64,000 nt of DNA from Neisseria elongata subsp. elongata (GTDB lineage: Bacteria; Pseudomonadota; Gammaproteobacteria; Burkholderiales; Neisseriaceae). The stretch covers positions 62,001 to 126,000 of the forward strand of contig NZ_FOPS01000002.1 in assembly GCF_900113545.1 (NCBI RefSeq), written 5' to 3'. The notes beneath the pieces are model-generated. The model ran no database searches. It had not been told where the DNA came from and worked only from the letters and a program-made list of their open reading frames with translations. Every line of letters starts with the position of its first letter. Position 1 is the stretch's first letter. Of the stretch, positions 1 through 64,000 are shown piece by piece. The translations under genes were made by a program, and so were the position numbers.

Positions 1-230
1 TTCCCTTCCTTTATTTTATTTGCACGCCCGTCCGCCGCGAAATGCCGAATTTCGGGCAAAACGGATTTTTTATCTGCTTTTTCAGCGAAATAATATAGAT
101 AAGGCCGTCTGAAAAAGCACGGCACGGATTGTATAGTCAAAGTGGGGGGATTGCCACAGAGGCCGTCTGAAAAGGCCGCCGCAGCGTTTTTCAGACGGCC
201 TGAAGCTTTATTTCGGCTGCGAAAAACCGT
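1..230. other. Intergenic region at window start
   Basis: No gene is seen. It holds one single DUS around 102-113 and an inverted DUS pair at 160-201 that probably ends transcription of a gene lying before the window. Confidence 0.5.
160..201. terminator. DUS-pair hairpin
   Basis: AGGCCGTCTGAAAA and its reverse complement flank a short GC-rich loop. It lies upstream of the DUF1415 gene, so it most likely serves a gene outside the window. Confidence 0.5.
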
Positions 231-266
231 ATGATTGCGAGTCATTTTCAACTGAAGCCCGAAAAC

Positions 267-848
267 ATGAACGATATTGCCGCCACAGCCGCCGAACATA
301 CCCGCATCTGGCTCGAAAAAGCCGTTATCGGCTTGAACCTGTGTCCGTTTGCCAAGGCGCCGCATGTGAAAAACCGCGTGCGGATTGCCGTCAGCACCGC
401 CAAACACACCGACGGTTTCCTCGAAGACCTCGACCGCGAACTGGCATTGTTGGCCGACTCGCCGCCGGACGAATTGGAAACCACGTTGCTGGTGCATCCG
501 TCATTGTTTACCGACTTCATGCAGTTTAACGACATGCTCGATTTTGCCGATCAGGCTGTCATCGACAACGGCTTGGAAGGCATCATCCAAATCGCGCCCT
601 TTCATCCCGATTTCCGCTTCGAGGGCACGGAGGCCGACGACATCGGCAACTACACCAACCGCAGCCCCTATCCGACCCTGCACCTGATTCGTGAAGACAG
701 CATCGCCAAAGCCGCCGAAGCCTTCCCCGATGCCGAAGCCATTTTCGGCCGCAACATCGCGCTGCTGGAAAAAATGGGCAAAAGCGGTTGGGACGCATTG
801 GAAATCCCGCAGGGCTGCCCGTTTCATCAAGCGGAGGATAATAAATGA
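267..848 (+). CDS. DUF1415 family protein
   Basis: The 193-aa protein matches the DUF1415 family, widespread in proteobacteria and of unknown function. It has an early CPFAK motif, the core stretch LVHPSLF with FADQAVIDNGLEG, then IAPFHPDFRFEG, and a closing GCPFH. The paired Cys-Pro-Phe motifs could bind a metal or be redox active, which is inference. An in-frame ATG 12 codons upstream exists at 231, but the family normally begins near the ATG at 267 (MNDIAATAAEHTRIW). The stop overlaps the start of the next gene by four bases (ATGA), so the two are translationally coupled. Confidence 0.85.
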   Translation: MNDIAATAAEHTRIWLEKAVIGLNLCPFAKAPHVKNRVRIAVSTAKHTDGFLEDLDRELALLADSPPDELETTLLVHPSLFTDFMQFNDMLDFADQAVIDNGLEGIIQIAPFHPDFRFEGTEADDIGNYTNRSPYPTLHLIREDSIAKAAEAFPDAEAIFGRNIALLEKMGKSGWDALEIPQGCPFHQAEDNK

Positions 849-1207
849 TTTTGCGCTGGCTTTTTTGGACGGCAGGCGCAGTGTCGCTGCTGTTGGGTGT
901 TATCGGCATCGTGCTTCCCGTCCTGCCGACCACGCCGTTCGTCCTGCTGGCCGCCGCATGCTGGGCGCGAGCCTCGCCGCGTTTTCACAGCTGGCTGCAC
1001 CGCCATCCTTATTTCGGCCCGATGGTGCAAAACTGGGAAGAAAAACGCGCCGTACCGCGCCGCGCCAAATACCTTGCCTACACCATGATGACCGCGTCCT
1101 GCCTGATGATGCTCTACCGCTTCCCCGACCAATGGTGGATAACCGCGGGTACGGCCGCCATCTGCCTGGCCAGCGCGGTTTGGATGTCGCGTCTGCCGGA
1201 TGCCTGA
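845..1207 (+). CDS. DUF454 (YbaN-like) inner membrane protein
   Basis: This 120-aa protein has the DUF454/YbaN signature. A first membrane helix (residues about 3-24) is followed by VLPTTPFVLLAAACWARASPR, then HSWLHRHPYFGPMVQNWEE, and two more helices at about 77-93 and 97-114. Its function is unknown; relatives are small inner-membrane proteins. It overlaps the upstream DUF1415 gene by four bases and forms a two-gene unit with it. Confidence 0.85.
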   Translation: MILRWLFWTAGAVSLLLGVIGIVLPVLPTTPFVLLAAACWARASPRFHSWLHRHPYFGPMVQNWEEKRAVPRRAKYLAYTMMTASCLMMLYRFPDQWWITAGTAAICLASAVWMSRLPDA

Positions 1208-1304
1208 ACCGTCTTTACTGTTTTCAGACGGCCTCGGTGGCTATCCAATCCATTCCGTTTCTTATAGAATGTAAGCCTCTCTCAAATCAGGTTAAGATAT
1301 CACA

Positions 1305-2519
1305 ATGACAACGAACAATCCCTTCCTGCGGGCACTCAAACGCACCAGTACCGTGCAGCAAATCGCCATCGGTCTGGTTTTGGGCGTACTGCTATACATC
1401 GTATCCCCGTCCGCCGCCAAAACAGCGGGTATTTTCGGCGACATGTTCGTCGGTGCGCTGAAAGCCGTGGCGCCGTTCCTGGTGTTTGTACTGGTAACGG
1501 CAGCCATCACCAAGCATCAAAAGGGCAACGAAACCCACATCAAACCGATTCTGCTGCTTTATCTGCTCGGTACGTTGGGTGCGGCACTGGTGGCCGTGGC
1601 CGCCGGCCTGGCTTTTCCGACCGAGCTGAAATTAATCGGCGGCAACGTCGAGTCCGCCGCCCCTTCCGGTATTGGCGAAGTATTGAAAACCGTACTGCTG
1701 AATTTGGTGGACAATCCGATTAAAGCCCTTTCTGGCGGTAACTATATCGGCATCCTCGCTTGGGCTCTGATGCTGGGTTTCGCCCTGCGCCATGCTTCCG
1801 CCACCACGCGTTCGATGGTGGCCGATATGGCGGACGCGGTATCCGACATTGTCGGCTGGGTTATCCGCTTTGCACCGCTGGGTATTTTCGGCCTGATTTC
1901 GGCCACATTGGCGGCCACCGGTTTTGAGGCGTTAAAAGACTATTTCCGCCTCCTCGTGGTGCTGGTGGGCTGTATGCTGTTTGTTGCATTCGTGTTCAAC
2001 CCGCTGATTGTTTGGTGGAAAATTAAGAAAAATCCGTATCCGCTGGTACTGACCTGTTTGCGTGAAAGCGGCGTAAACGCGTTTTTCACCCGCTCGTCTG
2101 CCGCCAATATTCCCGTCAACATGGCTTTGGCGAAAAAACTCGGCCTGCATGAAGACACCTATTCCATCTCCATCCCGTTGGGCGCGACCATCAATATGGC
2201 CGGAGCCGCCATCACCATTACCGTGCTGGCTTTAGCCGCCGCCCATACCCAAGGCATCCAAGTCGATTTCCTCACCGCTTTGTTGCTGAGCCTTGTGGCG
2301 ACCATCAGCGCGTGTGGCGCGTCCGGCGTGGCCGGCGGTTCGTTGCTGCTGATTCCGCTGGCGTGCAGCTTGTTCAACATCGACAACGATATTGCCATGC
2401 AGGTAGTAGCCGTCGGCTTCGTTATCGGCGTGGTGCAGGATTCGTGCGAAACCGCGTTGAACTCTTCCACAGATGTGTTGTTTACCGCCGCCGCCGACTA
2501 CGGCAGCCGCAAACAATAA
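1305..2519 (+). CDS. sstT: Serine/threonine:sodium symporter SstT
   Basis: This 404-aa protein is a dicarboxylate/amino acid:cation symporter (DAACS) family member that takes up serine and threonine with sodium at the inner membrane. It has the family hallmarks: the serine-rich hairpin SSAANIPVN, the substrate-site segment [10 protein letters not shown], a second hairpin around [10 protein letters not shown], and [13 protein letters not shown] in the last helix, where aspartate and asparagine bind the amino acid. The length equals E. coli SstT within a few residues. The start ATG at 1305 has only a weak Shine-Dalgarno. The gene stands alone between terminators. Confidence 0.93.
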
Positions 2520-2538
2520 TCCGGCTTGTAACGAAAAG

Positions 2539-2578
2539 AGGCCGTCTGAAAACCTTAAAACGGTTTTTCAGACGGCCT
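2539..2578. terminator. DUS-pair terminator after sstT
   Basis: The stem AGGCCGTCTGAAAACC pairs with GGTTTTTCAGACGGCCT around a 7-base loop, 19 bases after the sstT stop, and is followed by a T run. Confidence 0.8.
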
Positions 2579-2686
2579 TTCACTATTTCCCACCGCCAGC
2601 TTCCCGCTTGGATTTTGAAGCGGAAAATTGGGCAAAAAAAAAAGAAAATCAGCGGGTAGACTGATTTTCTTTTAAAAAGTGTAGTT

Positions 2687-2762
2687 TGGTGGGTCGTGAG
2701 CGATTCGAACGCTCGACCAACGGATTAAAAGTCCGCTGCTCTACCGACTGAGCTAACGACCC
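2687..2762 (-). tRNA. tRNA-Lys (anticodon UUU)
   Basis: Read on the minus strand this folds as a complete 76-nt cloverleaf. The 7-bp acceptor stem is GGGTCGT/ACGACCC, the D arm is GCTCAGTCGGTAGAGC, the anticodon stem is GCGGA/TCCGT with loop CTTTTAA (anticodon TTT), and the T arm holds GTTCGAATC-type sequence. The 3' ACCA is encoded. No other tRNA was found in the window. Confidence 0.96.
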
Positions 2763-2818
2763 TAAGAAAGGAAGCGCGAATAATATAGTGCTGCGAAATA
2801 CTTGTCAATACTTTTTTG

Positions 2819-2862
2819 AGGCTGTCTGAAAAATATTTGCTTTCCGTTTTTCAGACGGCCTC
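2819..2862. terminator. Imperfect DUS-pair terminator between tRNA-Lys and prlC
   Basis: One arm is the variant AGGCTGTCTGAAAAA, the other a canonical DUS. It sits 23 bases beyond the prlC stop and probably ends prlC transcription. Confidence 0.6.
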
Positions 2863-2884
2863 AAACGAATTGAAAAGAAAGGGT

Positions 2885-4918
2885 TTATGCTTCCTGCAAG
2901 CCTAGGTGGCGCAGCAATGCGTCCACCTGCGGTTCGCGGCCGCGGAAGGCTTTGAAGGATTCCATCGCGCTGCGCGAGCCGCCGCGCGAGAGGATTTCGT
3001 TCCAGAAATGCGCGCCGGTTTGCCCAATGTCGTCGCTTTCTTCAAAAGCGGCATAAGCGTCGGCACTCAGCACTTCGGCCCAGGCGTAGCTGTAATAGCC
3101 TGCGGAGTAGCCGCCGGCGAAGATGTGGCCGAAGCTGTTGGCGAATCGGTTGTAGTCGGGCTGTTTGATGACGGCGACTTCCGCGCGTACTTCGTCCAGC
3201 ACCTGCGGCCAGTTTTTCAGACGGCCTTCTTCGGTTTCGCTGTAAATCCGCATGTCGAAGAGGCCGAATTCCATCTGCCGCGCCAAGAACAGGCCGACTT
3301 GGAAGTTTTTTGCCGCCAGCATTTTGTCGAATAGTTCGCGCGGCAGCGGCCGGCCGCTTTCTTCGTGTGCCGACATGTCGGCCAGCGTTTGGTATTCCCA
3401 GGCGAAGTTTTCCATAAACTGGCTCGGCAGTTCTACCGCGTCCCATTCCACGCCGTTGATGCCGGATACGCCCAGTTCGTCCACGCGGGTCAGCAGGTGG
3501 TGCAGGCCGTGCCCGGTTTCATGGAAGAGGGTAACGATTTCGTCGTGGCTGAGGTAGGCGGGCTTGCCGTTGACGGGCGGGGTGAAGTTGCAGACGAGGT
3601 AGGCGGTCGGCAGCTGCAGGGTGCCGTCGGGCAGGCGGCGGCGGCCTTTGTAGTCGTTCATCCATGCGCCGCCGCGTTTGCCTTCGCGGGCATATAAGTC
3701 CATGTAAACGCCGCCGATGACCGAGCCGTCTTTTTCCAACTCGAAATAGCGCACGTCGGGATGCCACACGGGCACGGTGCGTTCGGCGAGTTTGACGCCG
3801 TAGAGGCGGCCGATTTGGGCGAACAGTCCGGCCAGCACTTTGTCGGCGGGGAAGTAGCGTTTGACTTCGGTTTCGGAGAAAGCGTATTTCGCTTCGCGCA
3901 GTTTTTCGCTGGCATAGGTGATGTCGTATATCGCCAATTCGTCCAGGCCGAGATGTTCGCGGGCAAAATCGCGGACTTCGGCCAGATCTTTTTCGCCGAA
4001 CGGTTTGGCGCGGGCGGCGAGGTCGTGCAGAAAGGTCAGAACCTGTTGCGGCGATTCGGCCATTTTGGTGGCCAACGAGAGTTCGGCGTAGTTGGCGAAA
4101 CCCAAAATCCGCGCTTCTTCCAGCGAGATTTCCAAGCGGCGGGTGATGTCGGCGGTGTTGTCGTATTTTCCGCCGTCGGATAGTTCGCTGGCGCGGGTAA
4201 CGTAGGCGCGGTAGATTTCGGCGCGCAATTCGCGGTCGTCGGCGTGTTTCATCACGGCCAGATAGTGCGGCATCTGCAATCCGATTTTGTAGCCGCTTTT
4301 GCCTTCCGCTTCGGCTGCGGCGGCAAACATAGCTTTTTCGTCGTCGGTCAGGCCTTTCAGACGGCCTTCGTCAGGGAAATACAGGGTGAAGGCATCGGTT
4401 GCGTCGAGCACGTTTTGCGAAAATCGGGCGGCCAGCTGCGCCCCTTCGGTCTGCAATTCGGCCAGCCGTGCCTGTTTTTCCGGCGGCAGTTCCGCACCGC
4501 TCAACACGAAGTCGCGCAAGTCGTGTTCCAGCTTGGTTTTCTGCGCTTCGTTCAAAGCGGCGAATTCGGGCGAGGCTTTGATGGCTTTGAAACGGTTGTA
4601 CAGTTCGATGTCTTGGCCGATTTCGGTAAAGAAGACGGTTACTTCGGGCATCAGGGCGTTGTATTCGGCGCGCAGTTCGGGGGTATCGACCACGGAATTG
4701 AGATGGGATACCACGCCCCAAATGCGGCCGACGCGTTCGGTGATGCCGGTCAGCCGTTCGACCGTGTTCGCCCATGAGGATTCGGGCTGTGCCTTGATTT
4801 CGGCGATGGCGGTGCGGGCTTCGGCCATCGCAGCCTGCATCGCGGGCTTGATGTCGGCGGGGCGGATGTCGGAATAGCGCGGCTCATCGCCGAGGTTTAG
4901 TAATACGTTGTCGCTCAT
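2885..4918 (-). CDS. prlC: Oligopeptidase A (M3 family zinc metallopeptidase)
   Basis: This 677-aa cytoplasmic peptidase degrades oligopeptides, including cleaved signal peptides. The zinc site HETGH is at about H466-E467-H470, with the downstream glutamate in the MENFAWEYQTL region, as in M3 thimet-type enzymes. The length matches E. coli OpdA (680 aa). The open frame extends 41 codons further up, but those residues translate a DUS and the polA promoter area. MSDNVLLN at 4918 is the natural start. It is divergent from polA. Confidence 0.93.
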   Translation of the reverse strand: MSDNVLLNLGDEPRYSDIRPADIKPAMQAAMAEARTAIAEIKAQPESSWANTVERLTGITERVGRIWGVVSHLNSVVDTPELRAEYNALMPEVTVFFTEIGQDIELYNRFKAIKASPEFAALNEAQKTKLEHDLRDFVLSGAELPPEKQARLAELQTEGAQLAARFSQNVLDATDAFTLYFPDEGRLKGLTDDEKAMFAAAAEAEGKSGYKIGLQMPHYLAVMKHADDRELRAEIYRAYVTRASELSDGGKYDNTADITRRLEISLEEARILGFANYAELSLATKMAESPQQVLTFLHDLAARAKPFGEKDLAEVRDFAREHLGLDELAIYDITYASEKLREAKYAFSETEVKRYFPADKVLAGLFAQIGRLYGVKLAERTVPVWHPDVRYFELEKDGSVIGGVYMDLYAREGKRGGAWMNDYKGRRRLPDGTLQLPTAYLVCNFTPPVNGKPAYLSHDEIVTLFHETGHGLHHLLTRVDELGVSGINGVEWDAVELPSQFMENFAWEYQTLADMSAHEESGRPLPRELFDKMLAAKNFQVGLFLARQMEFGLFDMRIYSETEEGRLKNWPQVLDEVRAEVAVIKQPDYNRFANSFGHIFAGGYSAGYYSYAWAEVLSADAYAAFEESDDIGQTGAHFWNEILSRGGSRSAMESFKAFRGREPQVDALLRHLGLQEA

Positions 4919-5063
4919 ATCGGTTTCTCGTTCGGGGGAGGTTAATCGGATGGAGGCCGTCTGAAAACGTCGGCTCCGGCAAAATAAAACGGAACAGGCC
5001 GCTAAATGGGGGTGTTTGCCGAAATTCCAGCCCCGCGGCAAACTTTCAGACGGCCTCCTCCTT

Positions 5064-5069
5064 TATAAT
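5064..5069 (+). promoter_or_regulatory. Probable -10 element of polA
   Basis: A perfect TATAAT lies 33 bases before the polA start codon, directly after a DUS. No good -35 hexamer is seen at the right distance, so this is a tentative call. Confidence 0.45.
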
Positions 5070-5102
5070 CTGCTTATTATTGATTTTTTCAGGTGCTTTA
5101 TC

Positions 5103-7892
5103 ATGTCCAAACCCACTCTCCTCCTCGTTGACGGCTCTTCTTATCTTTACCGCGCTTATCACGCGATGGCGCAGTTGTCCGCGCCTGACGGTGCGCCGAC
5201 GGGTGCGCTTTACGGCGTATTGAACATGCTGCGCCGGCTGCGGGCGGATTATGTGCATGATTATTGCGCGGTGGTGTTTGATGCGAAGGGCAAGAATTTC
5301 CGCCATGAGATGTTCCCCGACTACAAGGCGACGCGCCCGCCGATGCCGGATGATTTGCGCCCGCAGGCGGAAGCCTTGCCGGATTTGGTGCGGCTGATGG
5401 GCTGGCCGGTGCTGGTGATTCCGCAAGTGGAAGCGGACGACGTTATCGGCACGCTGGCGGCGATGGCCGGCGAAGCGGGTTGGAACGTGGTGGTGTCCAC
5501 CGGCGATAAGGACATGGCGCAGTTGGTGAACGAGCGCGTAACGCTGGTGAACACGATGAGCGGCGAAACGCTGGACATTGAAGGCGTGAAGGAGAAATTC
5601 GGCGTGCGCCCCGACCAAATCCGCGATTATCTCGCGCTGATGGGCGACAAGGTGGACAATGTGCCGGGTGTGGAAAAGTGCGGCCCGAAAACGGCGGTGA
5701 AGTGGCTGGAAGCCTACGGCTCGCTGGCTGGTGTGATGGAACACGCTGCGGAAATCAAGGGCAAGGTCGGCGAAAACCTGCAAGCCGCACTGCCCCAACT
5801 GCTGCTGTCGTATGATTTGGTAACGATTAAAACCGATGTGGACTTGCACACCGAGCTTTCAGACGGCCTCGAAAGCCTGCGCCGCACTTCGCCGAAATGG
5901 TCACAGCTTGCGGTCGATTTCAAACGCTGGGGCTTCCGCACTTGGCTGAAGGAAGCAGAAAGCCGTATGCACGAAGCGGCGGACGGCGATTTGTTCGGCA
6001 GCGATACGATAGGCGAACAGGCGGCGTTGGACATGGAAACGTCGTCTGAAAAGATCATAGAACATGCCCCAGCCCCCGAAAAGCTGGATTATCAAGCCGT
6101 TACCACCGAAGCTCAGTTTGCCGCCTTGTTGGACAAACTGGCGCAGGCGGACACAATCGGCATCGATACGGAAACCACGTCCCTAGACGCGATGAACGCC
6201 GCGCTGGTCGGCATCAGCATCGCGTTCCAAGCAGGCGAAGCGGTTTACATTCCCGTAGGACACAGCCTGACCGCTGCGCCCGAACAGATTGATTTGCAAG
6301 ACGTATTAGGCCGTCTGAAACCGCATTTGGAAAACCCCGCCCTGAAAAAAATCGGACAAAACCTCAAATACGACCAACACGTTTTCGCCAACTACGGCAT
6401 CGCGCTGAACGGCATTGCCGGCGACGCCATGCTCGCTTCCTACATCATCGAGAGCCATCTCGGACACGGCTTGGACGAATTGTCCGAACGATGGCTCGGC
6501 TTGGAAACCATTACCTACGAATCGCTGTGCGGCAAGGGCGCGAAACAAATCGGTTTTGCCGATGTCGCCATCGAGCAGGCAACCGAATACGCCGCCCAAG
6601 ACGCCGATTTCGCCCTGCGCCTCGAAGCGCACCTGCGCGCGCAAATGGACGCCAAACAGCTTGAAATGTATGAAAAAATGGAGCTGCCCGTCGCGCAGGT
6701 ATTGTTTGAAATGGAACGCAACGGCGTGCAAATCGACCGCGCCGAGCTCGCCCGCCAAAGCGCAGAACTCGGCGCAGAGCTGATGAAGCTCGAACAAGAA
6801 GCCTACGCCGCCGCAGGCCAGCCGTTCAACCTCAACTCGCCCAAACAGCTTCAAGAAATCCTGTTCGACAAAATGGGCATCCCCACAAAAGGACTGAAAA
6901 AAACCGCCAAAGGCGGCATTTCCACCAACGAAGCCGTGCTCGAACAGCTCGCGCCCGACTACCCCCTGCCCAAAATCATCCTGCAAAACCGCAGCCTGGC
7001 GAAACTCAAATCCACCTACACCGACAAACTGCCCGAAATGATTTCCCCCAAAGACGGCCGCGTGCATACCACCTACGCCCAAGCCGTCGCCATCACCGGC
7101 CGCCTCGCCAGCAACAACCCCAACCTGCAAAACATCCCCATCCGCACCGCCGAAGGCCGCCGCGTACGCCGCGCCTTCACCGCACCGCAAGGCAGCGTCA
7201 TCGTTTCCGCCGACTACTCCCAAATCGAGCTGCGCATCATGGCGCACCTCTCCGGCGACAAAACCCTGATTACCGCGTTCCAAAACAGCGAAGACGTACA
7301 CCGCCGCACCGCCGCCGAAGTATTCGGCATCGCCCCCGAAAACGTCTCGTCCGAACAACGCCGCTACGCCAAAACCATCAACTTCGGCCTCATTTACGGC
7401 ATGGGACAATACGGCCTCGCCAAATCGCTGGGCATAGACAACCTGTCCGCCAAAACCTTCATCGACCGCTACTTCGCCCGCTACCCCGGTGTCGCCGAAT
7501 ACATGCAGCGCACCAAAGAACAAGCCGCCGCCCAAGGATTCGTTGAAACCCTGTTCGGCCGCCGCCTCTACCTGCCCGACATCCATAACAAAAACGCCAA
7601 CGCCCGCGCCGGAGCTGAACGCGCCGCCATCAACGCCCCCATGCAAGGCACCGCCTCCGACCTGATCAAACGCGCCATGATAGACGTGTCCCGCTGGCTT
7701 TCAGACAACCTCTTACAAAGCAAACTGATTATGCAGGTGCATGACGAACTGGTGCTGGAAGTACCCGAAGCCGAACTGGATTTGGTTAAAGAAAAACTGC
7801 CGCAGATTATGGCGAAAGTGGACGAAGGGATGTTGAACGTGCCGCTGGTGGCAGAGGTGGGTGTGGGGATGAATTGGGAAGAGGCGCATTGA
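5103..7892 (+). CDS. polA: DNA polymerase I
   Basis: This 929-aa three-domain polymerase fills gaps and removes RNA primers. The 5'-3' exonuclease/FEN domain spans about residues 1-290 (LLLVDGSSYLYRAYHA, GDKDMAQLV, GDKVDNVPGV). The 3'-5' proofreading domain begins near 355 and keeps the DTE catalytic pair (IGIDTETTSLD). The polymerase domain has motif A (VSADYSQIELRIMAH), motif B (AKTINFGLIYGMGQYG) and motif C (QVHDELVLEV). The start at 5103 (MSKPTLLLVDG) is preferred over the open frame from 5016, which runs through a DUS. Two internal DUS-like decamers are present, one canonical near 5860 and one GTCGTCTGAA near 6041. Confidence 0.97.
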   Translation: MSKPTLLLVDGSSYLYRAYHAMAQLSAPDGAPTGALYGVLNMLRRLRADYVHDYCAVVFDAKGKNFRHEMFPDYKATRPPMPDDLRPQAEALPDLVRLMGWPVLVIPQVEADDVIGTLAAMAGEAGWNVVVSTGDKDMAQLVNERVTLVNTMSGETLDIEGVKEKFGVRPDQIRDYLALMGDKVDNVPGVEKCGPKTAVKWLEAYGSLAGVMEHAAEIKGKVGENLQAALPQLLLSYDLVTIKTDVDLHTELSDGLESLRRTSPKWSQLAVDFKRWGFRTWLKEAESRMHEAADGDLFGSDTIGEQAALDMETSSEKIIEHAPAPEKLDYQAVTTEAQFAALLDKLAQADTIGIDTETTSLDAMNAALVGISIAFQAGEAVYIPVGHSLTAAPEQIDLQDVLGRLKPHLENPALKKIGQNLKYDQHVFANYGIALNGIAGDAMLASYIIESHLGHGLDELSERWLGLETITYESLCGKGAKQIGFADVAIEQATEYAAQDADFALRLEAHLRAQMDAKQLEMYEKMELPVAQVLFEMERNGVQIDRAELARQSAELGAELMKLEQEAYAAAGQPFNLNSPKQLQEILFDKMGIPTKGLKKTAKGGISTNEAVLEQLAPDYPLPKIILQNRSLAKLKSTYTDKLPEMISPKDGRVHTTYAQAVAITGRLASNNPNLQNIPIRTAEGRRVRRAFTAPQGSVIVSADYSQIELRIMAHLSGDKTLITAFQNSEDVHRRTAAEVFGIAPENVSSEQRRYAKTINFGLIYGMGQYGLAKSLGIDNLSAKTFIDRYFARYPGVAEYMQRTKEQAAAQGFVETLFGRRLYLPDIHNKNANARAGAERAAINAPMQGTASDLIKRAMIDVSRWLSDNLLQSKLIMQVHDELVLEVPEAELDLVKEKLPQIMAKVDEGMLNVPLVAEVGVGMNWEEAH

Positions 7893-7936
7893 GATGGTAT
7901 GCGTTTATCAGATTATTTTGAGAAAGGAATAAAGTA

Positions 7937-9799
7937 ATGAGTGTTTGGAGTTTAATTAACGAAGGTGTAGCGTTATTTGAGAACAAAAAATTTGACGAAG
8001 CGATTGCGAAGCTGAATCAGGCTTTAGATGGAATTGAAGATAAAAATAGCCAAATTCAGGAGCAAAACAAGATTCAGTTTTGGCTAGGCCGTTGTTATTT
8101 TGAACAGGCGATGAAAGCCAAAGGCAAGGAGTCGGAACAGTTGTTTGGACGGGCAGTTGAGCATTTCCAACGATCGTTGGAATTTGCCAAACAGCTGGAA
8201 GACAAGCAAAACAACCTTCAAGAACAAATCTATGCCGAATCTTGGTTAGGCTGCTGCTATTTCCTGCAGGCGGGGCAAGCCGAAGGCAAGGAAGCGGCTA
8301 AGTTGTTTGAGCAGGCAGTTGTGCATTTCGAACAGCAATTGGAACTTGCCAAACGGCTGGCAGACGAACAAAACAGCCTTCAACAACAAATCTATGCCCA
8401 ATTTGGGTTAGGCCGCTGCTATTCTGAGCAGGCGAAGCAAGCCGAAGGAAAGGATGCAGCTGAGTTGTTTGAGCAGGCAGTTAAACATTACCAACAGCAA
8501 TTGAGGCTTACCGAACAGCTGACAGACGAACAAAACCGCCTTCAACAACAAATCTATGTCCAATTGGGGTTAGGCCGCTGCTATTTCGAACAGGCGATGA
8601 AAGCCGAAGGAAAGGAAGCGGCTAAGTTGTTTGAACAGGCAGTTGAGCATTTCGAACGGCAATTGGCACTTGCTAAACAGCTGGCAGACGAACAAAACCA
8701 TCTTCGACAACCAAACAAGGTTCAACTTTATCTGGGTCGTTGTTATTTCGAACAAGCTAAAATTCAACAAAAATGGGAAAGATATTTTGACTGGAAAAAA
8801 CAGAAAATACAGGGAGATTTATTTGGAACTCAAGAAAGAACTCAAAAAGAAAAAACTGTAATAGACGACATCACTACCATTCTGGCAGTTTTAAATATCC
8901 CACCTATGGAATTAGGGTCAATTCCTCTTGCCCATTACACTTCGCCTTCAGTATGCGAAAGATTATTCGGTATTGTCAGCGATAAAACTAATGATAAAGC
9001 CGATGATAACGATCCTGTTGACAGTAACAAGGTTAGTCCGATGAGAATCGGCAGCTCCACCTACATGAATGACCCGACTGAAGGAGAAGGGCTGTTGGAG
9101 CTGCTGAATCTGCAGGATTTGGAATTGGAAAACAAGGCTGACAGCCCTGTACATAATGCTTTCTTTACCTGCTTTTCCAGCCGCGTCAACGATTTGAACC
9201 AGTTCCGTCTGTATGGTAAAGAAAACAGTGTGGAAGCATCGGGCTGCTGCTTGGTATTTAATAAAAACGGGGATTGGTTGAAAGAGCCTGATGTTTCTGC
9301 TTCGTTCAGAAGTTTTACAAATAAACAGAATGAAGATTTTAAAGAACTAATAGAGGCAGATGTAGCGGGTTTAAAAGATGAAAACCTGCCGCTTTATCAG
9401 GTAGCTTATATCGCTTATTACGATGAATATATTGCTAAGGAAAAATGCACAATATGGCTGCCTAATGAAGAGAATCCAAAATTCGGCATTCGATTAAAGC
9501 CTGTAGGAGAGAATCCAGATTGGCATGAGTTTCGTATCGGCGAGCTTAAAAAGGCATTGGAGGATTTAAGAGGAGAATCTAATAATATCGGTAATGAAGA
9601 CAAAAAAGCTTTGGAATATATCCGCTATCTGTTTAAAGATTTTGCTTTCCGCGACGAAGAAGAGTTCCGCCTGCTGAAAATTGAACAAATCGGTTCGGAT
9701 AACATCAAATATTGCCAAACCACAAAATCCGTCTATCTGCCTTATGCCGATATACGCGATATTGTGGATGAAGTATACGCGATATTGTGGATGAAGTGA
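7937..9799 (+). CDS. TPR-repeat protein with DUF2971-like C-terminal domain, frameshifted near its end
   Basis: The 620-aa product has two parts. Residues about 1-285 are tandem helical repeats of 54 aa (unit LGRCYFEQA..AEGK..AKLFEQAVEHF..QL..AKQL.DEQN.LQQQIYAQ), with an exact 162-bp DNA period at 8087, 8249, 8411, 8573 and 8735. Residues about 315-610 resemble DUF2971: LAHYTS, then TYMNDPTEGEGLL, FFTCFSSRVNDLNQFRLYG and GCCLVF. Function is unknown. Base composition and codon use are richer in A/T than the neighbours, suggesting transfer. A 23-bp tandem duplication at 9751-9796 shifts the frame and ends the protein with YAILWMK. Without it the frame would run to 9942 (660 aa). Confidence 0.8.
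   Translation: MSVWSLINEGVALFENKKFDEAIAKLNQALDGIEDKNSQIQEQNKIQFWLGRCYFEQAMKAKGKESEQLFGRAVEHFQRSLEFAKQLEDKQNNLQEQIYAESWLGCCYFLQAGQAEGKEAAKLFEQAVVHFEQQLELAKRLADEQNSLQQQIYAQFGLGRCYSEQAKQAEGKDAAELFEQAVKHYQQQLRLTEQLTDEQNRLQQQIYVQLGLGRCYFEQAMKAEGKEAAKLFEQAVEHFERQLALAKQLADEQNHLRQPNKVQLYLGRCYFEQAKIQQKWERYFDWKKQKIQGDLFGTQERTQKEKTVIDDITTILAVLNIPPMELGSIPLAHYTSPSVCERLFGIVSDKTNDKADDNDPVDSNKVSPMRIGSSTYMNDPTEGEGLLELLNLQDLELENKADSPVHNAFFTCFSSRVNDLNQFRLYGKENSVEASGCCLVFNKNGDWLKEPDVSASFRSFTNKQNEDFKELIEADVAGLKDENLPLYQVAYIAYYDEYIAKEKCTIWLPNEENPKFGIRLKPVGENPDWHEFRIGELKKALEDLRGESNNIGNEDKKALEYIRYLFKDFAFRDEEEFRLLKIEQIGSDNIKYCQTTKSVYLPYADIRDIVDEVYAILWMK
8087..8750 (+). repeat. Tandem 162-bp coding repeats
   Basis: Four full units and the start of a fifth begin at 8087, 8249, 8411, 8573 and 8735. 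Each encodes one 54-aa helical repeat. The identical spacing and near-identical DNA of the middle units make copy-number change by slippage or recombination plausible. Confidence 0.9.
9751..9796 (+). repeat. 23-bp perfect tandem duplication causing a frameshift
   Basis: Two identical copies of a 23-base unit beginning TATACGCGATATT and ending GGATGAAG lie at 9751-9773 and 9774-9796, followed at once by a TGA stop. Because 23 is not a multiple of three, the second copy shifts the frame. Confidence 0.95.
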
Positions 9800-9942
9800 T
9801 TTTGGGGACGAATTACGAAAAGAGCGGAAAAGAGCGCAAGGCGGAAGTGTTTCAGCACTTAATGCGGAAATATTATCCAAACGTTAAAGTGTCCCGCTCG
9901 TCGTTGCCGATTAATGCCAATCCGCCGATTAAGAAGGATTAG
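9797..9942 (+). pseudogene. Displaced C-terminal coding sequence of the TPR/DUF2971 gene
   Basis: In the frame used if one 23-bp copy is removed, this segment encodes about 48 further residues (VILGTNYEKSGKERKAEV..., ending NPPIKKD) before a TAG at 9940-9942. Its codon use is coherent and it reads as the natural continuation of the DUF2971-like domain, so it is out-of-frame coding DNA rather than spacer. Confidence 0.75.
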
Positions 9943-10257
9943 TCAGCCGTATGTCGGATACTTGTATCCGACAAAATCCGCTGCCATCCCAAAAGCCGTC
10001 AGATTCGATAATCTGATCTTTTCCAACCGAAACCGTATGCGTGCCTTGAGGTATACACTCTGCCTGAGATCGTGCGAAACCGAGCATCGGGTGTAGGATG
10101 TGTGTGGTACGCACGCACGCGGTTGTTGAATCCCAAAAACACCAGAGGCCGTCTGAAAACCTATCTTATGGTTTTCAGACGGCCTTTATTCTTCCCGCCG
10201 ACAGGCATACAATCAAAAGTGCAGTACCTTTCATTGATTCAATACAAGGAGACAGTT
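9943..10257. other. Intergenic region
   Basis: No gene is seen. It contains a short self-complementary stretch around 10100-10120 (GTGTGGTACGCACGCACG) and the DUS-pair hairpin at 10146-10185. Confidence 0.5.
10146..10185. terminator. DUS-pair terminator upstream of the HbpS-like gene
   Basis: The stem AGGCCGTCTGAAAACC pairs with GGTTTTCAGACGGCCT around an 8-base loop and is followed by TTTATT. It probably ends the TPR/DUF2971 transcript. Confidence 0.7.
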
Positions 10258-10752
10258 ATGCGCGGCATAAAATCAGTTGCATTGTTGTGTACTTTGGCAT
10301 TGGGTGCGCCGGCGTTTTCGACGGGTTTGACCAAAACGCTGCCGGGCGATTTGACGACGGCTCAGGCGCAGGCGGTGGTGCAGGCTTCGATGAAAAAGGC
10401 GCGTGAAATCAAGGTGCCGATGAATATCGCTGTCATGGACGCGGGCGGTAATTTGAAGGCGTTTGCGCGTATGGACGACGCGTTTATCGGCAGTATTGAT
10501 ATTGCGCAGAAAAAGGCGAAAACGGCGCGCTATTTCAATATGTCCACCCGCGATTTGGGCAAGGCTTCGCAGCCGGGCGGCGAGCTTTACGGTATTGAGG
10601 TGACCAACGACGGTTTGGTGATTTTTCCCGGCGGCGTGCTGCTGGTGGATAAAAACGGCGTTATCGTCGGCAGCGTCGGCGTGAGTGGCGGCTCGGTTGA
10701 TGAGGACGAAAGCGTCGCGAAAGCAGGTGCGGCGGTATTGTCTGAAAGATAA
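10258..10752 (+). CDS. Secreted GlcG/HbpS family protein
   Basis: This 164-aa protein belongs to the GlcG/HbpS (heme-degrading/DUF336) family. After a Sec signal peptide (residues 1-21, ending near PAFSTG) comes the conserved core: LTTAQAQAVVQASMKKA, PMNIAVMDAGGNLKAFARMDDAF, SIDIAQKKAKTA, and a glycine-rich end (FPGGVLLVDKNGVIVGSVGVSGGS). Related proteins bind heme or small cofactors extracytoplasmically; the ligand here is unknown. ATG at 10258 is preceded by AAGGA. The earlier open frame from 10072 translates the terminator and is rejected. Confidence 0.85.
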   Translation: MRGIKSVALLCTLALGAPAFSTGLTKTLPGDLTTAQAQAVVQASMKKAREIKVPMNIAVMDAGGNLKAFARMDDAFIGSIDIAQKKAKTARYFNMSTRDLGKASQPGGELYGIEVTNDGLVIFPGGVLLVDKNGVIVGSVGVSGGSVDEDESVAKAGAAVLSER

Positions 10753-10779
10753 GCTGTCATCATTGAAGCAACATCTCGG

Positions 10780-10821
10780 AGGCCGTCTGAAAACCGTTCC
10801 GATATGGTTTTCAGACGGCCT
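10780..10821. terminator. DUS-pair terminator after the HbpS-like gene
   Basis: AGGCCGTCTGAAAACCG and its partner flank the loop TTCCGATA; 28 bases after the stop codon. Confidence 0.75.
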
Positions 10822-10845
10822 GTTTTACGGCAAATCGCTGAATAA

Positions 10846-13341
<2,496 letters not shown>

Positions 13342-13369
13342 ACCTTAAAGCCTGATTGGAAATAAACAA

Positions 13370-13397
13370 AGGCCGTCTGAAATGTTTCAGACGGCCT
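13370..13397. terminator. Bidirectional DUS-pair terminator between gyrB and the MFS gene
   Basis: AGGCCGTCTGAAA and TTTCAGACGGCCT meet with almost no loop, A- and T-tracts on both sides, between two convergent genes. Confidence 0.8.
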
Positions 13398-13405
13398 TTG
13401 TTGTT

Positions 13406-14629
13406 TCAGGCATGCTCTGCAGGTTTCGGCTCTTTAATCGGCAGGTTCAATAAAGCAGCCGCCCCCGCCAGCAGCATATCCGCATACCACATCCAGCCGT
13501 AGCTGTTGAACATGGAAACGACCTGCCCGCCCAAATACGAACCGAGAAAACCGCCGATTTGGTGGCTCAGCATCGTGAGGCCGAACAAAGTGGCCAGATA
13601 ACGTGTACCAAACAATTTGCCGGTCAGCGTCGCGGTCGGAGCTACCGTTGCCAGCCAGGTAAAGCCCAATCCGGCGGCAAAAATATAAAAATTCATATCC
13701 GTTTTCGGGGCGGCCAGATATGCCGCCACCATTAAAACCCGCGAAGCATACAGGTAAAACAGCACATATTTGCTCGGAAAGCGGCCGACACACCAGCCGG
13801 AGAACAGGCAGCCCGCAATGTTGGCCAGCCCGATGACCGCTAAAGAAGTCGAAGCCACCGTAGGCGGGAGGCCGCACAGTGAAATCTCGTTCGGCAGATG
13901 GGTCACCAAAAACGCAATGTGAAAGCCGCAGGTAAAAAAGCCCAAATGCAGCAACAGATAACTGCGGTCGGCAAATGCCCGTATGACTGCCTGTTTCAGT
14001 CCGCCGTCGTGCGTTTGGGCTGTTTGGGCTTGCTGCGGCATGTTGCCCCCGCGTGTCAGCCACCAGGCAACCGGCAGAATCAGCAGGCTCAATCCGCCCC
14101 ATACATAAAATGTTCCCTGCCAGCCGATGTGGGGCCGAACCATCAACCCCTGCACCATAGGCGCAAAGAGAAACTGTCCTGCCGAACCACCGGCATTTAC
14201 CGCGCCGGAGGCCAATCCGCGAACGGCAGGCGGCAGCTTGGCCGCCACTTGCCCCATAATAATTGAAAAACCGCCCGCGCCCGTGCCGAATGCCAGCAGC
14301 AGCCCGACGGCGAACATCAGTCCCCAGAATGTCGGCAGTTGCGGTGTGAGGAAGCAGGCTGCGGCCAATATCAGCGCGCCGCCGCCCAATACTTTCCATG
14401 CGCCGTAGTGGTCGGCCAAAGCCCCCGTTGCCGGCTGTGCCACGCCCCACATCAATTGGAAGACTGCGATAACCAGACTGAATTGTGCGACGCTTAAATC
14501 GGTCGTGTTCACCACGGGGCGTAAAAACAGGCCTAAAGACATCCTCATGCCGATGGTAAGCAACAGGATGAATGCCGCCGCCGCGATAACCGGCCACGGA
14601 TTGATGCGAATGGATGGGTGTGTGTGCAT
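13406..14629 (-). CDS. MFS transporter
   Basis: This 407-aa major facilitator superfamily protein has twelve predicted membrane helices in two six-helix halves, separated by a short cytoplasmic loop (about residues 200-215, QQAQTAQTHDGG). The first half carries an MFS loop 2-3 signature variant (GALADHYGAWKVLGGGAL). The closest family by eye is the monocarboxylate/oxalate:formate-like antiporter group, but the substrate cannot be told. It is convergent with gyrB. An ATG at 14629 is used; upstream is a long empty spacer. Confidence 0.85.
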   Translation of the reverse strand: MHTHPSIRINPWPVIAAAAFILLLTIGMRMSLGLFLRPVVNTTDLSVAQFSLVIAVFQLMWGVAQPATGALADHYGAWKVLGGGALILAAACFLTPQLPTFWGLMFAVGLLLAFGTGAGGFSIIMGQVAAKLPPAVRGLASGAVNAGGSAGQFLFAPMVQGLMVRPHIGWQGTFYVWGGLSLLILPVAWWLTRGGNMPQQAQTAQTHDGGLKQAVIRAFADRSYLLLHLGFFTCGFHIAFLVTHLPNEISLCGLPPTVASTSLAVIGLANIAGCLFSGWCVGRFPSKYVLFYLYASRVLMVAAYLAAPKTDMNFYIFAAGLGFTWLATVAPTATLTGKLFGTRYLATLFGLTMLSHQIGGFLGSYLGGQVVSMFNSYGWMWYADMLLAGAAALLNLPIKEPKPAEHA

Positions 14630-15462
14630 AAAATGATTAAATTATTTTGTATGTTGATGACGGACATCGGGGATGACGCATTTCAAGGCCGGCCGCAAAG
14701 CCCGAACACAGGCCGTGCGGCAACGATTCGTTTGACCTTTCTGCACTTCCAAAGAACCGTTTTCTTTGGGTTGGGGTGCGGCCGAATTATGGCGATGTAT
14801 ATGAATCCGTCGTCATTCAAATTCGGGAAGGACAGGCTGCAACTATACCGGTTTGAATGGAGTCCGTTATGGCGATATGGGAAAAGGAAATTCCAAACTG
14901 TAACAAAATTTCCGGCGGCGGCTAAATAACGTCTGCTTCTTTTAATATAACCGATGCGTTTTTCAGATAAAAAACTGCCGCTGCACATTCCCACAATATG
15001 CAGCGGCCAACCCCCAAAATACTCCGCATTCCCAAGCGGAGCCAACAGCGGCCTTCAGACGGCCTGCCGTCTTTAGGGCTCTCGTTTTCCGTAATGTATT
15101 TGTTTTTGCGATGCCTTAATGCATCCGTTTAAAACGGCCGGAACGCTGTGCTCCGACAAATATTTCCAAGCAACCCTTGTGCCAATTTTTTAGGCAAAGT
15201 TAAAAGTTACGTATTTATTTGATAAATAATATAAAATAATTTTATTTATGGCGATGCGCGTCGGGAGTTTATTTTATCGGCCGCCGCTTCCCGACACACT
15301 TTGCCCGGAAAGCCGTGCGGGGTAGGTAGTTTTATGCCGCTTTTTGTCAGTACATAAGCATATTTTTGTTGTGCGATGAAAGCCATGGCCGATTGTTCAG
15401 ACAATCAAAAGGCTGTCTGAAACCCTGCAAACGGTTTTCAGACGGCCTTTCCAATTGTCAGG
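14630..15462. other. 833-bp intergenic region, no convincing gene
   Basis: Open frames of about 100 codons exist on both strands but lack ribosome sites, codon bias and recognisable motifs. A block at 15083-15102 (CGTTTTCCGTAATGTATTTG) resembles the shared block of the two sRNA candidates near 27.3 and 31.3 kb but has no T-run terminator. An A/T-rich stretch runs 15190-15250. The last 50 bases are the dsbB terminator. Confidence 0.5.
15410..15448. terminator. DUS-pair terminator after dsbB
   Basis: An imperfect arm AGGCTGTCTGAAA pairs with TTTTCAGACGGCCT, 15 bases beyond the dsbB stop on the minus strand. Confidence 0.7.
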
Positions 15463-15957
15463 CTAACGGCGGTGCAGTTTGAACAGCATTCCCCATACGA
15501 TCAGCAATACGCTGCCGAAGAACATCAGGCTCCACACCGGCAGCGGTACGCCCATCACATATTCGCGTACGCCGCAGTTGCCGAAGCCGTCCACCACGAA
15601 ACGCCACCAATCGAACAGCGGCCAGTCTTTCAGGCGGAACGTCCACGGTGCGCCGCAACTCGGCTGCTCTCCGGCGGGCAGGCTTTGCAGCCAGATTTGG
15701 TAAGACGCGGTATACAGTCCCCATAAGGCAGGCAGGCTGACCAGCAGGGCGGCAAAAATACGGCCGCCGCGTTTGACCGTGGGCAGCAGCAGGCACAGGC
15801 CGGACACCAGCATCACCGACATGACGGCCACGCGCTGCAAAATACACAGCGGGCAGGGGTTGAGCCCCATCACATATTGGGCGAAAAACGAGCCGCCCGT
15901 GCAGACGATGCCGAGCAGGAAGACGGCAAGCAAGGTTCGGCGGTAAGTAAACTTCAT
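15463..15957 (-). CDS. dsbB: Disulfide bond formation protein B
   Basis: This 164-aa inner-membrane quinone reductase re-oxidises DsbA in the periplasm. Four membrane helices are visible. The first periplasmic loop carries the CPLC pair (NPCPLCILQRVA), and the second loop has the other cysteine pair (PSCGAPW and GNCGVREY). The length is typical of proteobacterial DsbB (about 165-176). It stands alone between terminators with its own promoter region beyond 15957. Confidence 0.94.
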   Translation of the reverse strand: MKFTYRRTLLAVFLLGIVCTGGSFFAQYVMGLNPCPLCILQRVAVMSVMLVSGLCLLLPTVKRGGRIFAALLVSLPALWGLYTASYQIWLQSLPAGEQPSCGAPWTFRLKDWPLFDWWRFVVDGFGNCGVREYVMGVPLPVWSLMFFGSVLLIVWGMLFKLHRR

Positions 15958-16035
15958 CGGTTTCCCTTTATTTGGATGCCCTGCCGGGCGGAATGGGGCG
16001 GATTATATAGCGGATGAATATCCTTTTCGACATAA

Positions 16036-16076
16036 AGGCCGTCTGAAAAATCCTTTTTCGGTTTTTCAGACGGCCT
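16036..16076. terminator. DUS-pair terminator after pmbA
   Basis: AGGCCGTCTGAAAAA and TTTTTCAGACGGCCT flank TCCTTTTTCGG-type loop sequence, about 30 bases past the pmbA stop. Confidence 0.7.
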
Positions 16077-16104
16077 CAGTGTGTGTGCGGTTGTTTGATG
16101 TTTC

Positions 16105-17436
16105 CTACTGCCCCGCCACGGTCATGCTGCCGATTAGAATCGAGCCGACTTTGTGCGACGAGCGGCGCAGCGCGTCATCGGCCACGCCTTCGATGCCGAG
16201 CAGCATATCCTGCAAACGTCCGGCCACGGTGATTTCTTCCACCGGATATTGGATCACGCCGTTTTCCACCCAGAATCCGGCCGCGCCGCGCGAATAGTCG
16301 CCGGTGAGCATGTTCACGCCCTGTCCCATCAGTTCGGTAACCAGCAGCCCCGTCCCCATCCGGCGCAGCAGTTCGGCCTGGCTGCTGCAGGTGGCGTTCA
16401 GAATCAGATTGTGCGCGCCGCCGGCGTTGGCGGTGGTTTGCATGCCGAGTTTGCGCGCGCTGTACGACGACAGGAAATAGCCCCGAACGATGCCGTTTTC
16501 AATCACGAAGCGCGGGCGGGTGACCACGCCTTCGCTGTCGAAATATGTGCTGGACCACGCGCGCGGGATGTGCGGCTCTTCGCGCAGGCTGAGGAATTCG
16601 GGCAGGATTTGCTTGCCCAGGCTGTCGAGCAGGAAGCTGCTTTGGCGGTAGAGCGAACCGCCGGACAGGCCGCCGACGACGTGGCCGATGAGGCTGGCGG
16701 ACACGGTGGTGTCGAACAGCACGGGATAGCTGCCGGTGGGCAGGCTGCGCGCGTTCAGGCGGCGGACCGTGCGTTCGGCGGCGGTGCGGCCGACCGCTTC
16801 CATGTTGTCGAGTTCGTCGGCCGAGCGCGCCAGGTCGTACCAATAATCGCGCTGCATGCCGCCGTTGCCGTCTTCGGCCACCACGGCGCACGACACGCTG
16901 TGGCGCGTGCCCTGCTGGTGTTGCAGGAAGCCGTGGCTGTTGCCGTAAACAAATTGGTAATGCGATGTTTGGATGCCCGCGCCTTCGGAATTTTTGATGC
17001 GGCTGTCGGCCTGCATGGCGGCGGCTTCGCAGCGGAGGGAGAGTTCCACCGCGTCGGCGGAGGGCAAATCCCATTCGTGGTATTTGTCCAAATCGCCGAA
17101 TTCCGCGGCCATCAGTTTCGCATCGGCCAAGCCCGCGCAGTCGTCGCCGGCCGTGTAGCGGGCGATGTCCAGTGCGGCCTGCACCGTTTCTTCGATGGCG
17201 CGGGACGATAAATCGGCGGTGCTGGCGCGGCCTTTGCTTTGGCCCAGGTAAACGGTGATGTCGAGCGATTTGTCCTGCTGGTGTTCGATTTGTTCGATTT
17301 CCTGCAGGCGCACCTGCACGCTCTGGCCGACCGATTCGCTCAAATCGGCTTCGGCGGCGGTTGCACCTTTCTGTTTGGCGGTAGACAGCGCGAAGGCGCA
17401 CAAATCGGACAATTCCTGCGGAGAGTGGTTGAACAT
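16105..17436 (-). CDS. pmbA: Metalloprotease subunit PmbA/TldE
   Basis: This 443-aa TldD/PmbA family protein is the non-catalytic partner of the TldD/TldE heterodimeric zinc protease, which degrades unfolded peptides and matures some ribosomal peptides. It lacks the HExxxH of TldD, as expected for TldE. Family features include SVGQSVQVRLQEIEQIEHQQDKSLDITVYLGQSKG near the N terminus and the closing GVADDALRRSSHKVGSI region. The start at 17436 (MFNHSPQELSDL) is preferred to the extended frame from 17487. It is divergent from darP, the arrangement also seen in E. coli (pmbA-yjgA). Confidence 0.93.
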   Translation of the reverse strand: MFNHSPQELSDLCAFALSTAKQKGATAAEADLSESVGQSVQVRLQEIEQIEHQQDKSLDITVYLGQSKGRASTADLSSRAIEETVQAALDIARYTAGDDCAGLADAKLMAAEFGDLDKYHEWDLPSADAVELSLRCEAAAMQADSRIKNSEGAGIQTSHYQFVYGNSHGFLQHQQGTRHSVSCAVVAEDGNGGMQRDYWYDLARSADELDNMEAVGRTAAERTVRRLNARSLPTGSYPVLFDTTVSASLIGHVVGGLSGGSLYRQSSFLLDSLGKQILPEFLSLREEPHIPRAWSSTYFDSEGVVTRPRFVIENGIVRGYFLSSYSARKLGMQTTANAGGAHNLILNATCSSQAELLRRMGTGLLVTELMGQGVNMLTGDYSRGAAGFWVENGVIQYPVEEITVAGRLQDMLLGIEGVADDALRRSSHKVGSILIGSMTVAGQ

Positions 17437-17606
17437 GGCGGTTTCCTGAATTGAAGTGGGCGGCATTGTACCTGTTTCGGCCATCATTTTTTAGCCGAAA
17501 ATACCCCCCTGCTGTTAAAATGCCGCCCGACAGGAAAAAACGGACGATACTAAATGTTTCAACACACATGGCCGCACATAAGGCGCTGCCCTGTGTGTTG
17601 CCCTGA

Positions 17607-17664
17607 TTTGGAAGGGGTTACGCCCCTCCCAAACAAACCCAAATTCTACCGCCCCAAAAGGCGG
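17607..17664 (+). promoter_or_regulatory. Two hairpins in the darP leader
   Basis: A long stem (TTTGGAAGGGG with CCCCTCCCAAA, 17607-17633) is followed by CCGCC/GGCGG (17649-17664) about 25 bases before the darP start. A regulatory leader is possible; no known riboswitch family is recognised. Confidence 0.35.
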
Positions 17665-17689
17665 GGTTTCAACCGTTAAGGGAATTTTG

Positions 17690-18232
17690 ATGAACGGCAA
17701 TAATGAAGAATGGGTCAGCAAAACCCAAATGAAAAAGCGTATGGACGAATTGCAGGATTTGGGCATGGAACTGACCCGCCTGTCGGATGAAACGCTGAAA
17801 AAAATCGGCCTGCCCGAAGACTTGATGCAGGCCGTGCGCGATTATAAGAAAATCACTTCCAACGGCGCGCTGAAACGGCAAAACCAATACATCGGCCGCC
17901 TGATGCGCGAAACCGACCCCGCGCCGATACGCGCCTTCCTGGCCAAACTCAAAGGCGAAAACCGCGCGCACAACGCCTTTTTGCAGCGCGTCGAGCAGAT
18001 GCGCGAACGGCTGATTGCCGACGATGTCGCGCTGACCGAGTTTGCCGCCGCCCATCCTCAGGCCGATATTTCCGCCATCCGCACCCTAATCCGCAACACG
18101 CGCAAAGAGAAAGAACAAAGCAAACCGCCGAAAAACTTCCGCGCCCTGTATCAGGAATTGAAAGCCGTGATGGAAGAGGCGGAAGGTTTGAGGCCGTCTG
18201 AAAACCACGATGCCGAAAGCGCGGAAGAATAA
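17690..18232 (+). CDS. darP: Ribosome biogenesis factor DarP (YjgA, DUF615)
   Basis: This 180-aa, highly charged helical protein helps late assembly of the 50S subunit. The DUF615 features are visible: WVSKTQMKKRMDELQDLG at the start, LPEDLMQAVRDYKKI, ALKRQNQYIGRLMRE, and a lysine-rich C-terminal KNFRALYQELK. Length matches E. coli YjgA (183). The ATG at 17690 follows TAAGGGAATTTTG. An upstream in-frame TTG at 17687 is unlikely. A DUS lies inside the last codons (LRPSENHD). It is divergent from pmbA. Confidence 0.93.
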   Translation: MNGNNEEWVSKTQMKKRMDELQDLGMELTRLSDETLKKIGLPEDLMQAVRDYKKITSNGALKRQNQYIGRLMRETDPAPIRAFLAKLKGENRAHNAFLQRVEQMRERLIADDVALTEFAAAHPQADISAIRTLIRNTRKEKEQSKPPKNFRALYQELKAVMEEAEGLRPSENHDAESAEE

Positions 18233-18245
18233 TCCGCAGTCCCCT

Positions 18246-18281
18246 TTCAGACGGCCTCAATCCGCTAGGAAGGCCGCCTGA
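18246..18281. terminator. Inverted DUS pair after darP
   Basis: TTTCAGACGGCCT faces the variant AGGCCGCCTGAAA with a 13-base loop. The arms are in the opposite order to most pairs here and no T-tract follows, so termination is less certain. Confidence 0.4.
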
Positions 18282-18323
18282 AAAACCGCTTTGCCACGTT
18301 CCAACCCTTACCGGAAGCACATC

Positions 18324-18794
18324 ATGTTCCCCCAGCCCGAAGACGAAGAATACAACCGCTTTATCCGCAGCATCATCGGCAGCCAAACGCTCTACACGCT
18401 GGTGTCGGACGAAGGCGACATCGCCGAATGCCCGTCCACCGAATATGAAGAAGACGACGGCGAACCGGTGCCCGTATTCTGCGTCTGGCACGACCGTGCC
18501 CAAGCCGAAGCCTGCAAGGTCGAAGAATGGGCGGACTACCAACTCGAAGCCCTGCCGCTGGACTTCTTCCTGCACGAATGGCTGGTGAGCATGGATCAGG
18601 ACGCCGTATTGCTCGGCGTGGATTTCGATTCCGAACTCTACGGCCTCGAAATCGAACCCGTCGAAGTGCTGGCCGACCTGCTCGATGCCGCCGCGCAAAT
18701 GCAGTGCAGCGACATGATAGACGGCTATGACGAGCTGATGAACTACCGCCTCGAATGGGAGCGGGAAATGGCCGGGCAAAGCCGTTTGAACTGA
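18324..18794 (+). CDS. DUF2750 domain protein
   Basis: The 156-aa acidic cytoplasmic protein matches DUF2750 in its core: FIRSIIGSQTLYTLVSDEGDIAEC, then VFCVWHDRAQAEACK, and PLDFFLHEWLVSMDQDAVLLGVDFD. The role is unknown; DUF2750 proteins are found in many bacteria and have been linked by domain resemblance to bacterial immunity-type folds, which is not tested here. ATG at 18324 was chosen because the family starts shortly before the DEEYNRFI helix. It follows darP by 91 bases and may be co-transcribed. Confidence 0.8.
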   Translation: MFPQPEDEEYNRFIRSIIGSQTLYTLVSDEGDIAECPSTEYEEDDGEPVPVFCVWHDRAQAEACKVEEWADYQLEALPLDFFLHEWLVSMDQDAVLLGVDFDSELYGLEIEPVEVLADLLDAAAQMQCSDMIDGYDELMNYRLEWEREMAGQSRLN

Positions 18795-18915
18795 ATCTGC
18801 ACATTGAGGCCGTCTGAAACGGCAGGGCCGGCCCTCCTGCAATAAAAACCAATGCCTGTTCGCACACGCCATCCGAATATCCGCCCAACCCGTCCCGATA
18901 CGGAAAACAAACGGC

Positions 18916-18952
18916 AGGCCGTCTGAAAACCCGTTCCGCCTTTCAGACGGCC
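18916..18952. terminator. DUS-pair hairpin before dinG
   Basis: AGGCCGTCTGAAA pairs with TTTCAGACGGCC around a CCCGTTCCGC-like loop, 12 bases upstream of the dinG ATG. It may end the DUF2750 transcript. Confidence 0.5.
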
Positions 18953-18964
18953 CCTTATCCCGAC

Positions 18965-21100
18965 ATGCTGACCGATTTAGAAAAAAACGCCATCCGCGAC
19001 CACTACCGCGCCATTTCCGAAAACCTGCCGCAATTCCGCCCCCGCGCCGCCCAGCGCGAAATGATTGCGGCGGTGGCCAACGCCTTTGCCCGCAGCAAGC
19101 CCCGCGCCGAAGGCGAAGAGCCGCCCAAGCGCGAGGGCGAGAGCATCGCCGTCATCGAAGGGCCGACCGGCGTGGGCAAATCGCTTTCCTATCTGCTGGC
19201 GGGCGGCATCATGGCGCAAACGCGCGACAAACGGCTGATTGTTTCCAGTGCCACCGTCGCCCTGCAAGAGCAGCTGGTAAACCGCGACCTGCCGTTTCTG
19301 GTGGAAAAAAGCGGTTTGGAGCTGACTTTCGCGCTGGCCAAAGGGCGCGGCCGCTATCTTTGCCCCTACAAACTCTACCAACTCACGCAAACCCACGCCC
19401 AAGGTTCGCTGGCCGGATTCGACAGCCCGCCGAGCGTGTTGTGGGACAGCAAACCGAGCGCGTCCGATTTGGACACCCTGCGCCGCATGGCCGACGAATT
19501 TGCCGCCCGCCGCTTCAACGGTGACCGCGACACCTGGCCCGAAAGCATCCCCGACCCCTTGTGGCAACAAGTGACCAACGACCGCCACGGCTGTTTGAAA
19601 AACGCCTGTCCCAACCGCGCCGAATGCCCGTTTTACCTCGCACGCGATACTTTGGACAACGTGGATGTCGTCGTGGCAAACCACGACCTGTTGCTGGCCG
19701 ACATCGGCATGGGCGGCGGCGTCATCCTGCCCGCACCGGAAAGCAGCTTTTACTGCATAGACGAGGCGCACCACCTGCCGAAAAAGGCCGTCAGCCGCTT
19801 TGCCGCCGAACACTCGCTCAACCAGGCCATGTGGACGTTGGAAAAACTGCCGCCGGTCATCAACAGAATCGTCGGCCTGACCGATAAAACCGAAGCCGGT
19901 AACCTCGCCGACGAAGCCGCCGCCTCGCTGCTGGAAAGCCTGTCGGAATGGCAGTTCCACCTCGGCAGCGAACCCGCGCTGGATTTGTCCGACGGCGGCA
20001 ACGACCCCGTTTGGTTGTGGGAAGACGGCAAAACGCCGGAAGACCTCGCCCTCCTGACCGCCAACACCGCCGCTTCCGCCCGCGCCCTGTTGAAGCAGAT
20101 ATACCGCCTCAACGACGCCCTGTCGGCCGCACGCCGGGAAAAAGACAGCGACGGCCCGCTTATCGACCGGGTAACCACCGAATTCGGCATTTTTGTCGCC
20201 CGCGCCGAACAGATTTCGGCCGTATGGGATTTGTTCGACACTGCCCCGCCGGAAGACGAAGCCCCGCTGGCCAAATGGATAGAGCGGCGCGTGGGCGACA
20301 AAAACGACTACGTTTTCAATGCCAGCCCGATTTCCGGCGCCGCACAACTGGCCGGCGGCCTGTGGCGGCGGGCTGCGGGCGCGGTGCTGACCTCCGCCAC
20401 CCTGCGCGCGCTCGGCAATTTCGACCTCCTGCTGCGCCAGTCCGGCCTGGTTTGGCTGCCCGATACCACCACGCTGGCGTTGGAAAGCCCGTTTGATTTC
20501 GCCAAACAGGGCGAACTTTACATCCCGCCGCTGACCGCCAGCCCCAAGCAGCCCGAAGCGCACACCGAGGCCGTGGCCGAATGGCTGCCGAAACTGATTG
20601 CCGCCGACGAAGCTGTCGGCACGCTGGTGTTGTTCACTTCGCGCAAACAGATGAACGAAGTCGCCATGCGGCTGCCCGAAGAATATCTGCCGCTGCTGCT
20701 GATACAGGGCGAAATCCCGAAGTCCGCCCTGTTGGAAAAACACGCGAAGGCTTTGGCCGAAGGGCGCGCCAGCATTATCTTCGGCCTCGACAGCTTTGCC
20801 GAAGGGCTGGACCTGCCGGGCGAGGCCTGCGTGCACGTGATTATCGTCAAACTGCCGTTTTCCATGCCCGACAATCCGATTGAAAAAACGCAAAACCGCT
20901 GGATAGAAAAGCGCGGCGGCAATCCCTTTATCGAAGTAACCGTGCCCGAAGCGGGCATCAAGCTCATCCAAGCCGTCGGCCGCCTTATCCGCACCGAAAA
21001 CGACTACGGCCGCGTGACCATCCTCGACAACCGTATCCAAACCCAACGCTACGGCAAACAGCTGCTTGCCAATCTGCCGCCGTTCAAGCGGATAGGTTAA
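18965..21100 (+). CDS. dinG: ATP-dependent DNA helicase DinG
   Basis: This 711-aa XPD-like superfamily 2 helicase (5'-3') resolves R-loops and G-quadruplexes. Walker A is IEGPTGVGKSLSYL, the DEAH box CIDEAHHLPKKA. Four cysteines at C133, C210, C215 and C221 reproduce the spacing of the E. coli DinG iron-sulfur cluster (120, 194, 199, 205). Motif VI is QAVGRLIRTENDYGRV. ATG at 18965 lies just beyond a DUS hairpin and has no clear Shine-Dalgarno. A large antisense open frame here is a codon-bias shadow. Confidence 0.95.
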   Translation: MLTDLEKNAIRDHYRAISENLPQFRPRAAQREMIAAVANAFARSKPRAEGEEPPKREGESIAVIEGPTGVGKSLSYLLAGGIMAQTRDKRLIVSSATVALQEQLVNRDLPFLVEKSGLELTFALAKGRGRYLCPYKLYQLTQTHAQGSLAGFDSPPSVLWDSKPSASDLDTLRRMADEFAARRFNGDRDTWPESIPDPLWQQVTNDRHGCLKNACPNRAECPFYLARDTLDNVDVVVANHDLLLADIGMGGGVILPAPESSFYCIDEAHHLPKKAVSRFAAEHSLNQAMWTLEKLPPVINRIVGLTDKTEAGNLADEAAASLLESLSEWQFHLGSEPALDLSDGGNDPVWLWEDGKTPEDLALLTANTAASARALLKQIYRLNDALSAARREKDSDGPLIDRVTTEFGIFVARAEQISAVWDLFDTAPPEDEAPLAKWIERRVGDKNDYVFNASPISGAAQLAGGLWRRAAGAVLTSATLRALGNFDLLLRQSGLVWLPDTTTLALESPFDFAKQGELYIPPLTASPKQPEAHTEAVAEWLPKLIAADEAVGTLVLFTSRKQMNEVAMRLPEEYLPLLLIQGEIPKSALLEKHAKALAEGRASIIFGLDSFAEGLDLPGEACVHVIIVKLPFSMPDNPIEKTQNRWIEKRGGNPFIEVTVPEAGIKLIQAVGRLIRTENDYGRVTILDNRIQTQRYGKQLLANLPPFKRIG

Positions 21101-21109
21101 ATGGCAAAA

Positions 21110-21147
21110 AGGCCGTCTGAAAACCCGATAGTGTTTTCAGACGGCCT
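21110..21147. terminator. DUS-pair terminator after dinG
   Basis: AGGCCGTCTGAAAAC and its partner flank CCGATAGT, 10 bases after the dinG stop, followed by TTTCT. Confidence 0.8.
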
Positions 21148-21683
21148 TTCTATATGGCGGCATCATTACGAATGCGGCGGTGTTTGTTATCCGTTTGGCA
21201 ACATTCTCCCTATAAATTTGTACCGCTTATCAAAAATAAAGACCAAATATCTATGTTTTGTTGCTATAAAGCAACATAAATTTTCTGGTATGGCTGACAA
21301 ATAATACCGAATATCCGAATTTTTAGCCGCTTGTCTGTAAATGTTGGTTAAGGCGATTTCGGCGCGGCGTTTTCGTGGCGGATGAAATTGGAATTTTGTG
21401 AAATTGATGTTTTAAAAATAAAATTTTCTTTCTGTTGAAATCAGCCATCGTTTAAATGGTGCCGTAAAATGGCAATTTCGGCCTAAATTTCCGATTTGGA
21501 TGAATACAAATTTTGCCGTTCGTCTGAAAAATTACCTGTTTGTAAAAAATTTTTGACAAATTTGTGTTTGCTAAAAATCTCAGGCATCGACATAATGCGC
21601 CATCGAAACAGCGCGGCACGACAGTTTCCGCCGACTCCAACAAATTTAAACCATTAAAACCATTAAACAGACAGGAAAACGTT
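21148..21683. other. A/T-rich intergenic region
   Basis: No gene is seen in 536 bases. It contains the small perfect hairpin TGTTGC-TATAAA-GCAACA near 21260 and, close to its end, a promoter candidate for the next gene: TTGCTA at 21568, a 17-base spacer and CATAAT at 21591. A second TTGACA lies at 21553. Confidence 0.5.
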
Positions 21684-21986
21684 ATGAACATGAAAAATAT
21701 TTTGTCCGCCACTTTGTTGGTTGCCGGCCTCTTTACCGCTCAAACGGCTGCTGCCGAGGTTCGATTTTTCCAAGACGCAGGCCGCGCCGACGGCAAAGTT
21801 GCCATGAGTTTTACCATTAAGGCCGACGGTTCCGTCAGCGATGCCCGCATTACCCGCAGCAGCGGCAATGCCGCCACCGACAGTGCTGCAATCGAATGGA
21901 TGCAGCACCAAACCATGCAGCCCGTTTTTGTGAACGGCGAGGCAAAAGATTTTCGAATCGTGAAAGAAATCAAATTCGCCGCTTAA
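21684..21986 (+). CDS. Small exported TonB C-terminal-like protein
   Basis: This 100-aa protein has a cleavable signal peptide (residues 1-23, ending QTAAA-E) followed directly by a fold resembling the TonB C-terminal domain: VAMSFTIKADGSVSDARITRSSGN, then WMQHQTMQPVFVNGEAKDFRIVKEIKF. It has no transmembrane anchor or proline-rich spacer, so it cannot be a normal energy transducer. It may be a periplasmic binding module. ATG at 21684 is preceded by ACAGGAAAACGTT. The spacer before it is A/T rich and probably holds its promoter. Confidence 0.75.
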   Translation: MNMKNILSATLLVAGLFTAQTAAAEVRFFQDAGRADGKVAMSFTIKADGSVSDARITRSSGNAATDSAAIEWMQHQTMQPVFVNGEAKDFRIVKEIKFAA

Positions 21987-22105
21987 TGATTTTGTAAGCC
22001 CAAAGGCAGGCTCGTGCCGGAGGAGGGCGGTGTGGTTTTCCCCCTTATCCTTTCGAACCCGCCGCCTGTGTATGATGCTTCCTTTGGCTTCCTTTATATC
22101 GGGAA

Positions 22106-22136
22106 AGGCCGTCTGAAAATATCTTTCAGACGGCCT
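22106..22136. terminator. DUS-pair terminator after the TonB-C-like gene
   Basis: AGGCCGTCTGAAA and TTTCAGACGGCCT flank a 5-base loop, followed by TTTTG. Confidence 0.75.
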
Positions 22137-22176
22137 TTTGTTTGTTTCTGTGGAAGTTCTGCACGGCAGCGGCTTG

Positions 22177-22283
22177 TATAGTGGATTAAATTTAAATCAG
22201 GACAAGGCGACGAAGCCGCAGACAGTACAGATAGTACGGCAAGGCGAGGCAACGCCGTACTGGTTTAAATTTAATCCACTATA
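22177..22283. mobile_element. Short-form Correia repeat enclosed element (CREE)
   Basis: The element begins TATAGTGGATTAAA and ends TTTAATCCACTATA, perfect terminal inverted repeats including the TA target duplication. Inside are the Correia core words GGACAAGGCGACGAAGCCGC, ACAGTACAGATAGTACGGC and AAGGCGAGGCAACGCCGTAC. At 107 bp it is the short form lacking the roughly 50-bp internal segment with the IHF site. It lies 388 bases upstream of dxs and may supply promoter or RNase III processing signals. Confidence 0.95.
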
Positions 22284-22595
22284 ACAACGGTGTTTTCCCC
22301 TGTGCGGTGTCGGCCTGCAGGCAAACTGCCGCTTTTCCCGTTGCCTGTTCAAAGTTGCGGCCGAACAGCCTGTGTTTGGATGCCGAAGTTTTGTGTTTTC
22401 CGCTGTCTGAAGCGGTTTGGCAGCTTGGGGCGGCATTTCCGAGCCGCATCGGTTTGCCGATGCGGCCGACGGCGGTTTCAGACGGCCGTATCCGTATGCC
22501 TTGTCGGCCGCAAGGCTTTCATTTCGCTATCCTTCTTTTATGGCGCATCACGATTGGGCACGGCGATAACTGTCACAATATGCGCCGTCTCTTGC
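22284..22595. other. Intergenic region between the Correia element and the dxs promoter
   Basis: No supported gene; open frames on the plus strand lack start signals. One DUS-like site occurs at about 22477-22486. Confidence 0.45.
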
Positions 22596-22601
22596 TATAA
22601 T
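22592..22601 (+). promoter_or_regulatory. Extended -10 promoter of dxs
   Basis: TTGCTATAATCCG contains a TGn extension and a perfect TATAAT at 22596-22601, 70 bases before the dxs start. The same TGCTATAATCCG string precedes gapA and rnpB. Confidence 0.65.
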
Positions 22602-22621
22602 CCGCCCGCACTGCCAATCAG

Positions 22622-22650
22622 GCCGTCTGAAGCCCACTTTCAGACGGCCT
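22622..22650. repeat. Inverted DUS pair in the dxs leader
   Basis: AGGCCGTCTGAA and TTTCAGACGGCCT lie about 7 bases apart between the dxs promoter and its start codon, so a hairpin would form in the 5' leader. Confidence 0.6.
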
Positions 22651-22671
22651 CCACCAAAGAAAAGACAAACC

Positions 22672-24564
22672 ATGAGCCAATCCCCCTTGCTAGATACCGT
22701 CAACCTGCCGCGAGACCTGCGCCTGCTGGATAAGGTCGAACTGCCGCAACTGTGTGCCGAGCTGCGCGCCTTCCTGCTCAAATCGGTATCGGCCACCGGC
22801 GGCCATTTCGCCAGTAACCTGGGCGCGGTCGAACTCACCGTCGCCCTGCATTATGTTTACAACACGCCGGAAGACCATCTGGTGTGGGATGTCGGCCATC
22901 AAAGCTATCCGCACAAAATCCTGACCGGCCGTAAAAACCGCATGGACACGATGCGCCAATACGGCGGATTGGCCGGCTTCCCCAAACGCGGCGAGTCGGA
23001 ATACGACGATTTCGGCGTGGGGCACTCATCCACATCCATCGGCGCGGCTTTGGGCATGGCCGTGGCCGACAAGCTGGCGGGACGTGCCAACCGCAGTGTG
23101 GCCGTTATCGGCGACGGCGCGATGACGGCGGGTCAGGCCTTTGAAGCCTTAAACTGCGCGGGCGATATGCAGGACGTGGATTTGCTCGTGATTTTGAACG
23201 ACAACGAAATGTCCATTTCGCCCAATGTCGGCGCGCTGCCCAAATATCTCGCCCGCAACGTGATGCGCGATATGCACGGCCTGCTCAGCACCATCAAGGC
23301 ACAGTCGGAAAAAGTATTGGACAAACTGCCCGGCGCGCTCGAAATCGCGCAAAAGGTCGAACACAAAATCAAAACGCTGGCCAACGAAGGCAACCACATC
23401 AAACAATCCCTGTCGCTGTTTGAAAATTTCGGCTTCGCCTACACAGGCCCCTCCGACGGACACAACGTCGTCCAACTGGTCGAAACGCTGAACGAACTGC
23501 GCCGCAAACCCGGCCCCAAGCTGCTGCACGTCATCACCAAAAAAGGGCAGGGTTATAAACTGGCGGAAAACGACCCCGTCAAATACCACGCCATCGGCAA
23601 AGCCCCCACCCAAAGCGACAGGCCGTCTGAAACTCCCGCCCCGGCCCGCCCCACCTACACCCAAATCTTCGGCCAATGGCTGTGCGATCAGGCCGAAGCC
23701 GACCACAGGTTGGCCGCCATTACCCCCGCCATGCGCGAAGGCAGCGGGCTGGTGGAATTCGAACAACGCTTCCCCGACCGCTACTTCGATGTCGGCATCG
23801 CCGAACAACACGCCGTAACCTTTGCCGCCGGACTGGCCTGCGAAGGCATCAAACCCGTCGTTGCCATCTACTCCACCTTCCTGCAACGCGCCTACGACCA
23901 GCTCATCCACGATGTCGCCCTGCAAAACCTGCCCGTCCTGTTCGCCATCGACCGTGCGGGCATAGTCGGTGCAGACGGCCCCACCCACGCGGGCGCATAT
24001 GATTTGAGCTTCCTGCGCTGCGTGCCGAATATGGTTATCGCCGCCCCCAGCGACGAAAACGAATGCCGCCTGCTGCTGTCCACCTGTTACCGGCTCGACC
24101 AACCGGCCGCCGTGCGCTACCCGCGCGGCACAGGCTGCGGCGTGGCCGTTTCAGACGGCCTGGAAACCGTCTCCGTCGGCAAAGGCATCATCCGCCGCCA
24201 AGGGCAGAAAACTGCCATCTTGGCTTTCGGCAGCATGGTGCAACCCGCCATGCAGGCAGCTGAAAGCCTGAACGCCACCGTGGCCGACATGCGCTTTGTC
24301 AAACCGCTGGATGAAATCCTGATACTCGAACTCGCGCAAACGCACGACCGCATCGTCTGCATCGAAGAAAACAGCATATGCGGCGGCGCGGGCGGCGCAG
24401 TATTGGAATGCTTGGCGCAACACGGCGTCATCAAACCCGTATTGCCCATCGGCATCCCCGACACCGTAACCGACCACGGCGACCCCGCCCTGCTGCTGGA
24501 CAAACTCGGCCTGAGCGCGGAGAAAATCCGCGAACGGATAGCAAACTGGCAAGAGGCCGTCTGA
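22672..24564 (+). CDS. dxs: 1-deoxy-D-xylulose-5-phosphate synthase
   Basis: This 630-aa thiamine-diphosphate enzyme joins pyruvate and glyceraldehyde 3-phosphate, the first step of the MEP isoprenoid pathway. The TPP-binding motif runs from [14 protein letters not shown] to LNDNEMSIS. The transketolase-like second domain shows [15 protein letters not shown] and [18 protein letters not shown]. Length is as in E. coli (620). The stop codon TGA is supplied by a DUS at 24554-24565. Three small envelope-protein genes follow closely on the same strand. Confidence 0.96.
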
Positions 24565-24596
24565 AAATGCCGAAACCTTTTAAGCAAGGAGCAAAC

Positions 24597-24803
24597 ATGA
24601 ACAAAATCATCCTGACCGCCCTGTCTGCCGCGTTCCTTACCGCCTGTGCCATGAGTGCCGAACAGCAAAAAGAAACAGAATGGCAGGTGCGCCAACAAAG
24701 AGAAAAACACCTGCGCGGCATCAAAGACCACACAGCCCAACCGCAGGAACACACATCGTTTGATCGCGAAATACGCCGAAACCGGCAGCAACAGGGATAT
24801 TAA
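24597..24803 (+). CDS. Small lipoprotein
   Basis: This 68-aa protein has a lipoprotein signal: MNKIILTALSAAFLTAC with the lipobox LTAC (cysteine 17), followed by a short charged, glutamine-rich mature part (EQQKETEWQVRQQREKH). No family is recognised. ATG at 24597 follows an AAGGAG ribosome site, 32 bases after dxs; a longer frame running through dxs is rejected. It probably belongs to the dxs transcription unit. Confidence 0.7.
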   Translation: MNKIILTALSAAFLTACAMSAEQQKETEWQVRQQREKHLRGIKDHTAQPQEHTSFDREIRRNRQQQGY

Positions 24804-24839
24804 AGACCAACACAACAGCCCATCAAAAGAGAGAAATCC

Positions 24840-25598
24840 ATGCAAAAGCAAATCATCGCATCCATCCTGCCCCTCCTGCTGCTGGCGCAAGCCGCTTGGG
24901 CAGAGCCCAAATCCGAAATCGTGCGCATCAACCCTCCGCCCTTGGGCGCACAACAAAACGCCCCGTCGGCACAAAAGCAGAAGGCATTGCCGGAAAAAAT
25001 GCGCGACGAGCTTGAACAGGCTGCCGTCTTGGTGCAACAACACCAAAGTGAAAGGGCCATGCCGATATTGGACAAACTCGTCAAGCAAGCCGATGCCGAA
25101 TTGCAAAAACACAAAGACGCACGGGCGGCCAATCATCCGGCCCATGTGCTTTTGTTGTTGGGCGAAGCAAAAAAGAATCGCCAACACATTGAAGTTTTGC
25201 CTGTCGAATGGCTGATGCCGCGTTATGTGCGCGCTTTCGTTTATGTCGAACAACAAAACTACGACGCGGCGGCAAAAGATTTGGATGCCATCTTAAAAAT
25301 CGCGCCCTACGAACCCCAATTTTTGAGCGAGCGCGGCCAAGTAGCCAATGCGCAAAAAGATTTTGCCACCGGCGAGAAAATATTTACCCGCCTGCTTGAA
25401 GCGGGCAAAGCATTGCCCGACAAGGCGCAATCAACGTATTTTCAAGGTTTGGCCTTGCGCGGTTTGGGCTATGCGGCAATCGAGCGCAAACAATGGTCGG
25501 CAGCCGAACAGTACTACCGCCGTGCGTTAAAGCTGAACCCGAATGATCGAGCCGCACAAAACGAATTAATGCTGGTTTTGGACAATCAGAAAAAATAG
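24840..25598 (+). CDS. Periplasmic tetratricopeptide-repeat protein
   Basis: This 252-aa protein has a Sec signal (residues 1-20, ending QAAWA-E). Helical repeats follow: a segment from about 85 to 120 (AMPILDKLVKQADAELQKH) and TPR-like units at about 130-165 (YVRAFVYVEQQNYDAAAKDLDAILKI) and 200-245 (YFQGLALRGLGYAAIERKQWSAAEQYYRRALKLNPND). It probably mediates protein-protein contacts in the periplasm. It follows the small lipoprotein by 36 bases; GAGAGAAATCC precedes the ATG. Confidence 0.75.
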   Translation: MQKQIIASILPLLLLAQAAWAEPKSEIVRINPPPLGAQQNAPSAQKQKALPEKMRDELEQAAVLVQQHQSERAMPILDKLVKQADAELQKHKDARAANHPAHVLLLLGEAKKNRQHIEVLPVEWLMPRYVRAFVYVEQQNYDAAAKDLDAILKIAPYEPQFLSERGQVANAQKDFATGEKIFTRLLEAGKALPDKAQSTYFQGLALRGLGYAAIERKQWSAAEQYYRRALKLNPNDRAAQNELMLVLDNQKK

Positions 25599-25675
25599 CA
25601 TTCCGACAGCCGGGGCGGTATGTTTCATACCGCCCGAAAGATTGAAAAGCCAAACATCCTTAAACAGGAAGAAAA

Positions 25676-26125
25676 ATGACCAAACGACTCATCCTTATTG
25701 CCACACTCTCCGCCACCTTGGCTGCCTGTGGCCCGACCCGCGAAGAAATACTCAGGCAGGAAAGGCAGGAGGCCGAGCAACGCGCACGGCAGGAGGCGGA
25801 ATGGAACCGCCTGCGCAGTATTAAAAGTAAAGTCAAACCGAAAGAAGCACCGTTTGAAGTAACCTTTGTCGACAGCAACAACGGTGGTGCGATTATCAAA
25901 GTCCAGTCCAAGCATGACCAATTGATCGTACAAAACATCATTGTCAACCGGGGGAATTGCGCCGTATCGGATGTGGACAGTGGGGCATGGAGCTACAATC
26001 AAATCGCACCGCGGGTGCTTCGATTCGGCGATGTCAAAGGCGGAATATTTACTTCCTGCCGCCCGATAGAAATCACCGTTGAGACCGATGTCGGTACTTA
26101 CACCTTCAAACCGGACCGATACTAA
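25676..26125 (+). CDS. Putative lipoprotein
   Basis: This 149-aa protein has a lipobox (LAAC, cysteine about residue 18) in MTKRLILIATLSATLAACG. A short charged coiled segment (EEILRQERQEAEQRARQEAEW) and a beta-rich domain with two cysteines (NRGNCAVSD and FTSCRPIEITVETD) follow. It is of unknown function; the two cysteines could form a disulfide. It lies 77 bases behind the TPR gene on the same strand, preceded by AGGAAGAAAA. Confidence 0.7.
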   Translation: MTKRLILIATLSATLAACGPTREEILRQERQEAEQRARQEAEWNRLRSIKSKVKPKEAPFEVTFVDSNNGGAIIKVQSKHDQLIVQNIIVNRGNCAVSDVDSGAWSYNQIAPRVLRFGDVKGGIFTSCRPIEITVETDVGTYTFKPDRY

Positions 26126-26223
26126 CCCGTTCCTGCATTTTCAGACGGCCTCTTGCCCAAACTTCCCGATAACCGCCGTAAACAGACATAGTAAATTCCA
26201 ATCAGAAATACCCAACCATTGCC

Positions 26224-26243
26224 ATACCCGCCTGTGCGGGAAT
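26224..26243. repeat. Degenerate dRS3-like 20-bp repeat
   Basis: The reverse complement reads ATTCCCGCACAGGCGGGTAT, close to the Neisseria dRS3 consensus with ATTCCC and GGGAAT arms. One arm is degenerate. Only one copy is seen here. Confidence 0.5.
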
Positions 26244-26316
26244 AACGGTATGAAGCGTTCTTGGTCGGATTTGCTATAAAAGGCCGTCTGAAAACATCCC
26301 GCCGAAAGATTGCGCC

Positions 26317-27132
26317 GTGCAGCCCCAAACCTTCCTGCAAAACACCCCGCTGCCCAAAACCGAAGCCCGCATGCTCCTGCAGGCCGTTACCGGCTGGACG
26401 CGGGCCCAACTGATTACCCGCGACGGCGAAATGCTGGACGAAAGGCAAACCGCCGATTTGCAGGCCATGCAGCAACGCCGCCTGAACGGCGAGCCCATGG
26501 CCTACATCCTCGGCTGGCGCGAGTTTTACGGCCGCCGTTTCCGCACCACGCCCGCGACCCTTATTCCCCGCCCAGAAACCGAGCATCTGGTGGAAGCAGC
26601 CCTGCAACACCTGCCGCCGCAAGGGTGCGTATGGGATTTGGGTACAGGCAGCGGCGCAGTGGCCGTAACGCTGGCCTGCGAACGCCCGGATGCCTCCGTA
26701 CTCGCCAGCGACATCAGTCCGGCCGCGCTGGCAGTGGCACGGCAAAACGCGTCAGACAACGGAGCCGACGTATCTTTTGCCTGCGGATCGTGGTTCGACA
26801 TCGACAGGCCGTCTGAAAAACACGGTTTCGACCTGCTGGTTTCCAATCCGCCCTACATAGAAGCGGGCGACGGCCATTTGCAACAGGGCGACTTGCGCTT
26901 CGAGCCTGCAAACGCGCTCACCGATTTTTCAGACGGCCTAAGCTGCATCCGCGAACTGGCGGCACATGGTGCGGAATACCTGAAACCCGGAGGCCGCCTG
27001 ATTATGGAGCACGGCTGGAATCAGGGGGCGGCCGTACGGCAGATACTAGAGGCCGAAGGTTGGACGGAAATCGAAACCCAAAACGATTTGGCCGGATTGG
27101 AACGGATTACGCAGGGCAGGAAGGCTGTTTAA
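26317..27132 (+). CDS. prmC: Release factor glutamine methyltransferase PrmC
   Basis: This 271-aa SAM-dependent enzyme methylates the glutamine of the GGQ motif in release factors RF1 and RF2 (prfB is also in this window). It has an N-terminal helical domain, SAM motif I (VWDLGTGSGAVAV) and the diagnostic NPPY at about residue 177 (LLVSNPPYIEAG). The best start is GTG at 26317; no ATG is available in frame. Two DUS lie inside the coding region (RPSEK and FSDGL). Confidence 0.92.
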   Translation: MQPQTFLQNTPLPKTEARMLLQAVTGWTRAQLITRDGEMLDERQTADLQAMQQRRLNGEPMAYILGWREFYGRRFRTTPATLIPRPETEHLVEAALQHLPPQGCVWDLGTGSGAVAVTLACERPDASVLASDISPAALAVARQNASDNGADVSFACGSWFDIDRPSEKHGFDLLVSNPPYIEAGDGHLQQGDLRFEPANALTDFSDGLSCIRELAAHGAEYLKPGGRLIMEHGWNQGAAVRQILEAEGWTEIETQNDLAGLERITQGRKAV

Positions 27133-27236
27133 AAGCCGGGCACTACAAAATAAAACTAAAAATACCGTTTATATCAAAATATCGCCGTTTATCTTATTTT
27201 TCAGCATTGCTTCCGCACATTGTCTACTATTCGCCC

Positions 27237-27330
27237 GTCTGATAGATATTTGCTTTTCTAGCAAGTAAGTGAGTAAGACGTTTTCCCCGTAATGTGTTTG
27301 GCCGCCTATTCCGATAGGCGGCATTTTTTT
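27237..27330 (+). ncRNA. Candidate sRNA A upstream of gapA
   Basis: This roughly 94-nt unit has a small 5' hairpin (TTGC/GCAA near 27250-27264), a linker with GACGTTTTCCCCGTAATGTG, and a strong intrinsic terminator: stem GCCGCCTAT/ATAGGCGGC with TCCG loop and seven T at 27301-27330. The linker block is shared with the unit at 31213-31317. A possible -10 (TACTAT) lies at 27225-27230 but the -35 is poor, so it could instead be the prmC 3' end. Confidence 0.5.
27301..27330 (+). terminator. Intrinsic terminator
   Basis: A perfect 9-bp stem with a TCCG loop is followed by ATTTTTTT. Unlike most terminators in this window it contains no DUS. Confidence 0.9.
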
Positions 27331-27364
27331 ACCTTCAAAATCCCAACTACATCAAACTACAATT

Positions 27365-27373
27365 TGCTATAAT
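27365..27373 (+). promoter_or_regulatory. Extended -10 promoter of gapA
   Basis: TGC-TATAAT at 27365-27373, 48 bases before the gapA ATG, with no good -35; typical of TGn extended -10 promoters. Confidence 0.65.
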
Positions 27374-27420
27374 CCGTGCCGTTTCTTTTTTCACAAACCC
27401 GATAAAACAAGGATTCTCTC

Positions 27421-28452
27421 ATGGGCATTAAAGTTGCCATCAACGGCTACGGACGCATCGGCCGCCAAGTGTTGCGCGCCATCTATGACTACAATCTTCA
27501 AGACCAACTGGAAATCGTGGCCGTCAATGCCAGCGGCAGCCTCGAAACCAACGCGCACCTGACCAAGTTCGACACCGTACACGGCCGCTTTAATGCAGAC
27601 GTTTCCCACGACGCAACCCACCTCATTATCAATGGAAACAAAATCCCGTTTTTCTCCACCCGCAACCCGGCCGAGCTGCCGTGGAAAGATTTGGGAGTGG
27701 ATTTGGTGATGGAATGTACAGGCGCGTTTACCAGCAAATCCAAAGCTAACGTGCATTTGGAAAGCGGTGCGAAAAAAGTGCTGATTTCCGCTCCCGGCGA
27801 AGCAGATGTCGATGCTACCGTTGTTTACGGTGTGAACGATGATGTGATTACCGACGACATGACCGTGATTTCCAATGCTTCCTGCACCACCAACTGCCTT
27901 GCGCCGGTGGCCAAAGTGCTGAGCGACAAATTAGGCATTGTCAAAGGTGTAATGACCACCATCCACGCCCTGACCAACGACCAAACCGTTACCGACGTGC
28001 GCCACAAAGACCTGCGCCGTGCTCGCAGCGGCGTGGAAAACATGATTCCGACCAAAACCGGCGCGGCTAAAGCCGTAGGGTTGGTACTGCCCGAATTGAA
28101 AGGACGTTTGGACGGCTTGGCCATCCGCGTGCCGACCGTTAATGTTTCCTTGGTGGATTTGAGCTTTGAAGCCGCCCGCGAAACCAGTGCGGAGGAAATC
28201 AATTCGCTGCTGAAGGCTGCCTCGGAAGAAGGCCGTCTGAAAGGCGTTTTGGCTTACAATACGCTGCCGCTGGTGTCTATGGACTTCAACCACACCACGC
28301 AGGCCAGTACGTTTGATTCGACGCTGACCAAAGTGGTGGATGGAAATATGGTCAAAGTGTTTGCCTGGTACGACAACGAATGGGGCTTCAGCTGCCAGAT
28401 GTTGAATACCGCCCGCCGCATGTTCGGCTTGGAAGTCCGTCCGTTCAAATAA
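27421..28452 (+). CDS. gapA: Glyceraldehyde-3-phosphate dehydrogenase
   Basis: This 343-aa enzyme interconverts glyceraldehyde 3-phosphate and 1,3-bisphosphoglycerate. The Rossmann start is [14 protein letters not shown], the active site is [12 protein letters not shown] with catalytic C155, and the C terminus carries [12 protein letters not shown]. After the second strand the loop reads AVNASGS where NAD-specific enzymes usually have ND, so NADP use should be considered. AAGGATTCTCTC precedes the ATG. It is monocistronic between an intrinsic terminator and a DUS pair. Confidence 0.95.
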
Positions 28453-28477
28453 TTCCGCTATTGCGGATTGATTGAAA

Positions 28478-28517
28478 AGGCCGTCTGAAAAACCTGTTTC
28501 GGGTTTTCAGACGGCCT
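28478..28517. terminator. Bidirectional DUS-pair terminator, gapA/prmA
   Basis: AGGCCGTCTGAAAAACC and GGTTTTCAGACGGCCT flank a short loop between two convergent genes. Confidence 0.8.
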
Positions 28518-28535
28518 TTGACTGCAAAAGGCATA

Positions 28536-29423
28536 TCAGCGTTTGACGCCGCTCAAACATGCCCAGCCTTCGTCGAAGATGGCGGGCTCAAGGTCGAACC
28601 ATTGGCCGTAAATGCCGCCCAATTCGTCTGCCTGTTCTTCCAGCAGGCCGGAGAGGACGATGCGGCCGCCGGTTTTGGTGCGGGCGGCGAGCATTTCGCC
28701 GAGCATGCGCAACGGGTTGGCCAAAATGTTGGCAACAACGACATCGAATTGCCCGTCCGGCAGTTCGTCGGGCAGGTAGAACTTCGTTTCCACGCGGTTT
28801 TGCACGGCATTGTCGGTACCGGCCGCAATCGCCTGCGGGTCGATGTCTACGCCGACGGCCGAGACTGCGCCGAGTTTGAGGGCGGCAATCGTCAGGATGC
28901 CGGAGCCGCAGCCGTAGTCCAGCACGCTTTCGCCGCCTTTCAGGTTGTTATCCAGCCATTGCAGGCATAGGCGGGTGGTGGGGTGGCTGCCCGTGCCGAA
29001 AGCCAGGCCGGGGTCCAGTTGCAGATTGACGGCGTTTGCATCGGGGGCTTCGTGCCACGACGGGGTAATCCACAGGCGGTCGGAAATTTTAATCGGATCG
29101 AATTGCGCCTGGGTCAGCCGTACCCAGTCCTGCTCGGGCAGTAATTCGATTTGATGGGCGGGAGGAGGGATTTCCACCGCTTCGGCGGCAGCGGCCACGA
29201 TGGCGGCCACATCTGCTTTTTCGTCAAATAATGCGAGTATTTTGCTGTTGTGCCAGATTTGTTCGGACTCGATGCCGGGTTCGCCGAAAATGGCCTGTTC
29301 CCCATCGGTGCCCGCATAGGCATCTTCGATGGCGGCGGACAATGCGCCGTGTGCCATCAATGCGTCGGACAACGGTTCGGCAATCAGTTCGTTTACGATA
29401 AAGGTGGTTTGCTGGTAAGACAT
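28536..29423 (-). CDS. prmA: Ribosomal protein L11 methyltransferase
   Basis: This 295-aa SAM-dependent enzyme trimethylates ribosomal protein L11. The N-terminal substrate-binding domain covers about residues 1-100. Catalytic-domain motifs are FGTGSHPTTRLCLQW, VLDYGCGSGILTIAALKLG and the post-motif VVANILANPLRML. The length matches E. coli PrmA (293). It lies 76 bases downstream of rsmE on the same strand, so the two translation-apparatus methylases may be co-transcribed. Confidence 0.94.
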   Translation of the reverse strand: MSYQQTTFIVNELIAEPLSDALMAHGALSAAIEDAYAGTDGEQAIFGEPGIESEQIWHNSKILALFDEKADVAAIVAAAAEAVEIPPPAHQIELLPEQDWVRLTQAQFDPIKISDRLWITPSWHEAPDANAVNLQLDPGLAFGTGSHPTTRLCLQWLDNNLKGGESVLDYGCGSGILTIAALKLGAVSAVGVDIDPQAIAAGTDNAVQNRVETKFYLPDELPDGQFDVVVANILANPLRMLGEMLAARTKTGGRIVLSGLLEEQADELGGIYGQWFDLEPAIFDEGWACLSGVKR

Positions 29424-29499
29424 AAGGGGCTTTCGTTGGTCAGTTTTTGCGGTCGGATGGGGTTATTTTAACGGAAAACGGCATAAGGCCGTCTGAAAA

Positions 29500-30219
29500 C
29501 TAAAAATCGCCCCACAGGGTTTGCATCGCGGCGATGGCGGCCAGTGCGGCGGTTTCGGTGCGCAGTACGCGCCGCCCGAGGCTGACGGCTTGGAAACCTG
29601 CTTCTTGGGCGAGCCGTTCTTCCTCTTCCGTCCAGCCGCCTTCAGGCCCCACCATGAAAACGACACTGCGCGGCGGCGGCAGGCTGTTCAGACGGCAGCT
29701 CCGGTTCAGGCCCATCAGCAGTTTGGCCTCCGCATCCGGCAGGTTTTGCAGGGCACGGCGGAAGGGCAGCAGCGGGCGCACGGCAGGGACGGTGTTGCGG
29801 CCGCTTTGTTCGCAGGCGGAAATAACGATTTCCTGCCAACGGCTTACCCGTTTTTCCGCACGCTCTCCGCTCAGTTTGACTACGGAACGCGCGCTTTCGA
29901 CGGGGATGATTTCGTTTACACCCAATTCCACGCTTTTTTGCAGCGTAAAATCCATCCGTTCGCCGGAAGAAACGGCCTGTATCAGGGTAATATGCAGCGG
30001 CGATTCGTTTTCAGACGGCCGACTCGAACTGATTTCGGCCTCGGCGGTACGTTTATCCAAGCTGTTTAAAACGGCGTGATAGGAAAGGCCGTCGCCGTTG
30101 AATAAAACGATTTCTTCGCCGATACGGCAACGCAAAACGTTCAGGTGGCGCACCACATCGCCGGGTAGGGCGACGGTTTCGCCGACGTGCAGGGCGGCGG
30201 AAAGAAAGAAGCGGGGCAT
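29500..30219 (-). CDS. rsmE: 16S rRNA m3U1498 methyltransferase
   Basis: This 239-aa SPOUT-class enzyme methylates U1498 of 16S rRNA. It starts with the usual MPRFFLSAALHVGE and PUA-like domain. The knot region shows GVNEIIPVESARSVVK, QSGRNTVPAV, MVGPEGGWTEEEERLA and SLGRRVLRTETAALAAI. Length is as in E. coli (243). A TATAAT on the minus strand at 30250-30255 is a likely -10. One DUS (SSRPSENE) lies in the coding region. Confidence 0.94.
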   Translation of the reverse strand: MPRFFLSAALHVGETVALPGDVVRHLNVLRCRIGEEIVLFNGDGLSYHAVLNSLDKRTAEAEISSSRPSENESPLHITLIQAVSSGERMDFTLQKSVELGVNEIIPVESARSVVKLSGERAEKRVSRWQEIVISACEQSGRNTVPAVRPLLPFRRALQNLPDAEAKLLMGLNRSCRLNSLPPPRSVVFMVGPEGGWTEEEERLAQEAGFQAVSLGRRVLRTETAALAAIAAMQTLWGDF

Positions 30220-30288
30220 AACGGGTAAAAATAGGTTAATATTGCTGCAATTATACTATATGGCGTGCGCGTGTTTGCGGCGGCACAA

Positions 30289-30339
30289 AGGCCGTCTGAA
30301 AAGTTTTTGCCCTGCAGAAACCGGTGTTTCAGACGGCCT
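30289..30339. repeat. Inverted DUS pair between rsmE and the IMPase gene
   Basis: AGGCCGTCTGAAA and TTTCAGACGGCCT are separated by about 25 bases, just upstream of a start codon. The long loop makes it a weaker terminator candidate. Confidence 0.5.
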
Positions 30340-30360
30340 GTACAAACAAAAGGACAATGA

Positions 30361-31149
30361 GTGTTAGCACAACTGCAAAATCTGGTGCGGCATATCGCCG
30401 ATACGGAGGTGATGCCGCGCTTTCTGAGTGTGGGCGGCAGCGAAAAGCCCGACGGCAGCATTTTATCGGAGGCCGATTTGGCCGCGCAGGCCGCCTTTGC
30501 CGACGGGTTGAGGCGGATTATCGACTGCCCTATGCTGGGCGAGGAAATGAGCGAGCAGCGGCAGCGTGATTTGTGGCTGCATAATTACGAAGGATTGTGG
30601 GTGGTTGATCCCATCGACGGCACCACCAATTTTGTAAACGGCTTTCCGCATTTTGCGTTATCCGCGGCCTTTATGCGGCACGGTCGGCCGGAGCTGGCCG
30701 TGATTTACGATCCCGTAGCCCGCGAATGTTTTTCCGCGTCGTCCGGCGGCGGCGCGTATCTGAATGGTCGCAGGCTGCCGCTGGTCCGGCAGGAAAAAAA
30801 ATTGCACCGCGCCTTGGCCGGTGTGGAAATCAAATATCTGCGTTCGGGCAAACTTTCCAGCCGCATGAACACGCTGTCTCCCGTTGTCAGCATACGCAGC
30901 ATGGGCAGCAGCACTTTAGACTGGTGCTATCTTGCCGCCGGTCGGATGGATGTATATGTCCACGGCGGGCAGAAGTTATGGGATTATGCCGCTGGTGCAT
31001 TGATTTTTACCGAAGCGGGCGGCTGCCTAGCGACTTTGGAAGGCGACGATTTTTGGAGTGGGGCGCATACTTTCCAGCGTTCGGTTATTGCTGCGGTCTG
31101 TCCCGCTTTGTTTGAGCCGTGGCTGAAGTGGATACGCGAAAATCAATAA
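30361..31149 (+). CDS. Inositol monophosphatase family protein
   Basis: This 262-aa Mg-dependent phosphatase family member has the metal-site motifs GEEMSE, WVVDPIDGTTNFVNGFP and the C-terminal WDYAAGALIFTEAGG. Substrates could be inositol phosphates or related sugar or nucleotide phosphates (SuhB/CysQ relatives); the sequence alone does not decide. The start is GTG at 30361, with AGGA seven bases upstream; a nearby ATG at 30357 is out of frame. It is divergent from rsmE. Confidence 0.88.
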   Translation: MLAQLQNLVRHIADTEVMPRFLSVGGSEKPDGSILSEADLAAQAAFADGLRRIIDCPMLGEEMSEQRQRDLWLHNYEGLWVVDPIDGTTNFVNGFPHFALSAAFMRHGRPELAVIYDPVARECFSASSGGGAYLNGRRLPLVRQEKKLHRALAGVEIKYLRSGKLSSRMNTLSPVVSIRSMGSSTLDWCYLAAGRMDVYVHGGQKLWDYAAGALIFTEAGGCLATLEGDDFWSGAHTFQRSVIAAVCPALFEPWLKWIRENQ

Positions 31150-31177
31150 GGATGGATACTGTCGCAAAGAAATCTGA

Positions 31178-31206
31178 TTGCACCTCTGCGTCAAACCGCA
31201 TATAAT
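31178..31206 (+). promoter_or_regulatory. Near-consensus sigma-70 promoter of sRNA B
   Basis: TTGCAC at 31178-31183, a 17-base spacer and a perfect TATAAT at 31201-31206, with no open frame downstream until 31788. The predicted start is near 31213. Confidence 0.8.
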
Positions 31207-31212
31207 GCCCCG

Positions 31213-31317
31213 CATCGGTCGGAACAATCCCTAACCGGCCGGTGTTTTCTATGACGTTTTCCCATAATGTATTTGGCCGTTCATATCTTTTCCCTTGGAT
31301 ATGAGCGGCAATTTTTT
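31213..31317 (+). ncRNA. Candidate sRNA B (sibling of the unit upstream of gapA)
   Basis: The unit of about 105 nt has its own strong promoter, a 5' hairpin (CGGTCGG 31216-31222 with CCGGCCG 31235-31241), a single-stranded linker with GACGTTTTCCCATAATGTAT, and a 12-bp terminator stem (31276-31287 with 31298-31309, one G-T pair) followed by six T. The linker UUUUCCC could pair with GGGAAAA-type ribosome binding sites. Layout resembles paired Neisseria sRNAs such as NmsRA/NmsRB, but identity is not established. Confidence 0.65.
31276..31317 (+). terminator. Intrinsic terminator of sRNA B
   Basis: GCCGTTCATATC pairs with GATATGAGCGGC over 12 bp around a 10-base loop (TTTTCCCTTG), then AATTTTTT. 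It does not use a DUS. Confidence 0.9.
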
Positions 31318-31616
31318 ATCTGCCTTTTTACATCAGGCCGTCTGAAAACATGTTTTGCCCGTTATGGGGTAATCATCGGGACAGAATAGCCAATCCATAG
31401 ACGGCGTTTTCGGTCTGATACCGTCTTATTTGAATTTATTTCCCTTTGGTAAAATGCCGTGATGCTCATTAGGCGGGAGGCGGGATAATTGCCGTTATGT
31501 CTATGTGTCAAATCCAAAATGTCGCGGTGAAAAAGTAGATAAGCCCCACAATTCCTATTTCAATTCATCAAATGCCTATTGTTACGTCTGGCATTTTGTT
31601 CCCGTAAAAAAATTTA

Positions 31617-31630
31617 TTGATACAAATCAA
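31617..31630. promoter_or_regulatory. FNR box
   Basis: TTGAT-ACAA-ATCAA is a perfect match to the FNR consensus TTGATnnnnATCAA. A -10 candidate CATAAT at 31656-31661 puts the box centre about 43 bases before the predicted start, close to the class II activating position. A second TATAAT is at 31704-31709. Confidence 0.7.
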
Positions 31631-31787
31631 TCAGGTAAATAAAAACCTATATAAACATAATACCGCTTAATGTTAAAAATATACCATTTATCTGGAAAAG
31701 CCTTATAATACCCCTATTGCGAAAAAAGAACGGCAGTATAGCCGATTTAAACTTTATTTAAATATATAACAAACACTTGGGGTAAAT

Positions 31788-32069
31788 ATGAAAAAATTGT
31801 TCAACTTGTTGGCAGCGGAATGGCGTGCAGCCTTTGATCCGAAAAGTATCGTGCTGAATGATTGTAATGATGTCAAAGTCCATGCGAAATCATTACAGCA
31901 TTTGAGTGAGGAAGAACGGGAAACTTTACTGGAGTTTGTAACGCAGGCCGAAATTGCGCGTCAGACGGGACGTGATACTACTGCGGGCTATGGCATTACT
32001 GTCGGTGAAGCTTTGGCGCATCAGCACATGATGCAGGATATCGAATCAATCGTGTCGTCTTCTATTTAA
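31788..32069 (+). CDS. Conserved-looking orphan, 93 aa
   Basis: This cytoplasmic, mostly helical protein begins MKKLFNLLAAEWRAAFDPKS and contains HLSEEERETLLEFVTQAEIARQTGRD. No family is recognised. TTGGGGTAAAT precedes the ATG, giving a weak GGGG ribosome site. The 470-base A/T-rich upstream region with a perfect FNR box suggests expression when oxygen is low, which is inference. A DUS-pair terminator follows the stop by about 30 bases, so it is a single-gene unit. Confidence 0.65.
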   Translation: MKKLFNLLAAEWRAAFDPKSIVLNDCNDVKVHAKSLQHLSEEERETLLEFVTQAEIARQTGRDTTAGYGITVGEALAHQHMMQDIESIVSSSI

Positions 32070-32099
32070 GCAGACACCTGAGATTGCGGAATGTTATGA

Positions 32100-32139
32100 A
32101 GGCCGTCTGAAAACCGATTTATCGGTTTTCAGACGGCCT
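32100..32139. terminator. Bidirectional DUS-pair terminator, orphan gene/dnaN
   Basis: AGGCCGTCTGAAAACCGAT pairs with ATCGGTTTTCAGACGGCCT around two bases, between convergent genes. Confidence 0.85.
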
Positions 32140-32163
32140 TTTGCTGTTTCAGATGAGGTAAGT

Positions 32164-33267
32164 TTAAATCCGCATCGGCATTACAATGTATTTGAAATTC
32201 GGATTGTTGGGAATGGTAAACAGGGTAGAGCGGTTGGCGTCGCCAAATGCAAGCTGCATGTCTTCGGCGTGTACATTCCGCAATACATCCATCAAGTAAT
32301 TGATGTTGAAGCCGACTTCCAATTCGCCGCCCTGATAGGCGATTTCCAATTCTTCGCGTGCTTCTTCTTGTTCGTTGTTGCTGCACACTACGCTGAGCAG
32401 GCCGGGTTGCAGGTGCAGGCGCGCGCCACGGAATTTTTCGTTGGCCAAAATGGCGGCACGTTCGAGTGCGCCCAATAAATGGCTGCGGTTGAGCAGGAAG
32501 ATTTTGTCGTTATCGAGCGGGATGACACGGTTGAAGTCGGGGAATTTGCCATCCACTACCTTGCTGACGATGACTGTGCCGTTGCAACGGAAACGGACTT
32601 GATTGTTCAGCAGTTCGACGCTGACTTGTTCGTTTGGCTGGTTGAGCAGTTTGAACAGTTCCAATACGGTTTTACGCGGGAGGATGACTTCGGCTTTCGG
32701 CAGGTCGGCTTCAATGGTGGCGGCAGAGTAGGCTAAGCGGTGGCCGTCGGTCGCTACCAGACGGAGCTGGTCTCCTTCGGTCTGCATCAGCAGGCCGTTC
32801 AGATAATAGCGGATGTCTTGTACGGCCATGCTGTATTGGACTTGCGACAGCATACCTTTGAGTGCTTCCTGTGTCAGAGAAAATGCCGAGCTGACTTCCT
32901 CTCCCACGCTCATCAGCGGGAAGTCTTCGGCAGGCAGGGTTTGCAGGGCGAAGCGCGATTTTCCGGCTTTCAGCGTCAGGCGGTTTTGCGCCCAATCCAA
33001 AGCAACTTGCGCTCCTTCGGGAAGCGCGCGCAGGATGTCTTGCAGTTTTTTTGCGTTGGTGGTGATACGGAAATCGCCCGTTTCGCTTTTCGGGCCGTCG
33101 GTGTTGATTTGAATTTCCAAGTCGGTGGCCAAGATGTTGGTTTGACCGTGTGTACTTTCGAGCAGGACGTTGGATAGGATAGGGAGTGTGTGGCGGCGTT
33201 CGACGATGCCGGTCACAGCCTGCAAAGGTTTGAGCAGGGCATCGCGGTCTGCTTGCAAAATCAGCAT
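32164..33267 (-). CDS. dnaN: DNA polymerase III sliding clamp (beta)
   Basis: This 367-aa protein dimerises into the ring that tethers DNA polymerase III. It starts MLILQADRDALLKPLQAVTGIVERRHTLPILSN-like, with the family's three repeated domains, and ends with the conserved YIVMPMRI. Length is as in E. coli (366). It lies 19 bases behind dnaA on the same strand, the usual dnaA-dnaN operon. The next gene on the far side is convergent, so no recF follows here. Confidence 0.96.
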   Translation of the reverse strand: MLILQADRDALLKPLQAVTGIVERRHTLPILSNVLLESTHGQTNILATDLEIQINTDGPKSETGDFRITTNAKKLQDILRALPEGAQVALDWAQNRLTLKAGKSRFALQTLPAEDFPLMSVGEEVSSAFSLTQEALKGMLSQVQYSMAVQDIRYYLNGLLMQTEGDQLRLVATDGHRLAYSAATIEADLPKAEVILPRKTVLELFKLLNQPNEQVSVELLNNQVRFRCNGTVIVSKVVDGKFPDFNRVIPLDNDKIFLLNRSHLLGALERAAILANEKFRGARLHLQPGLLSVVCSNNEQEEAREELEIAYQGGELEVGFNINYLMDVLRNVHAEDMQLAFGDANRSTLFTIPNNPNFKYIVMPMRI

Positions 33268-33286
33268 GTTATTTCCTTAAATTCGG

Positions 33287-34825
33287 TTAATTTTGAATGA
33301 GTAAAAGCAGTTTTTCATAGTCCTGTGCCACTTCGGGGTCTTCTTGCCGCAGTTTGGCTACGGCCTTGATGCCGTGCATGACGGTGGTGTGGTCTCGGCC
33401 GCCGAAGGCTTCTCCGATGGCGGGCAGACTGAGGCTGGTCAGGTCTTTTGTCAGGCTCATGGCCACTTGGCGCGGTCGCGCGATATTGCGGGTACGTTTT
33501 TTGCCCAGCAACTCGCTGATTTTGACCCGGTAGTGTTTGGCTACCGCATCGAGGATGAGTTCGGCGGTAATGACTTTGTAGGCACTGGCGACAATATCCT
33601 GCAATGCTTCGGTAGCCAAGTCGATGTCGATTGGTTTTTTTTGGAAGCGGCTGCTGGCTTCGACCCGTTTGAACGCGCCTTCCAGTTCGCGTACGTTGGA
33701 GCGGATGTGTTTGGCGATGAAAAAAGCGGCATCTTCGCGCAAGGTTACGCCGGCGGATTCGGCTTTTTTCTGCAAAATGGCAACGCGCATTTCAAATTCG
33801 GGCGGTTCGAGTTCGAGGGTCAGACCCCAGGAAAACCGCGATTTCAGACGGTCGTCCATGTCTTCGATTTTGGCGGGAAGTACGTCGCAGGTTAGGATGA
33901 GTTGTTTTTTCTCGGTATGGAAGTGGTTGTACAGATAGAAGAATTCTTCCATTGTACGGTCTTTTCCTTTGATGAATTGGATGTCGTCGATAATCAGCAG
34001 GTCGTATTGTTTGTATTGCTGTTTGAAAGTGTCGTAATTGTTGGTGCGAAATGCGTTCATCAGGCCGCGTATGTATTCGTCGGCATGCATATAGCGTACT
34101 TTGGCTTTCGGGTTGTGCTGAAGCAGGTCGTTGCCGATGGCCTGTACCAAATGTGTTTTACCCAAGCCGGTGCTGCCGTAGAGGAAAAACGGGTTGTAAC
34201 GGTCTCCCGGATTTTCTGCAATGGATTTGGCGGCGGCGGCGGCCATGCGGTTGCCTTTGCCTTCCACTAGGGTGGCAAAAGTGTAGTCGGGAGACAGGTT
34301 GGTATGGGCATAATGCGCATCACGCTGTTCTTCAGTGCGGCCCGGGGTGGTTTTTGCTGCCTCGGGTTTGTGTTCCTGCTGCTCTTCCGCCGATTTTGCA
34401 GGCAGGTTTTTCAAGCGTTCGGCCAGAATGTCTTGCGCGCTTTGTTTTGGTTTTGCAGGTGATTTGGCCGGTTTCGCCATCGCTGCGGTAGAGCTTTCAG
34501 ACGGCCTTTCCGGTGCGGATGTTGTTTCCTGCACTGTGTCGGTATTCTCGTCCGGAGTCATCGGATAGCTGATGCCGCGGCCCGCTTTAAATTGCAGTGC
34601 GGGCTGTTCCGGAGCCAGTTCTTTGAGGACGGTTTCGAATTTAGCGGCGAATTGGTTTTGCAGCATGTTGCTGGCAAACTGGTTTTTGCCATACACCACC
34701 CATACATCGTTTTCCTCGCCCACGGTCAGCGGTGCAATCCAAGTATCAAACTGTTGCGGTGTCAGCATCTGATGCAGGCGGCGAAGGCAAAGCGGCCAAA
34801 ATTCGGCAAGCGTCAAGGTGTTCAT
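33287..34825 (-). CDS. dnaA: Chromosomal replication initiator DnaA
   Basis: This 512-aa AAA+ protein binds and melts the replication origin. Domain I (about 1-85) is followed by a long low-complexity linker. The ATPase domain has Walker A GSTGLGKTHLVQAIG and Walker B LLIIDDIQFIKGKD, and domain IV contains the DnaA-box signature GRDHTTVMHGIKAV. The start at 34825 (MNTLTLAEFW) is chosen over an extension to 34846. Linker residues near RPSESS are encoded by a DUS. It is divergent from rpmH. Confidence 0.97.
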   Translation of the reverse strand: MNTLTLAEFWPLCLRRLHQMLTPQQFDTWIAPLTVGEENDVWVVYGKNQFASNMLQNQFAAKFETVLKELAPEQPALQFKAGRGISYPMTPDENTDTVQETTSAPERPSESSTAAMAKPAKSPAKPKQSAQDILAERLKNLPAKSAEEQQEHKPEAAKTTPGRTEEQRDAHYAHTNLSPDYTFATLVEGKGNRMAAAAAKSIAENPGDRYNPFFLYGSTGLGKTHLVQAIGNDLLQHNPKAKVRYMHADEYIRGLMNAFRTNNYDTFKQQYKQYDLLIIDDIQFIKGKDRTMEEFFYLYNHFHTEKKQLILTCDVLPAKIEDMDDRLKSRFSWGLTLELEPPEFEMRVAILQKKAESAGVTLREDAAFFIAKHIRSNVRELEGAFKRVEASSRFQKKPIDIDLATEALQDIVASAYKVITAELILDAVAKHYRVKISELLGKKRTRNIARPRQVAMSLTKDLTSLSLPAIGEAFGGRDHTTVMHGIKAVAKLRQEDPEVAQDYEKLLLLIQN

Positions 34826-34983
34826 AGGGAATCGTCGGAAAATCATTCAGATAGGCCGTGAGAAGAAGGTTCGGCCAAAGATTGCGGGATTATACAGAAA
34901 ATCTATTATGCCCGCCATGTGCTGCCGATGGGGCCGAAACCCGTACCTCAAACGGGATATTCTGTTTAATTTCCTTATATTGA

Positions 34984-35012
34984 TTGACAAAAACAAGAAT
35001 TTAGGTTGTAAT
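34984..35012 (+). promoter_or_regulatory. Strong promoter of the rpmH operon
   Basis: A perfect TTGACA (34984-34989), a 17-base spacer and TGTAAT (35007-35012) lie 38 bases before the rpmH start. Confidence 0.8.
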
Positions 35013-35050
35013 CTGCCGTTTTCAATTTCATACCGATTTTTAGGAATATC

Positions 35051-35185
35051 ATGAAACGCACTTATCAACCTTCCGTAACCAAACGCAAACGCACCCACGG
35101 CTTTTTGGTACGCTCCAAAACTCGCGGCGGCCGTGCCGTATTGGCCGCGCGCCGTGCCAAAGGCCGTAAGCGTTTGGCCGTTTAA
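35051..35185 (+). CDS. rpmH: 50S ribosomal protein L34
   Basis: This 44-aa, strongly basic protein starts [19 protein letters not shown] and ends GRKRLAV, the invariant form of L34. It is the first gene of the rpmH-rnpA-yidD-yidC cluster, headed by a near-perfect promoter. AGGAATATC precedes the ATG. It is too short for most gene callers but unambiguous. Confidence 0.97.
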
Positions 35186-35197
35186 TCCGAAGCCGTT

Positions 35198-35536
35198 TTG
35201 GAAAGCTTCGGCAGGCAGTACCGCTTATTGAAAACGGAAGAATTTTCTTCCGTTTTTGCTTTAAGAAAGCAATATAACTGCGCGTTACTGCAAATCTCTT
35301 ATTCCGATGCCAATCCCACCGGGCATGCGCGGCTTGGTTTGGTGGTCGGTAAAAAAACCGCCAAACGTGCCCATGACCGCAATTATATGAAACGTGTGTT
35401 GCGCGACTGGTTTCGACGGCATAAGGCGCAGTTGCCGCCTCGGGATTTTGTAATACGGGTCCGCCGCCCCTTCGGGCGCGACGGTGCGGACGAAATACGG
35501 GTGCAGCTCCAGCGGCTGCTGTTGCAGAAATCATGA
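35198..35536 (+). CDS. rnpA: Ribonuclease P protein component
   Basis: This 112-aa basic protein is the protein cofactor of RNase P; its RNA partner rnpB is also in this window at 50.8 kb. It shows [18 protein letters not shown], then the RNR-like signature region [22 protein letters not shown]. The only available start is TTG at 35198, 12 bases after the rpmH stop, giving [11 protein letters not shown], in line with other Neisseria RnpA. It overlaps yidD by four bases. Confidence 0.93.
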
Positions 35537-35745
35537 TTGCCAAGTTGTTGCAATGGCTGATCAAGTTTTACCAATACTGCATCAGCCCGATGATTCCGCC
35601 ACGATGTCGCTATACTCCGACCTGTTCGCAATATGCGTTGGAAGCCGTACGCAAATATGGCGCATTCAAGGGGGGCTGGCTGGCAGTCAAACGAATTGCC
35701 CGCTGCCATCCTTGGGGCGGGCACGGGCATGATCCGGTGCCTTAA
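35533..35745 (+). CDS. yidD: Membrane protein insertion efficiency factor YidD
   Basis: This 70-aa protein has the whole DUF37/YidD pattern: [29 protein letters not shown], then [24 protein letters not shown], with three conserved cysteines. It assists YidC-dependent insertion of inner membrane proteins. It overlaps rnpA by ATGA and precedes yidC, from which it is separated by 226 bases of spacer that hold no supported gene. Confidence 0.95.
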
Positions 35746-35971
35746 ACCGATTCCCGTATCGGATTCGGCCTGCTTCCCGTCATGTTTCAGCCGTACAATG
35801 CAGGCAGGAGGGGAAGAGTGCGGCAGAGTTGGATATTTTGTCCGCATGTTTAAATGCAGTACGCGTTTGCGCGCGGAGTGCAAGAGATTTTAAATACCGG
35901 TGCGCTGTAAAACAGCCGCCTAAATTTTCAGACGGTCTCTCCTTCCGTCTGACGACATACAGGAAAAACCG

Positions 35972-37615
35972 ATGGACATCAAAAGAATGACCGTGTTTTT
36001 TGCTGTTTCCCTGCTGATACTGCTGGGATGGGAAAAAATATTCCCAACCCCGCAGCCCGCGGTTTCAGCCGTGCAGCAAGCCGGACAGCAACAAGCAACC
36101 CCGACTATTCCGGCCGAAACCGGTTTGAGTCCGGCTGTTCCGATTACGGTCAGCACGGATACCGTCAATGCAGTTATTGATGAAAAAAGCGGTGATTTGC
36201 GCAGCCTGACCTTGCTGAAATACGATTCGGCAGAAGATCAGAGCAAACCTTTCACACTGTTTCACGATGGCAAGGACAGCATTTATGTTGCCCAATCCGA
36301 CGTGGTGGATGCGGCCGGCCGCAGCCTGACACAAGGATTGAGTTTTCAAAGTGCGCAAAAGCAATACAGCCTTGAAGGCGACAAAGTCGAAGTCCGCCTG
36401 ACCGCCAACACTGCCAACGGCATCCAGATCGACAAAATCTATACTTTTACCAAAGGCAGCTATTTGGTCGGCATCCGTTTTGACGTGACCAACCGCAGCG
36501 GCAGCCCCATCCGAACCGACGGTTCCTACCGCATCGTCCGCGACGGCAAAGCGCCGGAAGGCCAAGGCTATTTCATGGCCAACTACACGGGGCCGGTGTT
36601 GTACACCCCGCAGGGCGAATTCCAAAAAGTCTCATTCGGCGATTTGGATGACGACTTCAAAGAAGGGCGCGAGCAGGCCGAATACGAGCGTAAAACGCAG
36701 TCCGGCTGGGTCGGTATGAGCCAGCACTACTTCTTCTCGTCTTGGATTCTGCAGCCGAAAGGCGGACAAAGCGTGTGTACCACCGATGCTTGCCGCATCG
36801 ACATCAAACGCCGCAGCGACAACCTTTATTCCGCCGGCGTTATCGTTCCGCAACCCGAATTGGCCAACGGCATGAAGCAGGGCTTCGGTATTTCCCTGTA
36901 CGCCGGTCCGCAAACCACTTCCGCGCTCGGCAAAATCGCCGACAATTTGGAATTGATTAAAGACTACGGCCGCGTACATTGGCCTGCAACCGGCCTCTTC
37001 TGGCTGATGGACAAACTGCACGGCTTTACCGGCAACTGGGGTTGGGCAATCGTCCTGCTGACCATTATCGTCAAAATAGTCCTCTTCCCGCTGAACAACG
37101 CCGCCTATAAATCCATGGCGAAAATGCGCGCGGTCGCACCGAAGCTCGAAGCACTGAAAAAACAATACGGCGACGACCGTATGGCGATGCAGCAGGCTAT
37201 GATGCAGATGTACCGCAGCGAAAAAATCAATCCGCTGGGCGGCTGTCTGCCGATGTTGCTGCAAATCCCGATCTTTATCGGCCTTTATTGGGCGATATTC
37301 AGTTCGGTGGAATTGCGCCAGGCTCCGTGGCTGGGTTGGATTACTGATTTGTCCCGCCATGACCCGTGGTTCATCCTGCCTGTTCTGATGACGGCGACCA
37401 TGTGGTTCCAAACCACACTGAACCCGCCGCCGACCGATCCGATGCAGGCCAAAATGATGAAGATTATGCCGTTTGTCTTCTCGTTTATGTTCTTCCTCTT
37501 CCCTGCCGGCCTGGTGCTGTACTATGTGGTGAACAATCTGCTGACCATCGCGCAGCAATGGTATGTGAACCGCAGCACCGAACAGCAACGTAAAAAAGGC
37601 GAAGTGGTGTCCTAA
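35972..37615 (+). CDS. yidC: Membrane protein insertase YidC
   Basis: This 547-aa Oxa1/YidC insertase places proteins in the inner membrane, alone or with SecYEG. An N-terminal anchor helix (residues about 7-22) is followed by the large periplasmic domain (to about 330), then the conserved five-helix core: TGNWGWAIVLLTIIVKIVLFPL, the MAKMRAVAPKLEALKKQYGDD loop, and MLLQIPIFIGLYWAIFSSVELR. It ends in the usual basic tail. It is the last gene of the rpmH cluster, with a DUS-pair terminator behind it. Confidence 0.96.
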   Translation: MDIKRMTVFFAVSLLILLGWEKIFPTPQPAVSAVQQAGQQQATPTIPAETGLSPAVPITVSTDTVNAVIDEKSGDLRSLTLLKYDSAEDQSKPFTLFHDGKDSIYVAQSDVVDAAGRSLTQGLSFQSAQKQYSLEGDKVEVRLTANTANGIQIDKIYTFTKGSYLVGIRFDVTNRSGSPIRTDGSYRIVRDGKAPEGQGYFMANYTGPVLYTPQGEFQKVSFGDLDDDFKEGREQAEYERKTQSGWVGMSQHYFFSSWILQPKGGQSVCTTDACRIDIKRRSDNLYSAGVIVPQPELANGMKQGFGISLYAGPQTTSALGKIADNLELIKDYGRVHWPATGLFWLMDKLHGFTGNWGWAIVLLTIIVKIVLFPLNNAAYKSMAKMRAVAPKLEALKKQYGDDRMAMQQAMMQMYRSEKINPLGGCLPMLLQIPIFIGLYWAIFSSVELRQAPWLGWITDLSRHDPWFILPVLMTATMWFQTTLNPPPTDPMQAKMMKIMPFVFSFMFFLFPAGLVLYYVVNNLLTIAQQWYVNRSTEQQRKKGEVVS

Positions 37616-37635
37616 TTCGGCATCTGAGTATTGAA

Positions 37636-37675
37636 AGGCCGTCTGAAAACCTGAGCAAAGGTTTTCAGACGGCCT
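37636..37675. terminator. DUS-pair terminator after yidC
   Basis: AGGCCGTCTGAAAACCT pairs with AGGTTTTCAGACGGCCT, loop GAGCAA, followed by TTTTTA. Confidence 0.85.
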
Positions 37676-37928
37676 TTTTATCAAGCGGAATAAGTGATGG
37701 TGCAGCGATTAACTTGTTTCTTCGCAGCGTGGCTTCGTTTGATGTTAAAGAGGATGGTTCTGTAAGGTATCGCCAAACGGAATGAATTTGCCTCCCTTCC
37801 CCCTTCTGCTGTTTGAGGATTTGCCGCTTTGCCTTGATTGTGCGTCATGATGACTGGGGCGGGACGGGAGGCCGTCTGAAAGCGGCGGTTTGTGTTTTCA
37901 ATGCGCTTCGGGTGTTGAGTTTGAGCAA
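37676..37928. other. Intergenic region after the yidC terminator
   Basis: No gene or other structure is seen apart from one single DUS near 37869-37880. Confidence 0.45.
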
Positions 37929-38471
37929 TCAGAAACTTTCATGTTGGTTTGTGCCGGTCAAAGCCGTATCGCTGCCGTCGCCATGCGCGGCAAGCTGCCC
38001 GCGTTTCGCCAAACGGTACCAGCCGAAGAGGCGGTAGAGGCAGAATAGGGCGATGAAGGGCTGGCAGGCGGCGACCAGCAGATAACGCGGGTTGTCGAAC
38101 GATATGGCCGCTTCACCGCCGGCCAGCCGCAGCAGGGCCCAGCCCCACTGCCACACTGAAGCAAGGGAAAAGGCCAGTACGGCCAAGAGGCCGAGTGTGG
38201 CGAATACGCCGACGGGCATGGCTTTGCCGCGAGCCACGGAGCGGTCGAGCCTCAGCAGCATCAGCAGGCCGAACCCGATGCACAATACCATGCCGCCGTT
38301 GGCGACGACTTGGAGGCCGGAAAAAACAATGTCGGGCGATACGGGCAGGCCGTCTGCGGGCAGTGCTTTTTTCTGCCCCGAAGCGACGCTTTGCATCACG
38401 TTCAGTACGAAGGTGTAAATCATGTCGGCCAGTACAATCCATACCGGCAGTAAAAAAGGGAAACGCATCAT
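37929..38471 (-). CDS. Predicted four-helix inner membrane protein
   Basis: The 180-aa protein has four hydrophobic segments at about residues 5-28, 48-71, 88-112 and 132-150, with a short basic motif LDRSVARGKAMP between helices two and three. The overall pattern is reminiscent of DUF2975 membrane proteins, but the match is only by eye. The function is unknown. ATG at 38471 (the second of MM gives 38468). It is divergent from the ArnT-like gene. Confidence 0.65.
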   Translation of the reverse strand: MMRFPFLLPVWIVLADMIYTFVLNVMQSVASGQKKALPADGLPVSPDIVFSGLQVVANGGMVLCIGFGLLMLLRLDRSVARGKAMPVGVFATLGLLAVLAFSLASVWQWGWALLRLAGGEAAISFDNPRYLLVAACQPFIALFCLYRLFGWYRLAKRGQLAAHGDGSDTALTGTNQHESF

Positions 38472-38654
38472 GTCTTTGCTCCGTCAAGGGCGGGCAGTGT
38501 AGCAGAAAGCCCCTGCCTGATTAAGCATGGATTGAAAAAAACGGCAGGCAGGACGGGCGTGCGGTTGTTTTTCAGACGGCCTCCCCGTCATGCCATGCCT
38601 AAGGGGCGCAATTTTGTTACACTACCGCCCGACTTTTACCGGAAACCGATTCTT

Positions 38655-40292
38655 ATGCTGACCTATACCCCGCCGGAGATGCGCGCTGCGCCGCCTACGC
38701 GCGAAAAACCGTGGATATTGCTGCTGCTGGCGTTTGCCTGGCTCTGGCCGGGCGTGTTTTCGCACGATTTGTGGAAGCCAGACGAAATTTGGTTTAACGA
38801 GGCGGTAAACGGCGTATTGTCGGGCGGCAGTTGGTTGCAGCCGCAAGTGCCGGGCAGGCAGGATGGCGGAATGCCGTTTGTTTACGTTTGGCTGGCGGCG
38901 TGGTGTCGCCGGCTGCTGTCGCCTTGGCTGACGGATGCCTATTCGGCGATGCGGTTGGCCAGTGTGCTGTTTACCGCCGTCGGCCTGACGGCCTGCGGCA
39001 TGGCGGGTTTCCATCTGGCGGGACGGCATCAGGGGCGCAGCGTGGTGCTGATACTGATAGGCTGCGCCGGCCTGATAACCGGCGGCCACCTGCTCGGCGG
39101 CGCGTCGGTGCAGTTTGCCGCCGCGGGTTTGTGCCTGTACGGCTTGGCGGTGGCGCGCCGGCGGGCAATTTTTGCCGCGCTGTTGCTGGGCTGCGGCTGG
39201 GCGTTGCTGTCGGTGTCGGCCGGTTGGGCGGTTATGGCGGCATTGATGCTGGCCGCCTGCCTGCTGCCGTTGTTTCCCGTTTGGCGGAGCCGCCGTTTCG
39301 CCGTTTCGCTGGCTGCCGCCTTTGCTTTGGCCGTGCCGTTGGCCGCCGTGTATCCGCTGGCTTTGTATCAGGTTTCGCCCGAGGCGTTTTCAGGGTGGCT
39401 GAACCATCATGTTTTCGGTGTTTTCGGCGGTTTGGCAACTTTTTCCGCCGCCTTCAGCCTGCCCTATTATTTGAAAAACCTGTTGTGGTTCGCCTTTCCC
39501 GCCTGGCCGCTGGCGTTGTGGACTTTCAGCCGCCGCCGTTTTTTAAGCGAAAGCTGGGGCGGACCGACGGTGTTGTGGTTGGCAGCGGTGGGGCTGCTGT
39601 TGAGTGTCGCGCCGCAAACCCATGCCGACAATCTGATTCTGCTGCTGCCGCCTTTGGCCGTGCTCGGCGCGTGCCGTCTCGACAGCCTGCGGCGCGGCGC
39701 GGCGGCGTTTTTCAACTGGTTCGGCATTATGATTTTCGGCCTGTTGGCGGTGTTCCTTTGGATTGGTTTTTCGGCGATGAATTTCGGCTGGCCGGCCAAA
39801 CTGGCCGAACGGTCGGCTTATTTCAGCCCGTATTACACGCCCGAGTTTGATGTTGTGCCCATGCTGACAGCTCTGTTGTTCACACCGTTGTGGCTGTGGG
39901 CGGTTACGCGCAAAAATGTGAAGGGGCGGCAGGCGGTCACCAATTGGGCGGCAGGCATGACGCTGGTGTGGGCTTTGCTGATGACGCTGTTTCTGCCTTG
40001 GCTGGATGCGGCCAAAAGTTACCGCCCGGTGGTGGCGCGTATGGAAGCCGCCGCTCCTGCCGAATTGCGCGAACGCCGTGCCTGCTTCAGCATAGACGAA
40101 ACGGCCGTCCTTGCCCGCGTGTCGTGGCGCGAATACGGCAGCCTGCCCTTCGAAGTCGGCGAATCGGCTTGCGGCTACCGGCTGATACAGGCCAATGCCG
40201 ATGCGGCCGTGCCCGCAGGCTGGCGCGAGGTTTGGCAGGGCGGCAGGCCGCGCAATAAAAACGAACGTTTCCTTTTGCTGCAACGTTTGTGA
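38655..40292 (+). CDS. ArnT-like (GT-C) membrane glycosyltransferase
   Basis: This 545-aa polytopic protein belongs to the ArnT/PMT family, which moves sugars from lipid carriers onto lipids or proteins in the periplasm. The first periplasmic loop has the family acidic motif (HDLWKPDEIWFNEAV), followed by about eleven to twelve membrane helices to residue 440 and a soluble C-terminal tail. The donor and acceptor are unknown. ATG at 38655 is taken; the longer frame from 38532 runs through a DUS. Confidence 0.85.
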   Translation: MLTYTPPEMRAAPPTREKPWILLLLAFAWLWPGVFSHDLWKPDEIWFNEAVNGVLSGGSWLQPQVPGRQDGGMPFVYVWLAAWCRRLLSPWLTDAYSAMRLASVLFTAVGLTACGMAGFHLAGRHQGRSVVLILIGCAGLITGGHLLGGASVQFAAAGLCLYGLAVARRRAIFAALLLGCGWALLSVSAGWAVMAALMLAACLLPLFPVWRSRRFAVSLAAAFALAVPLAAVYPLALYQVSPEAFSGWLNHHVFGVFGGLATFSAAFSLPYYLKNLLWFAFPAWPLALWTFSRRRFLSESWGGPTVLWLAAVGLLLSVAPQTHADNLILLLPPLAVLGACRLDSLRRGAAAFFNWFGIMIFGLLAVFLWIGFSAMNFGWPAKLAERSAYFSPYYTPEFDVVPMLTALLFTPLWLWAVTRKNVKGRQAVTNWAAGMTLVWALLMTLFLPWLDAAKSYRPVVARMEAAAPAELRERRACFSIDETAVLARVSWREYGSLPFEVGESACGYRLIQANADAAVPAGWREVWQGGRPRNKNERFLLLQRL

Positions 40293-40322
40293 AGCGGACA
40301 GACAGATTGAATGGGCAGAAAG

Positions 40323-40354
40323 AGGCCGTCTGAAAACTGTTTTTCAGACGGCCT
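40323..40354. terminator. Bidirectional DUS-pair terminator
   Basis: AGGCCGTCTGAAAAC pairs with TTTTTCAGACGGCCT with a minimal loop, between the convergent ArnT-like gene and msrAB. Confidence 0.8.
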
Positions 40355-40380
40355 CTTTCCGTTCAAACGTTTTATTCCGC

Positions 40381-41958
40381 TTATTTCACTTTGCCCTTCA
40401 ACGCGCCGTAGCCTGCCGCGTCCATTTGTTCCAGCGGGATGAATTTCAAACTTGCGCCGTTGATGCAGTAGCGCAGGCCGCCTTTGTCTTTGGGGCCGTC
40501 GGGAAAGACGTGTCCCAAGTGCGAATCGGCGGCGTGGCTGCGCACTTCGGTGCGGCGCATGTTGTAGCTGAAATCGTCGTGTTCGGTAATGGCGGCGGCG
40601 TTAATCGGGCGGGTGAAGCTCGGCCAGCCGCAGCCGGAATCGAATTTGTCGGCGGAGCTGAACAGGGGTTCGCCGCTGACGACGTCCACATAAATGCCGG
40701 GTTTGAACAGATGGTCGTATTCGTGGCTGAAGGCGTATTCGGTCGCGCTTTTTTGGGTAACTTGGTATTGCTCTTCGGTCAGGATGCGTTTGAGTTCGGC
40801 ATCGCCGGGTTTTTTATATGTTGCCGCGTCGAAGCCTTTGCCTTGCGGGGCGGCTTTGCTTTTGCCCGGCAGCGGTTCGTCGGCTTTGCGGATGTCGATG
40901 TGGCAGTAGCCGTTGGGGTTTTTAATCAGGTAGTCCTGATGGTATTCCTCGGCATCGTAAAAGTTTTTCAGCGGCTCGTTTTCGACGACGAGGGGCTGTT
41001 TGTATTTTTGCTGCTCGCGTTTGAGGGCGGCGGCAATGACGGCTTTTTCGGCGGGGTCGGTGTAGTATACGCCGCTGCGGTATTGCGTGCCGGTGTCGTT
41101 GCCTTGTTTGTTGAGGCTGGTCGGGTCAACGACGCGGAAATAATATTGCAGGATGTCGTCAAGGCTGAGTTTGTCGGCATCGTAGGTGACTTTGACGGTC
41201 TCGGCATGACCCGTGTCGCGGTAGGATACATCTTCGTAGCTCGGGTTTTTCGTTTTGCCGTTGGCGTAGCCGGATACGGCGTCAACCACGCCGTCTATGC
41301 GTTGGAAATAGGCTTCCAAGCCCCAGAAGCAGCCGCCGGCGAGGTAGATGGTGCGCGTGTTCATGATTTTTGAATCCTTTTTCTGTGTGTCGGGTTTGTA
41401 GAACGCGTTTTTCAGACGACCTAAATCGGCATTCGGGTCGCGGATTAACGCCAATGCCTGCGCTTCGTTGATGCTGCCTTTGACGATGCGCTGTACGTCG
41501 CCGTCTTTACCGATTAACGCCCACGAGGGATAAACACTGATATTCAGGCTTTGGGCGATGGTGCCGCCGTTGTCGGTCACGACGGGCAGCTTGGGATAGT
41601 TCAAACCGGCATACCATTTCTGGAAGTCGCCGTCTTTTTTCTCGTGCAGAAAGCCGGGGGACGCGACGGTAATCAGGTTGGCGGAGCCGAACCGCTTGTC
41701 CTGCGCCCATTTTTCGGTTTGCCCCAATTCGGACAAACACAAAGGACACCAGCTCGCCCAGAATTTAATCAGGGTCGGTTTGTCTTTTTTCAAATAAACA
41801 CCGGCGGGGCGGCCTTGCGGCGTTTTCAGTTCGGATAACATTTTCGGCACGGACGCGGCCTCTGCGGGAACGGTGTGGGGCAGCAGGAAGGCCGCGCCGG
41901 CCACGGCCACACCCGTCAGTAGGGCGATTTTCCAACCCGATTTTTTCTGATTTTCCAT
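40381..41958 (-). CDS. msrAB: Trifunctional thioredoxin/methionine sulfoxide reductase MsrAB (PilB)
   Basis: This 525-aa fusion repairs oxidised methionines in the envelope. Residues 1-30 form a signal or anchor. A TlpA-like thioredoxin domain (about 50-180) carries WASWCPLC; an MsrA domain (about 198-355) carries [11 protein letters not shown]; an MsrB domain (about 375-505) has [10 protein letters not shown] and the catalytic segment [12 protein letters not shown]. The thioredoxin part recycles the two reductases. This is the same three-part plan as PilB of N. meningitidis and N. gonorrhoeae (522 aa). A perfect mucosa-dialect DUS lies at 41411-41422 in the linker. Confidence 0.96.
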
Positions 41959-42046
41959 CTTTCACTCCTTTTGTTTACATTACAACAGATGATGTTTAGA
42001 CGGCGGCAGGCGCCTAATCTTACAGCCTTGCACATAAAAAAGTAAA

Positions 42047-42101
42047 AGGCCGTCTGAAAAATAAATTTTCATCTTGTCAAAACTGCATTTTCAGACGGCC
42101 T
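42047..42101. repeat. Inverted DUS pair upstream of aldA
   Basis: AGGCCGTCTGAAAAT and ATTTTCAGACGGCCT are separated by about 25 bases, between divergent msrAB and aldA. It is unlikely to be a needed terminator for either. Confidence 0.5.
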
Positions 42102-42170
42102 GTCCATTGCAGTTGCGGCGTAAAAAGCATACACTCGCTACATCCGACTACAACAACAGGAGAACCCTAA

Positions 42171-43613
42171 ATGAAACAATTGGCCATGTACATCAACGGA
42201 CGCTTTGAAAATGATTTCAACGGCGAATGGCGCGACGTATTGAACCCTTCCACCGAAGAAACCATCGCCCGCGAACCCAAAGGCGGCAAAGCAGACGTTG
42301 ACCGCGCCGTAGCGGCGGCGCGTGCGGCGCAACCGGCATGGGAGCGGCTGCCTGCGATCGAACGCGGCGCGTATTTGCGCAAAATCGCCCAAGGCATACG
42401 CGAACGCGCCGACGAGCTGACCGACACCATCGTTGCCGAAGGCGGTAAAACCAAAGACTTGGCACGCGTGGAAGTCATGTTCACCGCCGACTATCTCGAT
42501 TACCAAGCCGAATGGGCGCGCCGTTATGAAGGCGAAATCATCCAAAGCGACCGCCCGCGCGAAAACATTTTATTGTTCAAACGTCCGCTGGGCGTCGTGG
42601 CAGGCATCCTGCCGTGGAACTTCCCCTTCTTCCTGATTGCCCGCAAAATGGGCCCCGCTTTGGTCACGGGCAACACCATCGTCGTCAAACCCAGCAGCGT
42701 GACCCCGATCAACTGCCACATCTTCGCCGAAATCGTCGATGCGGTCGGACTGCCCGCAGGCGTGTTCAACGTGGTAAACGGTCCCGGCGCGGAAATCGGC
42801 AACGCCTTGTCCGCACACCCGCAAGTCGATATGGTCAGTCTGACCGGCTCCGTCGAAGCGGGCCGCCAAGTGATGGAAGCCGCTTCCGCCAACATCACCA
42901 AAGTCTCGCTGGAACTCGGCGGCAAAGCCCCCGCCATCGTTTTGAAAGACGCGGATTTGGACTTGGCAGTGAAATCCATCTTGGCTTCGCGCGTCGGCAA
43001 CACCGGTCAAATCTGCAACTGCGCCGAGCGCGTCTATGTCCACAGCAGCCTGAAAGACGCGTTCATTGAAAAAATGACCGCCGCCATGAAAGGCGTACGC
43101 TACGGCAACCCTGCCGAAGCCGAAGCAGGCGCGCTGGAAATGGGTCCGCTGATTGAAGAGCGCGCCGTCAAAGCCGTTGCCGAAAAAGTGGAACGCGCCG
43201 TCAAACAAGGTGCGACGCTGGTCTGCGGCGGCAAACGCGCCGAAGGACGCGGCTATTTCTTCGAGCCGACCCTGCTGACCGACACCGACAACAACATGGA
43301 CATCATGAAGGAAGAAACCTTCGGCCCCGTCCTGCCTGTTGCCACCTTCGACACACTCGACCAAGTCATCGCCTTGGCAAACGACTGCGAATTCGGTCTG
43401 ACCAGCTCCGTGTACACCACCAACCTGAACGAAGCCTTCTACGTCACCCGCCGCCTGCAATTCGGCGAAACCTACATCAACCGCGAAAACTTCGAAGCCA
43501 TGCAGGGCTTCCACGCGGGCTGGAAAAAATCCGGTATCGGCGGCGCGGACGGCAAACACGGTTTGGAAGAATATCTGCAAACCCAAGTCGTTTATCTGGA
43601 AACCAATATTTGA
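42171..43613 (+). CDS. aldA: Aldehyde dehydrogenase AldA (lactaldehyde dehydrogenase type)
   Basis: This 480-aa NAD-dependent enzyme closely follows E. coli AldA along its length: EGEIIQSDRPRENILLFKRPLG, PWNFPFFLIARKMGPALVTGN, the catalytic glutamate in LELGGKAPA, and the catalytic cysteine in GQICNCAERVYV. It oxidises lactaldehyde or glycolaldehyde to the acid; the true substrate here is inferred. ATG 42171 follows ACAGGAGAACCCTAA. It is a single-gene unit with a DUS-pair terminator. Confidence 0.93.
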   Translation: MKQLAMYINGRFENDFNGEWRDVLNPSTEETIAREPKGGKADVDRAVAAARAAQPAWERLPAIERGAYLRKIAQGIRERADELTDTIVAEGGKTKDLARVEVMFTADYLDYQAEWARRYEGEIIQSDRPRENILLFKRPLGVVAGILPWNFPFFLIARKMGPALVTGNTIVVKPSSVTPINCHIFAEIVDAVGLPAGVFNVVNGPGAEIGNALSAHPQVDMVSLTGSVEAGRQVMEAASANITKVSLELGGKAPAIVLKDADLDLAVKSILASRVGNTGQICNCAERVYVHSSLKDAFIEKMTAAMKGVRYGNPAEAEAGALEMGPLIEERAVKAVAEKVERAVKQGATLVCGGKRAEGRGYFFEPTLLTDTDNNMDIMKEETFGPVLPVATFDTLDQVIALANDCEFGLTSSVYTTNLNEAFYVTRRLQFGETYINRENFEAMQGFHAGWKKSGIGGADGKHGLEEYLQTQVVYLETNI

Positions 43614-43638
43614 TAACGCCTTGATGGGTTGATATAAA

Positions 43639-43679
43639 AGGCCGTCTGAAAAACCGGAACAAGGTTTTTCAGACGGCCT
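43639..43679. terminator. Bidirectional DUS-pair terminator, aldA/nitronate monooxygenase-like
   Basis: AGGCCGTCTGAAAAACC pairs with GGTTTTTCAGACGGCCT around GGAACAA. Confidence 0.85.
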
Positions 43680-43691
43680 CTTTATGTTCGC

Positions 43692-44729
43692 TTACAGGCG
43701 GGCGCACAAACGGGCGACAATGTCGGCCGCACTGCCGGGGACGCACCTGCCCGCGCCCTGTCCCGCCCAAAACGGCGAAAAATCAAAGCAGCCGCGCCGT
43801 TCCGCTTCCGCCTTCAACGCGCCTGCCGCCGCGCCCGCCAAGGGGAAGGGCAGGGCGGATTCGTTCATCGGGCCGGCTTCGCGCATGAAACGGTTGACGA
43901 TGCCGCGCGCCGCGCCGCCGCTGAACAGGTTGGTGACGGCGGTGTCTTCCGGCCGTGCGGATTGGATGGCCGCGCGGTGGGCGGGTTTGGTCAGGGCTTC
44001 GTCGGCCAGCAGGAAGGCCGTTCCCGCCTGAACCGCCGCCGCACCCAAATCCAAAGCGGCGCGAACGGCATCGGCATCGGCAATCCCGCCCGCCGCAACG
44101 ACGGGCAGGTTCACCGCCCGGCAGACGGCGGGCAGCAGGGCGAAAAGGCCGCTTTGGCAGGCGGGGTCGCGGTTTAAAAACCAGCCCCGGTGGCCGCCGG
44201 CCTCCCAGCCTTGGGCGATGACGACGTCCGCGCCGTTCGCCTCCAGCCACAAGGCTTCTTCCACCGTGGTCGCACTCGCCCACACTTCACAGCCGGCGGC
44301 TTTCACGCGCGAGAGCAAATCCGATGCGGGCAGGCCGAAATGGAAACTGGCCACCGGCGGGCGGAAGCGTTCCAGCAAAGCCAGTGCGTCCGCGTCAAAC
44401 GGCCGTCTGCCGCCGTTGGCGGGAATATCGCCTTCCGACAGGCCGAGTTTGTCGAAATAGGGGCGCAGCACGGCCAGCCAGGCGGCGCGTTGCGCCTCGT
44501 CCGCTTCGGGTGTGCGGTGGGCGAAGAAGTTGAGGTTGTAGGGCAGGCCGCCGCCTTCGTCCCGCATCGTTTGCAAGGCCTGTTCGAGGGCGGGCGGGCC
44601 GTACATGGCGGCGGCCAGCGAGCCCAGCGCGCCGGCACGGCAGACCGCCAGCGGCAGCGCGGTATCGTGGGCGAAGGCCATCGGTGCCTGAATCAGCGGA
44701 TAGCGAAGGGAGGCGAGGATTGCGGACAT
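43692..44729 (-). CDS. Nitronate monooxygenase family protein
   Basis: This 345-aa FMN-dependent TIM-barrel protein belongs to the 2-nitropropane dioxygenase/nitronate monooxygenase family. Features include LRYPLIQAPMAFAHD at the start, ANGADVVIAQGWEAGGHRG with the flavin-site histidine region, LPVVAAGGIADADAVRAAL and GAAAVQAGTAFLLADEA. The physiological substrate is unknown. The start at 44729 (MSAILASLRYP) has GGAGAAACACC-type ribosome site upstream; the longer frame to 44843 is rejected. It is convergent with aldA. Confidence 0.85.
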   Translation of the reverse strand: MSAILASLRYPLIQAPMAFAHDTALPLAVCRAGALGSLAAAMYGPPALEQALQTMRDEGGGLPYNLNFFAHRTPEADEAQRAAWLAVLRPYFDKLGLSEGDIPANGGRRPFDADALALLERFRPPVASFHFGLPASDLLSRVKAAGCEVWASATTVEEALWLEANGADVVIAQGWEAGGHRGWFLNRDPACQSGLFALLPAVCRAVNLPVVAAGGIADADAVRAALDLGAAAVQAGTAFLLADEALTKPAHRAAIQSARPEDTAVTNLFSGGAARGIVNRFMREAGPMNESALPFPLAGAAAGALKAEAERRGCFDFSPFWAGQGAGRCVPGSAADIVARLCARL

Positions 44730-44909
44730 GGTGTTTCTCCTTTTTTTCCGGTTTGTATGGTTGGAAGTCGAAAGAACGGTTACACGGGCAGGATGGGCTT
44801 CGACCGATCCATGCCCGTATGCCCTGAAATGGTAGGGCGGCATTCCTTATTTTAACTGATTAAATTTTTCTGTATGTCAGCTATAACACAAGGGCGCAAG
44901 CATAGCATA

Positions 44910-44949
44910 AGGCCGTCTGAAAAGCCGTTTCCCGCTTTTCAGACGGCCT
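44910..44949. repeat. Inverted DUS pair upstream of prfB
   Basis: AGGCCGTCTGAAAAGC and GCTTTTCAGACGGCCT flank CGTTTCCC, 72 bases before prfB. With no gene reading into it on either strand it may reflect DUS clustering. Confidence 0.55.
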
Positions 44950-45021
44950 CTCTCCGCCCGCAATGGCTAAACGGCGGCAAATCCATTAAAATACGCCGCT
45001 TAATCCTACACAAAGAACATT

Positions 45022-46125
45022 ATGGAAGCCGAAGTAATCAACCAGCTCAACAATGCGTTAAACGATTTGGAAAAGCGCAGCGAAGACATCCGCGTTTATA
45101 TGGACTATCAGGGCAAGAAAGACCGATTGGAAGAAGTCATCGGCCTTTCCGAAGACCCTGAGCTGTGGAACGACCCCAAACGCGCCCAAGAAATCGGCAA
45201 AGAGCGCAAAATCCTTGAAGGCATCGTGTTGACGCTCGACAACATCGCATCAGGCATCGAAGACAACCGAATGCTGATTGAAATGACCGTTGAAGAAAAC
45301 GACGAAGAAGGTTTCGCCGCCGTGCAGGAAGACGTGGCGGGACTGGGAAAACAGATGGCGGATTTGGAGTTCAAACGGATGTTCAACCAGCCCGCCGACC
45401 CGAACAACTGCTTTATCGACATCACCGCAGGCGCGGGCGGTACGGAGGCGGAAGACTGGGCGGGTATGCTGTTCCGCATGTACAGCCGCTACGCCGAGCG
45501 CAAAGGCTTCAAAATCGAAATCCTCGAAGAAGACGACGGCGAAATCGCGGGCATCAACCGCGCCACCATCCGCGTGGAAGGCGAATACGCCTACGGCTTG
45601 CTGCGCACGGAAACCGGCGTTCACCGCTTGGTGCGCTACTCGCCGTTTGACTCGAACAACAAACGCCATACGTCGTTCTCATCCGTGTTCGTGTACCCCG
45701 AAATCGACGATTCCATCGAAATCGAAATCAACCCCGCCGATTTGCGCATCGACACCTACCGCGCATCGGGCGCGGGCGGTCAGCACATCAACAAAACCGA
45801 TTCCGCCGTGCGTATTACCCACGAGCCGACGGGGATTGTGGTGCAATGTCAAAACGACCGTTCGCAACATGCCAACAAAGCCGCTGCGATGGAAATGTTG
45901 AAATCCAAACTGTATGAATTGGAAATGCGCAAACGCAACGAAGAAAAACAAGCATTGGAAGAAGGCAAGTCGGATGTGGGTTGGGGCAGCCAAATCCGTT
46001 CGTACGTCTTGGACTCCTCGCGCATCAAAGACTTGCGCACAGGCTACGAAGTCGGCAACACCAAAGCCGTATTGGACGGTGATTTGGACGGCTTCATCGA
46101 AGCCAGCCTGAAACAAGGCGTGTAA
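45022..46125 (+). CDS. prfB: Peptide chain release factor 2
   Basis: This 367-aa factor ends translation at UGA and UAA. The codon-reading SPF tripeptide is present ([20 protein letters not shown]), and GGQ is present ([20 protein letters not shown]), the target of PrmC encoded elsewhere in the window. The frame is continuous from 45022: the region around codon 25, where many bacteria have the programmed +1 frameshift CTTTGAC, reads [10 protein letters not shown] without a stop, so autoregulation by frameshifting is absent. Confidence 0.96.
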
Positions 46126-46130
46126 ATTTC

Positions 46131-46167
46131 AGGCCGTCTGAAAGCACCGCCGCTTTTCAGACGGCCT
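46131..46167. terminator. DUS-pair terminator after prfB
   Basis: AGGCCGTCTGAAAGC and GCTTTTCAGACGGCCT flank ACCGCC, six bases after the prfB stop. Confidence 0.75.
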
Positions 46168-46190
46168 TCATCCCAAGAAAGGAAAACCTT

Positions 46191-46622
46191 ATGACTAAAA
46201 CGCTCCTCATCGTACTCGGCCTCCTGGCCGCCCCGATGGCCGCCACCGCCGCCCCGCTCGGCAGCAGCGACCAAGGCGAATACGTCCTGCTCGACAAAGA
46301 CGAAAACCCCACGCCGATGCAGATGCAGTTCGTCCTGAAGGGCAAACAGTGGATTATGAACGGCCGCGAAGGAGGAGGGCAGTGGCAGCCCGTCTGCCAA
46401 GGCACGGGCGAATGCCGTTTGGTCGCATCCTCCGCAGGCGAAGTTTCCCGCTGGAAAAAAAACCTGCCCGACAGCTGGCAGCCGCATAACTTCGGCTGCA
46501 TCAACAACAAAGCCTTCGCCTTCTGCCGCGTAGACCATGCCACCGACCCCAACCGCAAAGGCTACTGGTGGTTCGGCCTGGTGGACGGCAAAGTCGTACC
46601 GCTGCCGGTCAACCGCCTGTAA
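46191..46622 (+). CDS. Secreted hypothetical protein
   Basis: This 143-aa protein has a Sec signal (residues 1-20, ending ATAAP). The mature part has four cysteines (QPVCQGTGECR, FGCINNKAFAFCR), consistent with two disulfides formed through the DsbA/DsbB path. No domain is recognised. AAGAAAGGAAAACCTT gives a strong ribosome site before the ATG. It is bounded by DUS-pair terminators on both sides, hence a single-gene unit. Confidence 0.7.
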   Translation: MTKTLLIVLGLLAAPMAATAAPLGSSDQGEYVLLDKDENPTPMQMQFVLKGKQWIMNGREGGGQWQPVCQGTGECRLVASSAGEVSRWKKNLPDSWQPHNFGCINNKAFAFCRVDHATDPNRKGYWWFGLVDGKVVPLPVNRL

Positions 46623-46638
46623 GGCTTGAAAACCGGAG

Positions 46639-46670
46639 AGGCCGTCTGAAAAACATTTTTCAGACGGCCT
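46639..46670. terminator. DUS-pair terminator after the secreted protein gene
   Basis: AGGCCGTCTGAAAAA and TTTTTCAGACGGCCT with a two-base loop; it ends five bases before the next ATG. Confidence 0.75.
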
Positions 46671-46674
46671 CGTC

Positions 46675-47019
46675 ATGCCCCTGATGAACATCCACCTGCC
46701 CGAAGAATTTTCCGCCCTGCAACCCGAAACGGAGGCGGGCGGCGATTGGAGTGTTTACCTGGTTTTGTGCCAAAACGGTTCGCTCTACTGCGGCGTCAGC
46801 AACCGCCCCGCCGAACGCTTTGCCGCCCATCTGGCCGGACGCGGCGCGCGCTACACCCGTATGCACAAACCGCTCGAAATGAGGCTGGCCGCCGACGGTT
46901 TGGACAGGGCGCAGGCGCAAAGGCTGGAGGCCGGCATCAAAAAACTGCCCAAAACGCGCAAAACCGCCTTGTGGCGGCAAAGCATGCCGTTGTGCCGTGC
47001 GGAAGGAGGGGGCGGTTGA
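46675..47019 (+). CDS. GIY-YIG domain protein (YhbQ-like)
   Basis: This 114-aa protein matches the small stand-alone GIY-YIG group. The two beta strands read WSVYLVLCQNGSLYCGVSN in place of GIY..YIG, followed by RPAERFAAHLAGRGARYTRMHKP and the terminal helix RLEAGIKKLPKTRK. Such proteins are presumed nucleases with poorly known substrates. Starts at 46675 or 46684 are both possible; neither has a clear Shine-Dalgarno since a terminator directly precedes. It is 54 bases upstream of ruvC. Confidence 0.83.
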   Translation: MPLMNIHLPEEFSALQPETEAGGDWSVYLVLCQNGSLYCGVSNRPAERFAAHLAGRGARYTRMHKPLEMRLAADGLDRAQAQRLEAGIKKLPKTRKTALWRQSMPLCRAEGGGG

Positions 47020-47073
47020 AACTTTCAGACGGCCTTTTTGTCCTGCCGCCGATTCCCTGTTAAAAAACCATTT

Positions 47074-47610
47074 ATGAACAAACCACTGCGTATCTTAGGT
47101 ATAGACCCCGGCAGCCGCATCACCGGCTTCGGCATCATCGACGTGGTCGGGCGCGAGCATTTTTACGTTGCCTCCGGCTGCATCAAAACCATACCCGGCG
47201 ACGAATTGGCCGGACGCATCGGCATCATCGTCGAAAACATCGGCGAAATCATCGCCTGCTACAAACCGCAGCAGGCGGCGGTGGAGCAGGTGTTCGTCAA
47301 TGTGAACCCCGCCGCCACCCTGATGCTGGGGCAGGCGCGCGGGGCGGCGGTGGCGGCCTTGGTGATGCGCGGCCTGCCGGTATACGAATACACCGCCCTG
47401 CAGGTCAAACAGGCCGTGGTCGGGCAGGGCAAGGCGGCCAAGGAGCAGGTTCAGGATATGGTGGTGCGGATGCTGGGGCTGTCGGGCACGCCGCAGGCCG
47501 ATGCCGCCGACGGGCTGGCCGTCGCCCTGACTCACGCCCTGCGCAATCAGGGTTTGGCCGCGCGCCTGAACCCCGACGGCTTGCAGGTGAAGCGCGGCCG
47601 TTTCCAATAA
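47074..47610 (+). CDS. ruvC: Holliday junction resolvase RuvC
   Basis: This 178-aa endonuclease cleaves Holliday junctions in complex with RuvAB. It has [18 protein letters not shown] with the first catalytic aspartate, [25 protein letters not shown] with the catalytic glutamate, [22 protein letters not shown], and [15 protein letters not shown] with the last acidic residues. Length is as in E. coli (173). The start at 47074 (MNKPLRILG) is chosen over the frame from 47038, which lies beyond a DUS. Confidence 0.96.
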
Positions 47611-47636
47611 TTCAGGCCGCGCCGACAGGCAGATAA

Positions 47637-47676
47637 AGGCCGTCTGAAAGCCGGAAAAACGGTTTTCAGACGGCCT
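47637..47676. terminator. DUS-pair terminator after ruvC
   Basis: AGGCCGTCTGAAAGCCG pairs with CGGTTTTCAGACGGCCT around a short A-rich loop. Confidence 0.75.
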
Positions 47677-47811
47677 TAAACATTATGCAATGGCACAAAA
47701 CTGCTTCGCCGATTCTGTTATGCACGGTTGTCGCGCGGACGGTACGGTGGAATGGTTTGGCGATGGTTGTTGGATACCCTGCATCTTAAAACGTTCAGGT
47801 CGAACAACCGA

Positions 47812-47851
47812 AGGCCGTCTGAAAAGCTGTAAAACGGTTTTCAGACGGCCT
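47812..47851. terminator. DUS-pair hairpin on the recQ side
   Basis: AGGCCGTCTGAAAAGC and TTTTCAGACGGCCT flank TGTAAAACGG, about 107 bases past the recQ stop on the minus strand. Confidence 0.6.
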
Positions 47852-47958
47852 GAACGGTGTTGCGGCAGTTGGTGGCGGGCCTGTTTCGATTCAATGGGTG
47901 AACGATGGCCGGTGCCGCCTGAGGGGGTTTGTCGCGTTCCAAACGCTGCCCGACTGTT

Positions 47959-49758
47959 TCAGGCATCCGCGCTGTCTAAAACGTCCAGTATTTCATCGCC
48001 GAATTTGTCGATTTTGGCCTCGCCCAGGCCGTAGATGCTGCGCAAGCCGTCCAAGCCGCGCGGCATTTTTTCGACGATGTCGCGCAGGGTTTTGTCGCCG
48101 CAGACCATGTAGGCGGGGATTTCCTCCGCCCGCGCCCTTTCCTGCCGCCATTTCCGCAATGCCTGCCACAGCCTTTCTTCTCGTTCGGTGCGCAGCCATT
48201 CTTCCTTCGGTTTCTGTCCAGCGGTTTTGTCGCGTTTGAGCGGGCGCAGCATGACGGTGCGGCGGTTTTTCAGCACGTCGCGCGCTGCTTCGGTCAGCAG
48301 CAGGCGGTGGTGGTGTTGGGAATCGACTTGCAGCAGGCCGAGGCCTATGCTTTGGCGGACGACGGCTCGCCAGTCTTTGTCGGTCAGGTCGGCGCCGATG
48401 CCGAAGGTGGAGAGTTCCTGATGGCGGTTGTCCCGTATCCAGTCGTCGGCTTTGCCGCGCAGGACGTTGATGACGTAGCCGGCGGCGAAGCATTGGCCGA
48501 CGCGGTAGATGCAGCTGAGGAGTTTTTGCACCAACAGCGTGCCGTCGAAGCGGACGGGCGGGTGCAGGCAGTTGTCGCAGTGGCCGCAGGGTTCGGAGTG
48601 TTCGCCGAAGTGGCGCAGCAGCATGACGCGGCGGCATTCGGCGGTTTCGCATACCGCCAGCATGGCGTCGAGTTTTTGCAGTTCGATGTTTTTTTGGAAT
48701 TCGCCGCTTTGGCCTTCGAGGATGCGTTCGCGCAGGATGACCCAGTCGTTGAGGCCGTAGCACAGCCAGCTAACGGCGGGCAGACCGTCCCGTCCGGCGC
48801 GGCCACTTTCCTGATAGAAGTGTTCGATGCTCTGCGGCATGTCGAGGTGGGCGACGAAGCGGACGTCGGGTTTGTCTATGCCCATGCCGAAGGCGACGGT
48901 GGCGACGACGATGAGGCCGTCTTCGTGGGTGAAGCGGTATTGCGCGGCTTCGCGCTGTTGCATGGTCATGCCGGCGTGGTAGGCCACGGCATCCAGGCCG
49001 TTTTCGCATAAGAAGGCGGCGGTGTCGTCCACTTTTTTGCGGCTCAGGCAGTAGACGATGCCGCTTTGTCCGGCCATTTGCCCTTGGATAAACTGCAAAA
49101 GCTGTTTTTTGCCGTTGTTTTTTTCCACAACCTGATAATAGATGTTCGGGCGGTCGAAGCTGGCGACGAATTCGGGCGAGTTTTCCAGTTTGAGGTAGTG
49201 TTTGATGTCGGCGCGGGTTTCCGCGTCGGCGGTGGCGGTCAGGGCGATGCGGGGGACTTGCGGGTAGCGGTCGGCCAACAGTCCGAGCTGGCGGTATTCG
49301 GGACGGAAGTCATGCCCCCATTGGCTGACGCAGTGCGCTTCGTCGATGGCGAACAGGCTGACGGCGGTGTGGTCGAGAAAGCGCAGGAAACGTTCGCCTA
49401 CCAGCCTTTCGGGCGAAACGTAGAGCAGTTTCAGACGGCCTGTGGCGATGTCGTCGGCGATTTGGCGCACGTCGTCGGGCGGCGTGCCGCCGTGTACCGC
49501 CGCGCAATGCACGCCTGCCGCGCGCAGGTTGGCCACTTGGTCGTTCATCAGCGCGATCAGCGGCGACACCACCACCGCCACGCCGCCGCGCATCAGGGCG
49601 GGAATCTGGTAACACAGCGATTTGCCCCCGCCCGTCGGCATCAGTACCAGCAGGCTGTTGCCGCCCGCCAGCGTTTCGACGATTTCCGCCTGCCGTCCGC
49701 GAAACGAGGGGTAGCCGAACACATCGTTCAGTATTTCAAGCGCGGCCGGGGCAGTCAT
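47959..49758 (-). CDS. recQ: ATP-dependent DNA helicase RecQ
   Basis: This 599-aa 3'-5' helicase acts in recombination and repair. Walker A is [17 protein letters not shown], the DEAH box [19 protein letters not shown], motif [12 protein letters not shown]. The zinc site is [12 protein letters not shown] with CGHCDNC, followed by the RQC winged helix and one HRDC domain (about 520-599). RecQ of N. gonorrhoeae and N. meningitidis carries three HRDC domains, so this is the shorter E. coli-like form. The start at 49758 ([10 protein letters not shown]) is chosen over an extension through a DUS. Confidence 0.95.
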
Positions 49759-49823
49759 GGCGGAGTTTCCGTTATCCGTTATAATGGGCGCGTTATTGTA
49801 AAGGCCGTCTGAAAGGATAGCAA

Positions 49824-50264
49824 ATGAACACAAAACACCTCCTCCGTCCCGCCGCGCTGCTCCTGCCGCTGGTTATCTTGGCCGGCTGTCCGAGCGTCGG
49901 CAACGTGCCGCAGGCCGGCGGCGACTGGCACAACATGGGCGAAGCCAATAACGGCAACTTCATGCTGGCGGTAGACAAAAACAGCATCAAGCGCAACGGC
50001 CAGCTCGTTACCTTCCGCGACCGCAAAATCGTCGTCGATATGAAGGAAGAACGCTTTATCAATGTGCCGCCTTACAAAACCGCCATCAACAACTGGGAAA
50101 TCCACTGCGGCAACAAAACCTTCCGCCTGACGGCCTCCACCCTCTACGACGATACGGGCAAAATCATCTCCGACGAGAAATACACCGCCGTCGATATCCG
50201 TCCGATGGCCATTCCACCCAACTCCCTCACCGAAGAGCAGCGCAAAATCGTCTGCGCGCACTAA
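49824..50264 (+). CDS. Lipoprotein related to surface-adhesin protein E
   Basis: This 146-aa lipoprotein has the lipobox LAGC (cysteine about 21). Its mature part follows the pattern of the Haemophilus protein E family (surface-adhesin E): [21 protein letters not shown]-type opening, [17 protein letters not shown], then [25 protein letters not shown] and a final [14 protein letters not shown]. The two late cysteines probably pair. Adhesion is not shown. Its ribosome site AAAGGA is the end of a DUS (49802-49813). Divergent from recQ, 15 bases before the next gene. Confidence 0.72.
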
Positions 50265-50279
50265 ACAGGAAACGACGAC

Positions 50280-50600
50280 ATGAAAAAACGGATTACCTTA
50301 TTTTTATTGGCCGCCGCCCTGCCTATGGCCGCAAGCGGCAACAGCGACGAATTGATGAGTGCGCAGGCCGCTTTCCGGCAGGCGCTTGCCGCGCAAAATT
50401 CCACCGATGCCGGCCTGATACACCTCCAGCAGCGGCTCGAAGACGCACAGCGGCGCAAAGCTTCGGCCGAAGCCGACGTTCAGGCCTACTCGCAAAAACT
50501 GGCCGAAGCGCAACAGCAGAAAGCCGCCAACGACTCTGCCCTGAAGCAGGCGGGCGAACGGTTGAACGCCGCCTGGCAGGCCGTGCACGGCAGCCGTTAA
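50280..50600 (+). CDS. Small periplasmic coiled-coil protein
   Basis: This 106-aa protein has a signal peptide (residues 1-19, ending PMAAS-G) and a mature part that is almost entirely alanine-, glutamine- and glutamate-rich helix (LQQRLEDAQRRKASAEADVQ, then YSQKLAEAQQQKAANDSALKQ), a predicted coiled coil. No family is recognised. It lies 15 bases behind the protein E-like lipoprotein, with CAGGAAACGAC as ribosome site, so the two form an operon. Confidence 0.7.
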   Translation: MKKRITLFLLAAALPMAASGNSDELMSAQAAFRQALAAQNSTDAGLIHLQQRLEDAQRRKASAEADVQAYSQKLAEAQQQKAANDSALKQAGERLNAAWQAVHGSR

Positions 50601-50752
50601 ACCTTCGTTGGAAGGCCGTCTGAAAACCGCGTTCCGCCGACAGGACGGCAATCGGCGTATTTGCCGTACCGCCGGTATCCGAACCGTGAGGCCGTCTGAA
50701 AGCAAATGTTTCCTGCAAAGGAAGCAGACTTTCAGACGGCCTTGTCCGTTCC

Positions 50753-50761
50753 TGCTATAAT
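50753..50761 (+). promoter_or_regulatory. Extended -10 promoter of rnpB
   Basis: TGC-TATAAT at 50753-50761, seven bases before the mapped 5' end of rnpB. A DUS half-site (TTTCAGACGG) sits where a -35 would be expected. Confidence 0.6.
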
Positions 50762-50767
50762 CCGTGC

Positions 50768-51141
50768 GGCATACGGGTCGGACAGACAGTCGCCGCGTAC
50801 CGCCGCAAGGCGTACGGGGAGGAAAGTCCGGGCTCCGCAGGGCGGAATGCCGGCTAACGGCCGGGCGCGGCAACGCGACGGAAAGTGGAACAGAGAGCAG
50901 AACCGCCGATGGCTGTCTGAAAAGGCGGCTCAGGTAAGGGTGAAAAGGTGCGGTAAGAGCGCACCGTGCACCTGGTAACAGGGCGCAGCAGGCCAAACCC
51001 CATTCGGAGCAAGACCAAACAGAACGCAACGACGCTGCCCGCCGAGCGTTCGGGTAGGTTGCTGGAGCGCGTCAGCAATGGCGCGCCTAGAGGAATGACT
51101 GTCCGACGACAGAACCCGGCTTACCGTCCGGCCCGTATGCC
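50768..51141 (+). ncRNA. rnpB: RNase P RNA (class A)
   Basis: The catalytic RNA that matures tRNA 5' ends. Both ends pair as the P1 helix (GCATACGGGTCGGAC with GTCCGGCCCGTATGC). The universally conserved blocks are present: GAGGAAAGTCCGGGCTC near 50818, CAGGGCGCAGCAGG-type P10/11 sequence and ACAGAACCCGGCTTA near 51110. A DUS-like TGGCTGTCTGAAAAGG occurs in a variable stem near 50910. Its protein partner is rnpA at 35198. Ends are accurate to a few bases. Confidence 0.95.
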
Positions 51142-51171
51142 CCACCACCCAACCCTACAAACGGAGCAAAC

Positions 51172-51855
51172 ATGGAACTCGTCTTTATTCGTCACGGCCA
51201 AAGCGAATGGAACGCCAAAAACCTCTTCACCGGCTGGCGCGACGTCAAACTGAGCGAACAAGGCATAGCCGAAGCGCAGGCCGCGGGCCGCAAACTGAAA
51301 GAAAAAGGCTACCTGTTCGACATCGCCTTCACATCCGTTCTCACCCGCGCCATCAAAACCTGCAACATCGTTTTGGAAGAGTCCGACCAACTCTTCGTGC
51401 CGCAAATCAAAACCTGGCGGCTGAACGAACGCCACTACGGCCAACTGCAAGGGCTGGACAAAAAACAGACCGCTGAAAAATACGGCGACGAACAAGTCCG
51501 CATCTGGCGGCGCAGCTACGACACCCTGCCGCCGCTGCTCGACCCGGAAGACCCGTTTTCCGCGCACAATGACCGCCGTTACGCGCACCTGCCCGCCGAT
51601 GTCGTTCCCGACGGCGAAAACCTGAAAGTCACGCTCGAACGTGTACTGCCTTTCTGGGAAGACAAAATCGCCCCCGCCATTATCAGCGGCAAACGCGTAT
51701 TGGTCGCCGCCCACGGCAACAGCCTGCGCGCCTTGGTGAAACACATCGAGGGCATTTCCGACGACGACATCATGGGCGTGGAAATCCCCACCGGCCAGCC
51801 GCTGGTGTATCAGTTGGATGACAACTTAAAAGTCTTGGACAAATTCTACCTGTAA
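51172..51855 (+). CDS. gpmA: 2,3-bisphosphoglycerate-dependent phosphoglycerate mutase
   Basis: This 227-aa glycolytic enzyme interconverts 3- and 2-phosphoglycerate. The phosphohistidine motif [10 protein letters not shown] (H8) is followed by [14 protein letters not shown], the loop [14 protein letters not shown] and the second histidine in [14 protein letters not shown]. Length is close to other short GpmA enzymes (228-250). It lies 31 bases behind rnpB and has its own GGAGCAAAC ribosome site. Confidence 0.96.
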
Positions 51856-51884
51856 CGCTGCGGGCGAATCCGGACAATACAAAA

Positions 51885-51915
51885 AGGCCGTCTGAAAAAA
51901 TATTTCAGACGGCCT
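51885..51915. terminator. DUS-pair terminator after gpmA
   Basis: AGGCCGTCTGAAA and TTTCAGACGGCCT flank AAATA, followed by TTTTC. It ends 33 bases before the prophage target duplication. Confidence 0.8.
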
Positions 51916-51948
51916 TTTCGACACTTCATTTCTGTAAACGATTTCTGT

Positions 51949-51953
51949 AAACG
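51949..51953. repeat. Left 5-bp target site duplication (AAACG)
   Basis: AAACG immediately precedes the TGT tip of the Mu-like element and recurs immediately after the ACA tip at 55498-55502. Confidence 0.85.
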
Positions 51954-51968
51954 TGTGGGGAGGTGTTA

Positions 51969-51976
51969 GTTTTGTC
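51969..51976 (+). promoter_or_regulatory. Left-end transposase-site motif
   Basis: GTTTTGTC at positions 16-23 from the left tip, identical in sequence and distance to the right end. Confidence 0.6.
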
Positions 51977-52132
51977 ATAGAGTGGTAAGAACAAAAAACG
52001 GGGAAAAATTTAATAAAAACAAAAAAATGGCCGAAAACAGGCCGAAAATCGAAATTGCAAAAAAGCGCGAAAAAACTGCCTATTTTTTAGCAGATTCGCG
52101 CTTTTTTTGTCACAAGAACCATCAGAAAGTCA

Positions 52133-52945
52133 TCAATTACTGATACCGCAGTCCCAGAGGTAGCGGCCGTATATCTCGAAGTAGTGGTCTTCGGAATGGG
52201 ACAAGTCCAGGTCGAAGGTGGGATACAGCCCTTTGTTGGGGTTGTCGCTGATAACGCGGAAAACAGAGGGGGCGATTTTTTGCAGGCGTTTGACCCTTAA
52301 TTCATCGCCCTGTCTGAACAGGTAGATACCTTCGCTCAAATACTCTGCGCAGGCCTGCCAGAGTACCGTGCCGCGGTCAATGATTGTGGGGAACATGCTG
52401 TCGCCTTTGATTCGCGTGCAGAAACAGTTTGCCGGGCGGACGCCCAGATGGTCGAAGAACGAGGCTCTGAACCACATGGCTTCGGTTTCCACGTCCCACA
52501 CGATGCTGCCCGGCCCTGCGCTGGCGAACACGCTTGTGTGGTAGCGCACGGGCACGATGCCGGCGGTACTCTGCCGCGCCGACCATTCCGGATACTCTTC
52601 AATCATCTGCCGCATAGACAACGGCACGGCGGGCAGGCGCGCGTTTTCCCGGCTGTCTGCCCTCTCATTATATATAGGCTTTGCCTCAGGCTTCCCGCTG
52701 CGGGCGGCCTTTTCTTGCAGCAGTACATCGAGCACGCCTTTTTCTTTTAATTCCTCAATGACATAGTTTGGAATTTCATAAAGCGTTTTAATTCCCTTAG
52801 GGCCGCCTTTTCCTGAAACATGCACGCAGCCCCAATTCTCGCGCTTTGCCTTACCGGCTATTCCTCTATCACTCCTTGGCAGTGATTTCAATTCGTACTG
52901 TTCAACCAATTCAACCAGTTCATCGATTCCAAATTTCAAGCCCAT
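52133..52945 (-). CDS. Mu-like phage repressor (HTH_Mu plus S24 peptidase)
   Basis: This 270-aa protein has a two-part repressor plan. The N-terminal domain (about 20-60) is of the Mu-type winged helix (LPRSDRGIAGKAKRENWG, then GKGGPKGIKTLYEIPNYVI). The C-terminal S24/LexA-like peptidase domain (about 130-265) has the serine in IKGDSMFP (S183) and the partner lysine in LRVKRLQ (K219), 36 residues apart as in LexA, so induction by RecA-stimulated self-cleavage is likely. It is the leftmost gene, reading outward, as Mu c does. It is apparently intact. Confidence 0.88.
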   Translation of the reverse strand: MGLKFGIDELVELVEQYELKSLPRSDRGIAGKAKRENWGCVHVSGKGGPKGIKTLYEIPNYVIEELKEKGVLDVLLQEKAARSGKPEAKPIYNERADSRENARLPAVPLSMRQMIEEYPEWSARQSTAGIVPVRYHTSVFASAGPGSIVWDVETEAMWFRASFFDHLGVRPANCFCTRIKGDSMFPTIIDRGTVLWQACAEYLSEGIYLFRQGDELRVKRLQKIAPSVFRVISDNPNKGLYPTFDLDLSHSEDHYFEIYGRYLWDCGISN

Positions 52946-53236
52946 TTCAGTTCCTAACTTAGTTTGAAAGTACCGAACAAAGTTGCGAATTTATATATTT
53001 ATATAAATCATCGATTTAATTATTTTCTTGTTCGGAAGTTGCGAATTTAGTTGCGAACAAGTAGTTCGTAACTTATACTGTCCACAACTTGATAAGTCAA
53101 ATTATAAACGACTTATAAACCGCTCTTTAACAATTTGGACAAAAGCCGAGAAAAGTAGATAAGAAGTAAGAAGCAGTGTTTTAAGACTGCTTAACAGGCC
53201 GTCTGAAATACGGACGGCCGATTAAGCTGTTTTTAA
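52946..53236. promoter_or_regulatory. Early control region with operator repeats
   Basis: This A/T-rich region lies between the repressor and the deleted early genes. AGTTGCGAA occurs at 52981-52989, 53037-53045 and 53049-53057, with an inverted one-mismatch copy TTCGTAACT at 53065-53073. CCGAACAA (52973-52980) faces TTGTTCGG (53029-53036). TTGCGAAC/GTTCGTAA forms a palindrome at 53051-53071. It ends with a TTTAAAGGAG ribosome site (53233-53241) whose gene is missing. Confidence 0.65.
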
Positions 53237-53442
53237 AGGAGTACGCACAAAAGCGAAAACGTCACCCTGCCTGTCGCCGACCAATACGCCCTGCCGCGCG
53301 CCGAATTGGGACAAATCTGGCAAATCCAAGAACCGTCGGGTAACTGGCAGGGCACGGTCACCGGCGTTACCCTCAACGTCGACATCGAAAACGACGCCCC
53401 CGTCGTCATGCAGACCGTTACCATCGACCGCTACTTGGGTTA
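53237..53442 (+). pseudogene. 3' fragment of a phage gene
   Basis: An open frame without any start codon encodes about 67 residues (ENVTLPVADQYALPRAELGQ onward, ending TVTIDRYLG). It is coherent protein sequence with high-GC codon use, unlike the A/T-rich DNA just before it. It looks like the tail of a late prophage gene, joined by the internal deletion to the orphan early ribosome site. A variant DUS overlaps its end. Confidence 0.7.
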
Positions 53443-53475
53443 GGCTGTCTGAAAAGGCCGTCTGAAAGGAAAAAC

Positions 53476-53703
53476 ATGAACCTCTACCGCCAGCTTACCG
53501 ACCTGATGAAACGCGAAAGCCGCGCCGCCGCCAAAATCACCGCCTCCCTCGGCGGCGGCACATGGGAAGCCGAAACGCAAAGCGGCCGCACAGTCATCCT
53601 GCGCGGCCGCGGCGAAACGGGCAAACGGTTTTTTTACGACGCCCATACCGGCCAAATCCTCGCCCCCGCCCCCGATTTGGACATGACGGATATTGCCGTG
53701 TGA
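53476..53703 (+). CDS. Small prophage protein, 75 aa
   Basis: A compact protein (MNLYRQLTDLMKRESRAAAK, then GGTWEAETQSGRTVILRGRGETGKRFFYD-type beta strands). It is unknown but coherent, and typical of small late genes of Mu-like Neisseria prophages. Its ribosome site AAAGGA is formed by the end of a DUS at 53455-53466, six bases before the ATG. No membrane segment or catalytic motif is visible. Confidence 0.6.
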   Translation: MNLYRQLTDLMKRESRAAAKITASLGGGTWEAETQSGRTVILRGRGETGKRFFYDAHTGQILAPAPDLDMTDIAV

Positions 53704-53912
53704 AGTGAAGCGGAGAAGGACGGGCGGGATTGTTTGGAAGCCTAGAATGGGGATATTGGAACAAGAAGAGAGGAATATTTGAAGAGGGACGGCGACGCGG
53801 AGGTGATGGGACACCGCCGCGCCAGCCAAGCAGGACAGGCTGCATTGACTTCGAGGCCGTCTTGTCTGTACAGACGGGCGGGATTGTAATCAAACCGTAA
53901 GGAAATGCAAAC

Positions 53913-54020
53913 ATGTACCGCGAATTGCGTTGCACAGCCTGCAACAAACTGTTGGGAAAAGGCAGCGGCACAGTGGAAATCAAATGCTGCCGCTGCAAAA
54001 CCGTCAACCGTTTCAACTGA
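53913..54020 (+). CDS. com: Com-like zinc-binding translational activator, 35 aa
   Basis: This tiny protein, MYRELRCTACNKLLGKGSGT and on, has CxxC at residues 7/10 and 25/28, the zinc-finger plan of Mu Com (C6, C9, C26, C29). In Mu, Com binds the mom messenger and exposes its start for translation. Here the next genes are methyltransferases instead of mom, so Com may control them (inference). ATG at 53913 follows GTAAGGAAATGCAAAC. Confidence 0.85.
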   Translation: MYRELRCTACNKLLGKGSGTVEIKCCRCKTVNRFN

Positions 54021-54092
54021 TTTTTAACAGAGTGCCGTGAGCACCGTATTTTTTTCAACAGAGCCGCCCGACGGCCTTAGCGAAAGGAAAAT

Positions 54093-54445
54093 ATGGATGC
54101 GAACGCACCCTCAAAACCCACCGTCGGCAGCCTGTTCGCAGGCATCGGCGGCTTCGACCTCGGTTTCGAGCAGGCAGGATTCGCAACCGCGTGGCAGGTC
54201 GAAATCGACGACACCAACCGCGCCGTCCTCGCCGACCGCTTCCCCCATGCCAAACAACTGCGCGACGTGCGCACCTGCCTGCCCGACTTGTGGCGCACAG
54301 ATGTCATCGTCGGCGGCTTCCCCTGCCAAGACGTCTCCATGGACTGGATGAGGCCGACGCTGCGGAAGCTCGGGCTGCGGGAAACGCCGTCTGCCCGCAA
54401 GTCGCCCGCTGGATTGCCGAAAAATTCATCCCAACCTTCCGATAA
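54093..54445 (+). pseudogene. Internally deleted C5-cytosine DNA methyltransferase
   Basis: The first about 85 residues are the start of a C5-cytosine methylase: motif I GSLFAGIGGFDLGFEQAGF and motif IV VGGFPCQDVS with catalytic C78. Directly after (near 54341) the DNA jumps to the very end of such an enzyme: AAGNAVCPQVARWIAEKF, motif X, readable only in another frame ending at 54445. Motifs V-VIII and the target-recognition domain are missing. The in-frame product (118 aa, ending 54449) cannot methylate. Confidence 0.85.
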
Positions 54446-54484
54446 ATAAAACAAAAGGCAGAGCACCGCGAGTGCCTGCCGCAT

Positions 54485-55339
54485 ATGACAAAAACAAACC
54501 ACCATACCAAAGCCCCGCTGCCCTTCGTCGGGCAGAAACGACACTTTATAAAACACTTCAAAGCCGCCTTGGGCAACATCCCCGACGACGGAGCAGACTG
54601 GACGGTTATCGACGTCTTCGGCGGCAGCGGCCTTCTGGCACACGTTGCCAAACGCACCAAACCCGCCGCCCGCGTCATATATAACGACTTCGACGGCTAC
54701 GCCGACCGCCTGCGAAGCATCCCCGACACCAACCGCCTGCGTGACAGACTGGCCGCGATATTGGACAACAAGCCGCGTGAAAAGAGACTGGACAAAGACA
54801 TCAAGTCCGCCGTTATCGCCGCCATCGAAAACTTCGACGGCCGCAAAGACCTCAACTGCCTGCGCTCATGGCTGCTGTACAGCGGCAAAGAAGCTCCGAC
54901 GCTCGAACACCTATATAAGGAGACCATGTACAACTGCCTGCGCCGCAGCCCGTATCCCGAAGCGGCGGACTATCTGGACGGCCTCGAAATCACCGCCGAA
55001 TCATTCGAGACCCTGCTGCCCCGATACGCAGGACGGGAAAACACCCTGCTGGTACTCGACCCGCCCTACGTCTGCACCCAGCAGGGCATGTACGCCAACA
55101 AGGCTTATTTCGGCATGATTCCCTTCCTGATTCTGACCGCGATGGTGCGGCCGCCCTTCATCTTCTTCAGCAGTACCCGCAGCGAGTTCGCCGCCTACCT
55201 CGACTACCTGCGGCGGCACCGCCCGCAGGAATGGGCGAAATGGGAGGGCTTTGAGCATGTCAAAATCACCGGCGGCATCTCCAAAACCGTCCGCTATGAG
55301 GACAATATGATTTACCGATTCACTCCCGAGCAGGCATAA
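54485..55339 (+). CDS. N6-adenine DNA methyltransferase (D12/Dam-like)
   Basis: This 284-aa phage-borne methylase appears complete. It has motif X-like PFVGQKRHFIKHF at the N terminus, SAM motif I VIDVFGGSGLLAHVA, and catalytic DPPY at D192 (LLVLDPPYVC). It would protect phage DNA from restriction or mark host DNA; the recognition sequence is unknown. It stands 36 bases behind the broken cytosine methylase and downstream of com, the position of mom in Mu. A terminator hairpin follows at once. Confidence 0.87.
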   Translation: MTKTNHHTKAPLPFVGQKRHFIKHFKAALGNIPDDGADWTVIDVFGGSGLLAHVAKRTKPAARVIYNDFDGYADRLRSIPDTNRLRDRLAAILDNKPREKRLDKDIKSAVIAAIENFDGRKDLNCLRSWLLYSGKEAPTLEHLYKETMYNCLRRSPYPEAADYLDGLEITAESFETLLPRYAGRENTLLVLDPPYVCTQQGMYANKAYFGMIPFLILTAMVRPPFIFFSSTRSEFAAYLDYLRRHRPQEWAKWEGFEHVKITGGISKTVRYEDNMIYRFTPEQA

Positions 55340-55340
55340 C

Positions 55341-55365
55341 AAAAGGGGCTGGCTGCCCCTTTGTT
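55341..55365 (+). terminator. Terminator after the adenine methyltransferase
   Basis: AAAGGGGC pairs with GCCCCTTT around TGGCT, starting three bases after the stop codon. Confidence 0.75.
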
Positions 55366-55474
55366 CCCACGCTACACGAGCCAAGCAGGAATATGGATAA
55401 AACGGGAGGAATTTTGCGCGGGTTTTGTCATGGGTGATAAAGGTGGGGGTGTGACAAAAAAAACGCAAAACAGG

Positions 55475-55482
55475 GACAAAAC
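55475..55482 (-). promoter_or_regulatory. Right-end transposase-site motif
   Basis: GACAAAAC, the complement of GTTTTGTC, at positions 16-23 counted inward from the right tip at 55497. Confidence 0.6.
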
Positions 55483-55497
55483 GCCCGCGACGTTACA

Positions 55498-55502
55498 AAA
55501 CG
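55498..55502. repeat. Right 5-bp target site duplication (AAACG)
   Basis: It matches 51949-51953 and directly follows the ACA tip of the element. Confidence 0.85.
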
Positions 55503-55505
55503 GCA

Positions 55506-56819
55506 TCAGCCGCCCATAAACCAGAATTTCAACGCCCACAATACGGCAACTATCCACACCATAGGCGGCACGTCTTTGACGCGGTTGCACAAGAGTTTGA
55601 TCACGGCGTAGCTGATGAAGCCGAAGGCGATGCCGTCGGCAATCGAATAGGTGAACGGCATGAACACGATGGTCAGGAAAGCGGGGGCGGCTTCGGTCAT
55701 ATCGTCCCAGTCGATTTCACGCGCGCTGCGCAGCATTTGCGCGCCGACGTAGAGCAGCGCGGGCGCGGTGGCGAAACCGGGGATGCTCTGCACCAGCGGC
55801 GAGAAAATCAGACACGCCAGCATCAATACGCCGACGGTTACGGCGGTCAGCCCCGTGCGGCCGCCTGCGGCAACACCCGCCGCGCTTTCGACATACGGCG
55901 TGGTTGAAGACGTACCCAGCGCGGCACCGGCGACGATGGCGGTCGAGTCGGCAAGCAGGGCGCGCTTCAGGCGGGGCAGTTTGCCGTCTTCCAGCAGGCC
56001 CGCGCGGTGGGAAACGCCGACCAGCGTGCCGGTGGAGTCAAACAAATCAACCAGGAAAAAGACGAAAATCACGCTGACCATGCTGAGTTTAAAGAGGCCG
56101 GTAAAATCCATCTGCATGAACGTCGGTGCAATGCTCGGAATTTCGCCGACCACGCCTTTAAATTCGCTCAAGCCCAGCAGGGTGGAAATGGCCGTGATTG
56201 CCAGAATGGTCAGGATAATCGCCCCTTTGACGCGGAAATGACCCAACGCCACCACCATGGCGAAGCCCGCCAATACCAAGAGCGCGACGGGTTGATGAAT
56301 ATCACCCAGTTTCACCAAAGTTGCTTCGCTGGAAACAATGATGCCTGCGCCTTTGAGCGCAATCAGCGACAGAAACAGCCCGATGCCGGCGGCAATCGAC
56401 ATTTTCAAACCCATAGGCAGCGCGTTCACCAACATTTCGCGCACCTTGAAAAAGCTGAATAAAATAAAAATGATGCCGGAAACGAACACCGCACCCAAAG
56501 CCACCTGCCAGGGCACGCCCATGCCTTTGACGACGGCGAAAGTAAAGTAGGCGTTCAAGCCCATGCCCGGAGCGAGCGCAATCGGATAGTTGCCGACGAA
56601 GCCCATCACGAAGCAGCCGATGGCGGAAGCGATGCAGGTGGCGACGAATACTGCGCCCATGTCCATGCCCGTTTCGCCGAGAATCAGCGGATTGACGATG
56701 ATGATGTAGCACATGGCGAGGAAGGTGGTCAGCCCCGCCGTCAGCTCCGTGCGCACATTCGTGCCGGCAGCGGACAGGCCGAACAGGCGGTCAAACAGAT
56801 TGGGAGTTTGTTTATCCAT
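55506..56819 (-). CDS. NCS2 (AzgA-type) purine permease
   Basis: This 437-aa polytopic transporter is of the AzgA/GhxP group that takes up adenine, guanine or hypoxanthine with protons. Signatures include NVRTELTAGLTTFLAMCYI, NYPIALAPGMGLNAYF, FVFFLVDLFDSTGTLVGVS and the later GTSSTTPYVESAAGVAAGGRTG. About 13-14 membrane segments are expected. Which purine it prefers is not readable. Its stop codon lies four bases from the prophage target duplication, so the insertion just missed its 3' end. Confidence 0.9.
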   Translation of the reverse strand: MDKQTPNLFDRLFGLSAAGTNVRTELTAGLTTFLAMCYIIIVNPLILGETGMDMGAVFVATCIASAIGCFVMGFVGNYPIALAPGMGLNAYFTFAVVKGMGVPWQVALGAVFVSGIIFILFSFFKVREMLVNALPMGLKMSIAAGIGLFLSLIALKGAGIIVSSEATLVKLGDIHQPVALLVLAGFAMVVALGHFRVKGAIILTILAITAISTLLGLSEFKGVVGEIPSIAPTFMQMDFTGLFKLSMVSVIFVFFLVDLFDSTGTLVGVSHRAGLLEDGKLPRLKRALLADSTAIVAGAALGTSSTTPYVESAAGVAAGGRTGLTAVTVGVLMLACLIFSPLVQSIPGFATAPALLYVGAQMLRSAREIDWDDMTEAAPAFLTIVFMPFTYSIADGIAFGFISYAVIKLLCNRVKDVPPMVWIVAVLWALKFWFMGG

Positions 56820-56874
56820 GATTGAAATGTGAAGTTAAGTAAAGCAGGTATTATACCCGAATTGTCTACAAATC

Positions 56875-56915
56875 AGGCCGTCTGAAAGCATAGAATATTT
56901 TTTTTCAGACGGCCT
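56875..56915. terminator. DUS-pair terminator overlapping the rluC stop
   Basis: AGGCCGTCTGAAA and TTTCAGACGGCCT; the complement of the rluC TAG stop uses the last two bases of the DUS arm. Confidence 0.7.
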
Positions 56916-57897
56916 ATCCCGCGTTTTCCAGCATCAGGACAAACTGCGCCAATTCCTGAGGCAGTTCGGCCTTCAAGTGCAGCGGTTTGCCTGTCAGCGG
57001 GTGGTCGAGGTGCAGCTCGGAAGCGTGCAGGAACATTCGTTTCAAACCGAGTTTCTGAAGGCGTTTGTTGGCTTGGTAGTCGCCGTAGCGTTCGTCGCCG
57101 GCGATGGGGCAGTGCTGCGATTGGAGGTGGACACGGATTTGGTGGGTGCGACCGGTTTTCAGGGTGGCTTGCACGAGGGTGAGGTACGAGAGTCCGACTT
57201 GGTGCAGGAGGCCGTCTGAAAAGCGGTTGAGTACGCGGAAGATGGTGTGCGCGGATTGTCCGTCTTCGCTGACGCGCACCATTTTTTCGCCTTGCGCGCC
57301 GGTGTATTTGAATAGGGGCAGTTTGACGTGGAAGCTGTCGTTCGGCAATTTGCCCACACCCAGCGCGAGGTAGATTTTTTTGGGGTGGTCGTTGCGGATG
57401 GCTTCGTGCAGTTTGACGAGCGCGCTGCGTTTTTTGGCTATCATCAAGAGGCCGCTGGTGTCTTTGTCGAGGCGGTGGACGAGTTCGAGGTAGCGGGCTT
57501 CGGGGCGGGCGCGGCGGATTTGTTCGATAACGCCGAAGCTCACGCCGCTGCCGCCGTGAACGGCGGTGCCTGCGGGTTTGTTAATCACCAGCAGCGCGTC
57601 GTCTTCGTAGATGATGGTAAATTCGCGCGCGGGTACGGCTTGGGTGCGGTTTTCAGACGGCCTCTGCTTTTCGGCGGTGCGTACGGGCGGGATGCGGAGC
57701 AGGTCGCCTGCCTGAATACGGCTGTCGGGCTTGCAGCGTTTTTTGTTCAGGCGCACTTCGCCGGCACGGATAATGCGGTGGATATGGCTCTTGGGTACGC
57801 CTTTGAGGATTTTTATCAGATAGTTGTCAAGGCGTTGGCCTGCCGCCTCGTCGTCAATGCGGAAGAAACTTGCGGAGTCTTTGCTTATCGGCTGCAT
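56914..57897 (-). CDS. rluC: 23S rRNA pseudouridine synthase RluC
   Basis: This 327-aa enzyme makes pseudouridines in 23S rRNA. The S4 RNA-binding domain (GQRLDNYLIKILKGVPKSHIHR, IRAGEVRLNKKRC) is followed by the RluA-type catalytic domain with ELVHRLDKDTSGLLMIAK and its catalytic aspartate, then GRTHQIRVHL and HPLTGKPLHLKAELP. The start at 57897 (MQPISKDSASF) is chosen over a long extension through the rne leader. It is divergent from rne, as in E. coli. Confidence 0.93.
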   Translation of the reverse strand: MQPISKDSASFFRIDDEAAGQRLDNYLIKILKGVPKSHIHRIIRAGEVRLNKKRCKPDSRIQAGDLLRIPPVRTAEKQRPSENRTQAVPAREFTIIYEDDALLVINKPAGTAVHGGSGVSFGVIEQIRRARPEARYLELVHRLDKDTSGLLMIAKKRSALVKLHEAIRNDHPKKIYLALGVGKLPNDSFHVKLPLFKYTGAQGEKMVRVSEDGQSAHTIFRVLNRFSDGLLHQVGLSYLTLVQATLKTGRTHQIRVHLQSQHCPIAGDERYGDYQANKRLQKLGLKRMFLHASELHLDHPLTGKPLHLKAELPQELAQFVLMLENAG

Positions 57898-57909
57898 TTT
57901 CTCTATAAT
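57881..57909 (+). promoter_or_regulatory. Promoter of rne
   Basis: TTGCTT at 57881-57886, a 17-base spacer and a perfect TATAAT at 57904-57909. It overlaps the first codons of rluC on the other strand and would give a 5' leader of about 450 nt. Confidence 0.65.
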
Positions 57910-58365
57910 CTGCGCGTTTTGTCCCTGTGGGGCAAAGCATATTGAAAAAAGAGATTCTATATTAAAAACGTACTCTGCAAAGCATTTCCTTCCGTCTGCG
58001 AAAGCCCGCGGCGGAAGACCGTAATCAAGTTTGAATGGAACTGCCGAACCGTTTTGGCATAAGACGACAGGGCTTTTGCCGCGCCGCACAAAACAGACCA
58101 CAACAGGCAAACGATAATAAGAAGATGTCGGCTGTCATTTTTTAAGCCCGAGAGTGTCCGCCTCAAAAGCGCACGCGGGTGCCGCCGGAAAACTCTGGCG
58201 TATGTTCTTTAATACCTTCTTTATCCGCTTAACCGACCGCACATGACCGCTTGACGCGGCATGCAGTATTGCGGTGTGAAATTCGAAAACTGATTACACG
58301 CTTCGTGAGTGCTAACGGGGTGTCCGGGGCCGTCTGAAAGGCCGCCGTCCGCCCGAGAGGTTATC
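57910..58365 (+). promoter_or_regulatory. Long 5' leader of rne
   Basis: About 450 bases without a supported gene separate the rne promoter candidate from its start codon. In E. coli a 361-nt rne leader lets RNase E degrade its own message; a similar role is inferred here from length and position only. A DUS lies near 58329-58338. Confidence 0.5.
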
Positions 58366-61245
58366 ATGAAACGTATGTTGTTTAACGCCACGCAGGCAGA
58401 AGAACTGCGCGTGGCCATTGTGGACGGGCAAAACCTGCTCGACCTCGACATTGAAACGCTGGGCAAAGAACAGCGCAAAGGCAATATCTACAAAGGTGTC
58501 ATCACCCGCATCGAGCCGTCGCTGGAGGCGTGTTTCGTCGATTACGGAACCGACCGGCACGGCTTTTTGCCGTTTAAAGAAGTATCCCGCTCCTATTTTC
58601 AGGACTACGAAGGCGGCCGCGCCCGCATTCAGGAAGTGCTCAAAGAAGGCATGCAGGTCATCGTCCAAGTGGAAAAAGACGAACGCGGCAACAAAGGCGC
58701 GGCACTGACCACCTTCATCAGCCTGGCCGGACGCTACTTGGTATTGATGCCGAACAACCCGCGCGGCGGCGGCGTGTCCCGCCGTATCGAAGGCGAGGAT
58801 CGGCAGGAGCTGAAAGACGCGATGGCCGAGCTGGATGTCCCCGCTGGCATGAGCCTGATTGCCCGCACCGCCGGCATCGGCCGCAGCGTGGAAGAATTGC
58901 AATGGGATTTCGACTACCTGCTGAAACTTTGGCGCGCCATCGAAGAAGCGGGCGAAGCCCATCGCGAACCCTACCTGCTTTTCATGGAAAGCTCGCTGCT
59001 CATCCGCGCCATCCGCGACTATTTCCGTCCCGACATCGGCGAAATTTTGGTGGACAACGAAGAAGTCCATGCGGAAATTTCCGAATTCATGTCGTATGTG
59101 ATGCCGAACAACGTAGGCCGTCTGAAACTCTATCAAGACCACACGCCGCTGTTTTCCCGTTTCCAAATCGAACACCAAATTGAAAGCGCGTTTTCACGCA
59201 GCGTCAGCCTGCCTTCCGGCGGCGCGATTGTGATTGACCACACCGAAGCCCTCGTTTCCATCGACGTCAACTCCGCCCGCGCCACCCGCGGTGCGGACAT
59301 CGAAGACACCGCCTTCAAAACCAATATGGAAGCCGCCGAAGAAGTCGCCCGCCAAATGCGCCTGCGCGACTTGGGCGGTTTGGTCGTCATCGACTTCATC
59401 GACATGGAAAACCCCAAGCACCAGCGCGATGTTGAAAACGTCCTGCGCGACGCGCTCAAAAAAGACCGCGCCCGCGTGCAAATGGGCAAACTTTCCCGCT
59501 TCGGCCTCTTGGAATTGAGCCGCCAACGCCTGAAACCCGCCTTGGGAGAAAGCAGCCACGTCGCCTGCCCGCGCTGCGCCGGCACCGGCGTCATCCGCGG
59601 CATCGAATCGACCGCCCTGCACGTTTTGCGCATCATTCAAGAAGAGGCGATGAAAGACAATACCGGCGAAGTGCACGCCCAAGTGCCCGTCGATGTCGCC
59701 ACCTTCCTGCTGAACGAAAAACGCGCCGAGCTGTTTGCGATGGAAGAGCGTTTGGATGTCAACGTTGTCCTGATTCCGAATATCCACTTGGAAAATCCGC
59801 ACTACGAAATCAACCGCATCCGCAGCGACGATGTGGAAGAAGACGGTGCGCCGAGCTACAAACGCGTCGCCGAGCCCGAAGCGGATGACAACGCCAAACC
59901 TTTCGGCAACGAGCGTGTCAAAGCCGCCCGTCCCGAACCGGCCGTTAAAGGCGTCAAACACAACCAGCCGGCTCCCGTTGTAGCCGAACGCCCGGCCGGT
60001 TGGTGGGACAAATTCAAAGCCTGGTTCAAAGGCCTGTTCGGCGGCGGCACGATGGAGCAGCCTCAGGAAGAAAGCCGCAAACAATCCTCAGGCAATTCCC
60101 GCCATTCCTCATCCCGCAGGCGCGGTAACCGGCGCGGTGCCGGCAGAAGCGCGGGCGGGGAAATGCGGAATAACGCCTCTCGCAGCGATACGGCGGATGT
60201 TGAAGAAACCAAAACAGACAACGCCAAAACCGACAGCCGCCGCAACGGCCGACGCGGTGCGGACAGCCGAAACGCAGACGGCCGAAACGCAGACGGCCGC
60301 AACGGCAACCGCCGCCGCAACGACCCAGCCGCAGCCGTTCCAATGGCCGAACAGGCGGAAAAACGCACACCGGCGGAAGAAACCGTTGTTGCCGCACCTG
60401 TTGCCGCCCTGCCCGAAGTTCAAACGGAAAAACGCGAAAGCCGCGACAACCGCCGCCGCGAACGCAACCCGAAACGCAACGAAGCCGCAGAAGCCGCCGC
60501 GGTTGAAACCGTGGCCGCTGCGGCAGCCGAACAGCCTGCCGTTGCCGAACCCGCAGAGAAAAAACGCGGCGGACGCAATCAGGAGCGGGGCGGTCGCAAT
60601 CCGCGCGACCGCAACGGCAACCGCCGCAGCGACAAGAAACGCAACATTCCGTCAGCCGCCAAAATCGAGCAGTATCTGATGATTGACGAGGCTGCCGACA
60701 AAGTCCTTGCCGCCGTCGCGCACGTTTTCGGCGAAACGCGTCCGGCAGACAGTCAGCCGCAAACCGGCCATGATCAACCGCTGATCATCACACTGCCTGC
60801 CTTGCCGCAGGATGAGGCGGAAGAAACCGTTTCCATTATGGTGCAGCCTGCAAACGCTGAAGCGGACATGATTGCCGACAGCAGTGCCAAAGTGCTTGCC
60901 GCCGTGGCGCAGATTATGGATACGGCCGAAACCGTGCCTTCTGCGGCAACCGAAACCGCCGAACCTGTCGGAGAAACCGTGCCGGTTGGGCAGCCCGCCG
61001 AGCCCGTTGCCGTGGAAGCCGAACCGTCGGCCGTGCCGGCTCCCGCTGTTGCGGCTGCCGCAATTGAACCGTCCGCGCCGTCCGGCCTGATATTGGTTCA
61101 AACCCGTCCGGAAGCCTTGGCCGCCGCCGTTGCCGCCGTTCAACCCGAACAGCCGCAGGGCAAACGCCGTGCAGATTTGCCGAAACCCGTTGAAACCGAA
61201 ACGGCTGCCGCACCGCTGGAACAGGTGGAAACCCGCCGCGTTTAG
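58366..61245 (+). CDS. rne: Ribonuclease E
   Basis: This 959-aa endoribonuclease scaffolds the RNA degradosome. The catalytic half (about 1-510) has the S1 domain (KGVITRIEPSLEACFVDYG, HGFLPFKEVS), the metal-binding aspartates D300 and D343 (VSIDVNSARATRG, VVIDFIDMENPKH) and the zinc link CPRC at 401-404. The C-terminal half is disordered and arginine-rich, with short repeats such as NADGRNADGRN, and may bind RNA and partners. ATG at 58366 follows GAGAGGTTATC. Confidence 0.95.
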   Translation: MKRMLFNATQAEELRVAIVDGQNLLDLDIETLGKEQRKGNIYKGVITRIEPSLEACFVDYGTDRHGFLPFKEVSRSYFQDYEGGRARIQEVLKEGMQVIVQVEKDERGNKGAALTTFISLAGRYLVLMPNNPRGGGVSRRIEGEDRQELKDAMAELDVPAGMSLIARTAGIGRSVEELQWDFDYLLKLWRAIEEAGEAHREPYLLFMESSLLIRAIRDYFRPDIGEILVDNEEVHAEISEFMSYVMPNNVGRLKLYQDHTPLFSRFQIEHQIESAFSRSVSLPSGGAIVIDHTEALVSIDVNSARATRGADIEDTAFKTNMEAAEEVARQMRLRDLGGLVVIDFIDMENPKHQRDVENVLRDALKKDRARVQMGKLSRFGLLELSRQRLKPALGESSHVACPRCAGTGVIRGIESTALHVLRIIQEEAMKDNTGEVHAQVPVDVATFLLNEKRAELFAMEERLDVNVVLIPNIHLENPHYEINRIRSDDVEEDGAPSYKRVAEPEADDNAKPFGNERVKAARPEPAVKGVKHNQPAPVVAERPAGWWDKFKAWFKGLFGGGTMEQPQEESRKQSSGNSRHSSSRRRGNRRGAGRSAGGEMRNNASRSDTADVEETKTDNAKTDSRRNGRRGADSRNADGRNADGRNGNRRRNDPAAAVPMAEQAEKRTPAEETVVAAPVAALPEVQTEKRESRDNRRRERNPKRNEAAEAAAVETVAAAAAEQPAVAEPAEKKRGGRNQERGGRNPRDRNGNRRSDKKRNIPSAAKIEQYLMIDEAADKVLAAVAHVFGETRPADSQPQTGHDQPLIITLPALPQDEAEETVSIMVQPANAEADMIADSSAKVLAAVAQIMDTAETVPSAATETAEPVGETVPVGQPAEPVAVEAEPSAVPAPAVAAAAIEPSAPSGLILVQTRPEALAAAVAAVQPEQPQGKRRADLPKPVETETAAAPLEQVETRRV

Positions 61246-61262
61246 CCATATGCCGTAAGTGC

Positions 61263-61301
61263 AGGCCGTCTGAAAACAGGTTTCGTGTTTTCAGACGGCC
61301 T
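61263..61301. terminator. DUS-pair terminator after rne
   Basis: AGGCCGTCTGAAAACA and TGTTTTCAGACGGCCT flank GGTTTCG, 18 bases after the stop. Confidence 0.8.
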
Positions 61302-61545
61302 GTTTCCGTTTCCACCTTTCGGTTTATGTTTTTTAAATTGCAGTCCGAGCAAGAAAACTGAATGACGGCGCGGGGGTGCCGTTTCAGACGGCCTCTTTCC
61401 CGCCGTGGCGGTTTTGCCGTTCCGTCCGACGGACAAAGCGGGAAAACGCGGCTTGCCGGATATTCCGTTATACAATCAGTTCTATATTTTCAGACGGCCT
61501 TTGCCGCAGGCCGAGGCCGGCCGATTCAACCAAAAGGAGTTCCGT

Positions 61546-62181
61546 ATGACCCTAATCTTCAATTCCGACGGTTTTCCCGTTTATTTCGAACAAGCCCCGA
61601 CCATCATGGTTCGCGACCCGCTGGCCGAATTCCTCGGTGCGGCCGAACACGGCCTGATGACTTACCGTTACGTTGATGCCGTGCGGCTGGCCGGGCATTC
61701 CTGCCCCACGGTGGCCGGTGCGTACCTGATGGTTTGCCGGGGCTTGAAGGCATTGTACAGCGACGATGTGCCCGAACGCGGCGGTATCGAGGTTCGGATG
61801 CGCGACGGACGGGATGAGGGCACGACCGGCGTTGTCGCCTCCGTCGCCACCCTGCTGACCGGCGCGGCCACAGAGCAAGGCTTCGGCGGCATCGGGATGA
61901 ACCGCCGTTTTGCCCGCCGCGACCTGTTGGCTTTCAACGGCAATATCGACGGCACGCTCGCCCTGCGCCGCCGCGATACCGGCGCGACGGCGGAAATCGA
62001 CTATCACGCCCAACGCGTCCCGTTTGCTCCGCAGATGGCCGAAGTGATGCCCAAAGCCGTGTCGGGTACGGCCTCGGATGAAGAATTACGGCTGTTTAAA
62101 GAGTTTTGGCAGGAACGCACCCGCGCCATTTTGGTCGATCATGCGGATGATGACGGGCTGATTGAAATCCGTTTGAAATAA
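61546..62181 (+). CDS. FmdE-like domain protein
   Basis: This 211-aa protein contains the FmdE-type motif with a conserved histidine and cysteine, DAVRLAGHSCPTVAGAYLMVCRGL, seen in FwdE/FmdE relatives of formylmethanofuran dehydrogenase gene clusters, followed by VRMRDGRDEGTTGVVASVATLLTGAA and GIGMNRRFARRDLLAFNG. The His-Cys pair likely binds a metal. Its role in a bacterium without methanogenesis is unknown. AAAAGGAGTTCCGT precedes the ATG; the frame from 61405 is rejected as DUS-derived. Confidence 0.78.
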   Translation: MTLIFNSDGFPVYFEQAPTIMVRDPLAEFLGAAEHGLMTYRYVDAVRLAGHSCPTVAGAYLMVCRGLKALYSDDVPERGGIEVRMRDGRDEGTTGVVASVATLLTGAATEQGFGGIGMNRRFARRDLLAFNGNIDGTLALRRRDTGATAEIDYHAQRVPFAPQMAEVMPKAVSGTASDEELRLFKEFWQERTRAILVDHADDDGLIEIRLK

Positions 62182-62210
62182 GGTTCGTCCGTCAAACGGC
62201 ATCATGCCGC

Positions 62211-62247
62211 AAAAAAACGCCTGGAAGGTTTGCGGGCGTTTTTTTTT
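62211..62247 (+). terminator. Intrinsic terminator after the FmdE-like gene
   Basis: AAAAAAACGCC pairs with GGGCGTTTTTTTT around TGGAAGGTTTGC; a long T run follows and no DUS is involved. Confidence 0.85.
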
Positions 62248-62323
62248 GCGGGAGGAAGTGGGTTTTCAGCGCGGCCGGGCGGGCGGAAGTATTCATGTTT
62301 CGCATCAATTCGTTCTGTTGTTT

Positions 62324-62530
62324 TCAGACGGCCTTATCTGTTTTGATTACAGCTGCGGGCGGCATGAGGCTTTCATCGTCGGGATTGTCGCCGCAGGCAC
62401 ACGCGCAACGGACGAAGCGGCAATCGGGCGGTGACGGGTTGGCGGACGGGCAACCGCAACGGCGGCAGCCGGCAGGATTGCCGGACGGCCGGAACGGGTC
62501 GTCGAAACGGCGGTATTTGTCTGCTTTCAT
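62324..62530 (-). CDS. Small cysteine-rich protein, 68 aa
   Basis: On the minus strand a 68-codon frame has a good ribosome site (GAAAGGAAGGCTT) just before ATG at 62530. The product starts MKADKYRRFDDPFRPSGN and holds seven cysteines in about 30 residues (AGCRRCGCPS, PPDCRFVRCACACGD), which suggests metal binding. The stop TGA is supplied by a DUS. There is no homolog known to me; it could be spurious. Confidence 0.4.
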   Translation of the reverse strand: MKADKYRRFDDPFRPSGNPAGCRRCGCPSANPSPPDCRFVRCACACGDNPDDESLMPPAAVIKTDKAV

Positions 62531-62745
62531 AAGCCTTCCTTTCGGCTCTTTATTTCGCGCTCGGGCGGATTTGCCAAGAAACAGCCGGAAAGATAATATC
62601 CCCGCCCGTGCCGTACCTTCAAGGAAAAACAAGAAAAAAACGGCTGGAAACTGATTTATCGCAAAGGCATATAAAGTATCCGATGCCAATCGGGATGTGA
62701 CCGCACGGGCAGATATAGGCCGTCTGAAAGACATTCGGCGGGCAA

Positions 62746-63009
62746 ATGAAAGATTTTATCGACACTCAGGACTTGTTTGGAGAGGTATTCGGCGAATGGC
62801 AGACGAGCAATACAGATTACAACAGCCCCGAACAAGTGTTGGACGAGGCCTATTATTCTATAAATTGCGATTATTACCTAACCGCCTATCTGCAATACCC
62901 GCTTTACCGCACCAAGCCTGACGGCGATTTTCTCCGTCCTTATTTCGATTTGTGGAAACAGGGTTACGGCTTTACCTTAGATAAAGACTGTTTGTATTTG
63001 TGCAAATAG
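62746..63009 (+). CDS. Hypothetical protein, 87 aa
   Basis: The frame encodes an aromatic-rich soluble protein (MKDFIDTQDLFGEVFGEW, then LDEAYYSINCDYYLTAYLQ and YFDLWKQGYGFTLDKDCLYL). Composition and codon use look protein-like, but no family is recognised. The ATG at 62746 follows GGGCAAATGAAAG with only a weak ribosome site; a DUS lies 17 bases upstream. It is 41 bases before priA and might be co-transcribed. Confidence 0.55.
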   Translation: MKDFIDTQDLFGEVFGEWQTSNTDYNSPEQVLDEAYYSINCDYYLTAYLQYPLYRTKPDGDFLRPYFDLWKQGYGFTLDKDCLYLCK

Positions 63010-63050
63010 CTTCCGTTTTTTCAGACGGCCTCAAACATTTTTTACACGCC

Positions 63051-64000
63051 ATGATCTACCACCGCATCGCCGTAAACGTGCCGCTTTCAGACGGCCTTTT
63101 GACTTATTCCCATTCCGACCCGCTGCCGCAGGGCGCGCGGGTGCTTGTGCCTTTCCGCAACAAAACCGTGGTCGGGATTGTGTGGGAAACGGATATTGCG
63201 CCCGATATGGATGCGGCGCGGATTTTGGGCGTTCAGACGACCTTTTCGGACGAGCCGCTGCTGCCTGAAAACTGGCGTGATTTGCTCTCGTTTACGTCGC
63301 GTTATTACCACTATCCGACGGGGCAGGCGGTGTTTGCCGCGCTGCCGCAGGGTTTGAAGGAAACGCGCGCGGTGGAAATGCCGCAGCCGCCGTTGTTTTA
63401 CGCGCTGAACGAAGCGGGCAGGGCGCAAACGCCGCCGCCGGCGCGGTTCAACAAAAAAGCGGCTTTGTGGGATGCGCTGCTGTCGGGCGGGATGACGATG
63501 GCGGGGTTAAAGCAGGTAAACACGCAGGCGGCGAAATTGATTGGGGATTGGGCGGAGCAAGGTTGGATTGAAACGACGGAAGCGGCAAAACCCGTTTTAA
63601 GGTCGTCTGAATTTCAGCTCAACGCCAACCAACAGAAGGCTTCCGATGAAATTCAGACGACCTTCGGCAGCTTTCAACCGTTTCTGCTGTACGGCATCAC
63701 CGGCAGCGGTAAGACCGAGGTGTATTTTGATGCGATGGCGAAAGTATTGGCGCAGGGGCGGCAGGTGTTGTTTCTGTTGCCCGAAATCAACCTTACGCCG
63801 CAGCTTTTGAAGCGGGTGGAAGACCGTTTTGCCGACGTACCGACCGCCGTGTTGCACAGCCAGATGGCGGCAGGCAGGCGCACGCAGGATTATCTGCGCG
63901 CGATGTTGGGGCAGGCGAAGCTGGTCATCGGCACGCGGCTGGCGGTGTTCACGCCTTTGCCTGATGTCGGGCTGATTGTGGTCGATGAGGAACACGACGG
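63051..64000 (+). CDS. priA: Primosomal helicase PriA (5' part, runs off the window)
   Basis: The first 316 codons of the replication-restart helicase are present. The N-terminal 3'-flap binding domain starts MIYHRIAVNVPLSDGLLTY. The helicase core begins with Walker A LYGITGSGKTEVYF and the DEEH box VVDEEHDG at the window edge. The remainder, including the zinc-binding segment, lies beyond 64000. Three perfect AGGTCGTCTGAA (mucosa-dialect) uptake sequences sit inside at 63232-63243, 63600-63611 and 63652-63663, alongside one canonical DUS near 63086. Confidence 0.95.
   Translation, partial: MIYHRIAVNVPLSDGLLTYSHSDPLPQGARVLVPFRNKTVVGIVWETDIAPDMDAARILGVQTTFSDEPLLPENWRDLLSFTSRYYHYPTGQAVFAALPQGLKETRAVEMPQPPLFYALNEAGRAQTPPPARFNKKAALWDALLSGGMTMAGLKQVNTQAAKLIGDWAEQGWIETTEAAKPVLRSSEFQLNANQQKASDEIQTTFGSFQPFLLYGITGSGKTEVYFDAMAKVLAQGRQVLFLLPEINLTPQLLKRVEDRFADVPTAVLHSQMAAGRRTQDYLRAMLGQAKLVIGTRLAVFTPLPDVGLIVVDEEHD

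Follow-up and report, generated by a model that had tools for sequence, protein, structure and literature searches.

A natural mini-Mu in Neisseria elongata, very probably an internally deleted Mu-type prophage

Among the known systems that resemble the element presented here are the Mu-like prophages Pnm1, Pnm2 and MuMenB/NeisMu1 of N. meningitidis, which are mostly defective according to two papers, where internal deletions of neisserial prophages are also mentioned in general terms (PMC3898611, PMC9778887). Reduced forms have been made by design, namely engineered mini-Mu and mini-D3112, which retain transposition capacity after the lethal phage functions have been taken out (PMC8705779). 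The open-access literature, as far as its accessible text goes (including PMC3898611, PMC9778887, PMC3564109, PMC8705779 and PMC10689766), offered neither a natural two-ended mini-Mu set nor a satellite of a transposable phage, which is a weak negative. The element described below lies in a 64,000-nucleotide stretch of a N. elongata subsp. elongata contig, analysed as a whole and called the window, and is a natural mini-Mu, not a new kind of element.

Anatomy of the element and its full-length relative

The preliminary description had noticed AAACG on both sides (51949-51953 and 55498-55502) and GTTTTGTC at positions 16-23 from each tip, which was borne out when the sequence was re-read and rechecked by script. 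By the same means, the element spans 51954-55497 of the window (3,544 bp), starting with the left tip TGTGGGGAGG at 51954 and finishing with the right tip ...GACGTTACA at 55497, and it has the TG...CA ends and the 5-bp target duplication of a Mu-type transposable prophage. A full-length prophage of this type (41.3 kb) was found in a Neisseria congener, G023 (G023:C1:143419-184691), and serves as reference in the following list.

51949..51953, no strand: left AAACG target-duplication copy (sequence reading)
51954..52153, forward: left phage end with the TGTGGGGAGG tip; TTTTGTCA sites at 17 (51970-51977) and 152 (52105-52112) (end pattern, site spacing)
52133..52945, reverse: repressor, 270 aa, open; C-terminal Peptidase_S24, CI-like (ORF and profile matches)
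52946..53145, no strand: operator-like region, four copies of AAGTTGCGAA (either strand, at most one mismatch; motif count)
53118..53232, forward: early-operon leader, boxA-like GCTCTTTAACAATTTGG and DUS-type hairpin (sequence reading)
53232..53243, no strand: ~35.9-kb deletion junction relative to G023, base-level point approximate (collinear mapping)
53243..53443, forward: tail-gene 3' stub (collinear with G023; weak phrog_6079 match, E 0.0046)
53476..53703, forward: 75-aa phage ORF of unknown function, full length in phrog_5076 (profile match)
53913..54020, forward: Com, 35 aa, zinc ribbon, with a G023 counterpart (PF10122; phrog_13819 gpCom)
54093..54449, forward: broken C5-cytosine methyltransferase, ~0.5-kb internal deletion near 54335-54341 (profile match, G023 comparison)
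54485..55339, forward: D12-type adenine methyltransferase, 284 aa, open; FGGSG and DPPY motifs (phrog_56; Pfam D12 slightly under cut-off)
55298..55497, reverse: right phage end with the TGTAACGTCGCGGGC tip; TTTTGTCA-like sites at 17 (one mismatch), 39 and, inverted, 68 (end pattern)
55498..55502, no strand: right AAACG copy, followed by three bases and the permease stop codon (sequence reading)

The Mu-like layout, with a repressor on the left and com plus DNA modification on the right, is seen in the ORFs, the profile matches and the mapping onto G023. The com assignment was equally sound (PF10122 at 31.1 bits, with the cut-off at 22.9). Against NCBIfam this short protein exceeds the cut-off for a generic zinc finger only; it has the zinc ribbon of a Mu com-mom type modification module. 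No match to Mom was seen among the frames scanned at the right end, where both modification genes match DNA methyltransferase families (the adenine methyltransferase being 62% identical to its G023 copy). The statement that everything between had gone was too strong, since the end of a tail gene (the weak match listed above) and the 75-aa phage ORF are still there. As for the leader parts at 53118..53232, which we take to be boxA and DUS, the boxA-like one is present again in the four related elements compared.

Collinear mapping puts the losses relative to the G023 prophage at ~35.9 kb plus ~0.5 kb, i.e. about nine tenths of its DNA. The larger block held the early operon, the transposase, the head and most of the tail, and the smaller one falls in the cytosine methyltransferase gene, which is thereby broken. 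Short microhomology at the deletion points was considered and dropped, the only relative for comparison being ~70% identical. Neither a DDE transposase nor a MuB-type ATPase of its own is present in the element (ORF list and G023 mapping), and the genome holds fragments only, in sister elements, which makes it a derivative and not a complete Mu-type member; with both ends there and the transposase missing, it has the make-up of a mini-Mu.

The G023 prophage shares with the element the left tip (24 of 25 bases), a 5-bp duplication, the TTTTGTCA spacing and the gene order at the ends, but it is 41.3 kb long and has an open 712-aa transposase and an open MuB-like ATPase (phrog_296). Common pieces of at least 94 bp are 68-76% identical. 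The proposed check, that the ends equal those of a complete related prophage, thus came out positive apart from one mismatched right-end site, and the positions of the element's ends are confirmed by the shared left tip, duplication and end-site spacing. Whether the ends function is less certain, because the outermost TTTTGTCA-like site of the window's right end has one mismatch and the right tips of the window element and G023 agree at 20 of 25 bases.

How specific these ends are was gauged in 46 genomes of the genus, one per species and including this one. The left-end pattern (25 bases, up to three mismatches) occurs at five places in three genomes, its reversed control at none, and the right-end pattern (up to two mismatches) at ten places in seven genomes, its control giving one match. 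All four left ends in the present genome (three) and in G023 (one) are matched by a right end, and the 5-bp duplication is perfect each time; for the fifth, in G067, no right end was found within the 60 kb read. Contig C1 of G067 carries a right-end match with two mismatches. All four two-ended elements have exact TTTTGTCA sites at the same places, 17 and 152 counted from the left tip and 39 counted from the right one, and the count at each of the eight ends was equalled by none of 500 single-base shuffles. Partial relatives are found in G019 (right end only), in G017 and G014 (right ends with no left end identified, G014 being possibly misassembled) and in G001 (one right-end match).

The preliminary description had also predicted an empty site in relatives, with gpmA and the permease gene joined by a single AAACG. 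This fared half well: an uninterrupted AAACG occurs at the permease stop in three of the 29 relatives' loci listed, but in none of the 29 relatives' gpmA loci listed are the two genes neighbours, no permease lying near gpmA in the flanks retrieved (up to 1.5 kb, some shorter). A second AAACG sits a few bases leftward in the own left flank (51936-51940) and in two of these three relatives, hence AAACG alone does not make the junction unique. Corresponding searches, each among 29 relatives' loci listed, found no dinB beside queH for the sister element on contig C10 (L174 offering only 229 bases); for that on contig C4, neither of the following two genes stands next to the FKBP-type gene. Since gene order has changed, such searches are uninformative rather than negative; they covered the best 30 loci (own included) of the 45-46 genomes with a match, the relatives all being of other species.

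Sister elements and the search for a helper

The same genome harbours two more two-ended elements, of 3,230 and 6,968 bp, each on another contig, both with a perfect duplication and an open repressor. Mapping onto G023 shows that the deletions differ among the three, the 7-kb element having several. The MuA fragments of both sisters are open, as are the portal and tail fragments of the C4 element, and when the two MuA fragments are aligned, 20 of their 32 differences fall at third codon positions, a bias that would be expected if they had diverged inside working phages.

The three repressors are 34-38% identical in their N-terminal halves and 65-67% in their C-terminal halves, and upstream of each stands a repeated motif of its own, the observed count of which was equalled in 1, 4 and 0 of 100 single-base shuffles; the window repeat AAGTTGCGAA has no copy in the C10 element and one in the C4 element. 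Because the N-terminal halves differ and different repeated motifs adjoin them, these sequences suggest three immunity specificities. Strong repressor matches (E <1e-80) in the 46 genus genomes number five and are the five left-end elements, three of them here, the 16 other matches being weak and in the C-terminal domain.

A full-length Mu-type transposase related to that of G023 was not found in this genome. Two full-length transposase-family matches, on contigs C7 and C10, were rejected as helpers because they belong to Tn7-type operons, with genes for TnsA-like and TniB-domain proteins (one also with TniQ), and have no Mu-type end nearby, none being present in the stretches fetched around them. 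Four weaker matches (C9 and C10:335331 fragments; two overlap the sister repressors) were examined as far as an end scan of L064 and L065. Outside this genome, the viral contigs L117, L118 and L120 encode transposases 94-100% identical to the G023 type, the one at 100% probably being G023 itself, and the full-length relatives among viral contigs measure 40.6-44.9 kb. The viral contigs as a whole gave two right-end matches and no exact left-end match, perhaps being cut short at the left.

Origin and possible roles

All this makes it highly probable that the window element is a young, internally deleted Mu-type transposable prophage, immobile alone and perhaps mobilisable in trans. The mini-Mu proposed in the preliminary description thus stands in its anatomy (both ends, duplication, repressor left, com/modification right, no transposase). 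A phage would have landed next to the permease gene through transposition with a 5-bp stagger, and illegitimate recombination would then have removed its middle, so recently that fragments of genes in the sisters still read open; the two sisters presumably shrank in a comparable way, with deletions of their own. The present data do not tell deletion in place from insertion of a copy that was already deleted. The element should be unable to move alone. Its repressor is probably still made and, by binding the element's operator repeats, would shut down any incoming phage that shares its immunity type. A matching transposase from a superinfecting relative should still be able to use the ends as substrates.

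A rival view, which we consider unlikely, is that repressor cassettes are kept by selection, each open repressor guarding against another immunity group, with the methyltransferase an extra benefit in the window copy. It is consistent with the open repressor and upstream region kept by all three elements when the majority of the other phage genes are missing or broken, with the divergent N-terminal halves and private motifs, with the concentration of strong repressor matches in this genome and with CRISPR-type spacers of congeners, some of which match phages of this Mu-type family. However, end-adjacent genes outlive an internal deletion by default, and open repressors need no selection since other fragments are also still open. 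Retention of both ends, tried as evidence for selection, was weakened by the related elements without one end in G067, G019, G017 and G014, and the cases are too few for a test. A more ambitious version, which we regard as slightly less likely again, is that three heteroimmune mini-Mus in one Neisseria genome form a standing immunity array. Successive infections with transposable phages would leave behind elements that keep both ends, lack the transposase and carry an open repressor, each of a different specificity; they would protect against complete relatives and could be moved by them, and CRISPR targeting of the lost middles may drive the deletions. The genome has a CRISPR-type array of its own, with seven repeat matches.

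It is more doubtful still that these are helper-dependent satellites, which a complete phage infecting the same cell would replicate and spread as with engineered mini-Mu. The left control region is there, as are both ends with their conserved site spacing, and full-length relatives exist in G023 and among viral contigs, but (i) in 59 relatives, 35 of them in the genus, neither of the window element's deletion junctions is bridged by a match, (ii) among the other 45 genomes of the genus (one for each species) the left-end pattern reveals no further two-ended mini form, (iii) the own genome yielded no helper and (iv) the deletions differ among the three elements. Satellite behaviour of the window element is unsupported. 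An assembly artefact or chance ends can practically be dismissed, even in a draft genome of 23 contigs, since each of the three elements lies on a different contig, within flanks of its own and bounded by a perfect duplication, and the left-end control pattern is absent from 46 genomes.

Comparison with known systems

While mini-Mu are known as laboratory tools, here is a clean natural case, with its parent phage type identified and three such elements in one genome. It opens to test whether relics of transposable phages act as immunity cassettes and whether complete phages move them and, even if neither is true, it records how a Mu-type prophage shrinks with both ends retained. By transposase alone, the best named matches of this family (39.0-39.4% identity over 98%) are the DMS3-type phages DMS3, MP22 and H70, the host of which is Pseudomonas, unlike that of the Neisseria element. 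DMS3-type transposable phages are kin of D3112. Haemophilus phage SuMu has at its right end (35543-36358 of 37151) a D12-type methyltransferase 51% identical to that of the window, and it is outside the four phage records matched by the DNA of the element. The N. meningitidis Mu-like prophages, likened by description only, have no two-ended 3-kb form in the available portions of their descriptions (PMC3898611, PMC9778887). Engineered mini-Mu and mini-D3112, finally, are laboratory-made, whereas the window element is natural, is without a transposase and has a putative capacity for transposition.

Boundaries and content of the window element

The shrunken Mu-like prophage measures 3,544 bp as read from the window sequence, with tips TGTGGGGAGG... 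on the left and ...GACGTTACA on the right, and has the duplication AAACG at both sides. Its right neighbour is a permease-like gene with a stop codon 3 bases past the right duplication.

Features of the window element and its left neighbour
51172-51855, phosphoglycerate-mutase-like gene (presumably gpmA), left neighbour
51954-55497, window element, holding the following:
repressor, leftward, 270 aa, C-terminus Peptidase_S24
tail-gene stub, weak match
75-aa ORF, phrog_5076
Com, PF10122 at 31.1 bits (cut-off 22.9), phrog_13819 gpCom
C5-cytosine methyltransferase, broken
D12-type adenine methyltransferase, 284 aa, open, phrog_56; Pfam D12 at 20.6 bits, slightly below the cut-off of 22

A complete relative is found in a Neisseria congener (G023), where a Mu-type prophage at C1:143419-184691 (41,273 bp, summed from mapped pieces) is flanked by its own 5-bp duplication, TCCGC, and has an open transposase (712 aa) and an open MuB-like gene (phrog_296). 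Its left tip equals that of the window element at 24 of 25 bases and its right tip at 20 of 25, which upholds the ends originally proposed. In each of the four two-ended elements, exact TTTTGTCA sites are found on the left at distances of 17 and 152 from the tip and on the right at 39, and none of 500 single-base shuffles reached the number of sites counted at any one end; the outermost right site of this type in the window element has one mismatch. Of the 46 genus genomes, 3 contain the left-end pattern, at 5 places in total (control matches, 0), and 7 contain the right-end pattern, at 10 (control matches, 1). By these sequence comparisons, the ends of the window element are real.

Mapped onto the G023 prophage, the element retains ~1-1371, 37228-39708 and 40201-41273, which leaves ~35.9 kb and ~0.5 kb missing as computed from the mapped pieces. 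Because only these three segments were kept, the element lacks the early genes, the transposase and MuB-like genes, the head and almost all of the tail genes, much as the preliminary description had it in stating that everything between was lost, but a tail stub and small ORFs remain. The window element is confirmed as a natural mini-Mu, well formed and of an already known kind.

The expected empty site, gpmA and the permease joined by a single AAACG, was recovered on one side only. Permease matches were found in 46 of 46 genomes, as were gpmA matches (in G020 over 28 bases only), and the site was read in 30 listed loci for each gene, the window's own included. Among the matches listed, 3 of 29 relatives (G027, G031 and G029, with permeases 94-95% identical to the window's) have, without the element, an uninterrupted AAACG immediately before the 3 bases preceding the permease stop; the other 26 have different sequence there, including G025 with a 95% identical permease. 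In two of those three relatives, and also in the left flank of the window element, AAACG recurs a few bases leftward. No permease was found near gpmA in the fetched flanks (≤1.5 kb, shorter in some loci) of the 29 relatives' loci among the matches listed, and a two-sided empty site was therefore not seen.

Three shrunken elements in one genome

Two sister elements are present in the same genome (G000), and the window element is of more interest as one of three than by itself. The sister on contig C10 (3,230 bp, duplication ACAGG) holds a repressor, a repressor ORF of phrog_769 that we take to be Ner-type, residues 1 to ~278 of a MuA-like transposase and then the last part of a D12 gene; a single ~38.3-kb deletion accounts for it at the resolution of the mapping onto G023. 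The sister on contig C4 (6,968 bp, duplication CTTTT) requires several deletions and, besides its repressor, retains fragments of MuA, portal and tail genes. Of three motifs sought in the MuA fragments, which we assign to the transposase catalytic core, C10 has none and C4 two. Both fragments are open, and 20 of their 32 differences in a gapped alignment (39 mismatches ungapped) fall at third codon positions; their divergence therefore probably took place within working phages, and their truncation was probably recent. In the C10 sister, an open 297-aa frame (L010:10114-11007) covers just the DNA-binding N-terminal portion of the transposase, a fragment in principle able to compete for phage ends.

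Between the repressors of the three elements, identity is 34-38% over the N-terminal half and 65-67% over the C-terminal half, and the 200 bp upstream of each contain 3-4 copies (≤1 mismatch) of a 10-mer of its own.

Repeated 10-mers upstream of the repressors, with the shuffles reaching their counts
Window element, AAGTTGCGAA, 1 of 100 single-base shuffles
C10 sister, ATCTTGGAAA, 4 of 100
C4 sister, GTGGACTACT, 0 of 100

Neither the C10 nor the C4 10-mer occurs in any of the four remaining regions compared, and that of the window element has one near match in C4. In G023 and in Neisseria sp. 83E34 (G067) the upstream motifs are different again; the G023 signal is no stronger than that of the C10 sister, at 4 of 100 shuffles. 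These patterns fit heteroimmune phages, putatively of three immunity types, which would explain how all three could enter one genome. Across the 46 genus genomes, the window repressor has 5 strong matches (E < 1e-80), which are the five left-end elements, and 16 weaker ones (E 2e-16 to 1e-10) to its C-terminal part only.

A leader, CTTTAACAATTTGG, presumably boxA-like, is conserved upstream of the early genes (window 53118-53232, and the same place in L010, L011, L041 and L143), followed in most cases by a hairpin with a DUS word.

Relic or satellite

The simplest reading of the window element is a plain relic. Mobilisation by a helper phage, as first suggested, is possible but unsupported: the left control region and both ends are retained, but no match among 59 relatives, 35 of them in the genus, spans either deletion junction of the window element, the deletions differ among the three elements of this genome, and relics in other species (G067 and G019) have lost one end. 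The half prophage of G067 (L143:2783-6772) comprises a left end, repressor, HTH gene and transposase to residue 612, directly after which it abuts a gene that we take to be phospholipase-D/cardiolipin-synthase-like; no right end was found in the 60 kb read.

Helper candidates and full-length relatives

No helper was found within G000. A search of G000 with the G023 transposase returned the C10 and C4 fragments plus three weak matches at repressor N-termini, and no full-length relative. Two full-length Mu transposase family matches were ruled out as helpers, being Tn7-like transposons because their operons, by profile scans, hold TnsA- and TniB-domain genes (and TniQ in one).

Tn7-like operons
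C7, L058:3470-7932, TnsA-like, Mu-type transposase, TniB-domain, TniQ
C10, L063:33-3480, TnsA-like, Mu-type transposase, TniB-domain

The C7 operon is adjoined by genes that we name, by assumption, a ComM-like fragment and large GTPase-like genes. The family search also gave two further small fragments (C9 and C10:335331), which an end scan covered.

The full-length G023 prophage sits within a CRISPR-type repeat array, with repeats on either side (L041:749-919, L043:2392-4700), and a Mu-like right end in G017 adjoins an array with the same repeat (L051:5671-8001). A few of 122 spacers taken from four loci (L151 and L043 partly overlap and are probably one array) match phages related to this prophage: two match viral contigs L117 and L118 at 34 of 34 bases, one matches L117 at 31 of 32, and one matches four targets, G023 among them, at 30 of 32. 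The prophage itself is matched by one spacer over 21 of 21 bases and by another over 27 of 30, and the remaining matches, of 15-16 bases, are likely chance. The three shrunken elements, a small part of the targets, are matched by none of the 122. The repeat has 7 matches in G000 (strand -) and some in 26 of the 46 genus genomes; spacers of the G000 array might target deleted prophage parts.

Viral contigs of 40.6-44.9 kb carry transposases 94-100% identical to that of G023, and the one at 100% is probably the G023 prophage itself, because its right flank is identical. Within the genus, this transposase is matched in 14 of 46 genomes, at >50% identity only in G023, G067 and the fragments of G000. 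Among named matches, the best are to DMS3-type phages of Pseudomonas, at ~39% identity.
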